Made by a program: the position numbers and the translations under genes
The notes under the pieces: model-generated
What the model saw: the letters and a program-made list of their open reading frames with translations, nothing else
Told to the model about the DNA's origin: nothing
The model's database searches: none
Origin: Myxococcales bacterium
GTDB lineage: Bacteria > Myxococcota > Myxococcia > Myxococcales > JAJYLH01
Reading direction: 5' to 3'
Assembly (NCBI GenBank): GCA_021787845.1
Contig: JAJYLH010000045.1
Coordinates: 1-50,700, forward strand
Length of the DNA: 50,700 bases
Shown: positions 1-50,700 of the stretch, one piece after another
How the letters are laid out: the number at the start of each line of letters is the position of its first letter
Numbering within the stretch: the first letter of the stretch is position 1

Positions 1-3000
1 CCGGGGGCCGCTCGCTTCGCCTCGATACCTCCTTGCGCGCGCACTCTCCGCCCGCGCCCCTGCCGCGCTCCCCCTCCGGGTCGATTCCAACGAGCCGCCC
101 CGGGTCACTTCTGACGAGCGGCGAAGGGCACGGAGTCGTGGAACCAGGTGGCCGGTCAGGTAGCACCAACGAACAGGCGCCAGAGACCTGGTTCTGACCA
201 CTGGCGCTCGTTGTGCCGTCATAAAGAAGGTCGCTGCCGGCTCCCCAGGCTTGTAGTTTCTGCCCCGCACCGGTAACCAGTACCATCGGCCAGCACCCGT
301 TCGCGGCAGCCGACACGCAGCCGCCGCCCGCAAGCTGTTTGGTCGGCGGCCGGCAGCCGCTGTAGTCCACCATGTTGCCGGCGATAGCCTCGCTGACCGG
401 GCCGGTTCCTCCGGCCGCCACGGTCGCCGCGATGTCCGCGGGCCAGAGGTCGAGGTAACTTGCCCCGTAGCTCTGGGCCCAGGACACCATGTTATTTAGT
501 GACGTCGCGTCTGTACAGGTGGGATCATTCACCTGACAGGACTCGCCGGTCGCCGCGCTATTGCCAGATGGACCGTAGGCTTCAAGGGCGATCTTCATTG
601 AACCCTGGAAGGCCGACAACACGTTGAACATCACCCAGTCGGTCGGATACACCGGGGCCGGTCTTAAACCGTTGTATTGTAAAATTTGAATCCCATGGTC
701 TACCGCCGACTGTGCCATCGCCATCGTCGCATTCTGGAGTGCGGTCTGCACTGTTGGAGAAAACGTAAAGGGCGCAGGTGATCCGGCATTGAGGAGTGGC
801 CAGCCAAGATCCGTGATCACAAGAGACTTGGGCGTGTGCGGAAACGCAGCGGCGACGGAGGAGATAATGTCGTCAACCGCGCTCTGCCACCGGTCCAGAG
901 TCCAACCCGCTGCGGTCCAATCGTCAAAGGCGTGTTGCCTTTCTGCCTGAGTCCCTGTGAAGAACCGCAGGTCGAGGAAGGTTTCAGCCCAGTTGCCGAC
1001 GCCGATCTCGATGTGATCTATGCGCGGGTCACCGTCGTACTTTGCCCCGATAACGGCTAATGCATGGTGATAGAGCGAGAGGTAATTCGGATTCCAGACC
1101 TCGGGGACGGCAGTCTCGTTCACCACGTCCGGGCCATCCGGGATAGAGTACGTGACCGTCGGTACCGAGCCGAGAGGATTTAGCCAGTTCACCGGCGTCG
1201 CACTCGACGGCATGTCTGTGCTCGGAATCGCCGCGTAGTTCGGATACATCGGCACCAGACTTACCACGGCCTTCTTCCCGTGCGACGCGGCGAAATCCAG
1301 AGCGCTCTCCAAGTAGGATATGGTTAGACTGCCGTTCACATCGATGAGACGAGACAGCGGCATCATGATCTTGAAACCATAGAAATCCGGCGAGTCAGGG
1401 TCTACGAACAGTGACCAGTTGCTGGTTTGGCCGATAGCCTCGAAAACCTTAACGACCCCAGAGAAAGGACGCGGAACAACGCATGGCCCCCAGGTGCACG
1501 AAGACGAGCAGGCGTGTTTTCCAATTTCCCCGTTGCTCGTGCACCAGGATGTGCTGTCGGCGGCACAGGCAAAGCCCTCATCGATCTGGCCGTCACAGTT
1601 GTCGTCGCGGCCGTTGCAGATCTCGCTAGGTGGCACGCAGGCTCCCCATTGGCCGGTGGAGTCGCAGGTCTCTGTTCCGGTAGACCCGCAGCTCGTGGGG
1701 CACGGTTCCGTCGCCCCGGGTGTGCAACTCGGCCAGCAAGTGCCGGTCGCGCTATCGCAACCGTGGGCGCAGGACTCCACCGGTTGCATGGTCGAGCCGT
1801 CGGAAGAGCAGAAAAGCCGTGTTGTTCCGTTGCCCGCGCAGGAGTACGACCCAGGCTGGCAGAAATACGGCGCACAGGCGCCGTCGACGCACCGCTCGGG
1901 GCAGGTTACATCCGAGGGGGCATACTGGCACTGTCCGTTGGCACAGCCGGCAGCGGTGTAACTGCGCAGGGTGTTGCTGCTCATGCAAACGCTGGCCGGC
2001 GGAGAACAGGTTCCGCAAGACCCGGCGCAGCCATCATCCCCGCATTCCCGGCCGCCGCAGGACGGCGTGCAACACTGATTGTCGACGCACGAGTGCGGGC
2101 ACGCTGTGTCGGTGTGGGCCTCGGTACACCGACCGTCAACGCAGGAGACCGTGTAGGAGCGCAGGGTGCGAGCATCTTCACAGGTGTCAGCCGGCGGCGG
2201 CGCGCAGTCCGCGGAGACCGTGCATTGGGGCAGGCACGCTCCGTTCTGGCAGCCCCACTGGCAGGGCATGATCGGAGACAGTGTCGCTCCATCGCTCTGG
2301 CAGGCCAGCAGCTCGGTACCGTCACTTGAGCATACTTCCGAACCGGGCTGGCAAAGATACGCCGCGCACGCGCCGTTCAGACAGCGTTCTGGACAGGTGA
2401 TGTCCTGTTCGGTGTATTGACACTGTCCAGCAACGCACGATGGCGCGTTAAAGGTACGCAATACCTTGCCGGAGGCGCAAACGCTGGGCGATGGCGCCGG
2501 GCACGTACCGCAGGAGGCGCCGCAACCGTCTGGACCGCACTCCTTTCCATCGCAGCTCGGAGTGCACTGGGTACAAGCACCATTCGTACATCCGTATGGA
2601 CACGAAACTGGCACTGGCGTGTACTGACATTGCCCGGCCGCATCGCAGGTGCCGGTCGTCGACCAGCCATCTACCGCGGTGCCGTCCGCGGAACACGTCG
2701 CCGATGGCGGTGCGTCGCAGGTACCGCAGGAAAGCGTGTGGCAGATCGGATCAAGCCCACACGTGCGCGAGCCGCAGTCCGGAGTACACGATGACTGGAC
2801 GCACTGCCCATTGACGCAGTTCTGCCCAGCGGCACAGTCGCCACACGACAGTCCACAAACGGGATCAGGGCCGCACTGAACACCCCAACAGTTCATAGCC
2901 GTCGGGCACGGAGGGGTGTCAGGGACGCAGTGCAACACGGGGTCGCAATGCTGGCCGCGTGGACAGGAACGGGGGAAGCTGCGGTCGCAGACGCCATGAT

Positions 3001-4093
3001 CGCACCGCTCGTCCCCGTTGCACCAGTTGTGGTCGTCGCAGTCGGAATCGGCCGTGCAACAGGTAGCCGGTGCAGAGACCGGGCACTCGCCGACGCCGGG
3101 GTAGACGTTGGGATCATTGTCGTTACAATCTCCAGTGCGCGTTCCAAGTAGGCCGGGAGCAGCAGCGAAGTACTTGTCGCGATCAACGTCTAGGCATTGC
3201 CGACCGCCATATTGTATTGCTATAGAAGGATGGAAACACCAATCTCCGGTTGGTGAGCACAGGTTGTCTATCCAAGACGGCTCAAGGAGACCGTCCTTTC
3301 CACCAAGTGCTTTCACCTCTGAACACCAGTCGAAGCCCAAGAACAACGGACAGGAGAAGATTTCGCCGAACATCGTACACGTATTAGGGACAACTTTCAT
3401 GTACATTCGAGTCATACCCCACGCCGCTGCGGGGCGTTGGCAGTCAGGCCGATTCGGGACTTCGAGGTTATAAGTAAAATAGTACCGAACGCCAGTCGTC
3501 AGGGAACTCGATGGATTGCGCACTCCGATGCCGAAATCCGCAACCTTCGTGTTACTCCGATCTTTGAGTACACCGGCTATTCCCGCGCCGGTTTCAATAA
3601 CAACCTGTTGCGCGTTGGCAGGGGGACAGTCGTTGAGCAAGGTTGGCACCGCGTCGATTGGGTTATCTGTAGGCCAGTAGTAGTTCCAGGCAACAACGTA
3701 CGTGTCCGCGTCATGTGCTGAAAAAGTCGGGCTAAAGTCAACGTAGGGAGGGTGGAGCGTTGCGTCCTTTCCGCCAATCGGTTCGGCGAAACACTTCCCG
3801 TCTGGTTCCTGCGATGGGAGCCCAGACGGTGTAGTCACTGGATCGGATGTAGAACCTGCGGGCGGGCTGGCGGGAAGCCTCGTGTCGAACACTACCTTGA
3901 ACTCGACAGCTTGATCGGCCGCAAAGCCAACGGGGCCGTTGCGTGGATCCCAGTAGAAGGATAGGGTAAAGGACGTGTCCGACGTAACGGGCGGTCGGTC
4001 TACTGTGAGGCTTGCCGAGTCGGGCAGGCGTGGCTGGGAAAGAGCGGGACTGGCCACCGTAAGAAGAAGCGAAAGGAGAGCACATTGTTTCAT
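1..4093 (-). CDS. Giant secreted Cys-rich protein with MopE-type motifs and a TIM-barrel-like domain (partial)
   Basis: Reading the minus strand codon by codon from the ATG at 4093 gives an open frame of about 1,364 codons with no stop before the left edge, so the gene is incomplete at its 3' end. Residues 1-19 are a signal peptide (MKQCALLSLLLTVASPALS), so the product is exported. Next comes a domain I do not recognise, then MopE-like metal-binding motifs: DCNDNDPNVYPG near residue 328 and CNGRDDNCDGQIDEG near 828. Between them are cysteine-rich repeats of the type CTPSCDGKECGPDGC (near 435, 512 and 675), typical of myxobacterial surface proteins. From about residue 885 to 1290 the sequence looks like a (beta/alpha)8 glycosidase-type barrel (IDHIEIGVGNWAE, ALEAYG, YLDLWPADI). 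The last 40 codons are low complexity and could reflect a nearby stop lost to a frame error. The ATG overlaps the upstream stop in ATGA, indicating translational coupling. The enzymatic role is inference. Confidence 0.8.
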   Translation of the reverse strand, partial: MKQCALLSLLLTVASPALSQPRLPDSASLTVDRPPVTSDTSFTLSFYWDPRNGPVGFAADQAVEFKVVFDTRLPASPPAGSTSDPVTTPSGLPSQEPDGKCFAEPIGGKDATLHPPYVDFSPTFSAHDADTYVVAWNYYWPTDNPIDAVPTLLNDCPPANAQQVVIETGAGIAGVLKDRSNTKVADFGIGVRNPSSSLTTGVRYYFTYNLEVPNRPDCQRPAAAWGMTRMYMKVVPNTCTMFGEIFSCPLFLGFDWCSEVKALGGKDGLLEPSWIDNLCSPTGDWCFHPSIAIQYGGRQCLDVDRDKYFAAAPGLLGTRTGDCNDNDPNVYPGVGECPVSAPATCCTADSDCDDHNWCNGDERCDHGVCDRSFPRSCPRGQHCDPVLHCVPDTPPCPTAMNCWGVQCGPDPVCGLSCGDCAAGQNCVNGQCVQSSCTPDCGSRTCGLDPICHTLSCGTCDAPPSATCSADGTAVDGWSTTGTCDAAGQCQYTPVPVSCPYGCTNGACTQCTPSCDGKECGPDGCGASCGTCPAPSPSVCASGKVLRTFNAPSCVAGQCQYTEQDITCPERCLNGACAAYLCQPGSEVCSSDGTELLACQSDGATLSPIMPCQWGCQNGACLPQCTVSADCAPPPADTCEDARTLRSYTVSCVDGRCTEAHTDTACPHSCVDNQCCTPSCGGRECGDDGCAGSCGTCSPPASVCMSSNTLRSYTAAGCANGQCQYAPSDVTCPERCVDGACAPYFCQPGSYSCAGNGTTRLFCSSDGSTMQPVESCAHGCDSATGTCWPSCTPGATEPCPTSCGSTGTETCDSTGQWGACVPPSEICNGRDDNCDGQIDEGFACAADSTSWCTSNGEIGKHACSSSCTWGPCVVPRPFSGVVKVFEAIGQTSNWSLFVDPDSPDFYGFKIMMPLSRLIDVNGSLTISYLESALDFAASHGKKAVVSLVPMYPNYAAIPSTDMPSSATPVNWLNPLGSVPTVTYSIPDGPDVVNETAVPEVWNPNYLSLYHHALAVIGAKYDGDPRIDHIEIGVGNWAETFLDLRFFTGTQAERQHAFDDWTAAGWTLDRWQSAVDDIISSVAAAFPHTPKSLVITDLGWPLLNAGSPAPFTFSPTVQTALQNATMAMAQSAVDHGIQILQYNGLRPAPVYPTDWVMFNVLSAFQGSMKIALEAYGPSGNSAATGESCQVNDPTCTDATSLNNMVSWAQSYGASYLDLWPADIAATVAAGGTGPVSEAIAGNMVDYSGCRPPTKQLAGGGCVSAAANGCWPMVLVTGAGQKLQAWGAGSDLLYDGTTSASGQNQVSGACSLVLPDRPPGSTTPCPSPLVRSDPGRLVGIDPEGERGRGAGGECARKEVSRRSERPP

Positions 4094-4728
4094 GGCAACC
4101 TGAGCCCTGGACCGATGAGGGGCACGACGCCTAAGGCATATGGATCGCTAACATCTTGGATCATCCGGACAACGTCTTTGTTCGTCTGCCACCACGTTTC
4201 TGCATCATCAGGTCTGGCGAAGACAACTACTCCTTCGAACGTGAGGCACTTGCTCGGGTCATTGGCGCTTGCGGTGACGGCTGAACGAAACGGATTATCC
4301 TGCGCGTAGTGATTCTCAACCATGTGGTGAAGCAAGGCCGTCGAGAGAGCCTCGTTGCCAACGTTGGTGCTAGTGGAACTAAGCGTCATGCCACCGCCGC
4401 CGCCACACGAAAGCTCGACCATTAGCTCATATAGGCTGTAGCGTGGCAGAATGCCCATCAGGCGTTGAAAATCACTAGTGGTTAGCCACTTGGTGAAGCT
4501 TACTTGCACGCGTCGCGGTTCATCTTGGGGAAGAGAGAGAAGGTGACGCCAAAGGTTATCCCGGTAAATCTGCTCATAGGAGCCTGGCGGGCTGGTCTGC
4601 GGCGCTGGCGGCAGAGATGACGGCTTGGAGCAGCCGGCCACGAGTAGCAGGACGACCAACGAGACGATGCCACCAACAAGTGGGTGGCGTGGACGCGAAG
4701 GCTTCCGTTGGAGTGAAGAGGGTGTCAT
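4090..4728 (-). CDS. Small lipoprotein, first gene of a two-gene operon
   Basis: The 212-residue product has a basic N-terminus, a hydrophobic stretch and a lipobox (LVAGC, Cys33), so it is predicted to be a lipid-anchored envelope protein. I chose the inner ATG because it puts the signal peptide at the N-terminus; the frame stays open 12 codons further upstream. No catalytic motif is visible. The mature part is mainly helical, with a run of five glycines near residue 110 and a likely disulfide pair. Its TGA overlaps the ATG of the giant Cys-rich protein (ATGA), so the two are probably co-translated and may act together at the cell surface. The family was not recognised. Confidence 0.75.
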   Translation of the reverse strand: MTPSSLQRKPSRPRHPLVGGIVSLVVLLLVAGCSKPSSLPPAPQTSPPGSYEQIYRDNLWRHLLSLPQDEPRRVQVSFTKWLTTSDFQRLMGILPRYSLYELMVELSCGGGGGMTLSSTSTNVGNEALSTALLHHMVENHYAQDNPFRSAVTASANDPSKCLTFEGVVVFARPDDAETWWQTNKDVVRMIQDVSDPYALGVVPLIGPGLRLP

Positions 4729-4888
4729 GCCAGTAGTGTGCCACCCATGGGCGCAGGCTGTCAACGCAAGGGTGGAGTACCGCGACGCCGGTGGTAAGCC
4801 AAACAGGAGCAGTGTTGAGCAGCAAGGTGGACGGGGAAGAAGAGGAGGGAAAGCTGGACCGCACTAGGCATCCAGCTCCCCTTCCGCC

Positions 4889-5131
4889 TTACACGGCCTC
4901 GACGATCTTGTCGAGCGCCACTAGCGCGTGTCCGCAGTTCGGACACTTCTCGTCGATCGCCTGGTCAATCACGTGACCGACCAGGGCGCCGAGCAGCGAG
5001 CCGAAAAGCACCCCGATGGGATGCTTCGTCACGCCACCGAGTGCGCCGCCGACGAGAAGGCCGCCGACCTTGCCGCCGATTCGCTCGGCGAGGTCGACCT
5101 GCGTGCGACACGACGGACAGATGGCCTTCAT
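4889..5131 (-). CDS. Zinc-ribbon protein with glycine-zipper membrane segment
   Basis: The product is 80 residues. Two CxxC knuckles (CPSC at 5-8 and CPNC at 63-66) flank a glycine-rich hydrophobic segment (residues 18-53, with GGLLVGGALGG), so the paired knuckles could form one zinc ribbon with the membrane hairpin looped out between them. The start is fixed by a strong Shine-Dalgarno (AAGGAGGTGGCC) directly before the ATG; the frame extends 15 codons further but without a ribosome site. The neighbour upstream is a HTH protein that also has a Gly/Ala-rich membrane segment. Function is unknown; the zinc-ribbon plus glycine-zipper architecture is common in small bacterial proteins. Confidence 0.75.
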   Translation of the reverse strand: MKAICPSCRTQVDLAERIGGKVGGLLVGGALGGVTKHPIGVLFGSLLGALVGHVIDQAIDEKCPNCGHALVALDKIVEAV

Positions 5132-5308
5132 GGCCACCTCCTTGTGTGTGTCGGTCGTCCACTGTCGGCGCCCCAAAATTGACGAGGGGAGGAGGCGGTG
5201 TTACCTCACTCCCAGCACGTTGCTCCCGTCAGGGGCTCAAGTCGGACGACGTGACTTGGAGGGGCTGCAGCTGCCACTGTAGCCCCTCGCCTTCGCTTCT
5301 GCCGACCG

Positions 5309-5728
5309 TCACCCAACCTCCTTTCCCTCGTCCGGCGGCTGTTCTGCCTCGCCGTTCGACGAGCGTTTTTTTCTCGCCCCCTCCACCGCGGCAGCCGCGA
5401 ACAACGCGCCGAGGAGAGCGCCGAGACCGAAACCGAGGGCACCGATCGCGAAGGCCTCGCCAGCGCTAATGCCCGGCTTCGGTTTCTCCGCCGGCGCCGG
5501 TCGCATGTACTGCGCTTGCTCTACTGCTTCCCTGATGCGCTCCCGCCCCTCGGGCGTATCAGCGAGCTCCGCCATCCGCAGCAGAACCACGGCGTCGTAC
5601 CGTGTCGGCGTGGCGAGCCCGCGCTCCCAGTTGTAGATGGTCTGTTCCGACACCCCGAGCGCGCGCGCCAGCTGCGACTGGGTCACGCCAAGTTTCAGGC
5701 GCAGCGCTTTCACTTCCTCGGGCGTCAT
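5309..5728 (-). CDS. Membrane-tethered XRE-family HTH protein
   Basis: The 139-residue product begins with a classic XRE/Cro helix-turn-helix (residues 5-50: VTQSQLARALGVSEQTIYNWERG), so it should bind DNA as a transcription factor. After a short linker there is a Gly/Ala-rich hydrophobic segment (91-114) followed by a positive stretch (ARKKR), which looks like a C-terminal membrane anchor, and then an acidic tail. A good Shine-Dalgarno (GGAGG) precedes the ATG. A palindrome immediately upstream (5750-5762) may be its own operator. A membrane-bound XRE regulator would be unusual; the alternative is that the hydrophobic part packs inside an oligomer. The HTH is certain, the anchoring is inferred. 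Confidence 0.85.
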   Translation of the reverse strand: MTPEEVKALRLKLGVTQSQLARALGVSEQTIYNWERGLATPTRYDAVVLLRMAELADTPEGRERIREAVEQAQYMRPAPAEKPKPGISAGEAFAIGALGFGLGALLGALFAAAAVEGARKKRSSNGEAEQPPDEGKEVG

Positions 5729-5749
5729 CGCCTTGCCTCCACCGCGAGC

Positions 5750-5762
5750 CTAAATAGCTTAG
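5750..5762. promoter_or_regulatory. Candidate operator/-10 region of the XRE gene
   Basis: The sequence CTAAATAGCTTAG is a short palindrome (CTAA, 5-nt spacer, TTAG) sitting 22 bp before the XRE start codon and overlapping an AT-rich, -10-like stretch in otherwise GC-rich DNA. XRE proteins often repress their own promoters through such sites. This is inference from position and symmetry. Confidence 0.4.
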
Positions 5763-6369
5763 ACCAGCCGACGGGTCAAGCGCCTTTCCCCAACGAGCGC
5801 GCGAGTGGTCGGTAGGCAACAGTCGGGTCGCGACTCTGAGTCGAGGCGCACGAAGCGTCGGGCGCCCTCCAAGACCGCCGCCCCTCAGCTCAGGGCGAAG
5901 GGCCGCGGCGATCGCCGCTGACTCATCGCGACTGCTGAGCAGTAGCGCTTAATATCTACGTAAGCGCTGTCGATTAGCAAGCACCGGAAACGGGTCGCGG
6001 TCGGCAACCGAGGGGCGCCGAGCTGAGCTCAGCCCTCGTCGAAGGCGTCCCCCGTGTTGCCGTCAGGTTGCCGTAAACCTGCACCCTCGGGGGGTACGGG
6101 ACGGGACGGGAGGGCACGAGACGGGAACAACTTTCTCCAGTGTTTTCCGAGGGATGCCTGCCAAGGGCGCGTCTTCGCTCGGGTTTGGGTTTCGGGGCGT
6201 CCGAGTTTTCGAGTCCCGTACTGCCCGCCATTCGATGGCCGCGGATCGCTAGGATCCGCGGCCATTTGTTTGTGCGCCGACTGGGAAGCGGTAGCGCTCC
6301 CGCCGGTCGTCGCCGCACGGGCTCAGCGGCAGCGCAGGTGCTCTCAAAACCCGGGGCGGGTCTCGGCCG
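5763..6369. other. Gene-free stretch with inverted repeats
   Basis: No convincing coding frame is seen in about 600 bp; short frames on both strands lack ribosome sites and recognisable composition. It holds a perfect 7-bp inverted repeat (AGCGCTT ... AAGCGCT, 5944-5968) in a locally AT-rich patch, a GCTGAGCTCAGC palindrome near 6020, ACGGG direct repeats near 6100, and a 13-bp stem-loop at 6235-6265 listed separately. Confidence 0.5.
6235..6265. terminator. Perfect 13-bp stem-loop, terminator-like
   Basis: ATGGCCGCGGATC is followed by a 5-nt loop (GCTAG) and its exact reverse complement. On the plus strand it is followed by TTGTTTG, a weak T-rich run. No annotated plus-strand gene precedes it; on the minus strand it lies about 100 bp beyond the stop of the 106-residue membrane protein. 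It could end that transcript or an unseen plus-strand RNA. Confidence 0.45.
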
Positions 6370-6690
6370 TCAGGTGTTTCCGCGCAAGCGGTACTGAACC
6401 GGCTGCTGGCCGCTCGCGGAGACCAAGCCTTCCTGGTCGAGCTCCGTGAGCAGGCGGGCCGCGAGCATCAGGTCGATCTGCAGCTCGGCGGCAATGGTGT
6501 CCGCCGCGACCCCGGAGATGCGCCGCCGCATGATCTGCATGATGCGCATCTTCAGCTCGCCGCGCTTCTCCGCCGTCACGTCGTCGGCCTTCCAGCTCGC
6601 GAGCAGCGCCCCGACGATGAGGCCGACGATGAGAATCGCGATGGCGGGGTAGACGAAGCTCGCGTGTCGCTCGATCCACTCCCAGAGCAT
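6370..6690 (-). CDS. Small membrane protein with winged-helix-like C-terminus
   Basis: The product is 106 residues. A single transmembrane helix lies at 12-31 (FVYPAIAILIVGLIVGALL) after a short periplasmic or cytoplasmic start. Residues 43-103 look like a small winged-helix fold (ISGVAADTIAAELQIDLMLAARLLTELDQEGLV), with the helix-turn-helix rhythm and a final beta strand (PVQYRLRG). The frame is open far upstream but overlaps hflX, so the ATG matching the start of the hydrophobic helix was taken. It lies 121 bp after hflX on the same strand and may be co-transcribed. Function unknown; a membrane-bound regulator is possible. Confidence 0.65.
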   Translation of the reverse strand: MLWEWIERHASFVYPAIAILIVGLIVGALLASWKADDVTAEKRGELKMRIMQIMRRRISGVAADTIAAELQIDLMLAARLLTELDQEGLVSASGQQPVQYRLRGNT

Positions 6691-6811
6691 GCGCGGCCCG
6701 GGGTCGCTCGAGGCGCCCACCAGCACCGCCAGCCCTGGAACCGCGGCTCCCACGAAAAGCGACCGTACCGAACACGAGCGGCGGTTGCAACGGTGAAAGA
6801 CCAGCGTGCGG

Positions 6812-8644
6812 TCAGCGTCCCCGCACCGGCACCGTCGCGCGGTCCGTTGGACCGGACTCGAACGGCTCGCCGCGGGGTGTCGCGATCCTGCCGCCCCGCC
6901 ACAGCATCGTCTCGGCGCGGGCGAGCAGGTCAGCGAAACCGGCGCCGGTGAGCGCGCTGAGGGCGAGGGCGTCGCGCGGCCGGCAGAGCGCGAGCGCCAG
7001 TGCACCGCCGAGGCCGCCCTCGAGCCGGTCGGCCTTGTTGAAGACGATGAGCCGCGGCGTGTCGGTCAGCTCGAGGGTCGCGAGAATCGATTCGACCGCC
7101 TCGATGTGTCGGTCGTGCTCCGGGTCGGAAGCGTCGACGACGTGCAGGAGGAGGTCGGCGTCGGACAGCTCCTCCAGCGTCGCCCGAAAGGCGTCCACCA
7201 GCGTCTTCGGCAGATGGCGGATGAACCCCACGGTATCGGTGACGATCACCTCGCGGTCCCGGGGGAACTTCAGACGGCGGCTGGTCGGGTCGAGGGTGGC
7301 GAAGAGCTTGTTCTCCACCGTCACGTCGGAGTGGGTGAGCGCGTTCAGGAGCGTCGACTTGCCGGCGTTGGTGTAGCCGACGATGGCGATGATCGGCAGC
7401 CCTCCCTGGTCCCGCTTGCGCCGCCGCAGAGCGCGGTCCTCGCTCAGCCGGTCGATGCGCTTCTCCAGCATCGCGATGCGGTCGCGGACGCGGCGGCGGT
7501 CGACCTCGAGCTTGGTCTCGCCCGGCCCCCGCCCGCCGATGCCGCCGGTCAGCCGGGAGAGCCCGTCGTCGCGCTGGGAGAGCCGCGGCAGGAGGTAGTG
7601 GAGCTGCGCCAGCTCGACCTGCAGCTTACCGGCAGCGCTCTGGGCCCTCTGCGCGAAGATGTCGAGGATGAGCTGGGTGCGGTCGAGCACCTTCAGGTCG
7701 GTGCGCTCGGCGAGGTGACGCGCCTGCGCCGGTGTCAGGTCGTGGTCGAAAATCACGAGGTCCACGCCGAGCTGCATCGCCTTGAGGCTCAGGTCGAGGA
7801 GCTTCCCTTCGCCGACCACGTAGCGGCTGTCGAGCTGCTTGCGCTGCTGGATCGCGGTCTCCACGACCTCGACGCCCGCAGTGCGCGCAAGCTCGGCGAG
7901 CTCCGCGAGCGACGCCTCCGTCGCCTGCCGGTCGCCCCGCGCGACCGACACGAGCAGCGCCCGTCCGTCCTTCGCGACCCGTCGCCCGCGCGCCAGACGC
8001 GAAAAGCCCGCCTCGATCTCCTCGACCTTCGCGAGCACGTCGAGGTCGAGCGCGTGCACGTCTTCGTGCGTCTCCGTGGTCCACGGTTGAGGTCCAGCGT
8101 TGGAGCTTCCAGGTTCAGGAGCAACATCCCGAGCAGTACTCGACGCAGAAGTTATCGAGTCAGGATGATCGGGCGCCAGGTAGCCGACGTGGACCTGCCC
8201 CGGCAGGCCGTCGGGCCGGACTTCGAGCGCGCAGACGAGGTCGAGGCGCAGGAGTGCCAGGTCGGTCAGGTCGTCGCGGCTGAGCGGCTCGTCCTTCAGG
8301 TGCGTGTGGACGAGGCGCAGGCCGCGCAGGCGCGCGTCACCCGCGCGCGCGCGACCGATGTCTGGCATCGAGAGACCGAAAGCGTCGCCGACGATGACGT
8401 GCTCCACCTCACCGCGCCGGTCGATGAGCACGCCGACCTGCCGGCCGATTTCGCGCGACAGCTCGGTCAGGTGGCGGGCGAGCTCGGGGCTCGTCACCTC
8501 GCGCGGGTGGACGCGGCGCCGGTAGGTCGCTTCGAGCCGTTTCACCTGGCTCGGCTTGAGCCCGAGAAGCTTGCCGCTGACGTCGGGAATGGCGGTCGTC
8601 TCCCTGGGCGCGGTGAGGTCCGAAGAACGCGCCGGGGCGATCAT
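6812..8644 (-). CDS. hflX: GTPase HflX with extended N-terminal domain
   Basis: HflX is a ribosome-associated GTPase that splits stalled 70S ribosomes under stress. Seen here: the HflX signature GGIGGRGPGETKLE, the P-loop GYTNAGKS, switch II DTVGF and the NKAD guanine-specificity motif, in the right order. The protein is about 610 residues, roughly 180 longer than the E. coli form, because it carries an extra N-terminal domain (GLKPSQVKRLEATYRRR ... LRGLRLVHTHL) found in some HflX proteins. The frame is open to 8752, but those first codons come from the inverted end of a repeat element, so the internal ATG at 8644 is preferred; no clear Shine-Dalgarno distinguishes them. A linker at about residues 165-190 is low complexity. 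Confidence 0.93.
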   Translation of the reverse strand: MIAPARSSDLTAPRETTAIPDVSGKLLGLKPSQVKRLEATYRRRVHPREVTSPELARHLTELSREIGRQVGVLIDRRGEVEHVIVGDAFGLSMPDIGRARAGDARLRGLRLVHTHLKDEPLSRDDLTDLALLRLDLVCALEVRPDGLPGQVHVGYLAPDHPDSITSASSTARDVAPEPGSSNAGPQPWTTETHEDVHALDLDVLAKVEEIEAGFSRLARGRRVAKDGRALLVSVARGDRQATEASLAELAELARTAGVEVVETAIQQRKQLDSRYVVGEGKLLDLSLKAMQLGVDLVIFDHDLTPAQARHLAERTDLKVLDRTQLILDIFAQRAQSAAGKLQVELAQLHYLLPRLSQRDDGLSRLTGGIGGRGPGETKLEVDRRRVRDRIAMLEKRIDRLSEDRALRRRKRDQGGLPIIAIVGYTNAGKSTLLNALTHSDVTVENKLFATLDPTSRRLKFPRDREVIVTDTVGFIRHLPKTLVDAFRATLEELSDADLLLHVVDASDPEHDRHIEAVESILATLELTDTPRLIVFNKADRLEGGLGGALALALCRPRDALALSALTGAGFADLLARAETMLWRGGRIATPRGEPFESGPTDRATVPVRGR

Positions 8645-8730
8645 AACGTCCGGCGCGACCGGGCGATTGCGACCGGCGACCGTCACGGTGCGCCGGGGCG
8701 TCGAGCGCCAAGTGCGCTTCTTAATTGAAG

Positions 8731-8859
8731 CCTGCCTATCCGGTTGACGCACTTGGAGCCGGACACGTGAGTGTCCGGGTCGGGCACGGCGTCCCGAGCG
8801 AACCCGGTGACTGACGTGTCCGGCTCCACCGTCGGGCAGGCGTCAACCGGATAGGCATG
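8731..8859. mobile_element. MITE-like element with 20-bp inverted ends and 8-bp target duplication
   Basis: The 129-bp element has terminal inverted repeats CCTGCCTATCCGGTTGACGC on the left and GCGTCAACCGGATAGGCATG on the right (19 of 20 positions pair). It is flanked on both sides by the 8-bp direct repeat AATTGAAG (8723-8730 and 8860-8867), as expected for a target-site duplication. Inside lies an inverted pair of the GGAGCCGGACACGT palindrome family (8753-8780 and 8802-8828). It encodes nothing. It sits between the crotonase and hflX genes and supplies the 5' extension of the hflX reading frame. Confidence 0.8.
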
Positions 8860-8896
8860 AATTGAAGCTCTGCTGCGCTGCCGAGGAGCGGCCGCA

Positions 8897-9673
8897 TCAG
8901 GAGGCGGTGAAGTCAGCCTTCCGCTTCTCCAGGTAGGCGGTGATGCCCTCGAGCGCATCCCGGGAGCGGAACAGCTCGCCGAAGGTCTCGGTCTCCAACC
9001 GGTTCGCGTCGTCCAAGTCGAGGGCCGCGCCTTTGCGGACCAGCATCTTGGCGGCGGCGATGGCGAGCGGGCCCTTGGCGGCGATCTCCAAGGCGATCTT
9101 CTTCACGGCGGAGAGCAGCTCCGCCTTCGGGAACACGTCGCAGACGAGGCCGCGCGCCTTGGCGGTCGGCGCGTCGATCATCCGCGCGGTGAAGATCATC
9201 TCCCGCGCGAGCTGCGGGCCGACGAGCCGGGCGAGCCGCTGGGTGCCGCCGAAGCCGGGGATGATGCCGAGGTTCACCTCGGGCTGCCCGAGCCGCGCGT
9301 GCTCGGCGGCGTAGATGAGGTCGCAGCTCATCGCGAGCTCGAGCCCGCCGCCGAGGGCGAAGCCGTTGACCGCGGCGATGGTCACCTGGTCGAGGCGCTC
9401 GAGCCGCTTGCCCACGGCGTGGCCGAGGGCGCTGAACCCACGGGCCTCGTCAGCGCTCTTGCCCTGCATCTCGGCGATGTCGGCTCCGGCGACGAATGCC
9501 TTCTCCCCGGCGCCGGTGAGGATGACGACGCGCGCATCGCCGGGCACCGCGGCCACTGCGGCGTCGATTTCCCGGAGCACCTGCGTCGACAGGGCGTTGA
9601 GCACCTTGGGCCGGTCGACGGCGATGACGCGAATCGGCCCTTCGTCCTCGATGCGGATGGTCTCGAACGGCAT
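8897..9673 (-). CDS. Enoyl-CoA hydratase (crotonase family)
   Basis: The 258-residue product is predicted to add water across trans-2-enoyl-CoA, giving 3-hydroxyacyl-CoA, in the cytoplasm. The crotonase fold is clear: oxyanion-hole segment AGADIAEM (62-69), GFALGGGLE with catalytic Glu112, and GQPEVNLGIIPGFGGTQRL with catalytic Glu132, the canonical 20-residue spacing. The start was chosen by the Shine-Dalgarno CAGGAG before the ATG at 9673; an upstream ATG lacks one. It lies 113 bp after a 3-hydroxyacyl-CoA dehydrogenase gene on the same strand, so both likely serve beta-oxidation or butyrate/PHB-type C4 metabolism. Chain-length preference cannot be read from sequence. Confidence 0.93.
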   Translation of the reverse strand: MPFETIRIEDEGPIRVIAVDRPKVLNALSTQVLREIDAAVAAVPGDARVVILTGAGEKAFVAGADIAEMQGKSADEARGFSALGHAVGKRLERLDQVTIAAVNGFALGGGLELAMSCDLIYAAEHARLGQPEVNLGIIPGFGGTQRLARLVGPQLAREMIFTARMIDAPTAKARGLVCDVFPKAELLSAVKKIALEIAAKGPLAIAAAKMLVRKGAALDLDDANRLETETFGELFRSRDALEGITAYLEKRKADFTAS

Positions 9674-9786
9674 GTGGGTCTCCTGGATGGCTGAAGTGCT
9701 GCCGCTTAGCGCTCGGAAAACAATCAACTGTGCTGGTGAGCCAACGCCGGTCCTGGGAGATGCACAGGTAATTCCAGTCCAACGCG

Positions 9787-10635
9787 TCAGTACTGGTGGA
9801 ACCCGCGGCCGGTCTTGCGGCCGAACCAGCCGGCGTCGACGTACTGCCGCAGCAGCGGGCTCGGCCGGTACTTGTCGTCGCCCAGGCCCTTGTGCAGCAC
9901 CTCGGCGATGGCGAGCACCGTGTCGAGGCCGATGAAGTCGGCGAGCTCGAACGGGCCCATCGGCTGGTTGGTGCCGAGCTTCATCGCCTCGTCGATGTCC
10001 TTCGCCGTGCCGAGCCCCTCGTGGAGGGCGAAGCAGGCCTCGTTGAGCATCGGAATCAGGATGCGGTTGACGATGAAGCCCGGGAAGTCACGGGAGACGA
10101 CAGTGGTCTTGCCGAGCTTTTGCGCTAGCGCCTTCACCGCCTCGTAGGTCTCGTCGGAGGTCTGCGCGCCGCGGATGAGCTCGACGAGCTTCATCACCGG
10201 CACCGGGTTCATGAAGTGCATCCCGACGACCTGGTCGGGCCGCTTCGTCGCCGCCGCCAGGCGCGTGATGGGGATCGACGAGGTGTTGGTCGCGAGAATC
10301 GCCTCTTTCGGCAGGAGCTGGTCGAGCCGGACGAACAGCTCCCGCTTGGTCGGCTCGTGCTCGACGATCGCCTCGATGGCGAGCTGCGCGCCCTTTGCCT
10401 CTTCGAGGCTCCCCGCGGAATGCAGCCGGGCGATCGCCGCGTCCTTGTCCGCCTGCGCGAGCTTGCCCTTGGCGACGAGCTTGTCGAGCCGCCCGGCGAT
10501 GCCGGCCTTCGCCTTCTCAGCGAGCGCCCGGTCGACATCGACCAGCGTCACCTCGAGGCCCGATTGCGCCGCGACCTGCGCGATGCCCGCGCCCATCTGC
10601 CCCGTGCCGACGATCACGATCTGCCGAATGTCCAT
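9787..10635 (-). CDS. 3-hydroxybutyryl-CoA / 3-hydroxyacyl-CoA dehydrogenase
   Basis: The 282-residue enzyme oxidises (S)-3-hydroxyacyl-CoA to 3-ketoacyl-CoA with NAD(P). It has the N-terminal Rossmann motif GTGQMGAGIAQ (10-20), the acidic end of beta2 (DVD), the catalytic-His segment VGMHFMNPVPVMKLVE (His140) and the C-terminal domain ending in GRKTGRGFHQY, typical of the short bacterial Hbd/PaaH type. Length matches the family. Shine-Dalgarno TGGAGG precedes the ATG. It is first in an apparent pair with the enoyl-CoA hydratase downstream and is divergent from mnmA, with 92 bp between the start codons. Confidence 0.95.
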   Translation of the reverse strand: MDIRQIVIVGTGQMGAGIAQVAAQSGLEVTLVDVDRALAEKAKAGIAGRLDKLVAKGKLAQADKDAAIARLHSAGSLEEAKGAQLAIEAIVEHEPTKRELFVRLDQLLPKEAILATNTSSIPITRLAAATKRPDQVVGMHFMNPVPVMKLVELIRGAQTSDETYEAVKALAQKLGKTTVVSRDFPGFIVNRILIPMLNEACFALHEGLGTAKDIDEAMKLGTNQPMGPFELADFIGLDTVLAIAEVLHKGLGDDKYRPSPLLRQYVDAGWFGRKTGRGFHQY

Positions 10636-10727
10636 GCTGCCTCCAGGTGTCGAACGAGTCGCGGGCGCAATAGACCCGGCTCGTGCGGGCTGTCAACGGG
10701 CCTTCGCCGTGTTACGAGAGCCGCACG

Positions 10728-11816
10728 ATGGACGGCACCGGCGCTCGCGAAAAAGTCCTGGTCGCGATGAGCGGCGGCGTCGACTCGTCGGTGGCGGCGG
10801 CGCTGCTCGTTCGAGCGGGCGCCGAGGTGTGCGGGGTCGCGCTCAGGCTCTATTCCTATCCCCGAGATAAAGCCCGCGGCGGGCGGACCTGCTGCGCTCC
10901 CGACGACCTCTACGACGCCCGGCGGGTGGCAGCGAAGCTCGGCATCCCCTTCTACGTCGCCGACGCGCAAGACGAGTTTCGCTCCCGGGTCATCGGGCCG
11001 TTCATCGACGATTACCTCGCCGGCAGGACGCCGAGCCCGTGCGTCAAGTGCAACGACCACCTCAAGTTCGCGTGGCTTTTCGGGAGGATGAGAGCGCTTC
11101 AGCTCTCCCGTCTGGCGACCGGCCACTACGCGCGCCTCGGTCGCGCCCCGGACGGACGGTTTCGGCTGCTGCGGGCGAAGAGCTGGGAGCGCGACCAGAG
11201 CTACTTCCTCTTCGGGCTCGGCCAGGACGACCTCGCGCACCTCGCCTTCCCGCTGGGAGAGCTGGAGAAGGCGCGCGTGCGCGCGATCGCGCGGGAGGTC
11301 GGCATCCCGACGGCGGACAAGCCGGACTCCCAGGACGTCTGCTTCGTTGCCGCGGAGGGCAGGAGCGCCGCCGAGTTCATCGAGCGCCATGCGGCGGCGG
11401 TTCCGTTGGGCGGCGACATCGTCTCGACGACCGGCGAGGTCCTGGGGCGACACGACGGCATCCACCGGTTCACCGTCGGGCAGCGGCGGGGCCTCGGGGT
11501 CTCGAGTCCGGTGCCGCTCTACGTCAGCGCCATCGAAGCCCGGGAACGCCGGGTGGTGGTCGGCACCGTCGAGCAGGCGTCGCGCGACGCCTTCGAAATC
11601 CACGGCGCGAAGTGGATTGCAGGCACGCCGCCGGCGCCAGGGCGCGAGCTGACCGTGCGCGTACGCCACCGACACGAAGGCGTCGTCGGCACCGTGCGCG
11701 TGATGGGCGAGCGCGGCGATGTGCGGCTGGCGGCGCCGACCCTCGGCATCGCTCCCGGTCAGGCCGCGGTCTTCTACGACGAGGATGAGGTGATCGGCGG
11801 CGGGTGGATCGACTGA
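10728..11816 (+). CDS. mnmA: tRNA-specific 2-thiouridylase MnmA
   Basis: MnmA adds sulfur to C2 of the wobble uridine (U34) in tRNA-Lys, -Glu and -Gln, activating the base with ATP and receiving sulfur from a persulfide relay. The 362-residue protein has the PP-loop SGGVDSS (15-21), the first catalytic cysteine in PSPCVKCN (Cys108 most likely), the second in SQDVCF (Cys205), TGHYAR, and the central VGQRRGLG signature. The ATG at 10728 begins just before the PP-loop strand; the frame extends 15 codons further without support. Some family members have an extra Cys pair such as TCCAPDD (54-60) here, which could bind metal. Single gene, convergent with the transaldolase gene. Confidence 0.95.
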
Positions 11817-11846
11817 CCACCGCCGTCGTCGCCCCAGTCGCCCCCG

Positions 11847-12037
11847 TAGGATGGACAGTCCGGTCGCGTGTTGAACGCGGGTGATAGCGAAAACGACCGC
11901 GCGACCGGCTGTCCGTCGTTCCAGAGCGATCGGCCGCGGGCCTTCCTCGGCCGAGGGGCTTCCCATGAGCGATCGCTCTGGAATGTCGGACGGCCGGTCG
12001 CGCGCCTGATGGCGTGCGAACCGGACCGTCCAACCTA
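11847..12037. repeat. Inverted-repeat cassette with TAGG ends, overlapping the transaldolase stop
   Basis: Outer arms TAGGATGGACAGTCCGGT (11847-11864) and ACCGGACCGTCCAACCTA (12020-12037) pair at 16 of 18 positions. Inside are a perfect 12-bp pair TCCAGAGCGATC / GATCGCTCTGGA and GGTCGCG/CGCGACC repeats, so the region can fold into nested hairpins. The right arm includes the TAG stop codon of the transaldolase gene. The region lies between convergent genes and could act as a bidirectional terminator. No flanking duplication was found. Related sequence occurs near 32695-32760 and 32930-32990. Confidence 0.6.
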
Positions 12038-12679
12038 CTGGGGCACCTTCTTCCAGTCCGCGAGGAACTTGTCGAGACCGACGTCGGTGAGCGGGTGGTG
12101 CACGAGCTGCTCGATGACCTTGAAGGGCATCGTGGCGACGTGCGCGCCGACCTTCGCCGCCTGGACGATGTGCATCGGGTGGCGGATGCTGGCCGCCAGG
12201 ACCTGCGTCGGGTAGCCGTAGTTCCCGTAGATGGTGACGAGGTCGGCGATGACCGGCATCCCCTCGTTGGAGATGTCGTCGAGCCGCCCGATGAACGGGC
12301 TCGCATAGGTGGCGCCGGCCTTCGCCGCGAGGAGCCCCTGGCTCGCGGAGAAGATGAGCGTCATGTTGACCTTGATCCCGGAGCCCGAGAGCGCTTTCGT
12401 GGCCTCCAAGCCAGCCAGGGTCATCGGAATCTTCACCACGATGTTCTCGTGGATCTTGGCGAGGTTCCGCCCCTGGTCGATCATCCCCGCGGCGTCGAGC
12501 GCGGTCACCTCGGCGCTGATCGGGCCGTCGACGATGGTCACGATTTCCTTGAGCACGTCGACGAAGCGGCGGCCGGTCTTGGCGACGAGCGAGGGGTTGG
12601 TGGTGACGCCGTCGAGCACGCCCATCGCGTGGGCCTTGCGGATTTCGCCGACGTCGGCGGTGTCGATGAAGAACTTCAT
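12035..12679 (-). CDS. Transaldolase (short TalC/FsaA-like type)
   Basis: The 214-residue product matches the compact transaldolase/fructose-6-phosphate aldolase subfamily. It should transfer a dihydroxyacetone unit between sugar phosphates in the non-oxidative pentose phosphate pathway. Key features: [13 protein letters not shown] start, GVTTNPSL, the Schiff-base lysine in VVKIPMT (Lys83), NMTLIFS, and the late segment [15 protein letters not shown]. The start at 12679 has a Shine-Dalgarno GGGAGACC and matches the family N-terminus exactly; an upstream in-frame codon was rejected. Transaldolase versus fructose-6-phosphate aldolase cannot be settled here. The stop codon lies in the arm of a repeat cassette. 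Confidence 0.93.
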
Positions 12680-12821
12680 GCTCGGTCTCCCGGCGTCGGT
12701 GAAGGCGACGCGCGACGATGCGCTTAATGCCAGCACACCTCAGGTGTCAACGACGGCGGTTTTCTGGTAGATGCTCCGCCCGATCGGCTTGGTGTTTCGA
12801 GCGAGGGTCGAGGATGCCGGC

Positions 12822-13844
12822 ATGACGCGAAACCCCGCACGCGCAGGCGGCGCGACGCCCGCCGTCCGAAACGACACCGCGGCGCACGGCCGCAAGGTGC
12901 TGGAGGCCGAGGCCGAGGCGATTCGCCGCCTGATCCCCCGGCTCGGTTCCGCCTTCGACGACGCGGTCGAACTCGTGCTCGCCTGCCGCGGCCGGGTGGT
13001 CGTCACCGGGATGGGCAAGCCCGGGTTCATCGCGCAGAAGCTGTCGGCGACCTTCGCCTCCACCGGCACGCCGTCGCTCTACCTCCACCCGGCCGAGGCG
13101 CTGCACGGCGATTTGGGGCGGGTGGTGTCGGGCGACGTGGTGGTGGCGCTGTCGAATAGCGGCGAGACCGAGGAGCTCAACCGCATCCTCCCGGCGCTCG
13201 ACCGGCTGGGCGTGCCGGTCATCGCCATCACCAGCCGGCCGACGAGCGAGCTGGGCGCGGCGAGCGACGTGGTGCTGGACCTGGGCGACATCGAGGAAGC
13301 GTGCCCGATGGGCCTCGCGCCGACCACCAGCGCTGTCGCGTTGCTCGCGATGGGCGACGCGCTCGCGATGGCGGTGTTGAGCGAGAAGCCCTTCACGAGC
13401 GACGACTACGCGGCGAACCATCCGGGCGGCAAGCTCGGCCGGCGGCTGAAGAAGGTGGCCGAGGTGATGCGGCAGGGTCCGCAGAACCCGGTGGTCAAGG
13501 AGGACGTGACGGTCACCCGGGCCATCGAGGTGATGACGATGACCCCCGGGCGGCCGGGCGCGACGAGCGTGGTCGACGGCCTCGGGCGGCTGGTCGGCAT
13601 CTTCACCGACGGCGACCTGCGGCGGCTCATCCAGGGCGGGCATACGGACTTTTCCGTTCCGGTTCGCGAGGTGATGACCCGCAAGCCGCACACGGTTCGC
13701 GGGGACCTGCTCGCGCTCGATGCGGCGCAGGTTTTGCGCGAGCGGAAGATCGATCAGGTCCCGGTGGTCGACGATCGGCGGCGCCCGGTCGGGCTGCTCG
13801 ACGTCCAGGACCTGCTCGCCGCTCGCATCGTCGGCGCCGGATGA
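12822..13844 (+). CDS. kdsD: Arabinose-5-phosphate isomerase (KpsF/GutQ family)
   Basis: The enzyme converts ribulose-5-phosphate to arabinose-5-phosphate, the first step to KDO and therefore to LPS inner core, implying a Gram-negative envelope. The 340-residue protein has an N-terminal SIS domain (about 45-180: VTGMGKPGFIAQKLSATFASTG, ALSNSGETEEL), the conserved NHPGGKLGRRL segment after it, and two CBS domains at the C-terminus (about 215-335, with VVDGLGRLVGIFTDGDLRR and QVPVVDDRRRPVGLL). Length equals the family norm. The ATG at 12822 has a short GAGG upstream; the frame extends 17 codons further without support. Divergent from the transaldolase gene. Confidence 0.95.
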   Translation: MTRNPARAGGATPAVRNDTAAHGRKVLEAEAEAIRRLIPRLGSAFDDAVELVLACRGRVVVTGMGKPGFIAQKLSATFASTGTPSLYLHPAEALHGDLGRVVSGDVVVALSNSGETEELNRILPALDRLGVPVIAITSRPTSELGAASDVVLDLGDIEEACPMGLAPTTSAVALLAMGDALAMAVLSEKPFTSDDYAANHPGGKLGRRLKKVAEVMRQGPQNPVVKEDVTVTRAIEVMTMTPGRPGATSVVDGLGRLVGIFTDGDLRRLIQGGHTDFSVPVREVMTRKPHTVRGDLLALDAAQVLRERKIDQVPVVDDRRRPVGLLDVQDLLAARIVGAG

Positions 13845-13873
13845 AGCAGGCTCTGCGGTGTTGCGAATGGGAG

Positions 13874-14029
13874 TTGGAGCCGGACATGTCTGTGTCCGGG
13901 TTCATGCTGGGCGTCAACAGGCATCTTGGCGGCGCCGGACCGCTGGTCCGGCAGGCGTGCCAGCGGCCCGCCACACTGAGACGGTTAGGGTCCCTGCCTG
14001 CACCCGGACACTTGCGTGTCCGGCTCCAA
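13874..14029. repeat. Inverted pair of the GGAGCCGGACAC palindrome family
   Basis: Two roughly 28-bp arms, TTGGAGCCGGACATGTCTGT... at 13874-13901 and its imperfect reverse complement at 14002-14029, flank a 100-bp spacer that contains a smaller hairpin (CCGGACCGCTGGTCCGG). Each arm is itself a near palindrome (CCGGACAC ... GTGTCCGG). Placed between kdsD and the AAA ATPase gene on the same strand; may fold as a transcript-stabilising or terminating structure. No gene is present. Confidence 0.65.
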
Positions 14030-14076
14030 GTGCGTCGACCGACAGGTTTGATTTCTAGGAAGCGTGGAGCACAGGG

Positions 14077-15846
14077 ATGCCGCACAAGAAAATCCTGAAC
14101 CCGGTCGCGAAGCTGCACGAGGAGTCGATAGCGCATCTGCCGCCGTGGGCGCGGGAGCTGGCGCGGCGCTACTACACGAAGACGCTCTCGACCTTCATCC
14201 TGCATGGCGCGGTGCGCGACCTGCAGCCGGGCACCGGCCCCGACGACGAGCGGCGCTACCTGCCGCTCAAGCAGTTTCTCGGCGAGGAGCTCTTCGGCGC
14301 CCGCGACTTCGTCGTCTTCTACGACCGCTCGAGCGGCATCCGCGGCGCGACCAAGGAGATGCAAATCGAGATCTCCCGGGTGGTCGACGCCTACGACTCG
14401 ATGTACGGCACCCACTACGCGAGCGGCGGGCTGCCGAAGGATCCGGGGCGGGCGCTGCCGCTCTTGGAGACCTTCGCGCGTTCGCGCCTGGCGGACAACA
14501 AGAGCGTTGCCCTCATCGTCGACTACGCGGAGACGGTGGCCCCGGCGGGCGACGCGACGAGCCTGTCGGCCGAGGACCGCTACTCGCTCGTGACCCTGAC
14601 CAAGTGGGCGCAGGACCCGCAGTTTCTCGCGAGCGATTTCTCGCTGGTGCTGATCGCCGAGAACCTGACCGAGATGAGCCCGCGGGTGACGCGCCATCCG
14701 TACGCGGCGTTGATTCCGCTGGAGCTGCCGACCGAGGACGAGCGCGCCGATTACGTCCGCTTCCGCCTGGCGGGGCGGCCGCTGAAGGACATCTCCAGTG
14801 TCTCGATGACCGCGCTCGCCCAGATGACGAGCGGGCTGTCCAGGGTGCAGCTCTCGCGGATCGTCAACGAGGCGCTGGCAGGCAACCGCATCGACCCCGA
14901 AGATCTGAAGGCGCGGAAGAAGGAAATCATCCAGGCCGAGTGTCACGGGCTCCTGGAGTTCATCGAGCCCAAGCACACCTTGAACGTCGTCGCCGGCCAC
15001 ACGCGAGCGAAGGAGCTCTTGCGCGCCGCGGCGACCGCGGTTCGGCGCGGTCACACGGAAGTGGTGCCGATGGGCTTTCTCGTTTCGGGCCCCATCGGCA
15101 CCGGCAAGACCTTCCTCACCACCTGCTTCGCCGGTGAAATCGGTATCCCCTGCGTGAAGTTCCTGAACTTCCGCTCCCAGTGGCAGGGCGTGACCGAAGG
15201 GAACCTCGAGCACATCTTCAACATCCTCAGGGCGATGAACCCGGTCGCGGTGATCATCGACGAGGCGGACGCGATGCTGGGAAACCGCAGCGCTTCCGGC
15301 GACTCGGGCACCAGCGCCCGGGTGTTCGGGTCCATCGCGGCGTTCATGGGGAACACCGACTACCGTGGGCGCATCATCTGGTTCCTCTTGACCGCGCGGC
15401 CGGACCTGTTGCCGGTCGACCTCAAGCGCCAGGGCCGGGCCGAGGAGCACCTGGCGCTCTTCTATCCGCAGACGCCGGCGGAGTACGACGAGCTCTTCCG
15501 GGCGATGGCGAAGAAGTCGAAGACCGAGCTGGGCGCGGCCTCGCCGGGGTCGCTGATACCGCTCGACTCGCCGTCGATGAGCGGCGCGGACATCGAGGCG
15601 GCGCTGGTGCGGGCGCGGGCGCGGGCGGTCGCGGCCGGGCGCGAGGAGGTGACCGAGGACGACTTGAAGGCGACCTTCGCCGACTTCCTGCCGCCGTCGT
15701 ACCCGCTGGAGGTCGAGCTGCAGACCCTGGTCGCGATTCTCGAGTGTACGAGCCGCGAGCTGCTTCCGAGCAAGTACCGGGACGTGAACCGCAGCGACCT
15801 GGTCCGGCGGGTGCGCGAAATCAAGACCCTCATCGCCGAGTCGTGA
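14077..15846 (+). CDS. AAA+ ATPase with degenerate N-terminal module
   Basis: The 589-residue cytoplasmic protein has one intact AAA+ core: Walker A GPIGTGKT (338-345), Walker B AVIIDEADAML (391-401), a sensor-1-like stretch (IIWFLLTARPD) and an arginine-containing segment (DLKRQGRAEEHL). The N-terminal 280 residues resemble a second AAA module without Walker A, with a possible Walker B remnant (VALIVDY, 144-150) and ENLTEM sensor-like region. A C-terminal helical part ends the chain. It resembles AAA ATPases of myxobacteria whose role is unknown. The ATG follows a weak GTGGAG. It appears to be a single gene, bounded on both sides by palindromic repeats. Confidence 0.85.
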   Translation: MPHKKILNPVAKLHEESIAHLPPWARELARRYYTKTLSTFILHGAVRDLQPGTGPDDERRYLPLKQFLGEELFGARDFVVFYDRSSGIRGATKEMQIEISRVVDAYDSMYGTHYASGGLPKDPGRALPLLETFARSRLADNKSVALIVDYAETVAPAGDATSLSAEDRYSLVTLTKWAQDPQFLASDFSLVLIAENLTEMSPRVTRHPYAALIPLELPTEDERADYVRFRLAGRPLKDISSVSMTALAQMTSGLSRVQLSRIVNEALAGNRIDPEDLKARKKEIIQAECHGLLEFIEPKHTLNVVAGHTRAKELLRAAATAVRRGHTEVVPMGFLVSGPIGTGKTFLTTCFAGEIGIPCVKFLNFRSQWQGVTEGNLEHIFNILRAMNPVAVIIDEADAMLGNRSASGDSGTSARVFGSIAAFMGNTDYRGRIIWFLLTARPDLLPVDLKRQGRAEEHLALFYPQTPAEYDELFRAMAKKSKTELGAASPGSLIPLDSPSMSGADIEAALVRARARAVAAGREEVTEDDLKATFADFLPPSYPLEVELQTLVAILECTSRELLPSKYRDVNRSDLVRRVREIKTLIAES

Positions 15847-15981
15847 CCGCACTCGCGCCGTCCGAGCCAGGGTCGCGGCGAGCTCGGGCGAAGATCGGGC
15901 GACCGCCGCGAGCGCGGCCACGACGACTCTTCCGCGACCTCAAGCGGCGTGGCCTGTGGTCGCCACCCCATGCCAATCCGG

Positions 15982-16101
15982 TCGCACGTGGAGCCGGACC
16001 TGGAGCCGGATACGTGAGTTGTCCGGGTGATTTCGTGCGTCTGGAGGTGCTCCCAGAATTGCACGTCACATCTCCCCTCGGCGATCACGTGTCCGGCTTC
16101 C
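15982..16101. repeat. Degenerate copy of the GGAGCCGGACAC palindrome family
   Basis: GTGGAGCCGGACCTGGAGCC with a second unit ending in GTCCGGGT, and an inverted partner ATCACGTGTCCGGCTTCC about 70 bp on. It follows the AAA ATPase stop. The sequence just beyond (CACCGATTCTGTCGAGGAGCC) resembles the end of the element at 49934-50145, so this may be a decayed copy of that element. Confidence 0.5.
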
Positions 16102-16141
16102 CGATCGAGACGTTCCACGCACCGATTCTGTCGAGGAGCCT

Positions 16142-16340
16142 AAAAAAGGGCGGCGGCTTCTAGAAAAAGGGCGGCGGCTTCTAGAAAATGGGCGGTGGCT
16201 TCTAGAAAATGGGCGGTGGCTTCTATAAAGTGGGCGGTGGCTTCTAGAAAATGGGCGATGGCTTCTAGAAAGAGGGCGGTGGCTTCTAGAAAATGGGCGA
16301 TGGCTTCTAGAAAGAGGGCGGTGGCTTCTAGAAAATGGGT
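16142..16340. repeat. Tandem array, 9 units of exactly 21 bp, TTCTAGAA in most units
   Basis: The unit is GGCTTCTAGAAAATGGGCGGT. The GGCTTCTAG start recurs at 16155, 16176, 16197 and every 21 bp to 16323. Units differ by single substitutions (AAATG/AAGAG, GGTG/GATG). Each carries the 8-bp palindrome TTCTAGAA except one (TTCTATAA) and an A-tract. With 21 bp being two helical turns, all palindromes face the same side of the helix. The array keeps some frames open as 7-residue repeats, but it has no start site and ends just before a gene with its own strong ribosome site, so it is treated as non-coding. Confidence 0.8.
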
Positions 16341-16566
16341 GCAGACGGTTGATCGGCTGCCTGCTTCGAGTGACCGGGGCATCCCCGGTTGCGGGCGACC
16401 ATCCGCGAGACCGGGCGGAACCCGAGACCGGGCGGCCCAAGGAGGGCGGGGCGCTGTTCATCATCCGACGACCGTCTTGCCCCTTGATCGCCACGTCGGG
16501 CGGCGGGAGGATGACCTTGCGCTCGGCAGTCGAGCGTTCCCCTGGGGAGGGCGAGGAGGAAAGACC

Positions 16567-17142
16567 ATGGCAGCAGGACCGCACGCCAAAGAGACGAACG
16601 GAAGCTCGGGTTCCCCATCGGGCGAGGCGCCGTGCTCCGCGGCAACGGCGCTGAAGCTGGTCGCTCGGTTCCAGTTGACCGAGGCGGAGGCCCAGGCGCT
16701 CTTGAACGCGCCCGAGGTGACGGACGAGGAGATCCTGGATGCCGAGAAGGTGGACATCCACGCGCTCGCCCATGCCTTCGTGCCCACCGCGGTCGACGCG
16801 CTCGTCGCCGACGAGAAGTTCGAGATGCAGCCGGAGGTGAAGGCCGAGGTCGTCAGCCGTTCGGGCCGGGTGCGAGTGACTTCCTCGGCGTGTGACAAGG
16901 TCGACGCGCTACGAAACTTCGCCTGGGCGGCGGCCAAGCTCGACGGGAGCTACCTCCAGGGAAAGCTCAACGATCTCGTGCCCCAGCTCAAGGCGCGAGC
17001 CCGGGCGAATACCACGGTCCGCACGACCTACTCGCCGTTCCTCGCCTACCAGCATTCGCGCTATCCCGGGCGCCGGGGTCATCCGGCCACGCCCGCGCCG
17101 GCCGGCGCCGAGGCGAAGCCGAAGGACGACGCGCAGAAGTAG
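16567..17142 (+). CDS. Hypothetical protein, 191 residues
   Basis: The start is fixed by a strong Shine-Dalgarno (GAGGAGGAAAG) right before the ATG at 16567; the same frame runs upstream through the 21-bp array, which is judged non-coding. The product is soluble, with a charged N-terminal tail, a helical central region (ATALKLVARFQLTEAEAQAL, DEEILDAEKVDIHALAHAF) and a Pro/Ala/Lys-rich tail. No catalytic motif or membrane segment is visible, and the family was not recognised. The stop TAG starts the sequence TAGGCGGCCGG, similar to the ends of a repeat element found elsewhere in the window. Preceded by the phased array, which could be its control region. Confidence 0.7.
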   Translation: MAAGPHAKETNGSSGSPSGEAPCSAATALKLVARFQLTEAEAQALLNAPEVTDEEILDAEKVDIHALAHAFVPTAVDALVADEKFEMQPEVKAEVVSRSGRVRVTSSACDKVDALRNFAWAAAKLDGSYLQGKLNDLVPQLKARARANTTVRTTYSPFLAYQHSRYPGRRGHPATPAPAGAEAKPKDDAQK

Positions 17143-17821
17143 GCGGCCGGACACCACCCGGCGCTCGCTTACGCTCCTGCCCGGCGACGGAGGGGCCTCG
17201 CCCGGCTCCGGCCGAGACCGCTCCCGCTCTGCCCGGACCCAGACCCCGGCGGCGCAGCCGAGAACCGGCGCCGCTGATGCTCTCCGATCGACGCGACTCG
17301 GCGCCGGTCCTGCCCACCATGAGCGCGGCCACGGCTAAGTAGGCATGGCCGTCGTTCTGGTTCAGCGCAGGTTATTCTCCTGTGGCACGGGCGTCCTCGC
17401 CCGTGAGTGCCTGGCCGATACACCATGCCAGGAGATCCCGCTGGCCTTCCACGGGCCGGGATGCCACAAGTGAATGGGGCGACCCCGCTGCTGCTCAACT
17501 TCGCGCCCAGGCTCTCGTCCCCCCGACCAACGTTCCTCCTCCGGGGAGACACCGGAAGCGGTCATGCGGCGCCGCTGCTGCTCTGCGTCCGCGCGGAAGC
17601 TGAGTCATGGCGGTCGACAGTCCTCCTCAGCCGCCGGCCGTTGTTCGGCGGCCCGCCGACGAAGGGCCCCATCGCCGCGACTCGCCACGCGGCGACACCG
17701 ACGATGAGGCGTCCTCCCCTTCAGATCCGGGCGATTCCCGCGGCGACTTGCAGGCCTCGACCACGGGCTTGCGTCGCCCATCCAACCGTGGTACCAGACT
17801 TCCTTCGATAGGAGGTTCTCG
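17143..17821. other. Gene-free stretch with a hairpin repeat
   Basis: About 680 bp without a convincing gene. At 17360-17406 lies a copy of the GGCACGGGCGTCCTCGCCCG hairpin family, preceded by its usual GTTCAGCGCAG leader. A 72-codon plus-strand frame (17607-17825) overlaps the next start codon in ATGA, but its Pro/Arg/Asp-rich product looks like random GC-rich translation and has no ribosome site; it is recorded only as a possibility. A strong AGGAGG lies at the right end, serving the next gene. Confidence 0.5.
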
Positions 17822-20243
17822 ATGACCGCTTCCGCTCCTGCCCCCCACGCCACGGGCCGCCGCGCCCGCGCCTCCGAAAGGACGACCGCCATGACCGCTC
17901 CCGCCTACCTCGCAACAACCAGCCGCACCGGTACCGCCCCCCCCCTGCCACACCTGGCCGGCTAGGGCGCTCCTGGTGGCCGTCGCGCTCGCCGGGCTCG
18001 GGTCGGCCGCGTGCACCTTCAGCATCGAGCCAGCGAAGACGACGACGACGGTCGGCAGCCCAGTTCCCATCACGGTCAGTTCTAACGCTGCGGGCGCCGC
18101 CGAGGTCTCGGTCGAGGATCCGACGAGCGGCGCTCACTTCATCCTCCCCGATGGCGGCACCGCCACGGACATCACCTGCGCGACGAACGCACCGTGCACG
18201 ACCCTCGTTTCAACCAATCCCAATATCGGCCAGGTCCAGGTCAACGCGAGCGGCGAGGCGACATCGCTCGGTCTTCAGCTCACAGATTCCACGACGCTGC
18301 GTGTCGACTGTTGTTTTACCGGCGCCAATCCGTACAACGAGCCGTGCGGCACCGACGCAGACTGCTGCGATGGCGAGCACTGTCAGGACGGTGCGTGCGT
18401 GGATGGCCCCGCGACGGACCGTACGTCCCAGCGGTCCCTCTGCGGAAGCGTGTGCAAGTACACCCATGCGGACGACACGCAGAATTGCGGCGGCTGTGGC
18501 CCGTGGGACCTGACCAACGGCAAGCAGCAGTACGGCTGTGGCACTAATCAAATCTGCGTCAACGGCAATTGCGAGGCCAACCCTTGCCCGCCAGCGGACC
18601 AGGTCGATACCAGCAACCCGTGCATGACCTACGCCTGCGACCAGACGACAGGCTACGTACCGACCTACACACCCATCTATGACCCGGCCAAGACTACGTG
18701 CGGTTGGGATGGCTCGGACGTGACCTGCAACGCCGCCGGTCAGTGCGGCTGGCCTGCGACCTACCCGGCCTGCAACACGGACTGGACGCCGCTTCAGATG
18801 CAGCAGTGGTCGTTCGGCAAGGTCCAATGGGCGCTCGCGAACATCGCTAAGCTGCCAGTCGACGGCGCGGGAAATCCTTACATCTCGGTCGACACCGATT
18901 GCGATCGCCCGGACGACTACCGAGCGACGTTCACGGTCGACTCGTCGTCGCCCACAGGCTACGCCGTCGCCGAAGAGACGAACGACTTCAATAACGACGG
19001 GACCAACGAGCTGGTCCGAACGTACACATCCACTTCCTTTGACATGATTGAGAAAGACATCGGGACTCACGACATCGTCGAGCACTGGCACATGACCCAC
19101 GACCCGGCGTACCGGGACTCGGACACGGAAATCCTCGTTGTCGACGAGAAGTTCCCGGGGGGCGGAGTCCCGGCCTTCCAGATGACCTACACCGTGGACG
19201 TCGACCCGTCGGCAGCAGACCCCGAGGGTGAGGTTCTGCCGGTGACCTTGGTTACCGATGGCACATCGAGTGGTACCTACTCGGACACCAACGGGACCTA
19301 CAACGGCAAGTTCGACGGGAACTTCGACGGCACCGATGACGCCGCAGACAGCACGTCGATTCCCTACTGGATCTTCGACAGTGCGCCGGACCTGAGCGTC
19401 GACAACGACTGGCCGAACCGTAATCCGGACGGCACTTCGACCACTTGCGCGGACTATGACCACCTGACCGGCTCGACTTCGTCGCTAGACAACAACCAGG
19501 CTCAGGACGCTTTCAAATCGGTGATGAACAACGGCTACAAATGCCTTAACCAGATGAACCCCCAGTGGGCAGGGAAGCTGCGAAGCGCCTGGAAGCACTA
19601 CTCCATCCGGTGCGTCTTGCAGATACCAAGTGACAACGGGTATCAGGTTGGCGCTGCGGCTGTTTCCGAAGCCCAGGTAACGACGCATTGGTGGACATGG
19701 CTTGTCAATCTATTCAGCCGGGCACCGACGGGCGCAATTGAGTGGCAAGCTGGGTTTCCGGTCACCGAGAACTGGCTCCTCCACGAGATGCTGCATCTAG
19801 CGACCGGAGTCGGTCACGCGGACCCGACCGAAAGCGACCCGTCGGACCAGATCATCGGTTGCGCGACCGCCTGTTTCGCAGATACCACGAACCATCGCGA
19901 TTCGACGAGGCAACGGTGCGCCGCTTGCATCGGTCCGAGCGTCGGGGCTTGTGATCCAAGATGCGATTTTGTCAACCCGGTCACTGGACAGAAGCTCGAG
20001 GACGATTGCGCCTCGACGCCCTGCCGGGGGCGCAACTACTGTGAGTGTCCGCAGTGCTCGGCAATAGCGGGGGGAATCCCCGGTTACTACCCGACGGTGG
20101 GTGAGTGCAACACGGCCTGCACCATGTCGAATGGCCTGGCCTGTCCCGGTGGCGAGGTGATCTGTGGCCCAGCCCCATCGAACGTCGTGAGCCCGTGCGA
20201 AAAGGGCAATTGCCAAGAATGCAATTCTAATGGCGGCTGCTGA
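17822..20243 (+). CDS. Secreted Cys-rich putative zinc metalloprotease, apparently frameshifted
   Basis: The only good start is ATG 17822, preceded by AGGAGG. That frame stops at 17963, but a run of nine C (17937-17945) lies before it; with one C fewer it joins a frame open to 20243, and the join creates a signal segment ARALLVAVALAGLGSAAC. The downstream part is about 755 residues: Cys-rich motifs (CGTDADCCDGEHCQDGAC), a long middle domain, then HEMLHLATGVGH (19782-19817), an HExxH zinc site with a possible third histidine, one residue longer than the metzincin spacing, and a Cys-rich tail. Protease function is inference. The last base of its TGA stop is the A of the next ATG. Sequencing error in the C tract is the simplest explanation; real slippage is possible. 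Confidence 0.7.
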
Positions 20244-21118
20244 TGGACCGCACTGTCGAACCGCGACCCGCACACAAGCCTCGCCTGCTTCGATGGGTCG
20301 TACTTGTGATCCTTGTCTTCACCGTGCTGCTCGGATACTCCAGGTTTCGCGGGTGGCTGTCGGGTAGCCTAGTTAACGCATCGCCACCACGCGTTCCCCT
20401 GGAGTACTTCCCTGAGACGGACATCTTTCCGCCTTCTCAAAGTGTTCTGCCGCTGAACCCGCGAATTCGCTTTTTCCGCTCGCTGCCGAACGACACGGTC
20501 GGTCCTCTTGCGCTCGTTTCATCGACTGAGACAGTTTCTTTGCACCAGATCCAGCGGATCAGGATTGGCAGTTGGGAAGGGACAGTATACCGACCGTCGT
20601 CTGCCTTGCTACCCAATACAACTTACGGCCTCTTCAGGACGTCGGTCAAGCCGCCAGAATCGATGGCCACCTGGCGAACCGGCTTTCAAGAGGAGCCGGG
20701 TCCTCAGCCCCCTTGCACTTCGTTTCGGGCGGTCGCCCTCGTGGCTGCGAGTGCCTATGATGCGCCCAGCCTCCTCGCGTTCATTCCCAATTGTCCGAGC
20801 GCATGGGGCGCCTGGGTCGAAATCCAGTCACTCTCGAGCAAAACGATGCGCAGGATACTGCTGACATTCCCCCATCGGTCCGCCTGGTACACCTGGCTAA
20901 CCGATTTCAAACAGGTCGACAAGCACGGTCGCCCGCGTTCGGACTTCAGGATCGGAGAAACCTATCGAGTTACAGTTATCCCCATCGGCGCACCTGGCGA
21001 AGGGCCTCCGTCCGAGACGACCTTTACCATTCCGAAGCCGAGTCGCTTGAAGCTCTGGTGGGACGACACGACCGATTCCTTGCGCGACTGGCTGGTGCGA
21101 CATGGCTTCCATGGCTGA
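20243..21118 (+). CDS. Membrane-anchored envelope protein of unknown function
   Basis: The 291-residue protein has a basic N-terminus and one transmembrane helix (about 17-34: WVVLVILVFTVLLGYSRF) with the remainder presumably outside the cytoplasmic membrane. The exported part is rich in beta-strand patterns and looks like one or two Ig/fibronectin-like domains (NTTYGLFRTSV, GETYRVTVIPIG, PPSETTFTI), ending in a Trp-rich helix. The ATG overlaps the TGA of the preceding gene (TGATG), so it is translationally coupled. Its gene lies between the putative protease and two SUMF1-like lipoproteins, suggesting a shared envelope role. The family was not recognised. Confidence 0.8.
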   Translation: MDRTVEPRPAHKPRLLRWVVLVILVFTVLLGYSRFRGWLSGSLVNASPPRVPLEYFPETDIFPPSQSVLPLNPRIRFFRSLPNDTVGPLALVSSTETVSLHQIQRIRIGSWEGTVYRPSSALLPNTTYGLFRTSVKPPESMATWRTGFQEEPGPQPPCTSFRAVALVAASAYDAPSLLAFIPNCPSAWGAWVEIQSLSSKTMRRILLTFPHRSAWYTWLTDFKQVDKHGRPRSDFRIGETYRVTVIPIGAPGEGPPSETTFTIPKPSRLKLWWDDTTDSLRDWLVRHGFHG

Positions 21119-21167
21119 ACGCGAAACCGGATGGAACCGGGGGGCCTGCGAGCAAGGTCGTGGCGTG

Positions 21168-22505
21168 ATGTACATTCTCCTTGCGATTCTCGCGGTCACG
21201 CCTGTTGCTTGCCAACGGGGGAAGTGCCCAAACTGCTGCAAGACCGACAAGGATTGTGGCACCGGCCGATACTGCGACAACGGCGCCTGCACCCACTGCT
21301 CGCTCACGAGAGCGGACCACTGTGGGACGGCCAAGTCCGCTGCCGGGTGCGAGGACTGTCCAACGGCTACGCCGATGTGCTCGTTCGGGGCGTGCGTCTG
21401 CACCTCCGACAAGACTTGCGGCACGGGGAAGTACTGTCGCGACGGCGCCTGTGTTCCGTGCTCGGACACGGACGCCAATCGATGCGGAACCGCGTCGTCT
21501 CCGGCAGGCTGCGTCGCTTGCTCTGGCAACAAGCCTTACTGCGAGAAGGGAGTTTGCGGTGGGTGCGAAGTCGGCTACGTCCCGGTTCTTCCGGGGACGT
21601 TCGCGATGGGATCTCCGCCGAGCGAGCCTCGAGATCAACAATACGCGCTTGATGAGACTCAACATCAGGTGACGTTGACCCGCGGGTTCTGCATGAAGGC
21701 GACTGATGTGACCCAGGGCGAATGGCAGTCGCTGATGAGGAACAATCCGTCCTTCTTCACGAGTTGCGGTCCGAGTTGCCCAGTCGAGACGGTTTCCTGG
21801 TGGGATGCCGTTGCCTACCTGAACGCGCTGTCGGAGAGCAAGGGCCTTTCGACATGCTACGAGGTGTCCGGCTGCACCGGCGTCGTCGGCAGCGGCTGCA
21901 CAACTCCTGGTTTCTGCTGGGGGGACTATCGCTGTGCCAACGTCGCCTTTGCTGGTTTAGATTGTCCGGGTTACCGGCTTCCCACGGAGGCCGAATGGGA
22001 GTACGCGGCGCGCGCGGGGACCTCGACGGCGACGTACAACGGCACGATGGATCAGGCGCATCTGAACTGCGAGGAGCCCAACCCGGTCCTGGACCCGATC
22101 GCCTGGTTCTGCGGGAACAGCGACGCGACCTACACGCCTCCGGTTGACTGCGCAGAGCTGGTTCAGGGCACCACGCTGAAGTCGTGCGGAACTCAGCCTT
22201 TAGGCAAGAAGGAGCCTAATGCCTGGGGACTCTATGACATGCTTGGGAACGTCGACCAGTGGGTTTGGGACTCGTACAAGGGCTACACCAAAGAACCGGT
22301 GACCGATCCGATCGGCCCGTTGTCTGGTGTTGCGGTGGACGAGCGGGACTTTCGCGGCGGCGCTTTCGACGAGGATGCTGTTGAACTGCGAGCCGCGCGT
22401 CGAGGCGCCCAACCCTCGATTGCGCGCCTTCTTCTCCGAGGCTTCCGGCCCGTTCGAACGGCTTCCGGGTTGGGCGCAAGCTCGTCCTCGACACCGCCGC
22501 CATGA
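21168..22505 (+). CDS. SUMF1/PvdO-like lipoprotein with Cys-rich module (copy 1)
   Basis: The 445-residue protein starts with a lipoprotein signal (MYILLAILAVTPVAC, Cys15), then two rounds of a Cys-rich module (CGTGRYCDNGACTHCS, HCGTA, AGCEDC, CSFGACVC), then a formylglycine-enzyme-like domain from about residue 140 to the end (GTFAMGSPPSE, CPVETVSWWDAVAYLN, YRLPTEAEWEYAARAGTS, NAWGLYDMLGNVDQWVWD, GFRPVR). The catalytic Cys pair of true formylglycine-generating enzymes, expected shortly before the GFRPVR end, is absent, so catalysis of that type is unlikely. The inner ATG was chosen because it begins the signal peptide; the frame is open to 21102. Followed by a paralogue with ATGA overlap. 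Confidence 0.85.
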   Translation: MYILLAILAVTPVACQRGKCPNCCKTDKDCGTGRYCDNGACTHCSLTRADHCGTAKSAAGCEDCPTATPMCSFGACVCTSDKTCGTGKYCRDGACVPCSDTDANRCGTASSPAGCVACSGNKPYCEKGVCGGCEVGYVPVLPGTFAMGSPPSEPRDQQYALDETQHQVTLTRGFCMKATDVTQGEWQSLMRNNPSFFTSCGPSCPVETVSWWDAVAYLNALSESKGLSTCYEVSGCTGVVGSGCTTPGFCWGDYRCANVAFAGLDCPGYRLPTEAEWEYAARAGTSTATYNGTMDQAHLNCEEPNPVLDPIAWFCGNSDATYTPPVDCAELVQGTTLKSCGTQPLGKKEPNAWGLYDMLGNVDQWVWDSYKGYTKEPVTDPIGPLSGVAVDERDFRGGAFDEDAVELRAARRGAQPSIARLLLRGFRPVRTASGLGASSSSTPPP

Positions 22506-23863
22506 GGATGTCGATGCCGAAGAGCCCTTGGATTTTCGATTCGTTGTCTGTGATCCTGGGAGCCTTAGTGCTCGTGTCGCGTGCCGCCTGCACCACGAGT
22601 TTTCCGAAGGCGTGCACGAGCGACGTCACCTGCGGCGACGGCATGTACTGCGACACCGTCGGCTCCTGCGATTACTGCTCGCTCTCCGATGCCAAGCACT
22701 GCGGCACACCCACATCGCCCGCTGGCTGCACGGCTTGCTCAAAGGAGATGCCCACCTGCTCGGCGGGCGCGTGCGTTTGCACCTCGGACAAGAGCTGCGG
22801 TCTCGGGAAGGTCTGCCGCCAGGGCGCGTGCCTGCCATGCTCGCTCACCGCCGCGGACCAATGCGGAGGGTCGTCGAATCTGATCTGCGATGTCTGCTCG
22901 GGAAGCACGCCGTTCTGCTCGGGCGGTGTCTGCACGGGATGCCCAACAGGGTACGTGCCGATTCTGCCAGGAACCTTCACGATCGGCGCCGCAGACAGCG
23001 AGTTCCCGACCGGGACCTACCACGCGGATGATGAGACCCGACATCAGGTCACGCTCACCCGCGGCTTCTGCATGAAGGCGACGGACGTGACGCAGGAGGA
23101 GTGGCACTCGGCGATGGGAAACTATCCGTCCTACTTCACGGCCTGCGGAGTCCGTTGCCCGGTCGAGCAGGTGTCGTGGTGGGATGCCCTCGCGTACCTG
23201 AACACCCTCTCACGCGACCAGAGTCTGCCGCAATGCTACACGCTAACCGGGTGCGCAGGCAGTCCGGGGACCGGTTGTGCACCCGGAGAATCCAGCGAAT
23301 GCGGGAACGAGACGAGCTGCCCCGACTGCAAGGGCAATTTCACATGCCAAGGCGTGAAGTTCGCTGGGCTCGACTGCCCTGGCTTACGGTTGCCGACGGA
23401 AGCAGAGTGGGAGTTTGCCGCCCGTGCTGGAACCACGGCGGCGACCTACAACGGCACGATCGACGAGGCTCACCTTCACTGCGAGCAGCCCAACTCAGTG
23501 CTAGACCCCATCGCCTCATTTTGCGGCGACAGCGCGGCGACCTATCTGGGTGCCTTCCATCTGACCACATGGAACATCGACACAACCTGCGGGCCGGAGC
23601 CTGTCGGGGGGAAGAAGGCGAACGCTTGGGGCTTGTACGACATGCTCGGAGACGTGAACCAATGGTGCTGGGATTATTACGGTGCCTATCCGACGGGTCC
23701 GGTGACCGATCCACTGGGTCCCGTAACGGGCAATAGCCGGGTCTTACGCGGTGGCTCTTGGGATGACGAAGCCCAAGACGAACGCTCGGCCAGCCGTGGC
23801 GGGCTGGAACCCGAGTCCCGCTGGTTCGACATCGGGTTTCGGCCGGTTCGGACAGCACCGTAG
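22502..23863 (+). CDS. SUMF1/PvdO-like lipoprotein with Cys-rich module (copy 2)
   Basis: The 453-residue paralogue of the preceding gene is coupled to it by an ATGA overlap. It has a signal segment ending in VSRAAC, the same double Cys-rich module (CGDGMYCDTVGSCDYCS, HCGTP, AGCTAC, GACVC, then CGLGKVCRQGACLPCS) and the same C-terminal domain (GTFTIGAADSE, CPVEQVSWWDALAYLN, LRLPTEAEWEFAARAGTT, NAWGLYDMLGDVNQWCWDYY, RVLRGGSWDDEA, GFRPVR). As in copy 1, no Cys pair is seen in the RGGSW...GFRPVR segment. An insert with two extra CxxC-like pairs (CGNETSCPDC) distinguishes it. Last gene of the operon, convergent with an aminotransferase. Confidence 0.87.
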   Translation: MRMSMPKSPWIFDSLSVILGALVLVSRAACTTSFPKACTSDVTCGDGMYCDTVGSCDYCSLSDAKHCGTPTSPAGCTACSKEMPTCSAGACVCTSDKSCGLGKVCRQGACLPCSLTAADQCGGSSNLICDVCSGSTPFCSGGVCTGCPTGYVPILPGTFTIGAADSEFPTGTYHADDETRHQVTLTRGFCMKATDVTQEEWHSAMGNYPSYFTACGVRCPVEQVSWWDALAYLNTLSRDQSLPQCYTLTGCAGSPGTGCAPGESSECGNETSCPDCKGNFTCQGVKFAGLDCPGLRLPTEAEWEFAARAGTTAATYNGTIDEAHLHCEQPNSVLDPIASFCGDSAATYLGAFHLTTWNIDTTCGPEPVGGKKANAWGLYDMLGDVNQWCWDYYGAYPTGPVTDPLGPVTGNSRVLRGGSWDDEAQDERSASRGGLEPESRWFDIGFRPVRTAP

Positions 23864-23947
23864 GCGGAGGTGCTCGAGCCTTGGCGGGCGACGGCTCTCG
23901 ACCCTGTCGACGCTCATCAGAAAGCGCGCGAATCTGGACCGCGACCG

Positions 23948-25168
23948 TCAGGGAGCGGCGCGCGGCCCGCGCTCGTCGTTCAAGAGCTCCGCCAGCGCAG
24001 CCGCCAGGAGTCGATACTGCTCCGGATGGTTGTAGAGCTGCGCGGAAACCCGGAGGATGCGGTGCGGCCGGCGCGGCCAGGGCGACACCGGGACCTCGAT
24101 GCGGTGGCGTTCGAAGAGGGCCCGCTGGATCGGCTCGACGCCGTCGATACCCGCCGCCGCGTCCGCTGGCGCGTCGGGGAGCGGCAGGGCGGCCATCGAG
24201 CCGACCATCGACTCGGGGCAGGGCAGGGGGACCCCGACGGTGCTCGCGAGCGTCCGTCGCGCCGAAAGCGCGAGGGCTCGATTCGACTCCATCACCCCGC
24301 GCCAGCCGCGGTCGGTCATCCGCGCCATCGCCTCCAACGCGACGGGCACAGAGAGAAACGGCGTCGGGTCGCCGGTGCCGGTCCAGTCGAACTCGAGCCG
24401 GAACCGCGACCGGTCGGTCCGGCGGCTGTTGAAGCCGTGGCTGACGACGAGCGGATGCACCTTCGCGCGCCGGTCCTCGCGCACGTAGAGGAAGGCGGAA
24501 CCCTTCGGCGCGCACAGCCATTTGTGACAGTTGCCGGTGTAGTACGCGGCGCCGAGCTGGTCGAGCGCGAGCGGCACCATCCCTGGAGCGTGAGCGCCGT
24601 CGACCAGCACGTCGACGCCCCGGCCTTGCAGCTCCCGCACGATGCGCGCGACCGGCAGGACCAGCGCGGTCGGACTCGTCACGTGATCGACCAGCGCCAG
24701 CCGCGTGCGCGCCGTCGCCGCCTCGACGATGGCCTCGACCGCTCGCTCCTCGTCGCCGATGGGGAAGGGCACCGGCGCGACGACGACCCGCGCGCCCCAG
24801 CGCTTGGCGGCCGCGTCGAGCGCGTTGCGGCAAGCGTTGTACGCGTGATCGGTCGTCAAGAGCTCGTCGCCCGGTTCGAACGAGAGCGAAGCGAGGACGG
24901 TGTTGACGCCGGTGGTCGCGTTGGCGACGAACGCCAGCCCCACGGAGGTCGCCCCCAGGAAATCCGCCAGCGCCTGGCGCGCATCGTCGAGCCGGCCCTC
25001 CAACTCGCGGTCGAGGAACGTGATCGGCTCGCGCTCCATCGACGCGCGCAGCTCCGCCTGCGCCTGTCGAACTTCCCGAGGGCACGCCCCGAACGAGCCG
25101 TGGTTGAGAAACGTGACGGTCGGATCGAGCGTCCAGCGTTCAGCGAGGGAGCCAGTCATGTCCAGCAT
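23948..25168 (-). CDS. PLP-dependent class V aminotransferase (isopenicillin-N epimerase-like)
   Basis: The 406-residue cytoplasmic enzyme has the fold-type I pattern: FLNHGSFGACP start, ANATTGVNTVL (cofactor phosphate loop), DHAYNACRNAL, the cofactor aspartate in LVDGAHAPG (Asp190) and the Schiff-base lysine in GNCHKWLCAPKGSAFL (Lys216). This matches the isopenicillin-N epimerase/cysteine-desulfurase-like branch, whose members act on varied amino acids; the substrate cannot be predicted. Length is typical. GAGG lies just before the chosen ATG at 25168, with a second ATG three codons in. It stands alone, convergent with the SUMF1-like operon. Confidence 0.92.
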   Translation of the reverse strand: MLDMTGSLAERWTLDPTVTFLNHGSFGACPREVRQAQAELRASMEREPITFLDRELEGRLDDARQALADFLGATSVGLAFVANATTGVNTVLASLSFEPGDELLTTDHAYNACRNALDAAAKRWGARVVVAPVPFPIGDEERAVEAIVEAATARTRLALVDHVTSPTALVLPVARIVRELQGRGVDVLVDGAHAPGMVPLALDQLGAAYYTGNCHKWLCAPKGSAFLYVREDRRAKVHPLVVSHGFNSRRTDRSRFRLEFDWTGTGDPTPFLSVPVALEAMARMTDRGWRGVMESNRALALSARRTLASTVGVPLPCPESMVGSMAALPLPDAPADAAAGIDGVEPIQRALFERHRIEVPVSPWPRRPHRILRVSAQLYNHPEQYRLLAAALAELLNDERGPRAAP

Positions 25169-25380
25169 CTTGCCTCAAGCGACGGTATCGGCGTTGTCCT
25201 CGGTCGGCGGCGACGAAGGCGCGAGGTTGATCCGGTTCTGTGGACATCCGCGTTAAGCCGCTCGGGAAACACGCCGCGCCGGAGCCCATGCTCGATCGCG
25301 CGCCGATGGCACCGCAGTGGCGATGCGCCTCGCATCGTTCCGGCGCTCCGCCACGTCGAGCCTCCGCCGGCGGATGGAGC

Positions 25381-25611
25381 GCCGACAGTAACCGGAATCC
25401 GGCCGACAGTAACCGGAATCCCGCCGACAGTAACCGGAATCCCGCCGACAGTAACCGGAATCCGGCCGACAGTGACCGGAATCCGGCCGACAGTAACCAG
25501 AATCCGGCCGACAGTAACCAGAATCCGGCCGACAGTAACCAGAATCCGGCCGACAGTGACCGGAATCCCGCCGACAGTGACCGGAATCCCGCCGACGGCG
25601 ATCGGACCCTC
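25381..25611. repeat. Tandem array, 10-11 units of exactly 21 bp (GCCGACAGTAACCGGAATCC type)
   Basis: The GCCGACAG start recurs every 21 bp from 25381 to 25570, with a decayed eleventh unit at 25591 and a further partial GCC-GGAC unit. Units differ mostly by A/G changes (AGTAACCGG, AGTGACCGG, AGTAACCAG). It reads open on both strands as 7-residue repeats, but no frame has a ribosome site or sensible ends. It lies upstream of the class V aminotransferase gene in a 980-bp gene-free region. It shares its 21-bp period, but not its sequence, with the array at 16142-16340. Confidence 0.8.
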
Positions 25612-25725
25612 GCCAGCAGTTCCCGGACCCCCGCCGCCCGTCTCGGGCGTCGTTGCTTCGAGTTCCCCACGTCATCCCACATCGTCGGCAAGTCCGCCGT
25701 CCGGGCCCTCCGGCTCACATGGAAC

Positions 25726-25743
25726 CATGCCTATCCGGTTGAC
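25726..25743. repeat. Isolated end of the CATG-type MITE-like family
   Basis: CATGCCTATCCGGTTGAC is identical to the right-end sequence of the element at 8731-8859 (read in reverse complement). It is followed by a degraded CGGACACGTCGGGT copy of the inner palindrome. No matching right end or flanking duplication was found, so this is probably a truncated element. Confidence 0.5.
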
Positions 25744-25835
25744 AGCTCGGCGCCGGACACGTCGGGTCGGATGCGGCGTCCCGGGCCGGCTCGAGCATTG
25801 AAGTGCCCGGGTCCGACATCGGCGAAGGATGGCTG

Positions 25836-25977
25836 TTAATCGTTGCGAAAGTATCTGCACCTCGCATCATCGGTCGTGGCACGGCGTCCCCGCCCGTGTA
25901 GCATTCGTTGTGGCTTTCACAGGCGAGGACGCCTGTGCCACGAGACCCCGACCGCAACTGCTTTCGCAACGATTAAT
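25836..25977. repeat. Inverted-repeat cassette with TTAATCGTTGCGAAAG ends
   Basis: Perfect 16-bp terminal inverted repeats bound a 142-bp unit whose interior is an inverted pair of the GGCACGGGCG / CGCCTGTGCCACG hairpin family. No flanking duplication is evident. Non-coding; located downstream of the giant Ig-like lipoprotein gene. Confidence 0.65.
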
Positions 25978-26017
25978 ATCCACTCATCCTACGCGGACTG
26001 ACGCCCGCAACCCAAAC

Positions 26018-26090
26018 CGTAGGATGGGTGGAGCGGAGCCCATCTGCGAGCGCCGCATGATGGGCTTCGCTGCGCTCTACCCATCCTACG
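26018..26090. repeat. CGTAGGATGGGTGGAGCG-type hairpin repeat
   Basis: CGTAGGATGGGTGGAGCG and its near reverse complement CGCTCTACCCATCCTACG enclose AGCCCATC / GATGGGCT, giving a long imperfect hairpin. Hairpins of this type (GTAGGATGGGT...) are dispersed in many proteobacterial genomes. It lies 58 bp beyond the stop of the Ig-like lipoprotein and may end or protect that transcript. Confidence 0.6.
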
Positions 26091-26148
26091 AGTCGGCGCT
26101 CGGCGTCGAGAATCTGCGCGCCGCGCGAGCCTTTCGAGGCTTGGTAGA

Positions 26149-29100
26149 TCAGAACGTGCCGGTGACCACGAAGACGGCGTTCAGTTGGTCGTCGGTGATG
26201 GCCAGGGTGTTCGAGTTGATCAGGGTGAGGCCCACCGCGTTCAACCCCCAGGCGACCGTCTCGGGATTGCATCCGCCGCTGGGACACCGGAGGGTGGAGG
26301 CGTTCAGCGGCACCCGGACGATCGACGCCTGGTTCTGGGCGGGCGAGTTGTTGGCGTAGAGGAGCGCCGGGCCATTGGCGCCGTCGACGAAGATGATTCC
26401 TCTCGGGGTGTCCACATGCCCGTTGAGGGTCCCGCAGCTCCCGTCCAGCGCGTCGCCCCAGCCTCCGTTGAGATCGTAGTAGTAGACGCCGCCCGAGCCG
26501 TAGCCACAGCCGTTGTTTCGGAAGGTCCCGAACGCCATCGCGTGGTTCGTCTGCCCGTTGAAGTCGGCCACGACCGCCACCGCGTCCCAGAGGTTGGAGG
26601 GGCCGTTGTTCACGCTGCGGGAGAATGCCGGCCAGTTGCCGCCGGCGTACGACTCCTTCAACTGCGGGCCGGCGGCGAAGTAGGACTGGTGGGCCTGGTC
26701 GTTCGAGTCTTCGGCGAAGGTGAAGAACTGATCCGGTTGAGAGGTGCCCACCTCCCAGTTGAGCCCGTTCGCCGTCCCGCCGTAGCCGGTCGTGTAGCTC
26801 GACACCGAGCCCGGACCGCTTCCCGCTTGCCAAGTCAGCAGTCGGTTCTGGTTGGTGCTGATGACGAAACCGTCGTTCAGCCCGACCTGAGAGGTCCCGG
26901 CATTGTAGATGATGTCGATCGGGCGGTACGAGTTGCCGCCGACGTTGGAGAGATCGACCGCGGTCGAGCCCGTCCCGGAAGTGCCTTGGGGGTCGACCTG
27001 GACGATCCGGTGATCGCCGTGGTTGGCGACGTACAAGAGCCCGCGCCGGACCGCCAGACCCCAGGGTTGGTTCAGCGTCGACCCCGGTCCCCCGGCGACC
27101 ATCTGCAGCGTGTAGCCGCTGCCCGCGCCCCAGTTGTTTCCGTTGGGCTGAATCGTGACCCGCACCGGCGCGCTCACTCCCATATTCCCCTGCGGATCGG
27201 TCGCCGCCCCGACCAGCGACAACGTCCCGTAGGCGGAGTTGCCCGAAACGTGGACGAGGAAGGTCTCCAGCGTCTGGCCCTGGTTCGGGGTGGATTCGAG
27301 CTGCGAGTAGTCAGCGGAGAACGCGCCTCGCGCCTGGAGGAGCACCTCGGCCACCCCGGAGCCGTCGGCGTCCAGAGCCATCACCTCGACCGAGATGTCG
27401 TCGCCGGGGGCGTAGTTGGTGGAGCCAGCCTGGCAACTCGACGGATCGGTCTTGTTGGTGAAGGTGCCAACGCAAGTGGTCACCGCCGGCGGGGTCGTGT
27501 CGATGCCGCTGTAGACATCGGCCACCGTGGCCGAGTTCGTGTAGGTGGTCCCGCCGACCGTCACCTTCGCCTGGACGGTATACGTCCCCACGCTGTTGAA
27601 GGTGATGGTGTCGTTGAGGGCATTGGAAGGTTGGCCCTGGACCACGTCGGGAGCCGTGCCCGGCGCCGGCAGCAGGGTGAGGCTGATGCTGGTCGGTTGC
27701 GAGCTGACCGGGTTCCCGGCGGCGTCCACCAGCGAGAACGTGAAGGGCACCGCGACTCCGATCGCGGCGTTGGTGGTCGCGAGGGAGAACCGAAGGGTCG
27801 TCGCCGGGGCCGGTCCCACCGTGAACGAGAAGGCCGCGGAGGTGAGGCCGCTCGCGATCGACTCGAGGACCAGCGAGTAGGTCCCGGCGGTGGTCACGCC
27901 GCTCACGGTCCCCGTCATCGCCACCGGGTCGAGGGTGGTCAGCGCGCCGGGCGCGTTCGTCACCACCGCCATCGGTGTTCCCGCGAGCGAGTTGTCATGG
28001 TCATCAGTCACCGAGTACGAGAAGTTCGCAGTCCCGCCGGAGGTGAGCGGCTGGGTGAAGCTCGTCACCGTCACCGCCGCCGGCGAACCCCCAGCCACCG
28101 CCAGGGGCGCAGTCGCGTTGACATTCGCGGAAGGATCGGTGGCGGTCACCGTCGCCGCCCCCGCCAGGTAGATCTGGAGCGACCCGCTCTGGCCGTTGGA
28201 GCCGGCGGTGGCCGTCCAGGTGCCGTCGGTGCCATCCAGCTTCAGCTTCTGTTGCCCGCTCGCCGCCGTGATCGTGACCAAGTCGGTAGTGGGATTGCCG
28301 TAGGCGTCCAGCGGCCGCGCCCGGTAGTAGATCGGAACGTCGGCGGTGGTCGCGGGAGACGACAGGACGAGGTCGATGGAAGTCGCCGGGCCGGGAACGA
28401 CGGTGAACGCCGCGGGAGAAGAAGACAGACCGGTGGCCGCGGCGGCGAGGACGACCGAGTAGCTCCCGGGACGAACGACGCCCTGGAGGGTGCCGCTCAG
28501 GCTCCGCGGATTGAGGGTCAGAATCGCGTCCGGAGCCGAAGTGGTCGCCGTCACCGGCGTCCCCGACACGGTGTTGCCGTGATCGTCCTGGACCAAGTAG
28601 GTGAAGGATGCGGTCTGACCCGCCTGGATCTGCTGCGGGAAGCCCTGGATGGCGAGCGTCGCCGGGAGGCCCGCCTCGACCCGGAGCGAGGCCGACGACT
28701 GGATGCTGGCGCTCGGATCGTTCGCGGTCACGGTCGCCGACCCCGCGAGATAGACTTGCAGCGACCCGCGCTGGCCATGGGCTCCGGCGTCCGCCGTCCA
28801 GGTTCCCTGGGTTCCGTCGAGGGCCACCGGATTGTTGCCCTCCGTCGCCGTGAGGGTCACCGCATCGGCAGTCGGATTTCCGTAGACGTCGGCCGGAACG
28901 GCGGTGTAGCGAACGGTGTCGTCCGCGGACGCCGTGTCTTGGGCAAGCGTCAGGTTGAGCTGGGTCGCCGGCCCGGGAATTACGGTGAAGGACTGGCTCG
29001 CCGACAACGACAGCCCCAACGCCGTCGCCACCACCTGGTACGGACCTCCGGCCTTGGTGGCACCAGTGAGCAGCGGCGGCACCATGAGCGCTCCCGGAGC

Positions 29101-30480
29101 GTCGGTGGAAAAGATCACCGGCAGCCCGGTGTCGTTGCCGAAGGTATCCTCGACCGTGGCGGCCAGCGTGATCGTCGTTCCGGCGGGCAGCGCTGCGAGC
29201 GTTCCCTGAGCCGGAGTCGCGGTGAGCGCCACCTTGTTCGGCGCGGCGGGAGCGACGGCGACCTGGGTTTGCAACGAGGTGGAAGCGCCGAGCTGGAGGG
29301 CGATCCGCTCGGTCCCCGCGCGATCGATGACCGCGGTGTGCTGCGTCTCGTCCATCACGGCGGTGGCGTCGGCCGAGGTGGTCTGGCAGGTCGCATCCGA
29401 GCAGGCGAAAGCCGCCAGGGTCCACGCGGTCTGCCCAGCGTCGGCGGGATTGCCGTAGGCGTCGGTCAGGGAAAGCGCGACGGTCTGCCCCGCGACGGCC
29501 GAGGTCGGGTTGGCCACGAGGTTGGCCGGATCGGCGGCGGTCACGGTCACCGTCGCCGTGGCGAAGAGGTCTGGCGAGATCGTGGCCACGACCGTCCACG
29601 GCTGCGCGGCCGCCTGGGTGAGCCCGGAAATCTGATTGCCTTGGATGAACGCTCCCGGAGCATCGGTCGAGAGGTGCGCGGGCACCGCGGTCGTGTTGCC
29701 GTCAGCGTCCGTGACGGTGACCTGGGCGGACACCGGGGTGCCCGCCGGGACGGTGATGGCGGCACCCGAGACCGCGCCGGAGGCGGGACTTGCGGAGAGG
29801 GTCAGGGCAACCTTCGCCGCCGCGCCGGCGAGGACCGCGAAGCTCGCCTCGTCGGTGGCGCCAGGGTTGTCGGTGCTCGCCGCCACCAGGGTCCAGGAGC
29901 CCGGATGGGTGAGGCCGGTGAGGGTAGCCGCGGCCCTGCCTTGAGCGTCGGTCGTGGCGGTGGCCGTGACGGTCAGCGGCGGAGTGACTCCGTCGGCCGT
30001 CGCGGTGAACGAGATCTGGAAGCTCGAGAGATCGATCGGCTCCGGGTTCGTCACCTGAGCTCGGGCCTCGAGGGTGCCGCTGTCGGCGTCGACCACGGTC
30101 GAGGCGATGGTGAGCGCGAGCGCGGCGGGGGCGGCCTTCGCTCGGGTGATGGTGATGGTCGCCGGCTGGGACGGGCCGTTCTGGTTCGCGGCCACCACCG
30201 AGATCACGTTCTTCCCGAGAGCGAGCGGAACCGTGAAGCTGAACCGGCTCGTGTACTGACCGGCGAAGACGGGAGCCGGGGCCTCGTTGTTGGCGAAGGC
30301 CGGCGTGCGCTGGACCGTCATCTTCGCGAGGTACTGGGCGCTGCCGGAGATGACCACGGCGGTCAGCTCGGTCGAGACGGGCACCGGGTCGAGGACCGGA
30401 ACCGGCGGCACGCTGGTGTCCTTACGGGCGCAGCCGGCCGCGACGAGAACGAGGACGAGGGCAGGAACGACGTGACGCAT
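26149..30480 (-). CDS. Giant lipoprotein with repeated Ig-like domains and a C-terminal propeller
   Basis: The 1,443-residue protein begins with a lipoprotein signal (LVLVLVAAGC, Cys17). Residues of roughly 90-1110 are repeated Ig/invasin-like domains: recurring VTVTDADGN, DAYGNP, STDAPGA, GPATQLNLTL and VTATDPSA motifs, as in bacterial Ig-like (Big) adhesins. From about 1120 on it looks like an NHL-type beta-propeller (LNQPWGLAVRRGLLYVANHGDHRIVQVD, TPRGIIFVDGANGPALLYANN). The start at 30480 has GGGAGATATCG before the ATG; the open frame runs on to 31608 but there it overlaps the upstream gene. A 32-bp gap separates it from the beta-barrel-like gene. Likely role: cell-surface adhesion or ligand binding, by inference. 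Confidence 0.85.
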   Translation of the reverse strand: MRHVVPALVLVLVAAGCARKDTSVPPVPVLDPVPVSTELTAVVISGSAQYLAKMTVQRTPAFANNEAPAPVFAGQYTSRFSFTVPLALGKNVISVVAANQNGPSQPATITITRAKAAPAALALTIASTVVDADSGTLEARAQVTNPEPIDLSSFQISFTATADGVTPPLTVTATATTDAQGRAAATLTGLTHPGSWTLVAASTDNPGATDEASFAVLAGAAAKVALTLSASPASGAVSGAAITVPAGTPVSAQVTVTDADGNTTAVPAHLSTDAPGAFIQGNQISGLTQAAAQPWTVVATISPDLFATATVTVTAADPANLVANPTSAVAGQTVALSLTDAYGNPADAGQTAWTLAAFACSDATCQTTSADATAVMDETQHTAVIDRAGTERIALQLGASTSLQTQVAVAPAAPNKVALTATPAQGTLAALPAGTTITLAATVEDTFGNDTGLPVIFSTDAPGALMVPPLLTGATKAGGPYQVVATALGLSLSASQSFTVIPGPATQLNLTLAQDTASADDTVRYTAVPADVYGNPTADAVTLTATEGNNPVALDGTQGTWTADAGAHGQRGSLQVYLAGSATVTANDPSASIQSSASLRVEAGLPATLAIQGFPQQIQAGQTASFTYLVQDDHGNTVSGTPVTATTSAPDAILTLNPRSLSGTLQGVVRPGSYSVVLAAAATGLSSSPAAFTVVPGPATSIDLVLSSPATTADVPIYYRARPLDAYGNPTTDLVTITAASGQQKLKLDGTDGTWTATAGSNGQSGSLQIYLAGAATVTATDPSANVNATAPLAVAGGSPAAVTVTSFTQPLTSGGTANFSYSVTDDHDNSLAGTPMAVVTNAPGALTTLDPVAMTGTVSGVTTAGTYSLVLESIASGLTSAAFSFTVGPAPATTLRFSLATTNAAIGVAVPFTFSLVDAAGNPVSSQPTSISLTLLPAPGTAPDVVQGQPSNALNDTITFNSVGTYTVQAKVTVGGTTYTNSATVADVYSGIDTTPPAVTTCVGTFTNKTDPSSCQAGSTNYAPGDDISVEVMALDADGSGVAEVLLQARGAFSADYSQLESTPNQGQTLETFLVHVSGNSAYGTLSLVGAATDPQGNMGVSAPVRVTIQPNGNNWGAGSGYTLQMVAGGPGSTLNQPWGLAVRRGLLYVANHGDHRIVQVDPQGTSGTGSTAVDLSNVGGNSYRPIDIIYNAGTSQVGLNDGFVISTNQNRLLTWQAGSGPGSVSSYTTGYGGTANGLNWEVGTSQPDQFFTFAEDSNDQAHQSYFAAGPQLKESYAGGNWPAFSRSVNNGPSNLWDAVAVVADFNGQTNHAMAFGTFRNNGCGYGSGGVYYYDLNGGWGDALDGSCGTLNGHVDTPRGIIFVDGANGPALLYANNSPAQNQASIVRVPLNASTLRCPSGGCNPETVAWGLNAVGLTLINSNTLAITDDQLNAVFVVTGTF

Positions 30481-30512
30481 CGATATCTCCCACGGAAACC
30501 GAAGCGGGCGCC

Positions 30513-31583
30513 TCACAGGCGCACCGCGTAGCCGACGCTGGGCACGAGGCTGCCCATCGCGTCGCTGCCGATCTTTCCCAGCCCACCGAGGTCGGCGTTC
30601 GCCTCCTGGTAGCGGATGTCGAGCACCACCTGGCCGGGGCCGAGCGCGCGCGCGAGCCCGACCAGCACCACGATGCCGTTGGTGTCGTCCTCGGCGTGCG
30701 AGAGCGAGGCGAAGCTCTCGAAGTCGGCGCGCACCAGGAGACGCTCGTAGGCGACGCCGGCCTCGGCGCTCAGGTGCCAGGCGGGCGGCCCCAGGGTGTT
30801 GAAGAAGACGAGCCCGGCGGTGAGCGCGAGGAGGGTGGTGTTCTGGACGAAGGAAGGGTCGGCGCCGCGTCCGGCGATCTCCACCGCGCCTTGGTAGGGC
30901 TGCATCGACCAGCCGAAGCCCAGGTCGAGGCGGAGGTGATTGCGCAGCCACGAAGGCCCGCCGGTGGGGAGGACGAAACCGAGCTCGAGGGCGGCGTCGG
31001 CGCCGGTGAACAGCTTCGTGCGAGGGATGGAGATGCCGACCCGCACCGCCGCGTACCATCGCCGGAAGTGAGCGGTCGCGGCCGGGTGGACCACCGCGTG
31101 AACGGCGGGGTGGGTGGTCGGATGAACCGCGGGCGGTGGAGTGCCGGGCATCGTCGCCTCGATGGTCTCGAAGCGGCTGGTCGAGGCGGGCACGGGGGGC
31201 GTCGCGACCAGCGGCGGGAGCGGCGGCGGCGGGAGGCGCTCGGCCTTGCGGCGCTCGACGCGGCGACGTTCGGCGCGGCGATGCAGCTCTCGCTTCGCGG
31301 GGTGCGGCCGGGGCCGCCACTTCTCGTGATGGCGCGTCCAGCGGCGCTTCTTCTCCTTCTTCTTCTTCTTGACACGGTGAGGTTCCGTCGTCTGGTCCTG
31401 GGCGGAGGCGGGAGCCGGAGCCGCGGTGGCGAGGAAGATCCCGGCGGCCAGGACCAGCATCCACGTCCGCCACGCCGGGATTCGGATACGTCGCCGCGCA
31501 TGCGGATCGCTCTCGACTCGCTCCTCCGGCCTCGATCCGCGGCGGAAGGTGACAGCATCCTCTCGACGTTCCAAGCTCGGCAT
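30513..31583 (-). CDS. Exported protein with predicted outer-membrane beta-barrel
   Basis: The 356-residue product has an internal signal segment (about 40-62: TWMLVLAAGIFLATAAPAPASA) after a long charged leader, so the true start may be later than the ATG used here. Then comes a very basic, low-complexity linker (KKKKKEKKRRWTRHH, ERRRVERRKAERL), a proline-rich stretch and, from about residue 175, alternating beta-strand patterns with a final hydrophobic strand (MGSLVPSVGYAVRL) ending in an aromatic/Leu residue, as in outer-membrane barrels. It is directly upstream of the giant Ig-like lipoprotein and likely in one operon, perhaps serving its export or anchoring. Family not recognised. Confidence 0.75.
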   Translation of the reverse strand: MPSLERREDAVTFRRGSRPEERVESDPHARRRIRIPAWRTWMLVLAAGIFLATAAPAPASAQDQTTEPHRVKKKKKEKKRRWTRHHEKWRPRPHPAKRELHRRAERRRVERRKAERLPPPPLPPLVATPPVPASTSRFETIEATMPGTPPPAVHPTTHPAVHAVVHPAATAHFRRWYAAVRVGISIPRTKLFTGADAALELGFVLPTGGPSWLRNHLRLDLGFGWSMQPYQGAVEIAGRGADPSFVQNTTLLALTAGLVFFNTLGPPAWHLSAEAGVAYERLLVRADFESFASLSHAEDDTNGIVVLVGLARALGPGQVVLDIRYQEANADLGGLGKIGSDAMGSLVPSVGYAVRL

Positions 31584-31787
31584 CGGGCGATGGTCCCGTA
31601 CACGGCACCGGCCGTCAAGCGCAACCTCGCGTCAAGAGCCGCCGTCGATAAGAGCGTTCACAGCAACGGGCCTCGCAACGAGCACGCGGTCCGCCGGCCC
31701 GCCCCGCGGATCCGCCTGCCTTCCGCGCGGCCTGTGTGTGACGAACCCGGCGCACCCGGCGATGGCGTTTCGGCGATACTCCCCCGC

Positions 31788-32462
31788 ATGACCGCGACGA
31801 CCCGGTTGTTTCTCGTTCGGCACGGCGCGACCCAGCTCACCTCGGAGGACCGCTTCTCGGGCGCCATCGGGGTCGACCTTTCGGACGAGGGGCGCGCGCA
31901 AGTGCGCTGTCTCGCCGAACGGCTCGCGCACGAACCCATCCGGGCGGTCTACACGAGCTCCCTGTCGCGCGCGGTCGAGACCGCCGAGCTGCTCGCCGCG
32001 CCGCACCGGCTCCCGGTCGACCAGCGCGTGGGGCTCGCCGAGATCAGCCATGGCCGCTGGGAAGGGCTGACCCGCCGCGAGGTCGAGTCGCGCTTCCCCG
32101 ACGAGTACCGCGCCTGGGAAACCGACCCGTTCACCTTCGCGCCCGAGGGGGGCGAGAGCGGTGTCCAGGTCCTCGCGCGGGCGCTGCCGGTGGTGCGGGA
32201 AATCGTCGTCCGCCATCGGGGCGAGCGCGTCCTCGTCGTCTCGCACAAGGCGACGCTCCGGCTCCTGCTGTCGAGCCTGCTCGGCTTCGACGCCCGCGGC
32301 TATCGCGACCGGCTCGACCAGTCGCCCGCGTGCCTCAACGTCGTCGACTTCAAGGACGCCGTGCGCGCCCGGCTGATGCTCTTCAACGACGTGTCGCACT
32401 ACGCGAGCGAGCCGCGACGGCCGGAAGACAACCTCTCGAAGTGGTGGGAGCACGGGACGTGA
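31788..32462 (+). CDS. Histidine phosphatase superfamily protein (phosphoglycerate mutase-like)
   Basis: The 224-residue protein carries the RHG motif in LVRHGATQLT (catalytic His12), the conserved YTSSLSRAVETAELLA, the acid in EISHGRWEGL, and the second active-site histidine in VLVVSHKATLRLLL. These define the branch-1 histidine phosphatases (cofactor-dependent mutase, CobC, RNase H-associated phosphatase and others). Substrate is not predictable, though the FDARGYRDRLDQSPACLNVV region resembles broad-specificity phosphatases. The start is ATG 31788, where the typical N-terminal strand begins. Single gene, divergent from the barrel gene and convergent with the response regulator across a repeat-rich gap. 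Confidence 0.9.
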   Translation: MTATTRLFLVRHGATQLTSEDRFSGAIGVDLSDEGRAQVRCLAERLAHEPIRAVYTSSLSRAVETAELLAAPHRLPVDQRVGLAEISHGRWEGLTRREVESRFPDEYRAWETDPFTFAPEGGESGVQVLARALPVVREIVVRHRGERVLVVSHKATLRLLLSSLLGFDARGYRDRLDQSPACLNVVDFKDAVRARLMLFNDVSHYASEPRRPEDNLSKWWEHGT

Positions 32463-32518
32463 GCGCCGAGGCCGCTGTCCCGACATCGGGTTCCCCACCC
32501 GCCAGAGACCGTGGCCTG

Positions 32519-33091
32519 TCGCCTTCGTTCGGGTTCGGCGCAGATTCTTCTCCCGGGGCACGGGCGTCCTTGCTCGTGGAGACTCGGGACCTGCCATTCC
32601 GCGGGTTCGGTTCTCCTTCCCCAGGGGGGGTCGGGTGGCTGTCGCCAAGTAGGACGGGCGGTCCCGGAGCCCGCAGGGCTTCGGGCTGCCCGTTGTTCCA
32701 GAGCGAATGTGTGTGGGGGCAGGCCGATGTCGCTCGAGTCGTCTGGAAGATCCGGAACGATCGCTCTTGGACGGACCATGCTTGTCCGGTTCACACACCT
32801 GTGATGGTCATTGGGCTCGAGCCGCGCGGCGTTAGCCCGCGGTTTCGGCGGCTGCTGCGGGCTGACGCCACGTGGCTCAAGCCATCCGATGCCCGCAAGT
32901 GCATCAACCGATAGGCATGGGACGGACAGCCCCAGAGCGCGAAGAACCGCGCTCGACGGGACTGTCCATCCTACTGGCCTCTACTGCACCGCGCTTACGA
33001 AATCCGTTGCCGTTCATCGACAGGGAAAACACACACCCGGGAGGCCCGTGTCACGGTCGAAGGACCCGCGCCGCAACCCGAACGAAGGCGA
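32519..33091. repeat. Repeat-packed convergent intergenic region with outer inverted arms
   Basis: Arms TCGCCTTCGTTCGGGTT (from 32519) and AACCCGAACGAAGGCGA (to 33091) enclose a GGCACGGGCGTCC hairpin copy, a TCCAGAGCGA copy, the MITE-like element at 32777-32919 and a second GGACAGTCC-type unit. The same outer arm bounds the cassette inside the kinase gene. The left arm lies inside the region just after the histidine phosphatase stop (32462). No gene is seen from 32463 to 33226. Confidence 0.6.
32777..32919. mobile_element. MITE-like element with CATG ends and exact 8-bp target duplication
   Basis: The 143-bp element starts CATGCTTGTCCGGTTCAC and ends GTGCATCAACCGATAGGCAT plus G; the ends pair imperfectly. 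It is flanked by GGACGGAC on both sides (32769-32776 and 32920-32927). Its interior is an inverted pair of a different repeat (GGCTCGAGCCGCGCGGCGTT / GACGCCACGTGGCTCAAGCC). It has no coding capacity. Same end type as the elements at 8731 and 42462, but a different interior. Confidence 0.8.
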
Positions 33092-33112
33092 TGCCCCTCG
33101 ACCCAGACCAAT

Positions 33113-33180
33113 CGTCCGATCGGTCCGATCCGTCCGATCGGTCCGATCCGTCCGATCGGTCCGATCCGTCCGATCCGTCG
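33113..33180. repeat. TCCGATCGG decamer array
   Basis: Seven near-perfect decamers of the alternating TCCGATCGG / TCCGATCCG type, ending 47 bp beyond the stop of the response regulator gene. Every decamer carries GATC. Related arrays lie at 39919 and 42346. Confidence 0.75.
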
Positions 33181-33226
33181 AGGATGCGCGAAGCGACTGG
33201 CCTTCTCGGCTCGCGCGTCTTCGGCG

Positions 33227-33931
33227 CTACTCCACTTCGATGATGCCCTTGCGGATGCCTTCGGTGACCGCCTCGACCCGGTTCGTCACGTCGAGCTTGT
33301 GGTAGATGTGCTCCAGGTGCGTGCGGACCGTCGCCCGCGAGAGGTTCAGCACCCCTGCCGCCTCGCTGTTCGACAGCCCCTTGGAAATGAGCTGGAGGAT
33401 CTCCGCCTCCCTCACCGTGAGCTGCACCTTCGGCTCCGGCAGCCCCTCCGCCGGCGGCTCCAGCGCGTCCTCCGGCTGCGTCCTCGCCGCCGGCCGCGGC
33501 TCCTCCCGCACGTGGAAGGTCTTCAAGAGCCGCCGAGCCAGGCTCGGCTGGATGACGCTCCCGCCCGCATGGACGTCGCGGATGGCCTCGATCACCCGCT
33601 CGACCGGCGCCCCCTTGAGCAGGTAACCAGAAGCGCCGGCCCTCACCGCGTCGAGCACCTTCTCCTCCTCGTCGAAGATGGTGAAGATGAGGACCTCGAC
33701 CTCCGGCTCGAGCGCCTTGATCTCGCGGGTCACCTCGATGCCGCTCATCCGCGGCAGGCCCAGGTCGCACAGCACCACCTCGGGCTTCGCGTGCGACAGC
33801 TCCTCCAGCGCCGCCTCCCCCGAGAGCGCGGTGCCGACGATTTCGATCTCGCTCGACTCCTGGAGGAGCCTGAGCTGGCTGCGCAGAATCTTCGGCTGGT
33901 CTTCCACCACCATCACGCGGATCTTCCGCAT
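33227..33931 (-). CDS. NarL/FixJ-type response regulator
   Basis: The 234-residue regulator has an N-terminal receiver domain with acidic pocket (Glu10/Asp11), phospho-acceptor Asp56 in VVLCDLGLPRMSG, Thr84 and Lys105 (YLLKGAP), and a C-terminal LuxR helix-turn-helix (about 168-230: LTVREAEILQLISKGLSNSEAAGVLNLSRATVRTHLEHIYHKL). The proline-rich linker between them (PAARTQPEDALEPPAEG) is longer than usual. It sits 22 bp after the histidine kinase gene on the same strand, so the two are an operon and a cognate pair. Target genes unknown. Confidence 0.95.
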   Translation of the reverse strand: MRKIRVMVVEDQPKILRSQLRLLQESSEIEIVGTALSGEAALEELSHAKPEVVLCDLGLPRMSGIEVTREIKALEPEVEVLIFTIFDEEEKVLDAVRAGASGYLLKGAPVERVIEAIRDVHAGGSVIQPSLARRLLKTFHVREEPRPAARTQPEDALEPPAEGLPEPKVQLTVREAEILQLISKGLSNSEAAGVLNLSRATVRTHLEHIYHKLDVTNRVEAVTEGIRKGIIEVE

Positions 33932-33953
33932 CGGCTCTCTCCCTTGGCGAACG

Positions 33954-35186
33954 TTACGCGGCGGGCACCTGGAAGGGCGGCGCGCTCCCTGCGAGCGGCA
34001 CGTGCAGCTCCACCCGGGTGCCCTTCCCGGGAGCGCTCTCGACCTGCGCGCGACCGCCCGAGTGCTGCGCGCGCTCGCTCATGTTCAAGAGCCCGTAGTG
34101 GCCGGGCGGCGGCGGCTGGTGCGCGTCGAACCCCTGCCCGTCGTCCGCGACCGACAGGTCGCACCCCAGGTCCGAGAAGCGCAAGGTCACCTCGACGTTC
34201 GCCGCCCGCGCGTGGCGCGCCACGTTGGTCAGGCTCTCCTGCAGCACCCGGAACAAGGTCAGCGCCGCCTCCGAGCCGACCGGCCGCTCCCGGCCCTCCT
34301 GGGAAAAGCGCACCTTCAGGCCGCGCGAGCGCCCCTCGAACTTCGCGCACACCTCCCCCACCGCCCGCACCAGGTCGAAGTCGTCCCGCATCATCTTCAA
34401 GCTGCGGCGCAGCTCGTCGATGCTCTCCTCCGCCTGCCCCTTGAGCTCCGAGATTTCGCTCTTGAGCTTCTCGTCGTGCGCCAGGTTCTGCAGGTACTCC
34501 GCCTGGAGGATGAGGCTCGAGAGCGTTCCCCCGAGGCCGTCGTGGATTTCCCGAGCCAAGCGGGTGCGCTCCTCCACCACGGCGAGCTCCTGGAGCGAAC
34601 GCTGGAGCCGGAGGATTTCCCGGTGCTTGGTCTCCTCGCGCCAGTTCAGGTAGACGACGACGTAGATCACCACGCAGTTGATGGCGCTGTACCAGACGAG
34701 GAAGAGCAGGTCGTGCGAGTCGAAGTGGCCGTGGTTCAGAAGCTCCTGGATCTTCGCGACCACCGGGAAGGTGAGGAGCGGCGGAATCACCGCGAGCGGC
34801 TTCGGGAAGAGCATCACGAACAGCATCGTGAACAAGAGCTGCGTCGGTAAGAGCGGGCTCTGCAGCGCGCCGGTCGAAACGACGAGATAGACGAGCACGA
34901 TGAGGTCGAGGCAGAGGGTGAGGAACGTCAGGCCGCTGCCGAAGTACGGTCGCTCGAGCAAGGCGTAGCTGGCGGCGCTGTAAGCGACCATCACCAGGTA
35001 GACGACCGCGGGCACCGGGCCCTCGATGCCGAACGCCTCCTTCCAGGCGGGAATGACGAGGATGCCCAGGCCCAAGGTCAACAGCGCGAGCCGCGCGTAG
35101 AACAACGCCCGCGCGCGCATCAAGAAGCGGTCGTGCGCGTACGCCGCGTCGTCGAGCTCTTGGTGCCCGGCCGGATCGGTCGCCAC
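33954..35186 (-). CDS. Membrane sensor histidine kinase (HisKA_3 / NarX-DegS type)
   Basis: The 410-residue kinase has about six transmembrane helices in residues 30-182 with short loops and no large periplasmic sensor, so the signal is probably sensed in the membrane. The dimerisation/phosphoacceptor segment is REIHDGLGGTLSSLILQAEYL (His215), and the HATPase_c domain has LFRVLQESLTNVARHA (N box), VADDGQGF (G1) and HYGLLNMSERA (G2). It would phosphorylate the response regulator encoded 22 bp downstream. The nearest families are the NarX/DegS/LiaS group. No ribosome site stands out at the chosen ATG. Confidence 0.94.
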   Translation of the reverse strand: MATDPAGHQELDDAAYAHDRFLMRARALFYARLALLTLGLGILVIPAWKEAFGIEGPVPAVVYLVMVAYSAASYALLERPYFGSGLTFLTLCLDLIVLVYLVVSTGALQSPLLPTQLLFTMLFVMLFPKPLAVIPPLLTFPVVAKIQELLNHGHFDSHDLLFLVWYSAINCVVIYVVVYLNWREETKHREILRLQRSLQELAVVEERTRLAREIHDGLGGTLSSLILQAEYLQNLAHDEKLKSEISELKGQAEESIDELRRSLKMMRDDFDLVRAVGEVCAKFEGRSRGLKVRFSQEGRERPVGSEAALTLFRVLQESLTNVARHARAANVEVTLRFSDLGCDLSVADDGQGFDAHQPPPPGHYGLLNMSERAQHSGGRAQVESAPGKGTRVELHVPLAGSAPPFQVPAA

Positions 35187-35584
35187 GAAAAGCGAGGATA
35201 CCAGCGTTCCGCCTCGCCCTCACGAGGCCGGGGCGCCGGGCGGGCAACACGCCGCTGGTCCCGACCGCGTCGCGCGCATAACCACCCTGATCGCCCGACG
35301 CGATCGGCGAGGCCGGACCCGAGACCAACCGGCGCCGCCGAACACAGGCGGCAGGCCGGCCGACCTCCATCTGCGCTCTCGGCGAGTGCCACCGCCTGCG
35401 CCGACCGGGACCGATTCCTATGGCCGCTACCGCACCCCCCCGGAGAAGGCCCCGATGGCACCCGGCACGGCTGGAGCCGGGCCGCGGCGCAGACGCTGGA
35501 CTCCGGCGCTCCCGCTCAGCAGGAAGCGCGGTGGGCGAGGAGAAGCGTTTCCGCCTTCTCCTCGCCCGCATGAGAGCAGCAGCG
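35187..35584. other. Gene-free stretch between the kinase and KGG genes
   Basis: About 400 bp with no convincing gene on either strand. A 13-bp perfect stem-loop (35533-35567) is listed separately. GATCGG-like palindromes occur near 35295 (GATCGCCCGACGCGATCGGCG), but nothing else stands out. Confidence 0.4.
35533..35567. terminator. Perfect 13-bp stem-loop beyond the KGG gene
   Basis: GGGCGAGGAGAAG and CTTCTCCTCGCCC pair exactly around a 9-nt loop. It ends 17 bp after the stop of the KGG-repeat gene on the minus strand. There is no T-tract, so it may act with Rho or as an mRNA-stabilising hairpin rather than as a classic terminator. Confidence 0.55.
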
Positions 35585-35812
35585 CTAGCGCCTGCCCTTG
35601 TTGAGCGCCGCGCGTCCGGCCTCGACCAGCGCGCGCACCTTGGCGCCGCCCTTCTGGCCGATCTCCCGGTAGAAGTCCTCGCCGTACTTCGCCTTGACCG
35701 CGTTGCCGCCCTTCTTGCCGCCCTTGAGGCCGCCGAGATGACCGGCTTCCGCCACCGTCAGCCCGCCGCGCTCCGACCCCGCCTGCTTCCGACCCGCTGG
35801 TTTCTTAGCCAT
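35585..35812 (-). CDS. KGG-repeat stress protein (GsiB / Em-like)
   Basis: The 75-residue hydrophilic protein has two plant-Em-like KGG repeats (GGLTVAEAGHLGGLKGGKKGGNAV and the shorter DFYREIGQKGGAKVRALVEAG), the hallmark of the small stress-induced, desiccation-linked family that includes Bacillus GsiB. It is Gly/Lys/Ala-rich, with no cysteine and no hydrophobic core, as expected of a disordered protein. The start is set by a good Shine-Dalgarno (AAGGAG) seven bases before the ATG. It is probably monocistronic. Its expression under stress is known for the family and not shown here. Confidence 0.88.
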   Translation of the reverse strand: MAKKPAGRKQAGSERGGLTVAEAGHLGGLKGGKKGGNAVKAKYGEDFYREIGQKGGAKVRALVEAGRAALNKGRR

Positions 35813-36251
35813 CTGCCTTGCTCCTTGTGAAGGTGAACGTCCACCCCGCCGAAAGTACGCTTGAAGGATGCCACACCTCTCCGGAGAAACGCAAGCGCTA
35901 GCTCCGGGCAGGAGCGCCGCCAAGGCCTTGCCCGGGTGAGACGGGAAGCGCTGCCGCACGCCTCAAAGTGTCTTGGACCAGGGCAATTCGAAAAGCGGAG
36001 CCGGACCCCGGTAGCGCCTCCACTCCTGGCTCCCGCTTCCGCCGAGCGGCTGCCCCAGCGCCCCCATCGCCCGCGGTGGGCGTCACCGCCGCCGCCTGCC
36101 GTCCGGGAGCGGTGACGGCCGGCGTGGGGACGGTGCAAGGCTCATGGGGCCGCGACCAGGGCGCCTCGAAGCCGCCCGGCGGCGAAGGGTGCCCGTCTCC
36201 CTCGTCCTGGGGCATGCGTGGAGAGGCGAACCGCAGTACCATGCGCGCGCC
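35813..36251. other. Gene-free stretch upstream of the alpha/beta hydrolase
   Basis: About 440 bp between divergent genes. No coding frame has a ribosome site or plausible composition, and no clear repeat of the families seen elsewhere was found. It must hold the promoters of the KGG gene and the hydrolase gene, but no box could be assigned with confidence. Confidence 0.35.
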
Positions 36252-37445
36252 ATGCGCCGCTCCCTGCTCGTCAGTGCCTTGCTGCTCGCCGCCTGCGGGA
36301 CCGAAGCCCCGACCGACCCGACGCTGCCCTTCGCGCCCGCCGGCCCCACCGCCGCCCCCGACCCGAGCAAACCAGGACCGTTCCCGGTCGGGGTGACCAC
36401 AGTCACCCTCCAGGACCCCTCCCGCAAAGACAAGGACGGAAACCCGCGGCCGCTGGTGACCGAGATCTGGTATCCGGCCACCGACGCCGCCAAGGGCAAG
36501 CCCGGCGCGAGCTACGACATCCGCTCGCTGATGACGCCCGAGGAGCTGGCAGAGATTCAAGGCATCACGGTTCCGATCCTGCACACCTTCGCGGTCCGCG
36601 ACGCGCCGCCGCGGCTCCTGAGCGCGCCGTATCCGCTCGTCATCTTCAGCCACGGGAAGGACGCGGTCCGCTGGCAGTCGACGTTCTACACGGTCACCCT
36701 GGCGAGCCACGGCTACGTGGTGGCCGCGCCCGACCACACCGGCGACCTCCTGGCCGACGTGCTCCACGGCGCGAACCCGCTCGGCGCCGCCTCGACCGCG
36801 CAGTCGTTCTGGGATCGCGCGCTCGACGTCGAGTTCCTCATCACCCACTTCACGAGCCTCGCCCAGGGCGACCCGCTCTACGGGATGATCGACGGCGCGA
36901 AGGTCGGGGTGACCGGCCACTCTTTCGGCGGGCTGACGAGCCTGCGCGTCGCGGCGCAGGACAGCCGGGTGAAGGCGATCGTGCCGATGGCCCCCGCGAG
37001 CGCGGACCTCGCCTTCATCGACATGCCGACCGGCTACACGCTGTCGACCCCGACCCTCCTGGAGGCCGCCCACGCGGACAAGACGCTTCCTTGGGACCAG
37101 AACGCCGCCCCGACCTGGAAGCGCTTGTCTGGGCCGAGAGGGCTCCTGGACATCACGAACGCCGGGCACTTCACCTTCAGCGACCTCTGCAGCTTCGACC
37201 TGACCGACGTTGCGCAGAAGGTGGGGTCGAACCTCGCCCCGGGCGTGGACGTGGGCAAGGCGCTCTCCGATGGCTGTCTGCCTCCCGCGCCCCCGGCGTC
37301 GGTGGCCCACCCGATCATCGACTTCTTCGCCATCGGCTTCTTCAACTGGCAGCTACGCGGCTCCTCCGGCTCGAAGGCGCTCTTGACCCAGGCCCACGCC
37401 GACGCCCTCGCCAAGAACGTGGCGGTATTCACGAACGCCTTTTGA
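36252..37445 (+). CDS. Alpha/beta-hydrolase lipoprotein (PAF-acetylhydrolase/chlorophyllase-like)
   Basis: The 397-residue protein has a short lipoprotein signal (MRRSLLVSALLLAACG, Cys15), so it is predicted to be membrane-anchored outside the cytoplasm. The hydrolase fold is clear: ATDAAKG then PYPLVIFSHGKDAVR (oxyanion-hole strand), HGYVVAAPDHTGD, nucleophile in GVTGHSFGGL, an acid in the following strand and a histidine in ITNAGHFTFSDLC. The layout matches platelet-activating-factor acetylhydrolase-like and dienelactone-type esterases; the substrate is unknown. The ATG at 36252 starts the signal peptide; a longer frame upstream lacks support. A DUF423 gene follows after 14 bp. Confidence 0.88.
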   Translation: MRRSLLVSALLLAACGTEAPTDPTLPFAPAGPTAAPDPSKPGPFPVGVTTVTLQDPSRKDKDGNPRPLVTEIWYPATDAAKGKPGASYDIRSLMTPEELAEIQGITVPILHTFAVRDAPPRLLSAPYPLVIFSHGKDAVRWQSTFYTVTLASHGYVVAAPDHTGDLLADVLHGANPLGAASTAQSFWDRALDVEFLITHFTSLAQGDPLYGMIDGAKVGVTGHSFGGLTSLRVAAQDSRVKAIVPMAPASADLAFIDMPTGYTLSTPTLLEAAHADKTLPWDQNAAPTWKRLSGPRGLLDITNAGHFTFSDLCSFDLTDVAQKVGSNLAPGVDVGKALSDGCLPPAPPASVAHPIIDFFAIGFFNWQLRGSSGSKALLTQAHADALAKNVAVFTNAF

Positions 37446-37459
37446 GAAGCGGCCCCTCG

Positions 37460-37825
37460 ATGAGACCGTGGCTGTCCCTCGGCGCGGCAAGCGCCTTTCT
37501 CGCGGTGGCCGCCGGCGCGTTCGCCGCCCACGCCTTGAAGCAGCGCCTGGCGCCCGAGATGCTCGAAGTCTTCGAGACCGGAGCCCGCTACCAGATGTAT
37601 CACGCGCTCGCGCTGGTGCTGGTCGGCCTCTTCGTCGCGCAACGGCCCGGGCCTCTCGGCAGCGCCGCCGGTTGGCTCTTCATCGCCGGCACCGTGCTGT
37701 TCTCCTTCAGCCTCTACGCGCTCGCGCTCACCGGTGTGCGCAAGCTCGGCATCATCACGCCCTTCGGCGGCGTCGCGTTCCTCGCCGGCTGGGCGGTCTT
37801 CGCCATCGCCGCGCTCAAACGCTGA
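37460..37825 (+). CDS. DUF423 family small membrane protein
   Basis: The 121-residue protein has four hydrophobic helices (about 5-22, 46-60, 66-88, 96-118) and the family hallmarks: GAFAAHALK near residue 20, FETGARYQMYHALALVLVGL and GIITPFGGVAFLAGW. DUF423 proteins (YgdD/YwdK group) are inner-membrane proteins of unknown function. Length fits. It starts 14 bp after the hydrolase stop and is probably co-transcribed with it. No ribosome site stands out. Confidence 0.92.
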   Translation: MRPWLSLGAASAFLAVAAGAFAAHALKQRLAPEMLEVFETGARYQMYHALALVLVGLFVAQRPGPLGSAAGWLFIAGTVLFSFSLYALALTGVRKLGIITPFGGVAFLAGWAVFAIAALKR

Positions 37826-37930
37826 CGCAGCTCGACGATGTCTCGAAGCTCGGCGCTCCCTCGCACGCCTCGTGCGCGACGCAGGGCCGCGATTCGCGTC
37901 GGACGCCGCGCCGCGCGAATCCCGTGGGCT

Positions 37931-38908
37931 TCAGATCGACCAGACTTGTGCCCGCAGCTTCGAGCACGGGTCCTGGCGCGCGGCCGCGGGGGTGAACACC
38001 ACGAAATCGTAGGGCAGGTGTGCTGCCGTCCCCCGGTAGTCGGCAGGCGAGAGCGCTCTCGGTCTCACTTCGACCGGGCCGACCGCGACCACGCTCTTTC
38101 CCGGCGCCAGGCGGGCGAGAATCGCGGGCACCCCGCGGTCGGTTCGCGCGTGCCCGGAGCCGGTGACCAGGATCGCGCCGTCCTTCCCGGCGGCGACAAG
38201 ACGCGAGGCGAGCTGGGCGTTGCGGGCGCGCTGGGCGAGCACCATCGGCTCGAGCAAGGCGCGGGGCAGCGCCTCGCAGTGGTCGCGGAACATCTCCTTC
38301 ATCCAAGCGCGCTCCTCCTTCGGCGGCAGCGGGCCGAGCAGCTTCGCCGTCGCTTGGCTCAAGGCGGCGCGGCCGAAGTGCATGACGGCGAGCGCCTGGG
38401 CGTCCGACAGGTCCGCCGCGACGATGGGTAGGTGCGCAGCGAGACCGGCGGCGAAGACCGGCCGGTACTCCTGGAACGGCGGCCAGCCGGAGCGCTCCCA
38501 GTCCACGGCAGCGGCGATGGCGTCCGGGTCGCCGGGATGGCGGGCGAGCGCGGCGTCGACCTCGGCCTGCTGGTCCGAGGAGAGCATCTCGAAAGCCAAC
38601 GCCGGCCGCCGGGCGCCGGCCGCGACCGACCGGACGAGCCGCGCCTCCAGCCGGTGGTCGTCGAGGTTGTCGTGGGTCTCTCCCAAGAGGACGAAGTCCG
38701 CCTGGCGCAAGGCCGCATCGAGCGCGCGCTCGCCGATCCACCGGTGCTGTCGCTCATCCCAGATGCGGCCGACCAGCGGGTGCTCGCGGTAGCGGGGACT
38801 GACCCACGCGCTCCGGGGCAGGAGCGGCGCCGGCCGGACCAGGCTCGGCGCGCAGGCGGGTGCGGCCGCGAGCAGGGCGAGAGCGGCGCAGGAGAGAATC
38901 GGTCGCAT
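37931..38908 (-). CDS. ChaN-family haem-binding lipoprotein
   Basis: The 325-residue lipoprotein has signal MRPILSCAALALLAAAPAC (Cys19 is the likely lipid site). The ChaN/Tiki-type pattern is visible: ADFVLLGETHDNLDDH (metal/haem-site residues), PALAFEMLSSDQQ, and the C-terminal VTGSGHARTDRGVPAIL. ChaN of Campylobacter binds a cofacial haem pair and helps iron uptake; that role is known for the family and inferred here. The inner ATG at 38908 was chosen because it begins the signal peptide; the frame is open to 39067, across the divergent gene's control region. Divergent from the 118-residue gene. Confidence 0.88.
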   Translation of the reverse strand: MRPILSCAALALLAAAPACAPSLVRPAPLLPRSAWVSPRYREHPLVGRIWDERQHRWIGERALDAALRQADFVLLGETHDNLDDHRLEARLVRSVAAGARRPALAFEMLSSDQQAEVDAALARHPGDPDAIAAAVDWERSGWPPFQEYRPVFAAGLAAHLPIVAADLSDAQALAVMHFGRAALSQATAKLLGPLPPKEERAWMKEMFRDHCEALPRALLEPMVLAQRARNAQLASRLVAAGKDGAILVTGSGHARTDRGVPAILARLAPGKSVVAVGPVEVRPRALSPADYRGTAAHLPYDFVVFTPAAARQDPCSKLRAQVWSI

Positions 38909-39023
38909 GGTTTCAAGGATAAGGCGCGAGGCCAGTGGCCGCCGGCCGAGCGCCCGAGCTTTGGCAAGGGTGGCGTGCGCGACGCATCTTTCGCGCCGGA
39001 CGCTTTCACGCGGGGGGCTCGCG

Positions 39024-39380
39024 ATGGGACGCACGTGGCCGAACGTCGACGCGACGACGGTGCGCACGCCTGGGTACTACTGGAACGAGCGGCTCAAGAA
39101 GCTCGCGCGGCTGAGCGCCGGCGAGAAGCTGCCCCACGGCGTCGGTCCCTGGCAGCTCATCGCGCACGAGCACGAGGGCTCGTCGAGCGAGGTCACCCGC
39201 CGCATCTTCGACCGCCATCCGGGGCTCGCGATCAACGACTTCACGTACACGACCACCTCGCCGCTGCCGCGCCGCCTACCGATGGGCGACCCGCCGCGCC
39301 GCCGGCCGCTCGCCGCCGTGAGCGTCCTCATCGGCGCCGGGGCGCTGCTGTTGGCGCTCGCTCGCGCGGCGAAGGTCTAA
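39024..39380 (+). CDS. Small protein with C-terminal membrane anchor, unknown function
   Basis: The 118-residue product has a soluble N-terminal part with conserved-looking blocks (TPGYYWNERLKKLARLSAGEKLP, GPWQLIAHEHEGSSSEVTRRIFDRHPG) and a single C-terminal helix (about 95-113: AAVSVLIGAGALLLALARA), so it is probably tail-anchored facing the cytoplasm. No known motif was recognised. GGGGGG lies 6-11 bases before the ATG. It is separated by 9 bp from the CxxCC gene that follows and is probably co-transcribed with it. Confidence 0.65.
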   Translation: MGRTWPNVDATTVRTPGYYWNERLKKLARLSAGEKLPHGVGPWQLIAHEHEGSSSEVTRRIFDRHPGLAINDFTYTTTSPLPRRLPMGDPPRRRPLAAVSVLIGAGALLLALARAAKV

Positions 39381-39389
39381 GCTCGGACT

Positions 39390-39845
39390 GTGAGACGCCG
39401 CGAGAAGGACGAGAGCGCTGCCGAGCTCGATCGGATCTACGCCGAGCTCGACGCGCTCTTCGCTTCGGCGTCGTGCCCACGCTCGACCCGCTGCTGCCGT
39501 TTTCGCGAGACCGGCCGGGTGCCCTACGTCTGGCCGGTCGAAGCGCGACGCGCGCTGGCGGCGATTGCCCGTCGCGGCGGGAGGCTGCCGCGGCAGCCCG
39601 TCGAGGGGGCGTGTCCGCTCCTGGTCACCGGCGGCGCTTGCGCCATCTACCCCGACCGGCCGTTCGGCTGCCGCACTTTCTACTGCGCCACCGCGACGCT
39701 CCCGGATGGGCACCGGCGGCGCGAGGTCGAGCGGCTCGCCCGGCGCCTGCGCGCGGTTTCGGAGCCGGTCGGAGGAGAGCTGCTGCCGCTCACGACCGTG
39801 CTCGCCCGCGACTTCGACTCGACCGGACGGCGCAGGAAGAGCTGA
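39390..39845 (+). CDS. YkgJ-like CxxCC-type putative zinc/iron-chelating protein
   Basis: The 151-residue cytoplasmic protein has cysteines arranged as in the YkgJ/Fe-S oxidoreductase-like family (CPRSTRCCRF near 29-38, then GACPLLVTGGACAIYPDRPFGCRTFYC at about 73-99). The PDRPxxCRxFxC pattern is diagnostic of the family, which is thought to chelate zinc or iron. The start is a GTG, nine bases after the previous stop; no ATG fits. The cysteine count supports one metal site. Function is not established for the family. Confidence 0.85.
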   Translation: MRRREKDESAAELDRIYAELDALFASASCPRSTRCCRFRETGRVPYVWPVEARRALAAIARRGGRLPRQPVEGACPLLVTGGACAIYPDRPFGCRTFYCATATLPDGHRRREVERLARRLRAVSEPVGGELLPLTTVLARDFDSTGRRRKS

Positions 39846-39918
39846 GCCGACCACCAGCCAGACGCGAAAGGCCGGCCGCCCGTTACGCGGGCGCGGGTAA
39901 GCTCCCGGCCTCGGCCAG

Positions 39919-39960
39919 GCCGATCGGACGGATCGGACGGATCGGACGGATCGGACGGCG
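39919..39960. repeat. GATCGGACG decamer array
   Basis: Four perfect copies of the decamer GATCGGACGG in tandem, 73 bp after the stop of the CxxCC gene. Same family as the arrays at 33113 and 42346. Confidence 0.75.
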
Positions 39961-40006
39961 AGGCGGAGCGGTTTCGTACTACCGTCTCGCGCCGGGAGGC
40001 TCGTCG

Positions 40007-40420
40007 ATGGTTCGCACCGAGCGCTTCACGGTCTCGACGCCCGGCCGGGGGCTCTTCGACATCACCGAGCGCGTCCAGCGGGCCGTGGAGAGCTGCGGCG
40101 TCGCCGAGGGGCTCTGCACGGTCTTCCTCCACCACACGAGCGCCTCGCTCCTCATCGGCGAGAACGCCGACCCGAGCGTTCAAGAGGATCTGGAGCGGTT
40201 CTTCGCCCGCCTCGTCCCCGACGGCGACCGGCTCTTTCAGCATGTCGCCGAAGGCCCCGACGACATGCCGAGCCACGTGCGCAGCGTCCTGACCGGCGTC
40301 AGCCTCTCGATTCCGGTCCTGCAGGGCCGCTGCGCTCTCGGCACCTGGCAGGGCATCTACCTCTACGAGCACCGCCGCCGGGCGCACGTGCGCACGGTCA
40401 GCGTCACGGTCGTCGGCTGA
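40007..40420 (+). CDS. YjbQ family protein (secondary thiamine-phosphate synthase-like)
   Basis: The 137-residue protein matches the UPF0047/YjbQ family: GLFDITERVQRAVESCGV, the histidine cluster VFLHHTSASLLIGENADPSVQEDLE, and DDMPSHVRSVLTGVSLSIPV with GRCALGTWQGIYLYEHR. E. coli YjbQ has weak thiamine-phosphate synthase activity in vivo; the true role is unsettled. The start is ATG 40007 with a good Shine-Dalgarno (GGGAGG). Length fits exactly. The gene lies just after a decamer array and before an Ntn-hydrolase gene. Confidence 0.93.
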   Translation: MVRTERFTVSTPGRGLFDITERVQRAVESCGVAEGLCTVFLHHTSASLLIGENADPSVQEDLERFFARLVPDGDRLFQHVAEGPDDMPSHVRSVLTGVSLSIPVLQGRCALGTWQGIYLYEHRRRAHVRTVSVTVVG

Positions 40421-40608
40421 CCGCCGCGAGTCCCTCCAGAATCCTCGACCAATCGGCAGCCGGTTGAGGCGGGCGGGATTTCGCCGTAGAAGTTCCTCCG
40501 GGGAGAGGTCTCTTCCGCCGCTCATGACGGCGGCCAACGCATCCGAACAGCCCTTTGAAGCATCCGAACGGAGCGGGACAGGCCCGCTTCCGCCGGGAGG
40601 CGGTCGAC

Positions 40609-41529
40609 GTGGACGACAACGTTTGGCTCGACAGGCGGGAAGTGCCGGTCATCGTGGTGCACGGCGGCGCGTGGGTGAAGCCGGGCATCGTCACCGAGCC
40701 GGTGCTGGAGGGCCTCCAGCGCGCGGCGGAGGCCGGGTTCGCGGTCTTGGACCGGGGCGGCATGGCTCTGGACGCGGTGGAAGCCGCGGTGGTGGTGCTG
40801 GAGGAGGACCCGCATTTCAACGCCGGGCGCGGCTCGACCTTGACGAGCGACGGCACGGTCGAGATGGACGCCTCGATGATGGACGGGCGGACGCTCGACG
40901 CGGGAGCGGTCGCGAGCGTCGCCGGAGTGCGTAACCCCATCCGCCTAGCGAGACGGGTGCTGCACGACAGCGACCACCTGCTGCTCGCGGGGGAGGGCGC
41001 GCAGCGGTTCGCGCGCGGCCACGGGGTGGAGATGGCGCCGGTGGACTGGCACGTGACGCCGGAGCAGCGGGCCCGGTTCGAGGAGCTCAAGCAGGAGGCG
41101 GGGGCGCGGCCGGACCGGCGCAAGCTCGGGACGGTCGGGGCGGTCGCGGCGGACGTGCACGGCCACGTCGCGGCGGCGACCTCCACCGGCGGCACCGCGT
41201 TCAAGCGGCCGGGCCGGGTCGGCGACAGCCCTCTCATCGGCGCGGGCACCTACGCCGACGACACGAGCGGCGCGGCGAGCGCCACCGGTCACGGCGAGTC
41301 GATCATCAAGGTCGTGTTGACGAAGACCGCCTGCGACCTGATGGGAAGCGGCAAGAGCCCGCTCGAGGCATCGAAGGAGGCGGTTTCGCTCCTGGGGAGC
41401 AGGGCGCGGGGCGAGGGCGGAATCATCCTGGTCAGCCCCGATGGACGCGCGGGGTGGGCGATGAACACGCCGCGGATGTCGCGGGCGCTCTTCCGGCGCG
41501 GGATGCCGGGACCCATCGCGCGGGTGTGA
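40609..41529 (+). CDS. Isoaspartyl peptidase / L-asparaginase (Ntn hydrolase)
   Basis: The product is about 306 residues from a GTG with a well-placed GGGAGG; a TTG at 40555 would add 18 codons. Type III asparaginase features are clear: VIVVHGGAW start, EAAVVVLEEDPHFNAGRGS, EMDASMMDG, GVRNPIRLARRV and the autoprocessing site KLGTVGAVAADVHGHVAAATSTGG, where cleavage before the Thr would free the nucleophile. It hydrolyses isoaspartyl dipeptides or asparagine after splitting into two chains; the balance cannot be read from sequence. The GRVGDSPLIGAGTYAD signature is intact. Cytoplasmic, no signal. Confidence 0.93.
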   Translation: MDDNVWLDRREVPVIVVHGGAWVKPGIVTEPVLEGLQRAAEAGFAVLDRGGMALDAVEAAVVVLEEDPHFNAGRGSTLTSDGTVEMDASMMDGRTLDAGAVASVAGVRNPIRLARRVLHDSDHLLLAGEGAQRFARGHGVEMAPVDWHVTPEQRARFEELKQEAGARPDRRKLGTVGAVAADVHGHVAAATSTGGTAFKRPGRVGDSPLIGAGTYADDTSGAASATGHGESIIKVVLTKTACDLMGSGKSPLEASKEAVSLLGSRARGEGGIILVSPDGRAGWAMNTPRMSRALFRRGMPGPIARV

Positions 41530-41706
41530 GGGCGACGCCGGCGCCGGCCACCTTCGACGCCCCTCGGGTCGGCCCGCGAGCGAGGCGGGCCGAAGGTGCG
41601 AAGTGGCCTGACGGCTCTCGGGCTGGCGCTCGACCGCGGCGCGGCTTGCCGTGAGCGGCGCCGGGGTGCTAGCCTGCCGCCTGCTTTCCCACCCCTGGAG
41701 GTCTTC

Positions 41707-42270
41707 ATGGGCCGCACTTCTCTTTTCGTGTTGAGCGCTCTGGCGCTCGTTTCCCTTTCGGTCCGGGCGGACGACGGCCTGGTCCACGTCGACAACGGCT
41801 CGACCCAGGTGCGCATCGACGCGTCGGGCGTCCACGTGCGCGGGAAGAAAGCCAAGGTCGATGTGAAGGGCACGTCGTCGGGCAACAACACCGCCGTTCA
41901 GCAGTACTGGAACGGCCCGGACGAAGACACCCGCGGCGGTGGCGGGGCGATTCAGATTCTCACCGACCACGCGCGGCGCACCATCGACTGCAAGGGCAAG
42001 GTGCTGCAGGTGCAAGCCAACCACTCGACGATCAAGGCGTCGCATTGCCCGACGGTGCAGGTCGAGGGCAGCCACAACCACGTCGAGCTGGTGACGGACG
42101 ACGGGACGGTGCAGGTGGAAGGCGACCACAACCACCTCGAGATCCGGGCGGGCGCCGCGGCGACGGTGCAGGTGCCGGGCGATCACAACGAGGTCCGCTG
42201 GTCGGCCAAGGGACGCAAGCCGCTCATCCAGACGTTTGGGAGCTACAACACGGTCGTGGCGGAACACTGA
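41707..42270 (+). CDS. Secreted DUF3060 protein, beta-helix-like repeats
   Basis: The 187-residue protein has a signal peptide (MGRTSLFVLSALALVSLSVRA) and then short repeated strands typical of DUF3060 and right-handed beta-helices (ARRTIDCKGKVLQVQANHST, PTVQVEGSHNHVELV, GTVQVEGDHNHLEIR, PGDHNEVRW). About five rungs are seen. The family occurs in secreted proteins of unknown function. The start is ATG 41707 with GGAGG at the right distance. Preceded by the asparaginase gene with a 177-bp gap, followed by a decamer array. Confidence 0.85.
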   Translation: MGRTSLFVLSALALVSLSVRADDGLVHVDNGSTQVRIDASGVHVRGKKAKVDVKGTSSGNNTAVQQYWNGPDEDTRGGGGAIQILTDHARRTIDCKGKVLQVQANHSTIKASHCPTVQVEGSHNHVELVTDDGTVQVEGDHNHLEIRAGAAATVQVPGDHNEVRWSAKGRKPLIQTFGSYNTVVAEH

Positions 42271-42345
42271 GCCGCCCCGGCCTGACGGAGCGCGGCTCTC
42301 CGGCTCGCTCCGTTTGGAACCGGCTCTCTCGTCCTGTACGCGCCC

Positions 42346-42393
42346 GCCGATCGGACCGATCGGTCGGATCCGTCGGATCGGTCCGATCGGTCG
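42346..42393. repeat. CGATCGG decamer array
   Basis: Tandem decamers alternating between CGATCGGACC, CGATCGGTCG and GATCCGTCG, 76 bp after the stop of the DUF3060 gene. Third member of the GATC-rich decamer family. Confidence 0.7.
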
Positions 42394-42461
42394 TGGCGGA
42401 TGCCTTTGACTCGCGGCGCTCGGTACCGCGCAGCCGGGGGGGTGAGGCCGAATCCCCGACA

Positions 42462-42625
42462 ACTGCTTATCGGGATCACCACACCACGCTCGCGTTTCTG
42501 GCCGCTCGTCCTGAGCGCAGTCGAAGGGCGGGCGGTCCGTGCGGCACCTCGCTCGTCCCTCGACTGCGCTCGGGATGAGCGGCATTGCCCAACTGGCTTG
42601 GTGTGGTCAACCCGATAAGCATCTT
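42462..42625. mobile_element. MITE-like element with TGCTTATCGGG ends
   Basis: The unit starts ACTGCTTATCGGGATCACCA and its right end carries TGGTCAACCCGATAAGCAT (22-bp arms with three mismatches). CCCGACA flanks both sides (42455-42461 and 42626-42632), a probable target duplication. The interior is an inverted pair of the CCGCTCGTCCTGAGCGCAGT family, seen again at 47539-47618. No coding capacity. It lies between convergent genes. Confidence 0.7.
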
Positions 42626-42705
42626 CCCGACATCCCTGTGTGAACCGGAAAGCCTACTGGGCCAGTCTCGTGATCCCGCCGGGCGAGGCGGCATGTCCGC
42701 GCCCA

Positions 42706-44460
42706 TCAGTGTCCGCGGGCGGTGAGCTGGCGCGCCACTTTCAGGTAGAACCCCAGATAGTCGAAGTTCGGGCTGACGATTCCCAGGGGTTGGCCGACCT
42801 CGTTCATGTGGTCGGCGGGCAGAGCCCCTTGGTAGTCGCCCCAGCGCGCGCTCGAGTCGGGGACGAGGCCGTCGTTGTCGCCGGCGCCGGCCACGGTGAG
42901 GAGATCGAACGACGCGCGGAGCGGGAGATCGCAGACGTCTCCGCAGGTGATGCCGTAGAGGCAGGTCTTGCCCGAGTAGCTCACGTAATCGACGCGCGGG
43001 TCGTCGGGATTCGCCGGGTTGAACGTGCCGTCGACGAAGGTGGTCGTCATGTCTTGCAGCGCGGCGATGGCGTTCTCCTGGTCCTGGCTCGTCACCGCGC
43101 CGTAGAGATTGAGCAGCGCCCCGAGGGCGTCCTGGGCGGGGCCCGGAGCCAGCCCCAAGGCGATGTCGGCGACGACGGTGCCGTGGTTGGGCGTCGCGAT
43201 CATCGTCAGGGCCGCGACCCGGCCGCCGTAGCCCAGGGTACTGATGACATCGCGCGAATCGAGCCCGCCCTGGCTGTGGGCGATGAGGTCGATGTGGGTC
43301 GCGTGCGCCTCGCCGAGGACCTGATCGACCTGGCCCGCGAGGTCGTTCGCCCGAGCCTCGACGGCGTCGAACGGCGCGAGCTTCGCCACGTAGATCGGAT
43401 AGCCTTTGCCGCGCAGCGTCTCCGGCACCTGGTAGAAGTATTCGAGCGGCCCGAGGTTCTTGAAGCCGCCCATCCCGTGGACGAGGAGGATGGGATAACG
43501 GGTCGTCTCCAGGTCGCAGCCGGCCGTACACGCGAGGCTCAGCGTGAAGCGCCCCTGCGACGCGGTATCCGCCGCTCGCACGAGAAGCGTGTACTCGCCG
43601 GAGCGGGGCGGCTCGAAGATCAGCGTCGCCGTCTGGTTCGCCCGCGGAGCCGAGAGGGTGGCGATGGGCGCTCCCCACAGGGCCGCGTTGGGGTTCGTCA
43701 CTTCGAGCGCCGCTCCCCCGAGGGCGGCATCGGGCGTCAGCGCGATCGCGACACTCGACCCTTGCGCTGCCCGGAAGCGTACCCGGGCCTCGGAGCAGAC
43801 CGGCAGCGGGCTCGCCGTGAGCGACGCGCCCACCGCGAGCTCGCCGTCGTCGACCGGCGCCAGCGGCTCGACGCAGGCGCAGGCTCCCGCCAGGCACATC
43901 GGCGCCCGGGTTCCCATGCACACCAGGCATCCAGCGGCGGTCGCGGCCGTTCCGCAGTGGCGCGCGTCCTTCATCGAGCAGGGAAGGCACCCGCCCGCGC
44001 CGCAGTAGTGACCGATGCCGCAGTCGCTCGCCCCGGTGCAGACGCAGGCTCCTTCCTCGCACACGGGCGTTGAGGTGCCGGCGCACACCGCGCATCCCGC
44101 GGCGGTCGAGGCGGTGCCGCAGTGGCTCGCATCGGTCGGCGAGCAGTCGAGGCAGGCGCCGTCGCGGCAATAGCGACCGGCACCGCAGCCGCCGTCCTCG
44201 GTGCAGACGCACGCTCCGGCCTGGCACACCGGCGTCGAGGTCCCCGCGCACACCGCGCATCCCGCGGGGGTCGAGGCGGTGCCGCAGTGGCGCGCGTCGG
44301 TCGCCGAGCAGGCGAGACAGGCGCCGTCGCTGCAGTAATACCCGCGCCCGCAGCTCGCGTCATCGCACGCCTTGCGTAGCGCGGTTCCCCCGCACGCCGC
44401 GAGAAGGACGGCGAGGAGAACGACGAACGACAGCGCGGCTCGGACGAGGACCCTCTGCAT
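42706..44460 (-). CDS. Cys-module lipase/esterase lipoprotein
   Basis: The 584-residue protein has a lipoprotein signal (LLAVLLAAC, Cys23) and then three rounds of a roughly 55-residue Cys-rich module (residues 32-197: CGRGYYCSDGACLACSATDA, HCGTASTPAGCAVC, then C...GACVC). A jelly-roll-like domain (205-310) follows. The C-terminal 270 residues are a lipase of the Pseudomonas-lipase/lactonizing type: YPILLVHGMGGFKN (oxyanion hole) and the nucleophile in IDLIAHSQGGLDSRDV (Ser397), then ATPNHGT and GDNDGLVP with the likely acid. The same Cys module occurs in the SUMF1-like operon at 21-24 kb. The start has GGGAGGCCAG before the ATG at 44460. Confidence 0.88.
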   Translation of the reverse strand: MQRVLVRAALSFVVLLAVLLAACGGTALRKACDDASCGRGYYCSDGACLACSATDARHCGTASTPAGCAVCAGTSTPVCQAGACVCTEDGGCGAGRYCRDGACLDCSPTDASHCGTASTAAGCAVCAGTSTPVCEEGACVCTGASDCGIGHYCGAGGCLPCSMKDARHCGTAATAAGCLVCMGTRAPMCLAGACACVEPLAPVDDGELAVGASLTASPLPVCSEARVRFRAAQGSSVAIALTPDAALGGAALEVTNPNAALWGAPIATLSAPRANQTATLIFEPPRSGEYTLLVRAADTASQGRFTLSLACTAGCDLETTRYPILLVHGMGGFKNLGPLEYFYQVPETLRGKGYPIYVAKLAPFDAVEARANDLAGQVDQVLGEAHATHIDLIAHSQGGLDSRDVISTLGYGGRVAALTMIATPNHGTVVADIALGLAPGPAQDALGALLNLYGAVTSQDQENAIAALQDMTTTFVDGTFNPANPDDPRVDYVSYSGKTCLYGITCGDVCDLPLRASFDLLTVAGAGDNDGLVPDSSARWGDYQGALPADHMNEVGQPLGIVSPNFDYLGFYLKVARQLTARGH

Positions 44461-44702
44461 CTGGCCTCCCGGTAGGTCCGTGGCGAGGGCGGACGGCCAG
44501 CGACCGGCGCTCCATAGCATGCTTTCGCCGCGCTGGCCATCCCGTCGTCTCCGGCTGAGCACGACAGGTTGGGGCCGCGGTGCCGGGTCGGCCTCACCCC
44601 CGCTACCGCCGTCGCCAGCAACCGGCAGGCTCCGCCTCATTACTGCGCAAACGCGAGGGGGCTCAGCGAGTCGGATGTGTCACCGAGTTTCGGTGCCCTA
44701 AG

Positions 44703-45052
44703 TAGGCGGCCCCGGAAGTTCGCCAACGGTTGGGGTGGCCGTGTCGCGGAGGTTGGCATGGCTTGAGCCGCGTGGGTCGGCGCCTCGCTCGGCGAAGCGA
44801 AGCTGTGGCGTCAGCCCGCGGTCTTGCTGGCTACCGCGGGGGTCGGCGCCTCGCTCGGCGAAGCGAAGCTGTGGCGTCAGCCCGCGGTTTTGCTGGCTAC
44901 CGCGGGGGTCGGCGCCTCGCTCGGCGAAGCGAAGCGGTGGCGCAGGCCCGCGGTTTTGCTGGCTACCGCGGGCTGACGCCACGCGGCTCAAGCCGTCACG
45001 CGGCGCGAAAACGGAGCCGTCGAATCCGTTAGCGAACTTCCGGGGCCACCTA
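44703..45052. mobile_element. MITE-like element, 27-bp inverted ends, CTAAG duplication, touching a stop codon
   Basis: Ends TAGGCGGCCCCGGAAGTTCG... (44703-44729) and ...CGAACTTCCGGGGCCACCTA (45026-45052) pair at 25 of 27 positions. CTAAG flanks both sides (44698-44702 and 45053-45057). The right duplicate contains the TAG stop of the SUMF1-like gene that reads towards it. The interior is three 66-bp direct repeats within an inverted GCTTGAGCCGCGTGG / CCACGCGGCTCAAGC pair. It is 350 bp with no gene. Likely a non-autonomous transposon. Confidence 0.8.
44775..44972. repeat. Three direct repeats of 66 bp inside the MITE-like element
   Basis: GGTCGGCGCCTCGCTCGGCG begins at 44775, 44841 and 44907. 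Each unit contains CTGTGGCGTCAGCCCGCGG and GCTGGCTACCGCGGG. The period is a multiple of three, so open frames cross it by chance. Confidence 0.8.
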
Positions 45053-46327
45053 CTAAGGACGAGACCTCGCCAGGCGGAAGCCCAGGTCCTTGTTACGGTA
45101 CGCCGGGTTGACGCCGGCGCGGTCCGCGGCTCGCGCGTAGCTCGCGTTGACGAACCACGACCCGCCACGATCGACCCGGCCCGGGCCCGTCGACGGACCC
45201 ATCGGATCGGTCACGGGTCCGCTCGGGTAGTCCGCGTACCGGTCCCACACCCACTGCCACACGTTTCCCAGCATGTCGTACAAGCCCCAGGCATTCGGCT
45301 GCTTCTGTCCGACCGGCTTCGCCGTCTTGCCGTCGTTCCCGCAGAACCACGCGATCGGATCCAAGACGGAATTCGGCTCCTCGCAGTTCAGATGAGACGA
45401 GTCGGTCGTCCCGTTGTACGTCCCGGTCGTCGTCCCCGCCCGCGCCGCGTACTCCCACTCCGCTTCCGTCGGCAGCCGGTACCCGGTACAGCTCAGCCCC
45501 GCGAACGTCGCGCTCGAGCAAGAATACTGTCCGTCTCCCGGCTTCCCCGCGCACCCGCTCAGCGTGTAGCACGGCTGCACGTCCTCCTTCGCCGAGAGCG
45601 CGTTCGCGTACGCCACCGCATCCCACCACGACACTTGCTCCACCGGACAGGCGCTCCCGCACGAGCTGAAATACGATGGGTTGTTTCCCATCAGCGACTG
45701 CCACTCGCCTTGCGTCACGTCCGTCGCCTCGAGGTCGAATCCCTGGCTGATCGTCACCTGATGCTGGGTCTCGTCATCGCAACTGGTCCCGCATTCGTAG
45801 CCCGGCTCGCTGGAGGGCGCTCCCATCGTGAAGGTCCCCGGATCGATCGGCAGGAAGCACGCGCCGTCGGCGCATTTCCCAACGCCGCACGGCGTGCCAT
45901 CCTGCGCGGCATCGGCGATGGTCTGCCACCCGGTCGATGGATCGCACACGCGTTTCTCACAGGGACCGGCCGCGTCTGGCTTGGGGTCCGCGGCATTGCG
46001 CGCGGCCTGGCACACGCCCGAGCCGCACACCGGCGCGACGTGGCAGACGTCGGGCGCGGTCCCGCAAGGGGTGCCGTCCTTCGCCGTGTCCGCGACGTTC
46101 TCCCACCCGGTCGCCGGGTCGCAGGCGCGCTTCTGACAGGGACCGGCCGCGTCGGGCGTCGGATCGGGTTTGTCGCACGACGACGCTTCGCTGAGACACT
46201 GCCCGCCGCGGCAGACCAGCCCCGGAAGGCACCGGTCGCCCGGGAAGCACTTCTGGCCCTTGTCGCCGACGGACGGCACGCCGATCCAGCAGCCGGCGAC
46301 AGTACCAAGAGCGCCCAGCATGGCCAT
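45053..46327 (-). CDS. SUMF1/PvdO-like lipoprotein (copy 3)
   Basis: The 424-residue lipoprotein (MAMLGALGTVAGC, Cys13) has a different Cys-rich region from copies 1 and 2: CFPGDRCLPGLVCRGGQC, then two repeats of AAGPCQKRACDPATGWENVAD ... GTPCG. The C-terminal domain is of the same family (IDPGTFTMGAPSSEPG, ACPVEQVSWWDAVAYANALS, YRLPTEAEWEYAARAGTT, NAWGLYDMLGNVWQWVWDRY, RVDRGGSWFVNASYARAA, DLGFRLARS). No catalytic Cys pair is seen in the C-terminal segment. The start at 46327 is chosen because it begins the signal; the frame runs upstream through the 51-bp array. The TAG stop lies in the duplicated target of the neighbouring element. Confidence 0.85.
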   Translation of the reverse strand: MAMLGALGTVAGCWIGVPSVGDKGQKCFPGDRCLPGLVCRGGQCLSEASSCDKPDPTPDAAGPCQKRACDPATGWENVADTAKDGTPCGTAPDVCHVAPVCGSGVCQAARNAADPKPDAAGPCEKRVCDPSTGWQTIADAAQDGTPCGVGKCADGACFLPIDPGTFTMGAPSSEPGYECGTSCDDETQHQVTISQGFDLEATDVTQGEWQSLMGNNPSYFSSCGSACPVEQVSWWDAVAYANALSAKEDVQPCYTLSGCAGKPGDGQYSCSSATFAGLSCTGYRLPTEAEWEYAARAGTTTGTYNGTTDSSHLNCEEPNSVLDPIAWFCGNDGKTAKPVGQKQPNAWGLYDMLGNVWQWVWDRYADYPSGPVTDPMGPSTGPGRVDRGGSWFVNASYARAADRAGVNPAYRNKDLGFRLARSRP

Positions 46328-46375
46328 CCGTAGAACGGTTTCCCGATAGGGCCTGTGCAGGCGACGCCCGCCAAA

Positions 46376-46626
46376 CTTGGAGCCGGACACGTCAGTGTCC
46401 GGGTTGGGCATGGCCTCTCGCGTCAACTTGGAGCCGGACACGTCGGTGTCCGGGTTGGGCATGGCCTCTCGCGTTAACTTGGAGCCGGACACGTCAGTGT
46501 CCAGGTTGGGCATGGCCTCTCGCCGCTCGTCGAGTCTTCTTGCGTCCGATCCGGAAATCTGAGGTGTAGTCCTTGCGACCGGCGAATGCCCTGCCAGTAC
46601 CCGGACACTTCCGTGTCCGGCTCCAT
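46376..46626. repeat. Three tandem 51-bp repeats of the GGAGCCGGACAC family plus an inverted copy
   Basis: Units starting TTGGAGCCGGACACGT recur at 46376, 46427 and 46478, with TGTCCGGGTTGGGCATGGCC in each. An inverted copy (ACCCGGACACTTCCGTGTCC) lies at about 46600-46626. The period equals 17 codons, so the upstream frame of the SUMF1-like gene passes through it unbroken. It is judged non-coding. No gene lies from 46328 to 46698. Confidence 0.75.
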
Positions 46627-46698
46627 GTCTCGCCCACGGCTCGCCAAGATTTCGTTGGAGAGCCCGAAGACCAGCGTGGGAGCGATGGCTCGAGAGCG

Positions 46699-47520
46699 TC
46701 ATCGCGCGCCTCCCGTCGCATGGCTCGGTCTGCCGAACCACAGCCATGCGCCGACCGCCGTGAGCGCAGCTCCACCGGCAAGCCCCACGACCGACAGCGC
46801 CGACCAGGTGTGGTTCGAACCGCGAGCGGAGATCGGATCCCGGCCTCCCGTGTAGCCCAGAGCGTAGTCGTCGCTTGCCACCTGCGCGCGCCACGCCGAG
46901 ACGCCGCCCGCCGCGACGAACAAGACCCCCGCGACAAAGCTCGCTTGGCCCCACTTCACACGCGCGGGAGGCGTTGGTGGGACCAGAAGGTTCCGCTTGG
47001 CGATCGCGGTTGCCGCTTGCGCTCCGGACGTCAGCGCGAGCGCAGGTGGGGATTTCGCGGGCGTCGCGGCCGGTGCCTTCGATGTCTCGATGGCTGGCCG
47101 CGTCGGTGCGCTGGCCTCGGGGAGAGGGGGCGACGTTCTCTTCTTCAGCGCCGCGCGGATGTCCGCGAGGTACCGTTGCGCCGGTCCGCGGCCGGAGTCG
47201 TTCGCCGGCACCTTCGCGAGATACGCCTCGAAGTCCCGCTCGGCCTCGGCGAACATCTCGGCTCGCTGCTCGGCGCGCGCCGCGTTGAAGAGGGCGTCGG
47301 CGACCCTCGGGTCTCGCTCGTAGATGCGATGGCAGAGCTGCGCGGCCCGCTTGAACTCGCCGGCCCCATACGCCTTCGCCGCGGCAGCCTCGAGCTCGGT
47401 CGTCGCGGGGCGGCGTCGAGCGGCCTGCGCCGGCAGCGCGATGAGCAGGAGCGCCACGAACGCGAAGCCCGTCGCCAGCCACGGAGGCGTTCCTGGTCCG
47501 GTCGCACTGCCGTCCAGCAC
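46699..47520 (-). CDS. Exported TPR-like protein with C-terminal membrane helices
   Basis: About 273 residues from a GTG (47520), chosen because it begins a signal peptide (WLATGFAFVALLLIALPAQA); the frame upstream is repeat DNA. Residues 35-105 resemble two to three tetratricopeptide motifs (AKAYGAGEFKRAAQLCHRIYERDPRVADALFNAARAEQRAEMFAEAERDFEAYL). A Pro/Ala linker and two hydrophobic helices (VAGVLFVAAGGVSAW, ALSVVGLAGGAALTAVGAWLWF) end the chain. It lies just downstream of a Ser/Thr kinase gene in the same direction and may be its partner. Such TPR plus two-helix proteins are common next to kinases in myxobacteria. Confidence 0.7.
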   Translation of the reverse strand: MLDGSATGPGTPPWLATGFAFVALLLIALPAQAARRRPATTELEAAAAKAYGAGEFKRAAQLCHRIYERDPRVADALFNAARAEQRAEMFAEAERDFEAYLAKVPANDSGRGPAQRYLADIRAALKKRTSPPLPEASAPTRPAIETSKAPAATPAKSPPALALTSGAQAATAIAKRNLLVPPTPPARVKWGQASFVAGVLFVAAGGVSAWRAQVASDDYALGYTGGRDPISARGSNHTWSALSVVGLAGGAALTAVGAWLWFGRPSHATGGAR

Positions 47521-47538
47521 GTGCAGCGCCAGAGATCT

Positions 47539-47618
47539 CCGCTCATCCCGAGCGCAGTCGAGGGATGGGCGCCCCCGCGAAGGCCCGCTCGTTCCTCGAC
47601 TGCGCTCGGAATGAGCGG
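47539..47618. repeat. Hairpin repeat CCGCTCATCCCGAGCGCAGT family
   Basis: About 25-bp arms, almost perfect reverse complements, around a 30-bp spacer (one changed base in the right arm). A second copy forms the interior of the MITE-like element at 42462-42625. It lies between the kinase and TPR genes and supplies the untranslated part of an artificially long frame. Confidence 0.7.
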
Positions 47619-47674
47619 TCACGGTCTTTCGCATCGGCATGGAATCTGTGTCGGACAGGAATGCTCCGGTTGCT

Positions 47675-49441
47675 TCAATTGAACCGCGTAAACGCATGGG
47701 GTGGTTCCTGCTTCGGCGCCTTCTGATGTCTCGCCGCGGGCCGGTGCTCGTTCTCGCGCCGCGCGGCCTCGGCCGGGTGGGGCGCGGCCAGCCGGCGCTT
47801 GTGCTGATGCTCCGGTCTCGTTGTCACCGCAGCGGTTGCCAGTGCGGGCGATGGTTTCGCGGCAGCGGGCGGGACCGGCGCGGACGTGACCGCGGTTGAC
47901 GGCGCGGGCACGGGTGCGGGGCGAGCCGGCGCCGGAGTCGCGACCCGCGGGTGAATCGGTTTCGCGTGCTCGCTCGACCACAACGGATGCGTCAGGACCG
48001 CGGCGAGGCCCAGCCCGGCGATTGCCACCAGCGCCGCGATCACGATGATCCGGGAGCGCTTTCGTTCAGGTTCGGGTCCGGCTCCCGTTCTCTTGTGGCG
48101 CAGGCGTCCCCGCCTGTGGAAGGCGGGTTCTCCTCCCAGGGCACGGGCTTCCCGGCCCGTGAAACCAGCGCTGCCTTCCACGGGCGAGGACGCCCGTGCC
48201 ACAGGAGGAGATCCCACAGGGGAAGAACCCGCGCTGGGTCTGAACGAAGGCGACACCACCTCCTCGGTGATCTTTTCAGCCGGCTCGGCGGGCGCGGTCT
48301 TCTTCGGCGGCGGGCCGACCATCCGGCGGTCGGCGAGCGACTCCTCCAGCGCGCGGCGCATCTCGTCCGCGGTCTGGAATCGATCCTCCGGGCGCTTGGC
48401 GAGAGCCTTCTCGACCGCCTCGATGAGCGCCTGGGGCAGCGGCTGCGACGCGACCTCCGCCAGCGGCGGCGGTGCCTTGCCGATCTGCATCAGGATGGTC
48501 TCGGCCGAGTTCTCCGCGTCGAACGGCAGCTTCCCGGCCAGCATCCGGTACGCCATGATGCCCACGGAGTAGATGTCGCTGCGGCCGTCGACCTTGTGCC
48601 CCCGCGCCTGCTCCGGCGACATGTACCGCGGCGTGCCGATGGCGAGCCCCGTGCGCGTCAGGCTCTTCTCCAGCTCGCCGGTGAACTTCGCGACCCCGAA
48701 GTCGATGACCTTCACGTAGTCGGTCTCGCCGAACATGTCGACGATGAAGATGTTCCCCGGCTTCAGGTCGCGATGGACGATGCCGTGGGCGTGCGCCTCG
48801 GCGAGCGACGTGAGCACCTGCCCGAGGATGTGGACCACGCGCGCGGGCGGGAGCGCGGGCGTCACGCGCAGCACCGTGCCGAGCGGCCGGCCCCGCAGGA
48901 ACTCCATCGCCATGTACAGCGACCCGTCGTCGATCTGCCCGAAGTCGTAGACGCGGACCGTGTGCGCCCCCTGGAGCAGGCACGACGCCTTGGCCTCGGC
49001 GTGGAAGCGCTGCACCTGGGAGGTGTCGGTCGCCATCTCGCGCCGGAGCACCTTCACGGCGATGTCGTTGTGCGTCGCGACGTGAACCGCGCGATAGACC
49101 GCGCCGAAACCGCCCTGGCCGACCCGCGAAACGATGCGGTAGCGGTCGCCGATGACGAGCCCGGGGCGGAGGCCCGGCGCGTCCACGACCTTGATGTAGG
49201 TCGGCGTGCCGTCGTGCGGACAGATCTTGTGCTCGGTGGCGAGCGAGCACGCCGGGCAGATCCGATCCGGACCGGCAGCGGGCATCTCGGCGGGCGGAAG
49301 CGGTTCCTCGGGCGGGCGAAGCCTCTCGACGGACGTGTCCCCGTCCTTGACGCAGGTCGGCGTGCCGTCGTGCGGACAGACGTCGTCCGCGGTGGCGAGC
49401 GAGCAGGTCGGACAAATCCGATTCGGAGCAGCAACAGCCAT
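47675..49441 (-). CDS. Ser/Thr protein kinase with twin zinc ribbons and a membrane anchor
   Basis: The 588-residue kinase begins with two related zinc-ribbon-like motifs (CPTCSLATADDVCPHDGTPT at 10-29 and CPACSLATEHKICPHDGTPT at 62-81). The Hanks-type kinase domain spans about 100-365: G-loop GQGGFGAVY, Lys130 in AVKVL, catalytic HRDLKPGN (Asp225), DFG (247-249), GTPRYMSPEQ and DIYSVGIMAYRMLAG. A repeat-derived segment (residues about 397-462) leads to one transmembrane helix (RIIVIAALVAIAGLGLAAVL), then a Pro/Ala-rich tail ending in basic residues. The tail would face outside. It precedes the TPR protein gene. Targets unknown. Confidence 0.93.
   Translation of the reverse strand: MAVAAPNRICPTCSLATADDVCPHDGTPTCVKDGDTSVERLRPPEEPLPPAEMPAAGPDRICPACSLATEHKICPHDGTPTYIKVVDAPGLRPGLVIGDRYRIVSRVGQGGFGAVYRAVHVATHNDIAVKVLRREMATDTSQVQRFHAEAKASCLLQGAHTVRVYDFGQIDDGSLYMAMEFLRGRPLGTVLRVTPALPPARVVHILGQVLTSLAEAHAHGIVHRDLKPGNIFIVDMFGETDYVKVIDFGVAKFTGELEKSLTRTGLAIGTPRYMSPEQARGHKVDGRSDIYSVGIMAYRMLAGKLPFDAENSAETILMQIGKAPPPLAEVASQPLPQALIEAVEKALAKRPEDRFQTADEMRRALEESLADRRMVGPPPKKTAPAEPAEKITEEVVSPSFRPSAGSSPVGSPPVARASSPVEGSAGFTGREARALGGEPAFHRRGRLRHKRTGAGPEPERKRSRIIVIAALVAIAGLGLAAVLTHPLWSSEHAKPIHPRVATPAPARPAPVPAPSTAVTSAPVPPAAAKPSPALATAAVTTRPEHQHKRRLAAPHPAEAARRENEHRPAARHQKAPKQEPPHAFTRFN
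48057..48252. repeat. Palindromic cassette inside the kinase coding region
   Basis: Outer arms CGCTTTCGTTCAG and CTGAACGAAGGCG (12 of 13 pair) bound a 196-bp unit. It includes an inverted pair of the GGCACGGGCGTCC / CGCCTGTGG hairpin family plus a third CACGGGCTTCCCGGCCCGTG hairpin. The unit is translated in frame as a basic, Arg/Ser/Pro-rich linker (VARASSPVEG, GREARALGG, HRRGRLRHKR) between kinase domain and membrane helix. Confidence 0.75.
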
Positions 49442-49786
49442 CTTACCCAGCAGAGCCAGCGCACCGCGCCGGCGAAACCCCTCGACGAGGGCGATTACTC
49501 CCGCATCGCGCGTGCGATGTCAAGCTGCACGAACCGCTACCCGGCTGGCGCGCTCGCCCCGACGTTGGAGCCGGACAGACCGTCAGTGTCCGGGTTTGCC
49601 CGGGACCTCGCGCCTGACCCGGAGAGCGCCCGGCTCCAAGCACGTCAACCGGAGCTGGGTATCCAGACATCTCAGGTTGTCGTTCCCGCTCGCCCTGAGG
49701 CGGCCGGGCCCACGGACCTCGCTCGTTGCCACCGCCCTCGTGCCCGGCCCTCGAAGGGCCGTGAGGGCTCGGCACAGCCTGTGCCA
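49442..49786. other. Gene-free stretch of repeat fragments upstream of the kinase
   Basis: Non-coding. It contains a GGAGCCGGACAG copy with an inverted CCCGGCTCCAA partner (49565-49640), a CGTCAACCGGA end of the CATG-type family at 49647, and from about 49657 to 49786 a diverged copy of the 124-bp inverted repeat listed next (GGGTATCCAGACATCTCAGG). The kinase promoter must lie near 49442-49520 but no box was recognised. Confidence 0.5.
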
Positions 49787-49910
49787 CCCTCGCGCTCGCC
49801 CTTCGAGGCCCGCGCATGCTTGCCGTGCTCCATTCATGCTCCGTGGGCGCGGGCACCTCAGGGTGAGCGGATCGGGGACCAAGACACCTGAGGTGTCTGG
49901 ATACCCAGTC
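49787..49910 (+). repeat. 124-bp repeat, left arm of a perfect inverted pair
   Basis: Identical to the reverse complement of 50577-50700 over 124 bp by direct reading. It contains its own small palindrome (ACACCTGAGGTGT) and is immediately followed by CAACCGGATGGGCATG, the right end of the CATG-type family. It is non-coding on both strands, though short frames cross it. Confidence 0.85.
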
Positions 49911-49933
49911 AACCGGATGGGCATGGAATCAAG

Positions 49934-50145
49934 GCTCCTCAACAGAATCTGTGCGTGGAAAGCGCCGCTCGGGAAGCCGGACACGTGAGTGTCCGGGTTG
50001 GGCAGTGCCATTCGCCGCTCTCCGACCGTCCTGTCGCCTGACGCGGTGCTGTTCTCGCGATCGACGAACGCGGTGCCTGCACCCGGACACTCACGTGTCC
50101 GGCTTCCTTCTCGCCCGCAACACGCACAGATTCTGTCGGAGAGCC
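49934..50145. mobile_element. MITE-like element with ACAGAATCTGTGCG inverted ends and 10-bp flanking repeat
   Basis: Outer arms contain ACAGAATCTGTGCGTG and CACGCACAGATTCTGT. Inside is a perfect 27-bp inverted pair of the GGAAGCCGGACACGTGAGTG family (49972-49998 and 50081-50107). GGAATCAAGG occurs at 49925-49934 and 50146-50155, so up to 10 bp is duplicated; the exact boundary is uncertain by two bases. Non-coding. Confidence 0.75.
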
Positions 50146-50227
50146 GGAATCAAGGGCATCGGATCGCCTGCTGTCTAGACGTTGGTGGGCGCTCGATGTA
50201 GGTCCACGTGGGCGCAGGAAGGTTTCT

Positions 50228-50571
50228 TCGGCTTACAGAAGGTGGAGAAAGGTAGGTTCGGCGACCACGTGTAAAGTACAGACGGTGGAGAAAGGCGGGA
50301 TCGGTGACCGTGTGTAAAGTACAGACGGTCGGGAAACACGGGATCGGCGACCGTGTGTAAAGTACAGACGGTCGGGAAACACGGGATCGGCGACCGTGTG
50401 TAAAGTACAGACGGTGGAGAAAGGCGGGATCGGCGACCGTGTGTAAGATACAGACGGTGGAGAAAGGCGTGTTCGGCGACCGTGTGTAAAGTACAGACGG
50501 TGGAGAAACACGGGATCGGCGACCGTGTGTAAAGTACAGACGGTGGAGAAAGGCGGGATCGGCGACCGTCT
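50228..50571. repeat. Tandem array, 8 units of 43 bp with a conserved hairpin
   Basis: GTAAAGT or its variant (GTAAGAT) recurs at 50271, 50314, 50357, 50400, 50443, 50486 and 50529, exactly 43 bp apart, with a decayed first unit before 50271. Each unit holds ACCGTGTGT, a 5-nt loop and ACAGACGGT, an imperfect 9-bp stem, then a GGAGAAAGGCGGGATCGG-type spacer that varies. Because 43 is not a multiple of three, open frames cross it only by chance. No spacers as in CRISPR arrays. Confidence 0.85.
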
Positions 50572-50576
50572 GCCGT

Positions 50577-50700
50577 GACTGGGTATCCAGACACCTCAGG
50601 TGTCTTGGTCCCCGATCCGCTCACCCTGAGGTGCCCGCGCCCACGGAGCATGAATGGAGCACGGCAAGCATGCGCGGGCCTCGAAGGGCGAGCGCGAGGG
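50577..50700 (-). repeat. 124-bp repeat, right arm of a perfect inverted pair
   Basis: Exact reverse complement of 49787-49910. It runs to the right edge of the window, so the true repeat may be longer. With its partner it encloses a 666-bp region holding the MITE-like element and the 43-bp array. Confidence 0.85.

Follow-up and report, generated by a model that had tools for sequence, protein, structure and literature searches.

Introduction

Palindromic repeats inserted in frame into unrelated genes have been described as Rickettsia palindromic elements (RPEs; Ogata et al. 2000, 2002), for which a review reports a conserved peptide and many genic copies (PMC10969869). REPs tagged with GTAG or CGTC also occur inside open reading frames of many species, where they are present as singles, dimers or clusters encoding 20-82 residues (PMC3733652). 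MITEs of Coxiella and other bacteria contribute to ORFs as well (PMC5896051, PMC10969869). Members of the IS1595 family usually make 8-bp target duplications (PMC8101967).

Here we describe a repeat within a Ser/Thr kinase gene in a 50,700-nucleotide stretch of DNA (the window) from a Myxococcales bacterium; all genome data come from one draft assembly. The repeat resembles the RPEs in that short palindromic sequences lie in frame in unrelated genes (222 bp added to the kinase, 192 bp added to a gene on contig C94) and add predicted protein sequence. Unlike the RPEs, it appears to be a MITE, with terminal inverted repeats (TIRs), 8-bp duplications and a candidate parent IS resident in the same genome, and it encodes no conserved peptide: of the two genic copies present in the sampled DNA, each is read in a frame of its own. 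It differs from the intragenic GTAG/CGTC REPs in its core tag, GTGG, and in having TIRs and 8-bp duplications; no link to a RAYT was found. With the IS1595 family and the MITEs derived from it the repeat shares 8-bp duplications and a candidate parent carrying Zn_ribbon_IS1595 and DDE_Tnp_IS1595 (PMC8101967), whereas the kinase copy is filled with REP hairpins and occupies a gene without disturbing its frame. The MITEs of Coxiella and other bacteria likewise contribute to coding sequence but belong to different element families and hosts. In-frame insertion of a MITE or REP is already known; what is unusual here is mainly that one finds together a candidate parent IS, a known duplication length, a second genic copy and absence from relatives. 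A literature search of partial coverage returned no report of IS1595 MITEs in myxobacteria.

Results

The ORF list gives the kinase a length of 588 aa, encoded by the minus strand at 47675-49441. Its predicted product consists of two zinc-ribbon-like motifs, a Pkinase domain, a linker, a membrane helix and a Pro/Ala-rich tail. A Pfam profile search assigned residues 101-358 to Pkinase (PF00069, E 1.6e-46), and in an alignment of 19 kinases residues K130, H223-R224-D225, N230 and D247-F248-G249 are invariant, the catalytic residues of this kinase being intact. The region coding for the membrane helix, IIVIAALVAIAGLGLAAVL, lies at 47993-48049 (minus strand), directly after the insert. The N-terminus (window 49195-49417) contains two tandem CPxC...CPHDGTPT zinc-ribbon-like units, of which a paralogue on contig C141 has one. 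The intergenic stretch that follows the kinase contains, at window 47530-47625, a palindrome of another family (GCTCATCCCGAGCGCAGTCGAGGGATGG... / ...CCTCGACTGCGCTCGGAATGAGC), which would form an N-terminal extension of the next gene if the long start were used and is not found in the paralogous protein.

An earlier note on this DNA had flagged 48057-48252 as a unit of an intergenic hairpin family that is in frame with the kinase and forms linker joining the catalytic domain to the membrane helix. This 196-bp segment, used as a query, gave 81 matches in its own genome (6.24 Mb, 153 contigs), and further family members are present in the window at 17349-17478, 25878-25945, 32519-32610 and 33040-33097. 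The kinase hairpin is therefore no chance palindrome. A scan that used only the TIRs recovered the kinase copy as a single 214-bp element, 48048-48261, with 6 and 4 mismatches of 22, which places its ends among the most degenerate of the set. Together with the open frame, this bears out the position that the note had given to the unit. We delimit the presumed MITE as 48051-48264 (no strand assigned), between two copies of a presumed target duplication, CGATGATC at 48043-48050 and CGGTGATC at 48265-48272 (neither assigned a strand), which match at 7/8 positions and lie 222 bp apart. Each half of the duplication is displaced by 3 bp from its usual offset, and the pair keeps to the diagonal that the other copies predict.

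The element has degenerate TIRs and three REP-like hairpin units. The left TIR, CGGGAGCGCTTTCGTTCAGG (48051-48070, plus strand), would encode ERKRSR before the helix when read on the minus strand, and the right TIR, CTGAACGAAGGCGACACCACCT (48240-48261, minus strand), would encode VVSPSFR, also on the minus strand. Between them lie an exact match to the REP-like core, GTGGCACGGGCGTCCTCGCCCGTG (48179-48202, minus strand), with the predicted translation VARASSPV; a second, variant hairpin recognised from the sequence, GGGCACGGGCTTCCCGGCCCGTG (48139-48161, plus strand); and a third, recognised from the sequence and its match to itself, GTGGCGCAGGCGTCCCCGCCTGTGGAAGGC (48095-48124, plus strand). The stretch 48125-48215 is self-complementary at 78%.

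Measured from one presumed duplication copy to the other, the kinase gene gains a net 222 bp, or 74 codons, in frame and open. When these 222 bp are taken out, the kinase reads ...KKTAPAEPAEK-IIVIAALVAIAGLGLAAVL... (PAEPAEK-IIVIAALVAIAG, PAEPAEK-IIVIAALVA), an open junction that puts one lysine immediately ahead of the membrane helix. Compared with this emptied version, the kinase probably has about 74 additional amino acids immediately ahead of that helix; the proposal of the earlier note that the repeat encodes linker is supported, and its figure of about 65 residues was slightly too low. The predicted translation of the insert region includes the stretch ITEEVVSPSFRPSAGSSPVGSPPVAR and ends in the strongly basic residues HRRGRLRHKRTGAGPEPERKRSR, which adjoin the helix start IIVIAALVA, in agreement with the claim that the unit adds basic residues next to the membrane. 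By hand count the net charge of the insert is about +7, mostly within the last 25 residues. The GC content at codon positions 1, 2 and 3 is 0.69/0.69/0.65 in the insert, compared with 0.70/0.48/0.93 in the gene before it and 0.75/0.63/0.80 after it. Such flat values are the composition of non-coding DNA sitting in a coding frame. Downstream of the insert the frame agrees with that of the paralogue up to the C-terminal end (FTRFN vs FQPFN).

Complete copies of the family have TIRs of ~23 bp, AAGGGGTATCNCCTTCGTTCAGG, with direct repeats of 8 bp outside them. The TIR pattern has 38 matches genome-wide, compared with 0 for a reversed-pattern control. The duplication is perfect (8/8) in 7 of the 12 other complete copies and reaches at least 7/8 in 9 of them, while among 156 mismatched pairs of left and right flanks none reaches 8/8 and 8 reach 7/8. 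The scan with TIRs alone, which is independent, yielded 20 paired elements including the kinase copy; 9 of the 20 have 8/8 duplications, elements with other interiors among them. Same-ended elements with other interiors on C84, C103 and C127 have direct repeats of 7/8 or 8/8. Since these also carry direct repeats, what moves is set by the ends, the REP-like hairpins being cargo. Such TIRs and duplications are what transposition leaves behind; a static hairpin would not show them.

Family elements are mostly about 150-230 bp long and contain no transposase; 102 matching pieces were found genome-wide, and the REP-like core has 265 matches (131 + 134) at no more than 2 mismatches. The family thus combines what characterises a MITE, namely TIRs, a target duplication of fixed length (8 bp), short multi-copy elements that lack a transposase, and a same-ended candidate for the autonomous partner. 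The support from the 8-bp duplication is family-wide; that of the kinase copy alone (7/8) is supportive, not decisive. The hairpin family of the earlier note is indeed a repeat family, which can now be specified, in all probability, as an IS1595-type MITE with 8-bp target duplications.

Related structures were also observed. In the window, 32511-33099 is a 589-bp stretch between degenerate TIRs of the same family, carrying half a hairpin unit towards either end and direct repeats that match at 6/8; it is possibly a larger or nested relative of the element. A second family of near-identical repeats, ~215 bp long, has the same REP-like core dimer and different outer arms (L089, L095, L097, L098, L100, around 1420-1665). 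Several of its copies sit within another palindrome (CTTCGACTGCGCTCAG...), which suggests a site-preferring nested insertion. At window 46370-46630, repeated palindrome copies with the translation MPNPDTDVSGSKLTREA precede a formylglycine-enzyme-like gene in an extended open frame. Finally, 49787-49911 and 50576-50700 form a perfectly complementary inverted repeat of 125 bp, the second arm of which runs to the very last base of the contig; a repeat is probably where the assembly breaks off.

A 1,064-bp element at G000:C83:80461-81524 is bounded by TIR matches at C83:80461 and C83:81500 and flanked on both sides by CAAACCAG, a perfect 8-bp duplication. Its open frame of ~310 codons matches DDE_Tnp_IS1595 (1.5e-31) and Zn_ribbon_IS1595 (1e-13), so that the candidate parent transposase has the IS1595 catalytic domain together with an N-terminal zinc ribbon. 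The 8-bp duplications found here agree with the habit of the IS1595 family (PMC8101967). As judged from sequence features, this IS1595-family insertion sequence is likely to be the parent of the repeat family. Its ends and duplication length, which the repeats share, suggest that its transposase may mobilise them, and would make the kinase copy a non-autonomous IS1595-type element, that is, a MITE with a REP-like hairpin interior.

The DNA of the C141 paralogue is 79% identical to that of the kinase until ~50 bp ahead of the element, which the paralogue lacks. The kinase and the TPR-like gene that follows it are duplicated there as a two-gene unit (G000:C141:13000-21000, L147). From the DRF motif to the helix the paralogue has 115 residues and the kinase 112, and the DNA of the paralogue linker shows no similarity to the element above that of shuffled sequences. 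On the latter ground we rejected the possibility that the C141 linker is an older copy of the element. The linker being similar in total length and unrelated in sequence, the paralogue is not a clean empty site. Among homologues the distance from the DRF motif to the helix ranges from 37 to 298 residues, a range that includes the 38 residues deduced for the kinase before insertion.

The earlier note had held that a segment shared by orthologues in distant species would be ancestral protein sequence. Such sharing was looked for and not found: the full element was not detected in 98 other genomes of the order, and the hairpin core was all but missing from the rest of the class (146 genomes), in which 3 stray matches fell in 2 genomes, the relatives compared including no other genome of the host's family. 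When the kinase itself was searched for in other genomes, the best matches had ~40% identity, homology usually stopping close to where the kinase domain ends.

Spread of the family into genes, as the note had claimed, is further supported by a second complete in-frame copy, at C94:3488-3671. It lies within a multi-helix, PMT_2-matching membrane glycosyltransferase-like gene, to which it adds 192 bp, or 64 codons, with a 6/8 duplication. A tandem paralogue beside this gene aligns on both flanks and has a clean gap at the element, and from these alignments C94 is the cleaner genic case of the two. This insertion, too, adjoins a membrane helix. The core would be translated as GTGVLARE in C94, compared with VARASSPV in the kinase; the frames are different and there is no common peptide, which argues against a selected peptide. 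In a census of ~0.77 Mb, chosen around known copies and forming part of the 6.24-Mb genome, two copies alone, those in the kinase and in C94, are flanked on either side by sequence of coding composition in one and the same open frame. Other copies are surrounded by long open frames that do not have coding composition, and were not counted as genic. The C94 gene (G000:C94:2895-5789, L104) contains a further in-frame stretch made of two other palindrome families (LIPSAVEG... YPDTDVSGSK), which is absent from the tandem paralogue.

Discussion

It is highly probable, in our view, that the segment arose when a MITE of IS1595 type, built internally of REP-like hairpins, transposed into the region coding for the kinase's juxtamembrane linker. 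In the proposed mechanism, a resident full-length IS1595-family transposase would act on the common ~23-bp ends and join the element to an 8-bp staggered target, and gap repair would then duplicate those 8 bp. Element and duplication would together amount to 222 bp, and one stop-free frame of the element would fall in register; as 222 is a multiple of three, the downstream helix and tail would keep their original frame. The presumed protein would gain 74 residues of basic, probably flexible linker. Given how hypervariable the linkers are in this class of kinases, the insertion is more likely to have been tolerated than to have been selected. What speaks against a MITE insertion is that the duplication at the kinase is imperfect, and that a 7/8 match is also reached by the 8 mismatched flank pairs noted above. 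The 3-bp shift of this duplication, the degeneracy of the ends and the lack of a clean empty site in the paralogue weigh on the same side.

Other origins for the segment were weighed. The interior, with its inverted GTGGCAC-hairpin units and many cores, resembles REPINs, and a Y1_Tnp ORF above the cut-off is present at C24:50422; both observations favour a REP or REPIN moved by a RAYT, which is a Y1 tyrosine transposase, over a MITE. However, the TIRs and 8-bp duplications of the complete copies match a DDE-type IS, the core tag is neither GTAG nor CGTC, and the 1.5 kb on either side of each of the two Y1_Tnp matches contains no core. For the complete element a RAYT origin is largely refuted by the duplications, and we regard it as very improbable for the segment. 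That the linker is ancestral low-complexity protein sequence, repeat-like by convergence, is hardly credible. The nearly equal length of the paralogue linker is in keeping with it, but the DNA is self-complementary and most of its length finds matches in intergenic copies, the insert frame has no GC3 bias, the paralogue linker is no more similar to it than shuffled DNA, and the other members of the order that were searched do not have the element. The TIRs and the composition of the insert refute an ancestral linker.

With a MITE insertion as the preferred reading, there is still the matter of why the element persists. It might be kept for an effect on the RNA, an mRNA hairpin slowing ribosomes or transcription and so tuning the kinase and the downstream TPR-like gene. 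The predicted hairpin of the element is strong (-122.5 kcal/mol, z = -5.5), and the order of kinase and TPR-like gene is kept at the paralogous locus; yet any family member folds in this way wherever it is located, so that structure alone is no sign of selection, and we judge such a role to be quite improbable. It is also unlikely that the insertion was selected at the protein level, a longer, charged juxtamembrane linker changing kinase activation or membrane association. The basic residues do adjoin the helix, the second in-frame copy is likewise beside a membrane helix, and the frame persists despite the degenerate ends, but the variability of the linkers, the use of different frames by the two insertions with no peptide in common, and the lack of codon adaptation in the insert all argue against it. 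We would give little credence to the broader proposal that IS1595-type MITEs with REP hairpins are a recurrent source of in-frame basic juxtamembrane linkers in this lineage, at least one of them having been kept for altering the regulation of a membrane kinase.

The kinase and C94 genes offer an example, from beyond the Rickettsiales that supply the best-known cases, of non-coding mobile DNA becoming predicted protein sequence. Through the family, a REP-like hairpin present in high copy number is linked with a DDE transposase and not with a RAYT. With a candidate parent, a target-site rule, uninserted paralogues and a second gene in one genome, whether such insertions are tolerated or useful becomes testable in this organism.
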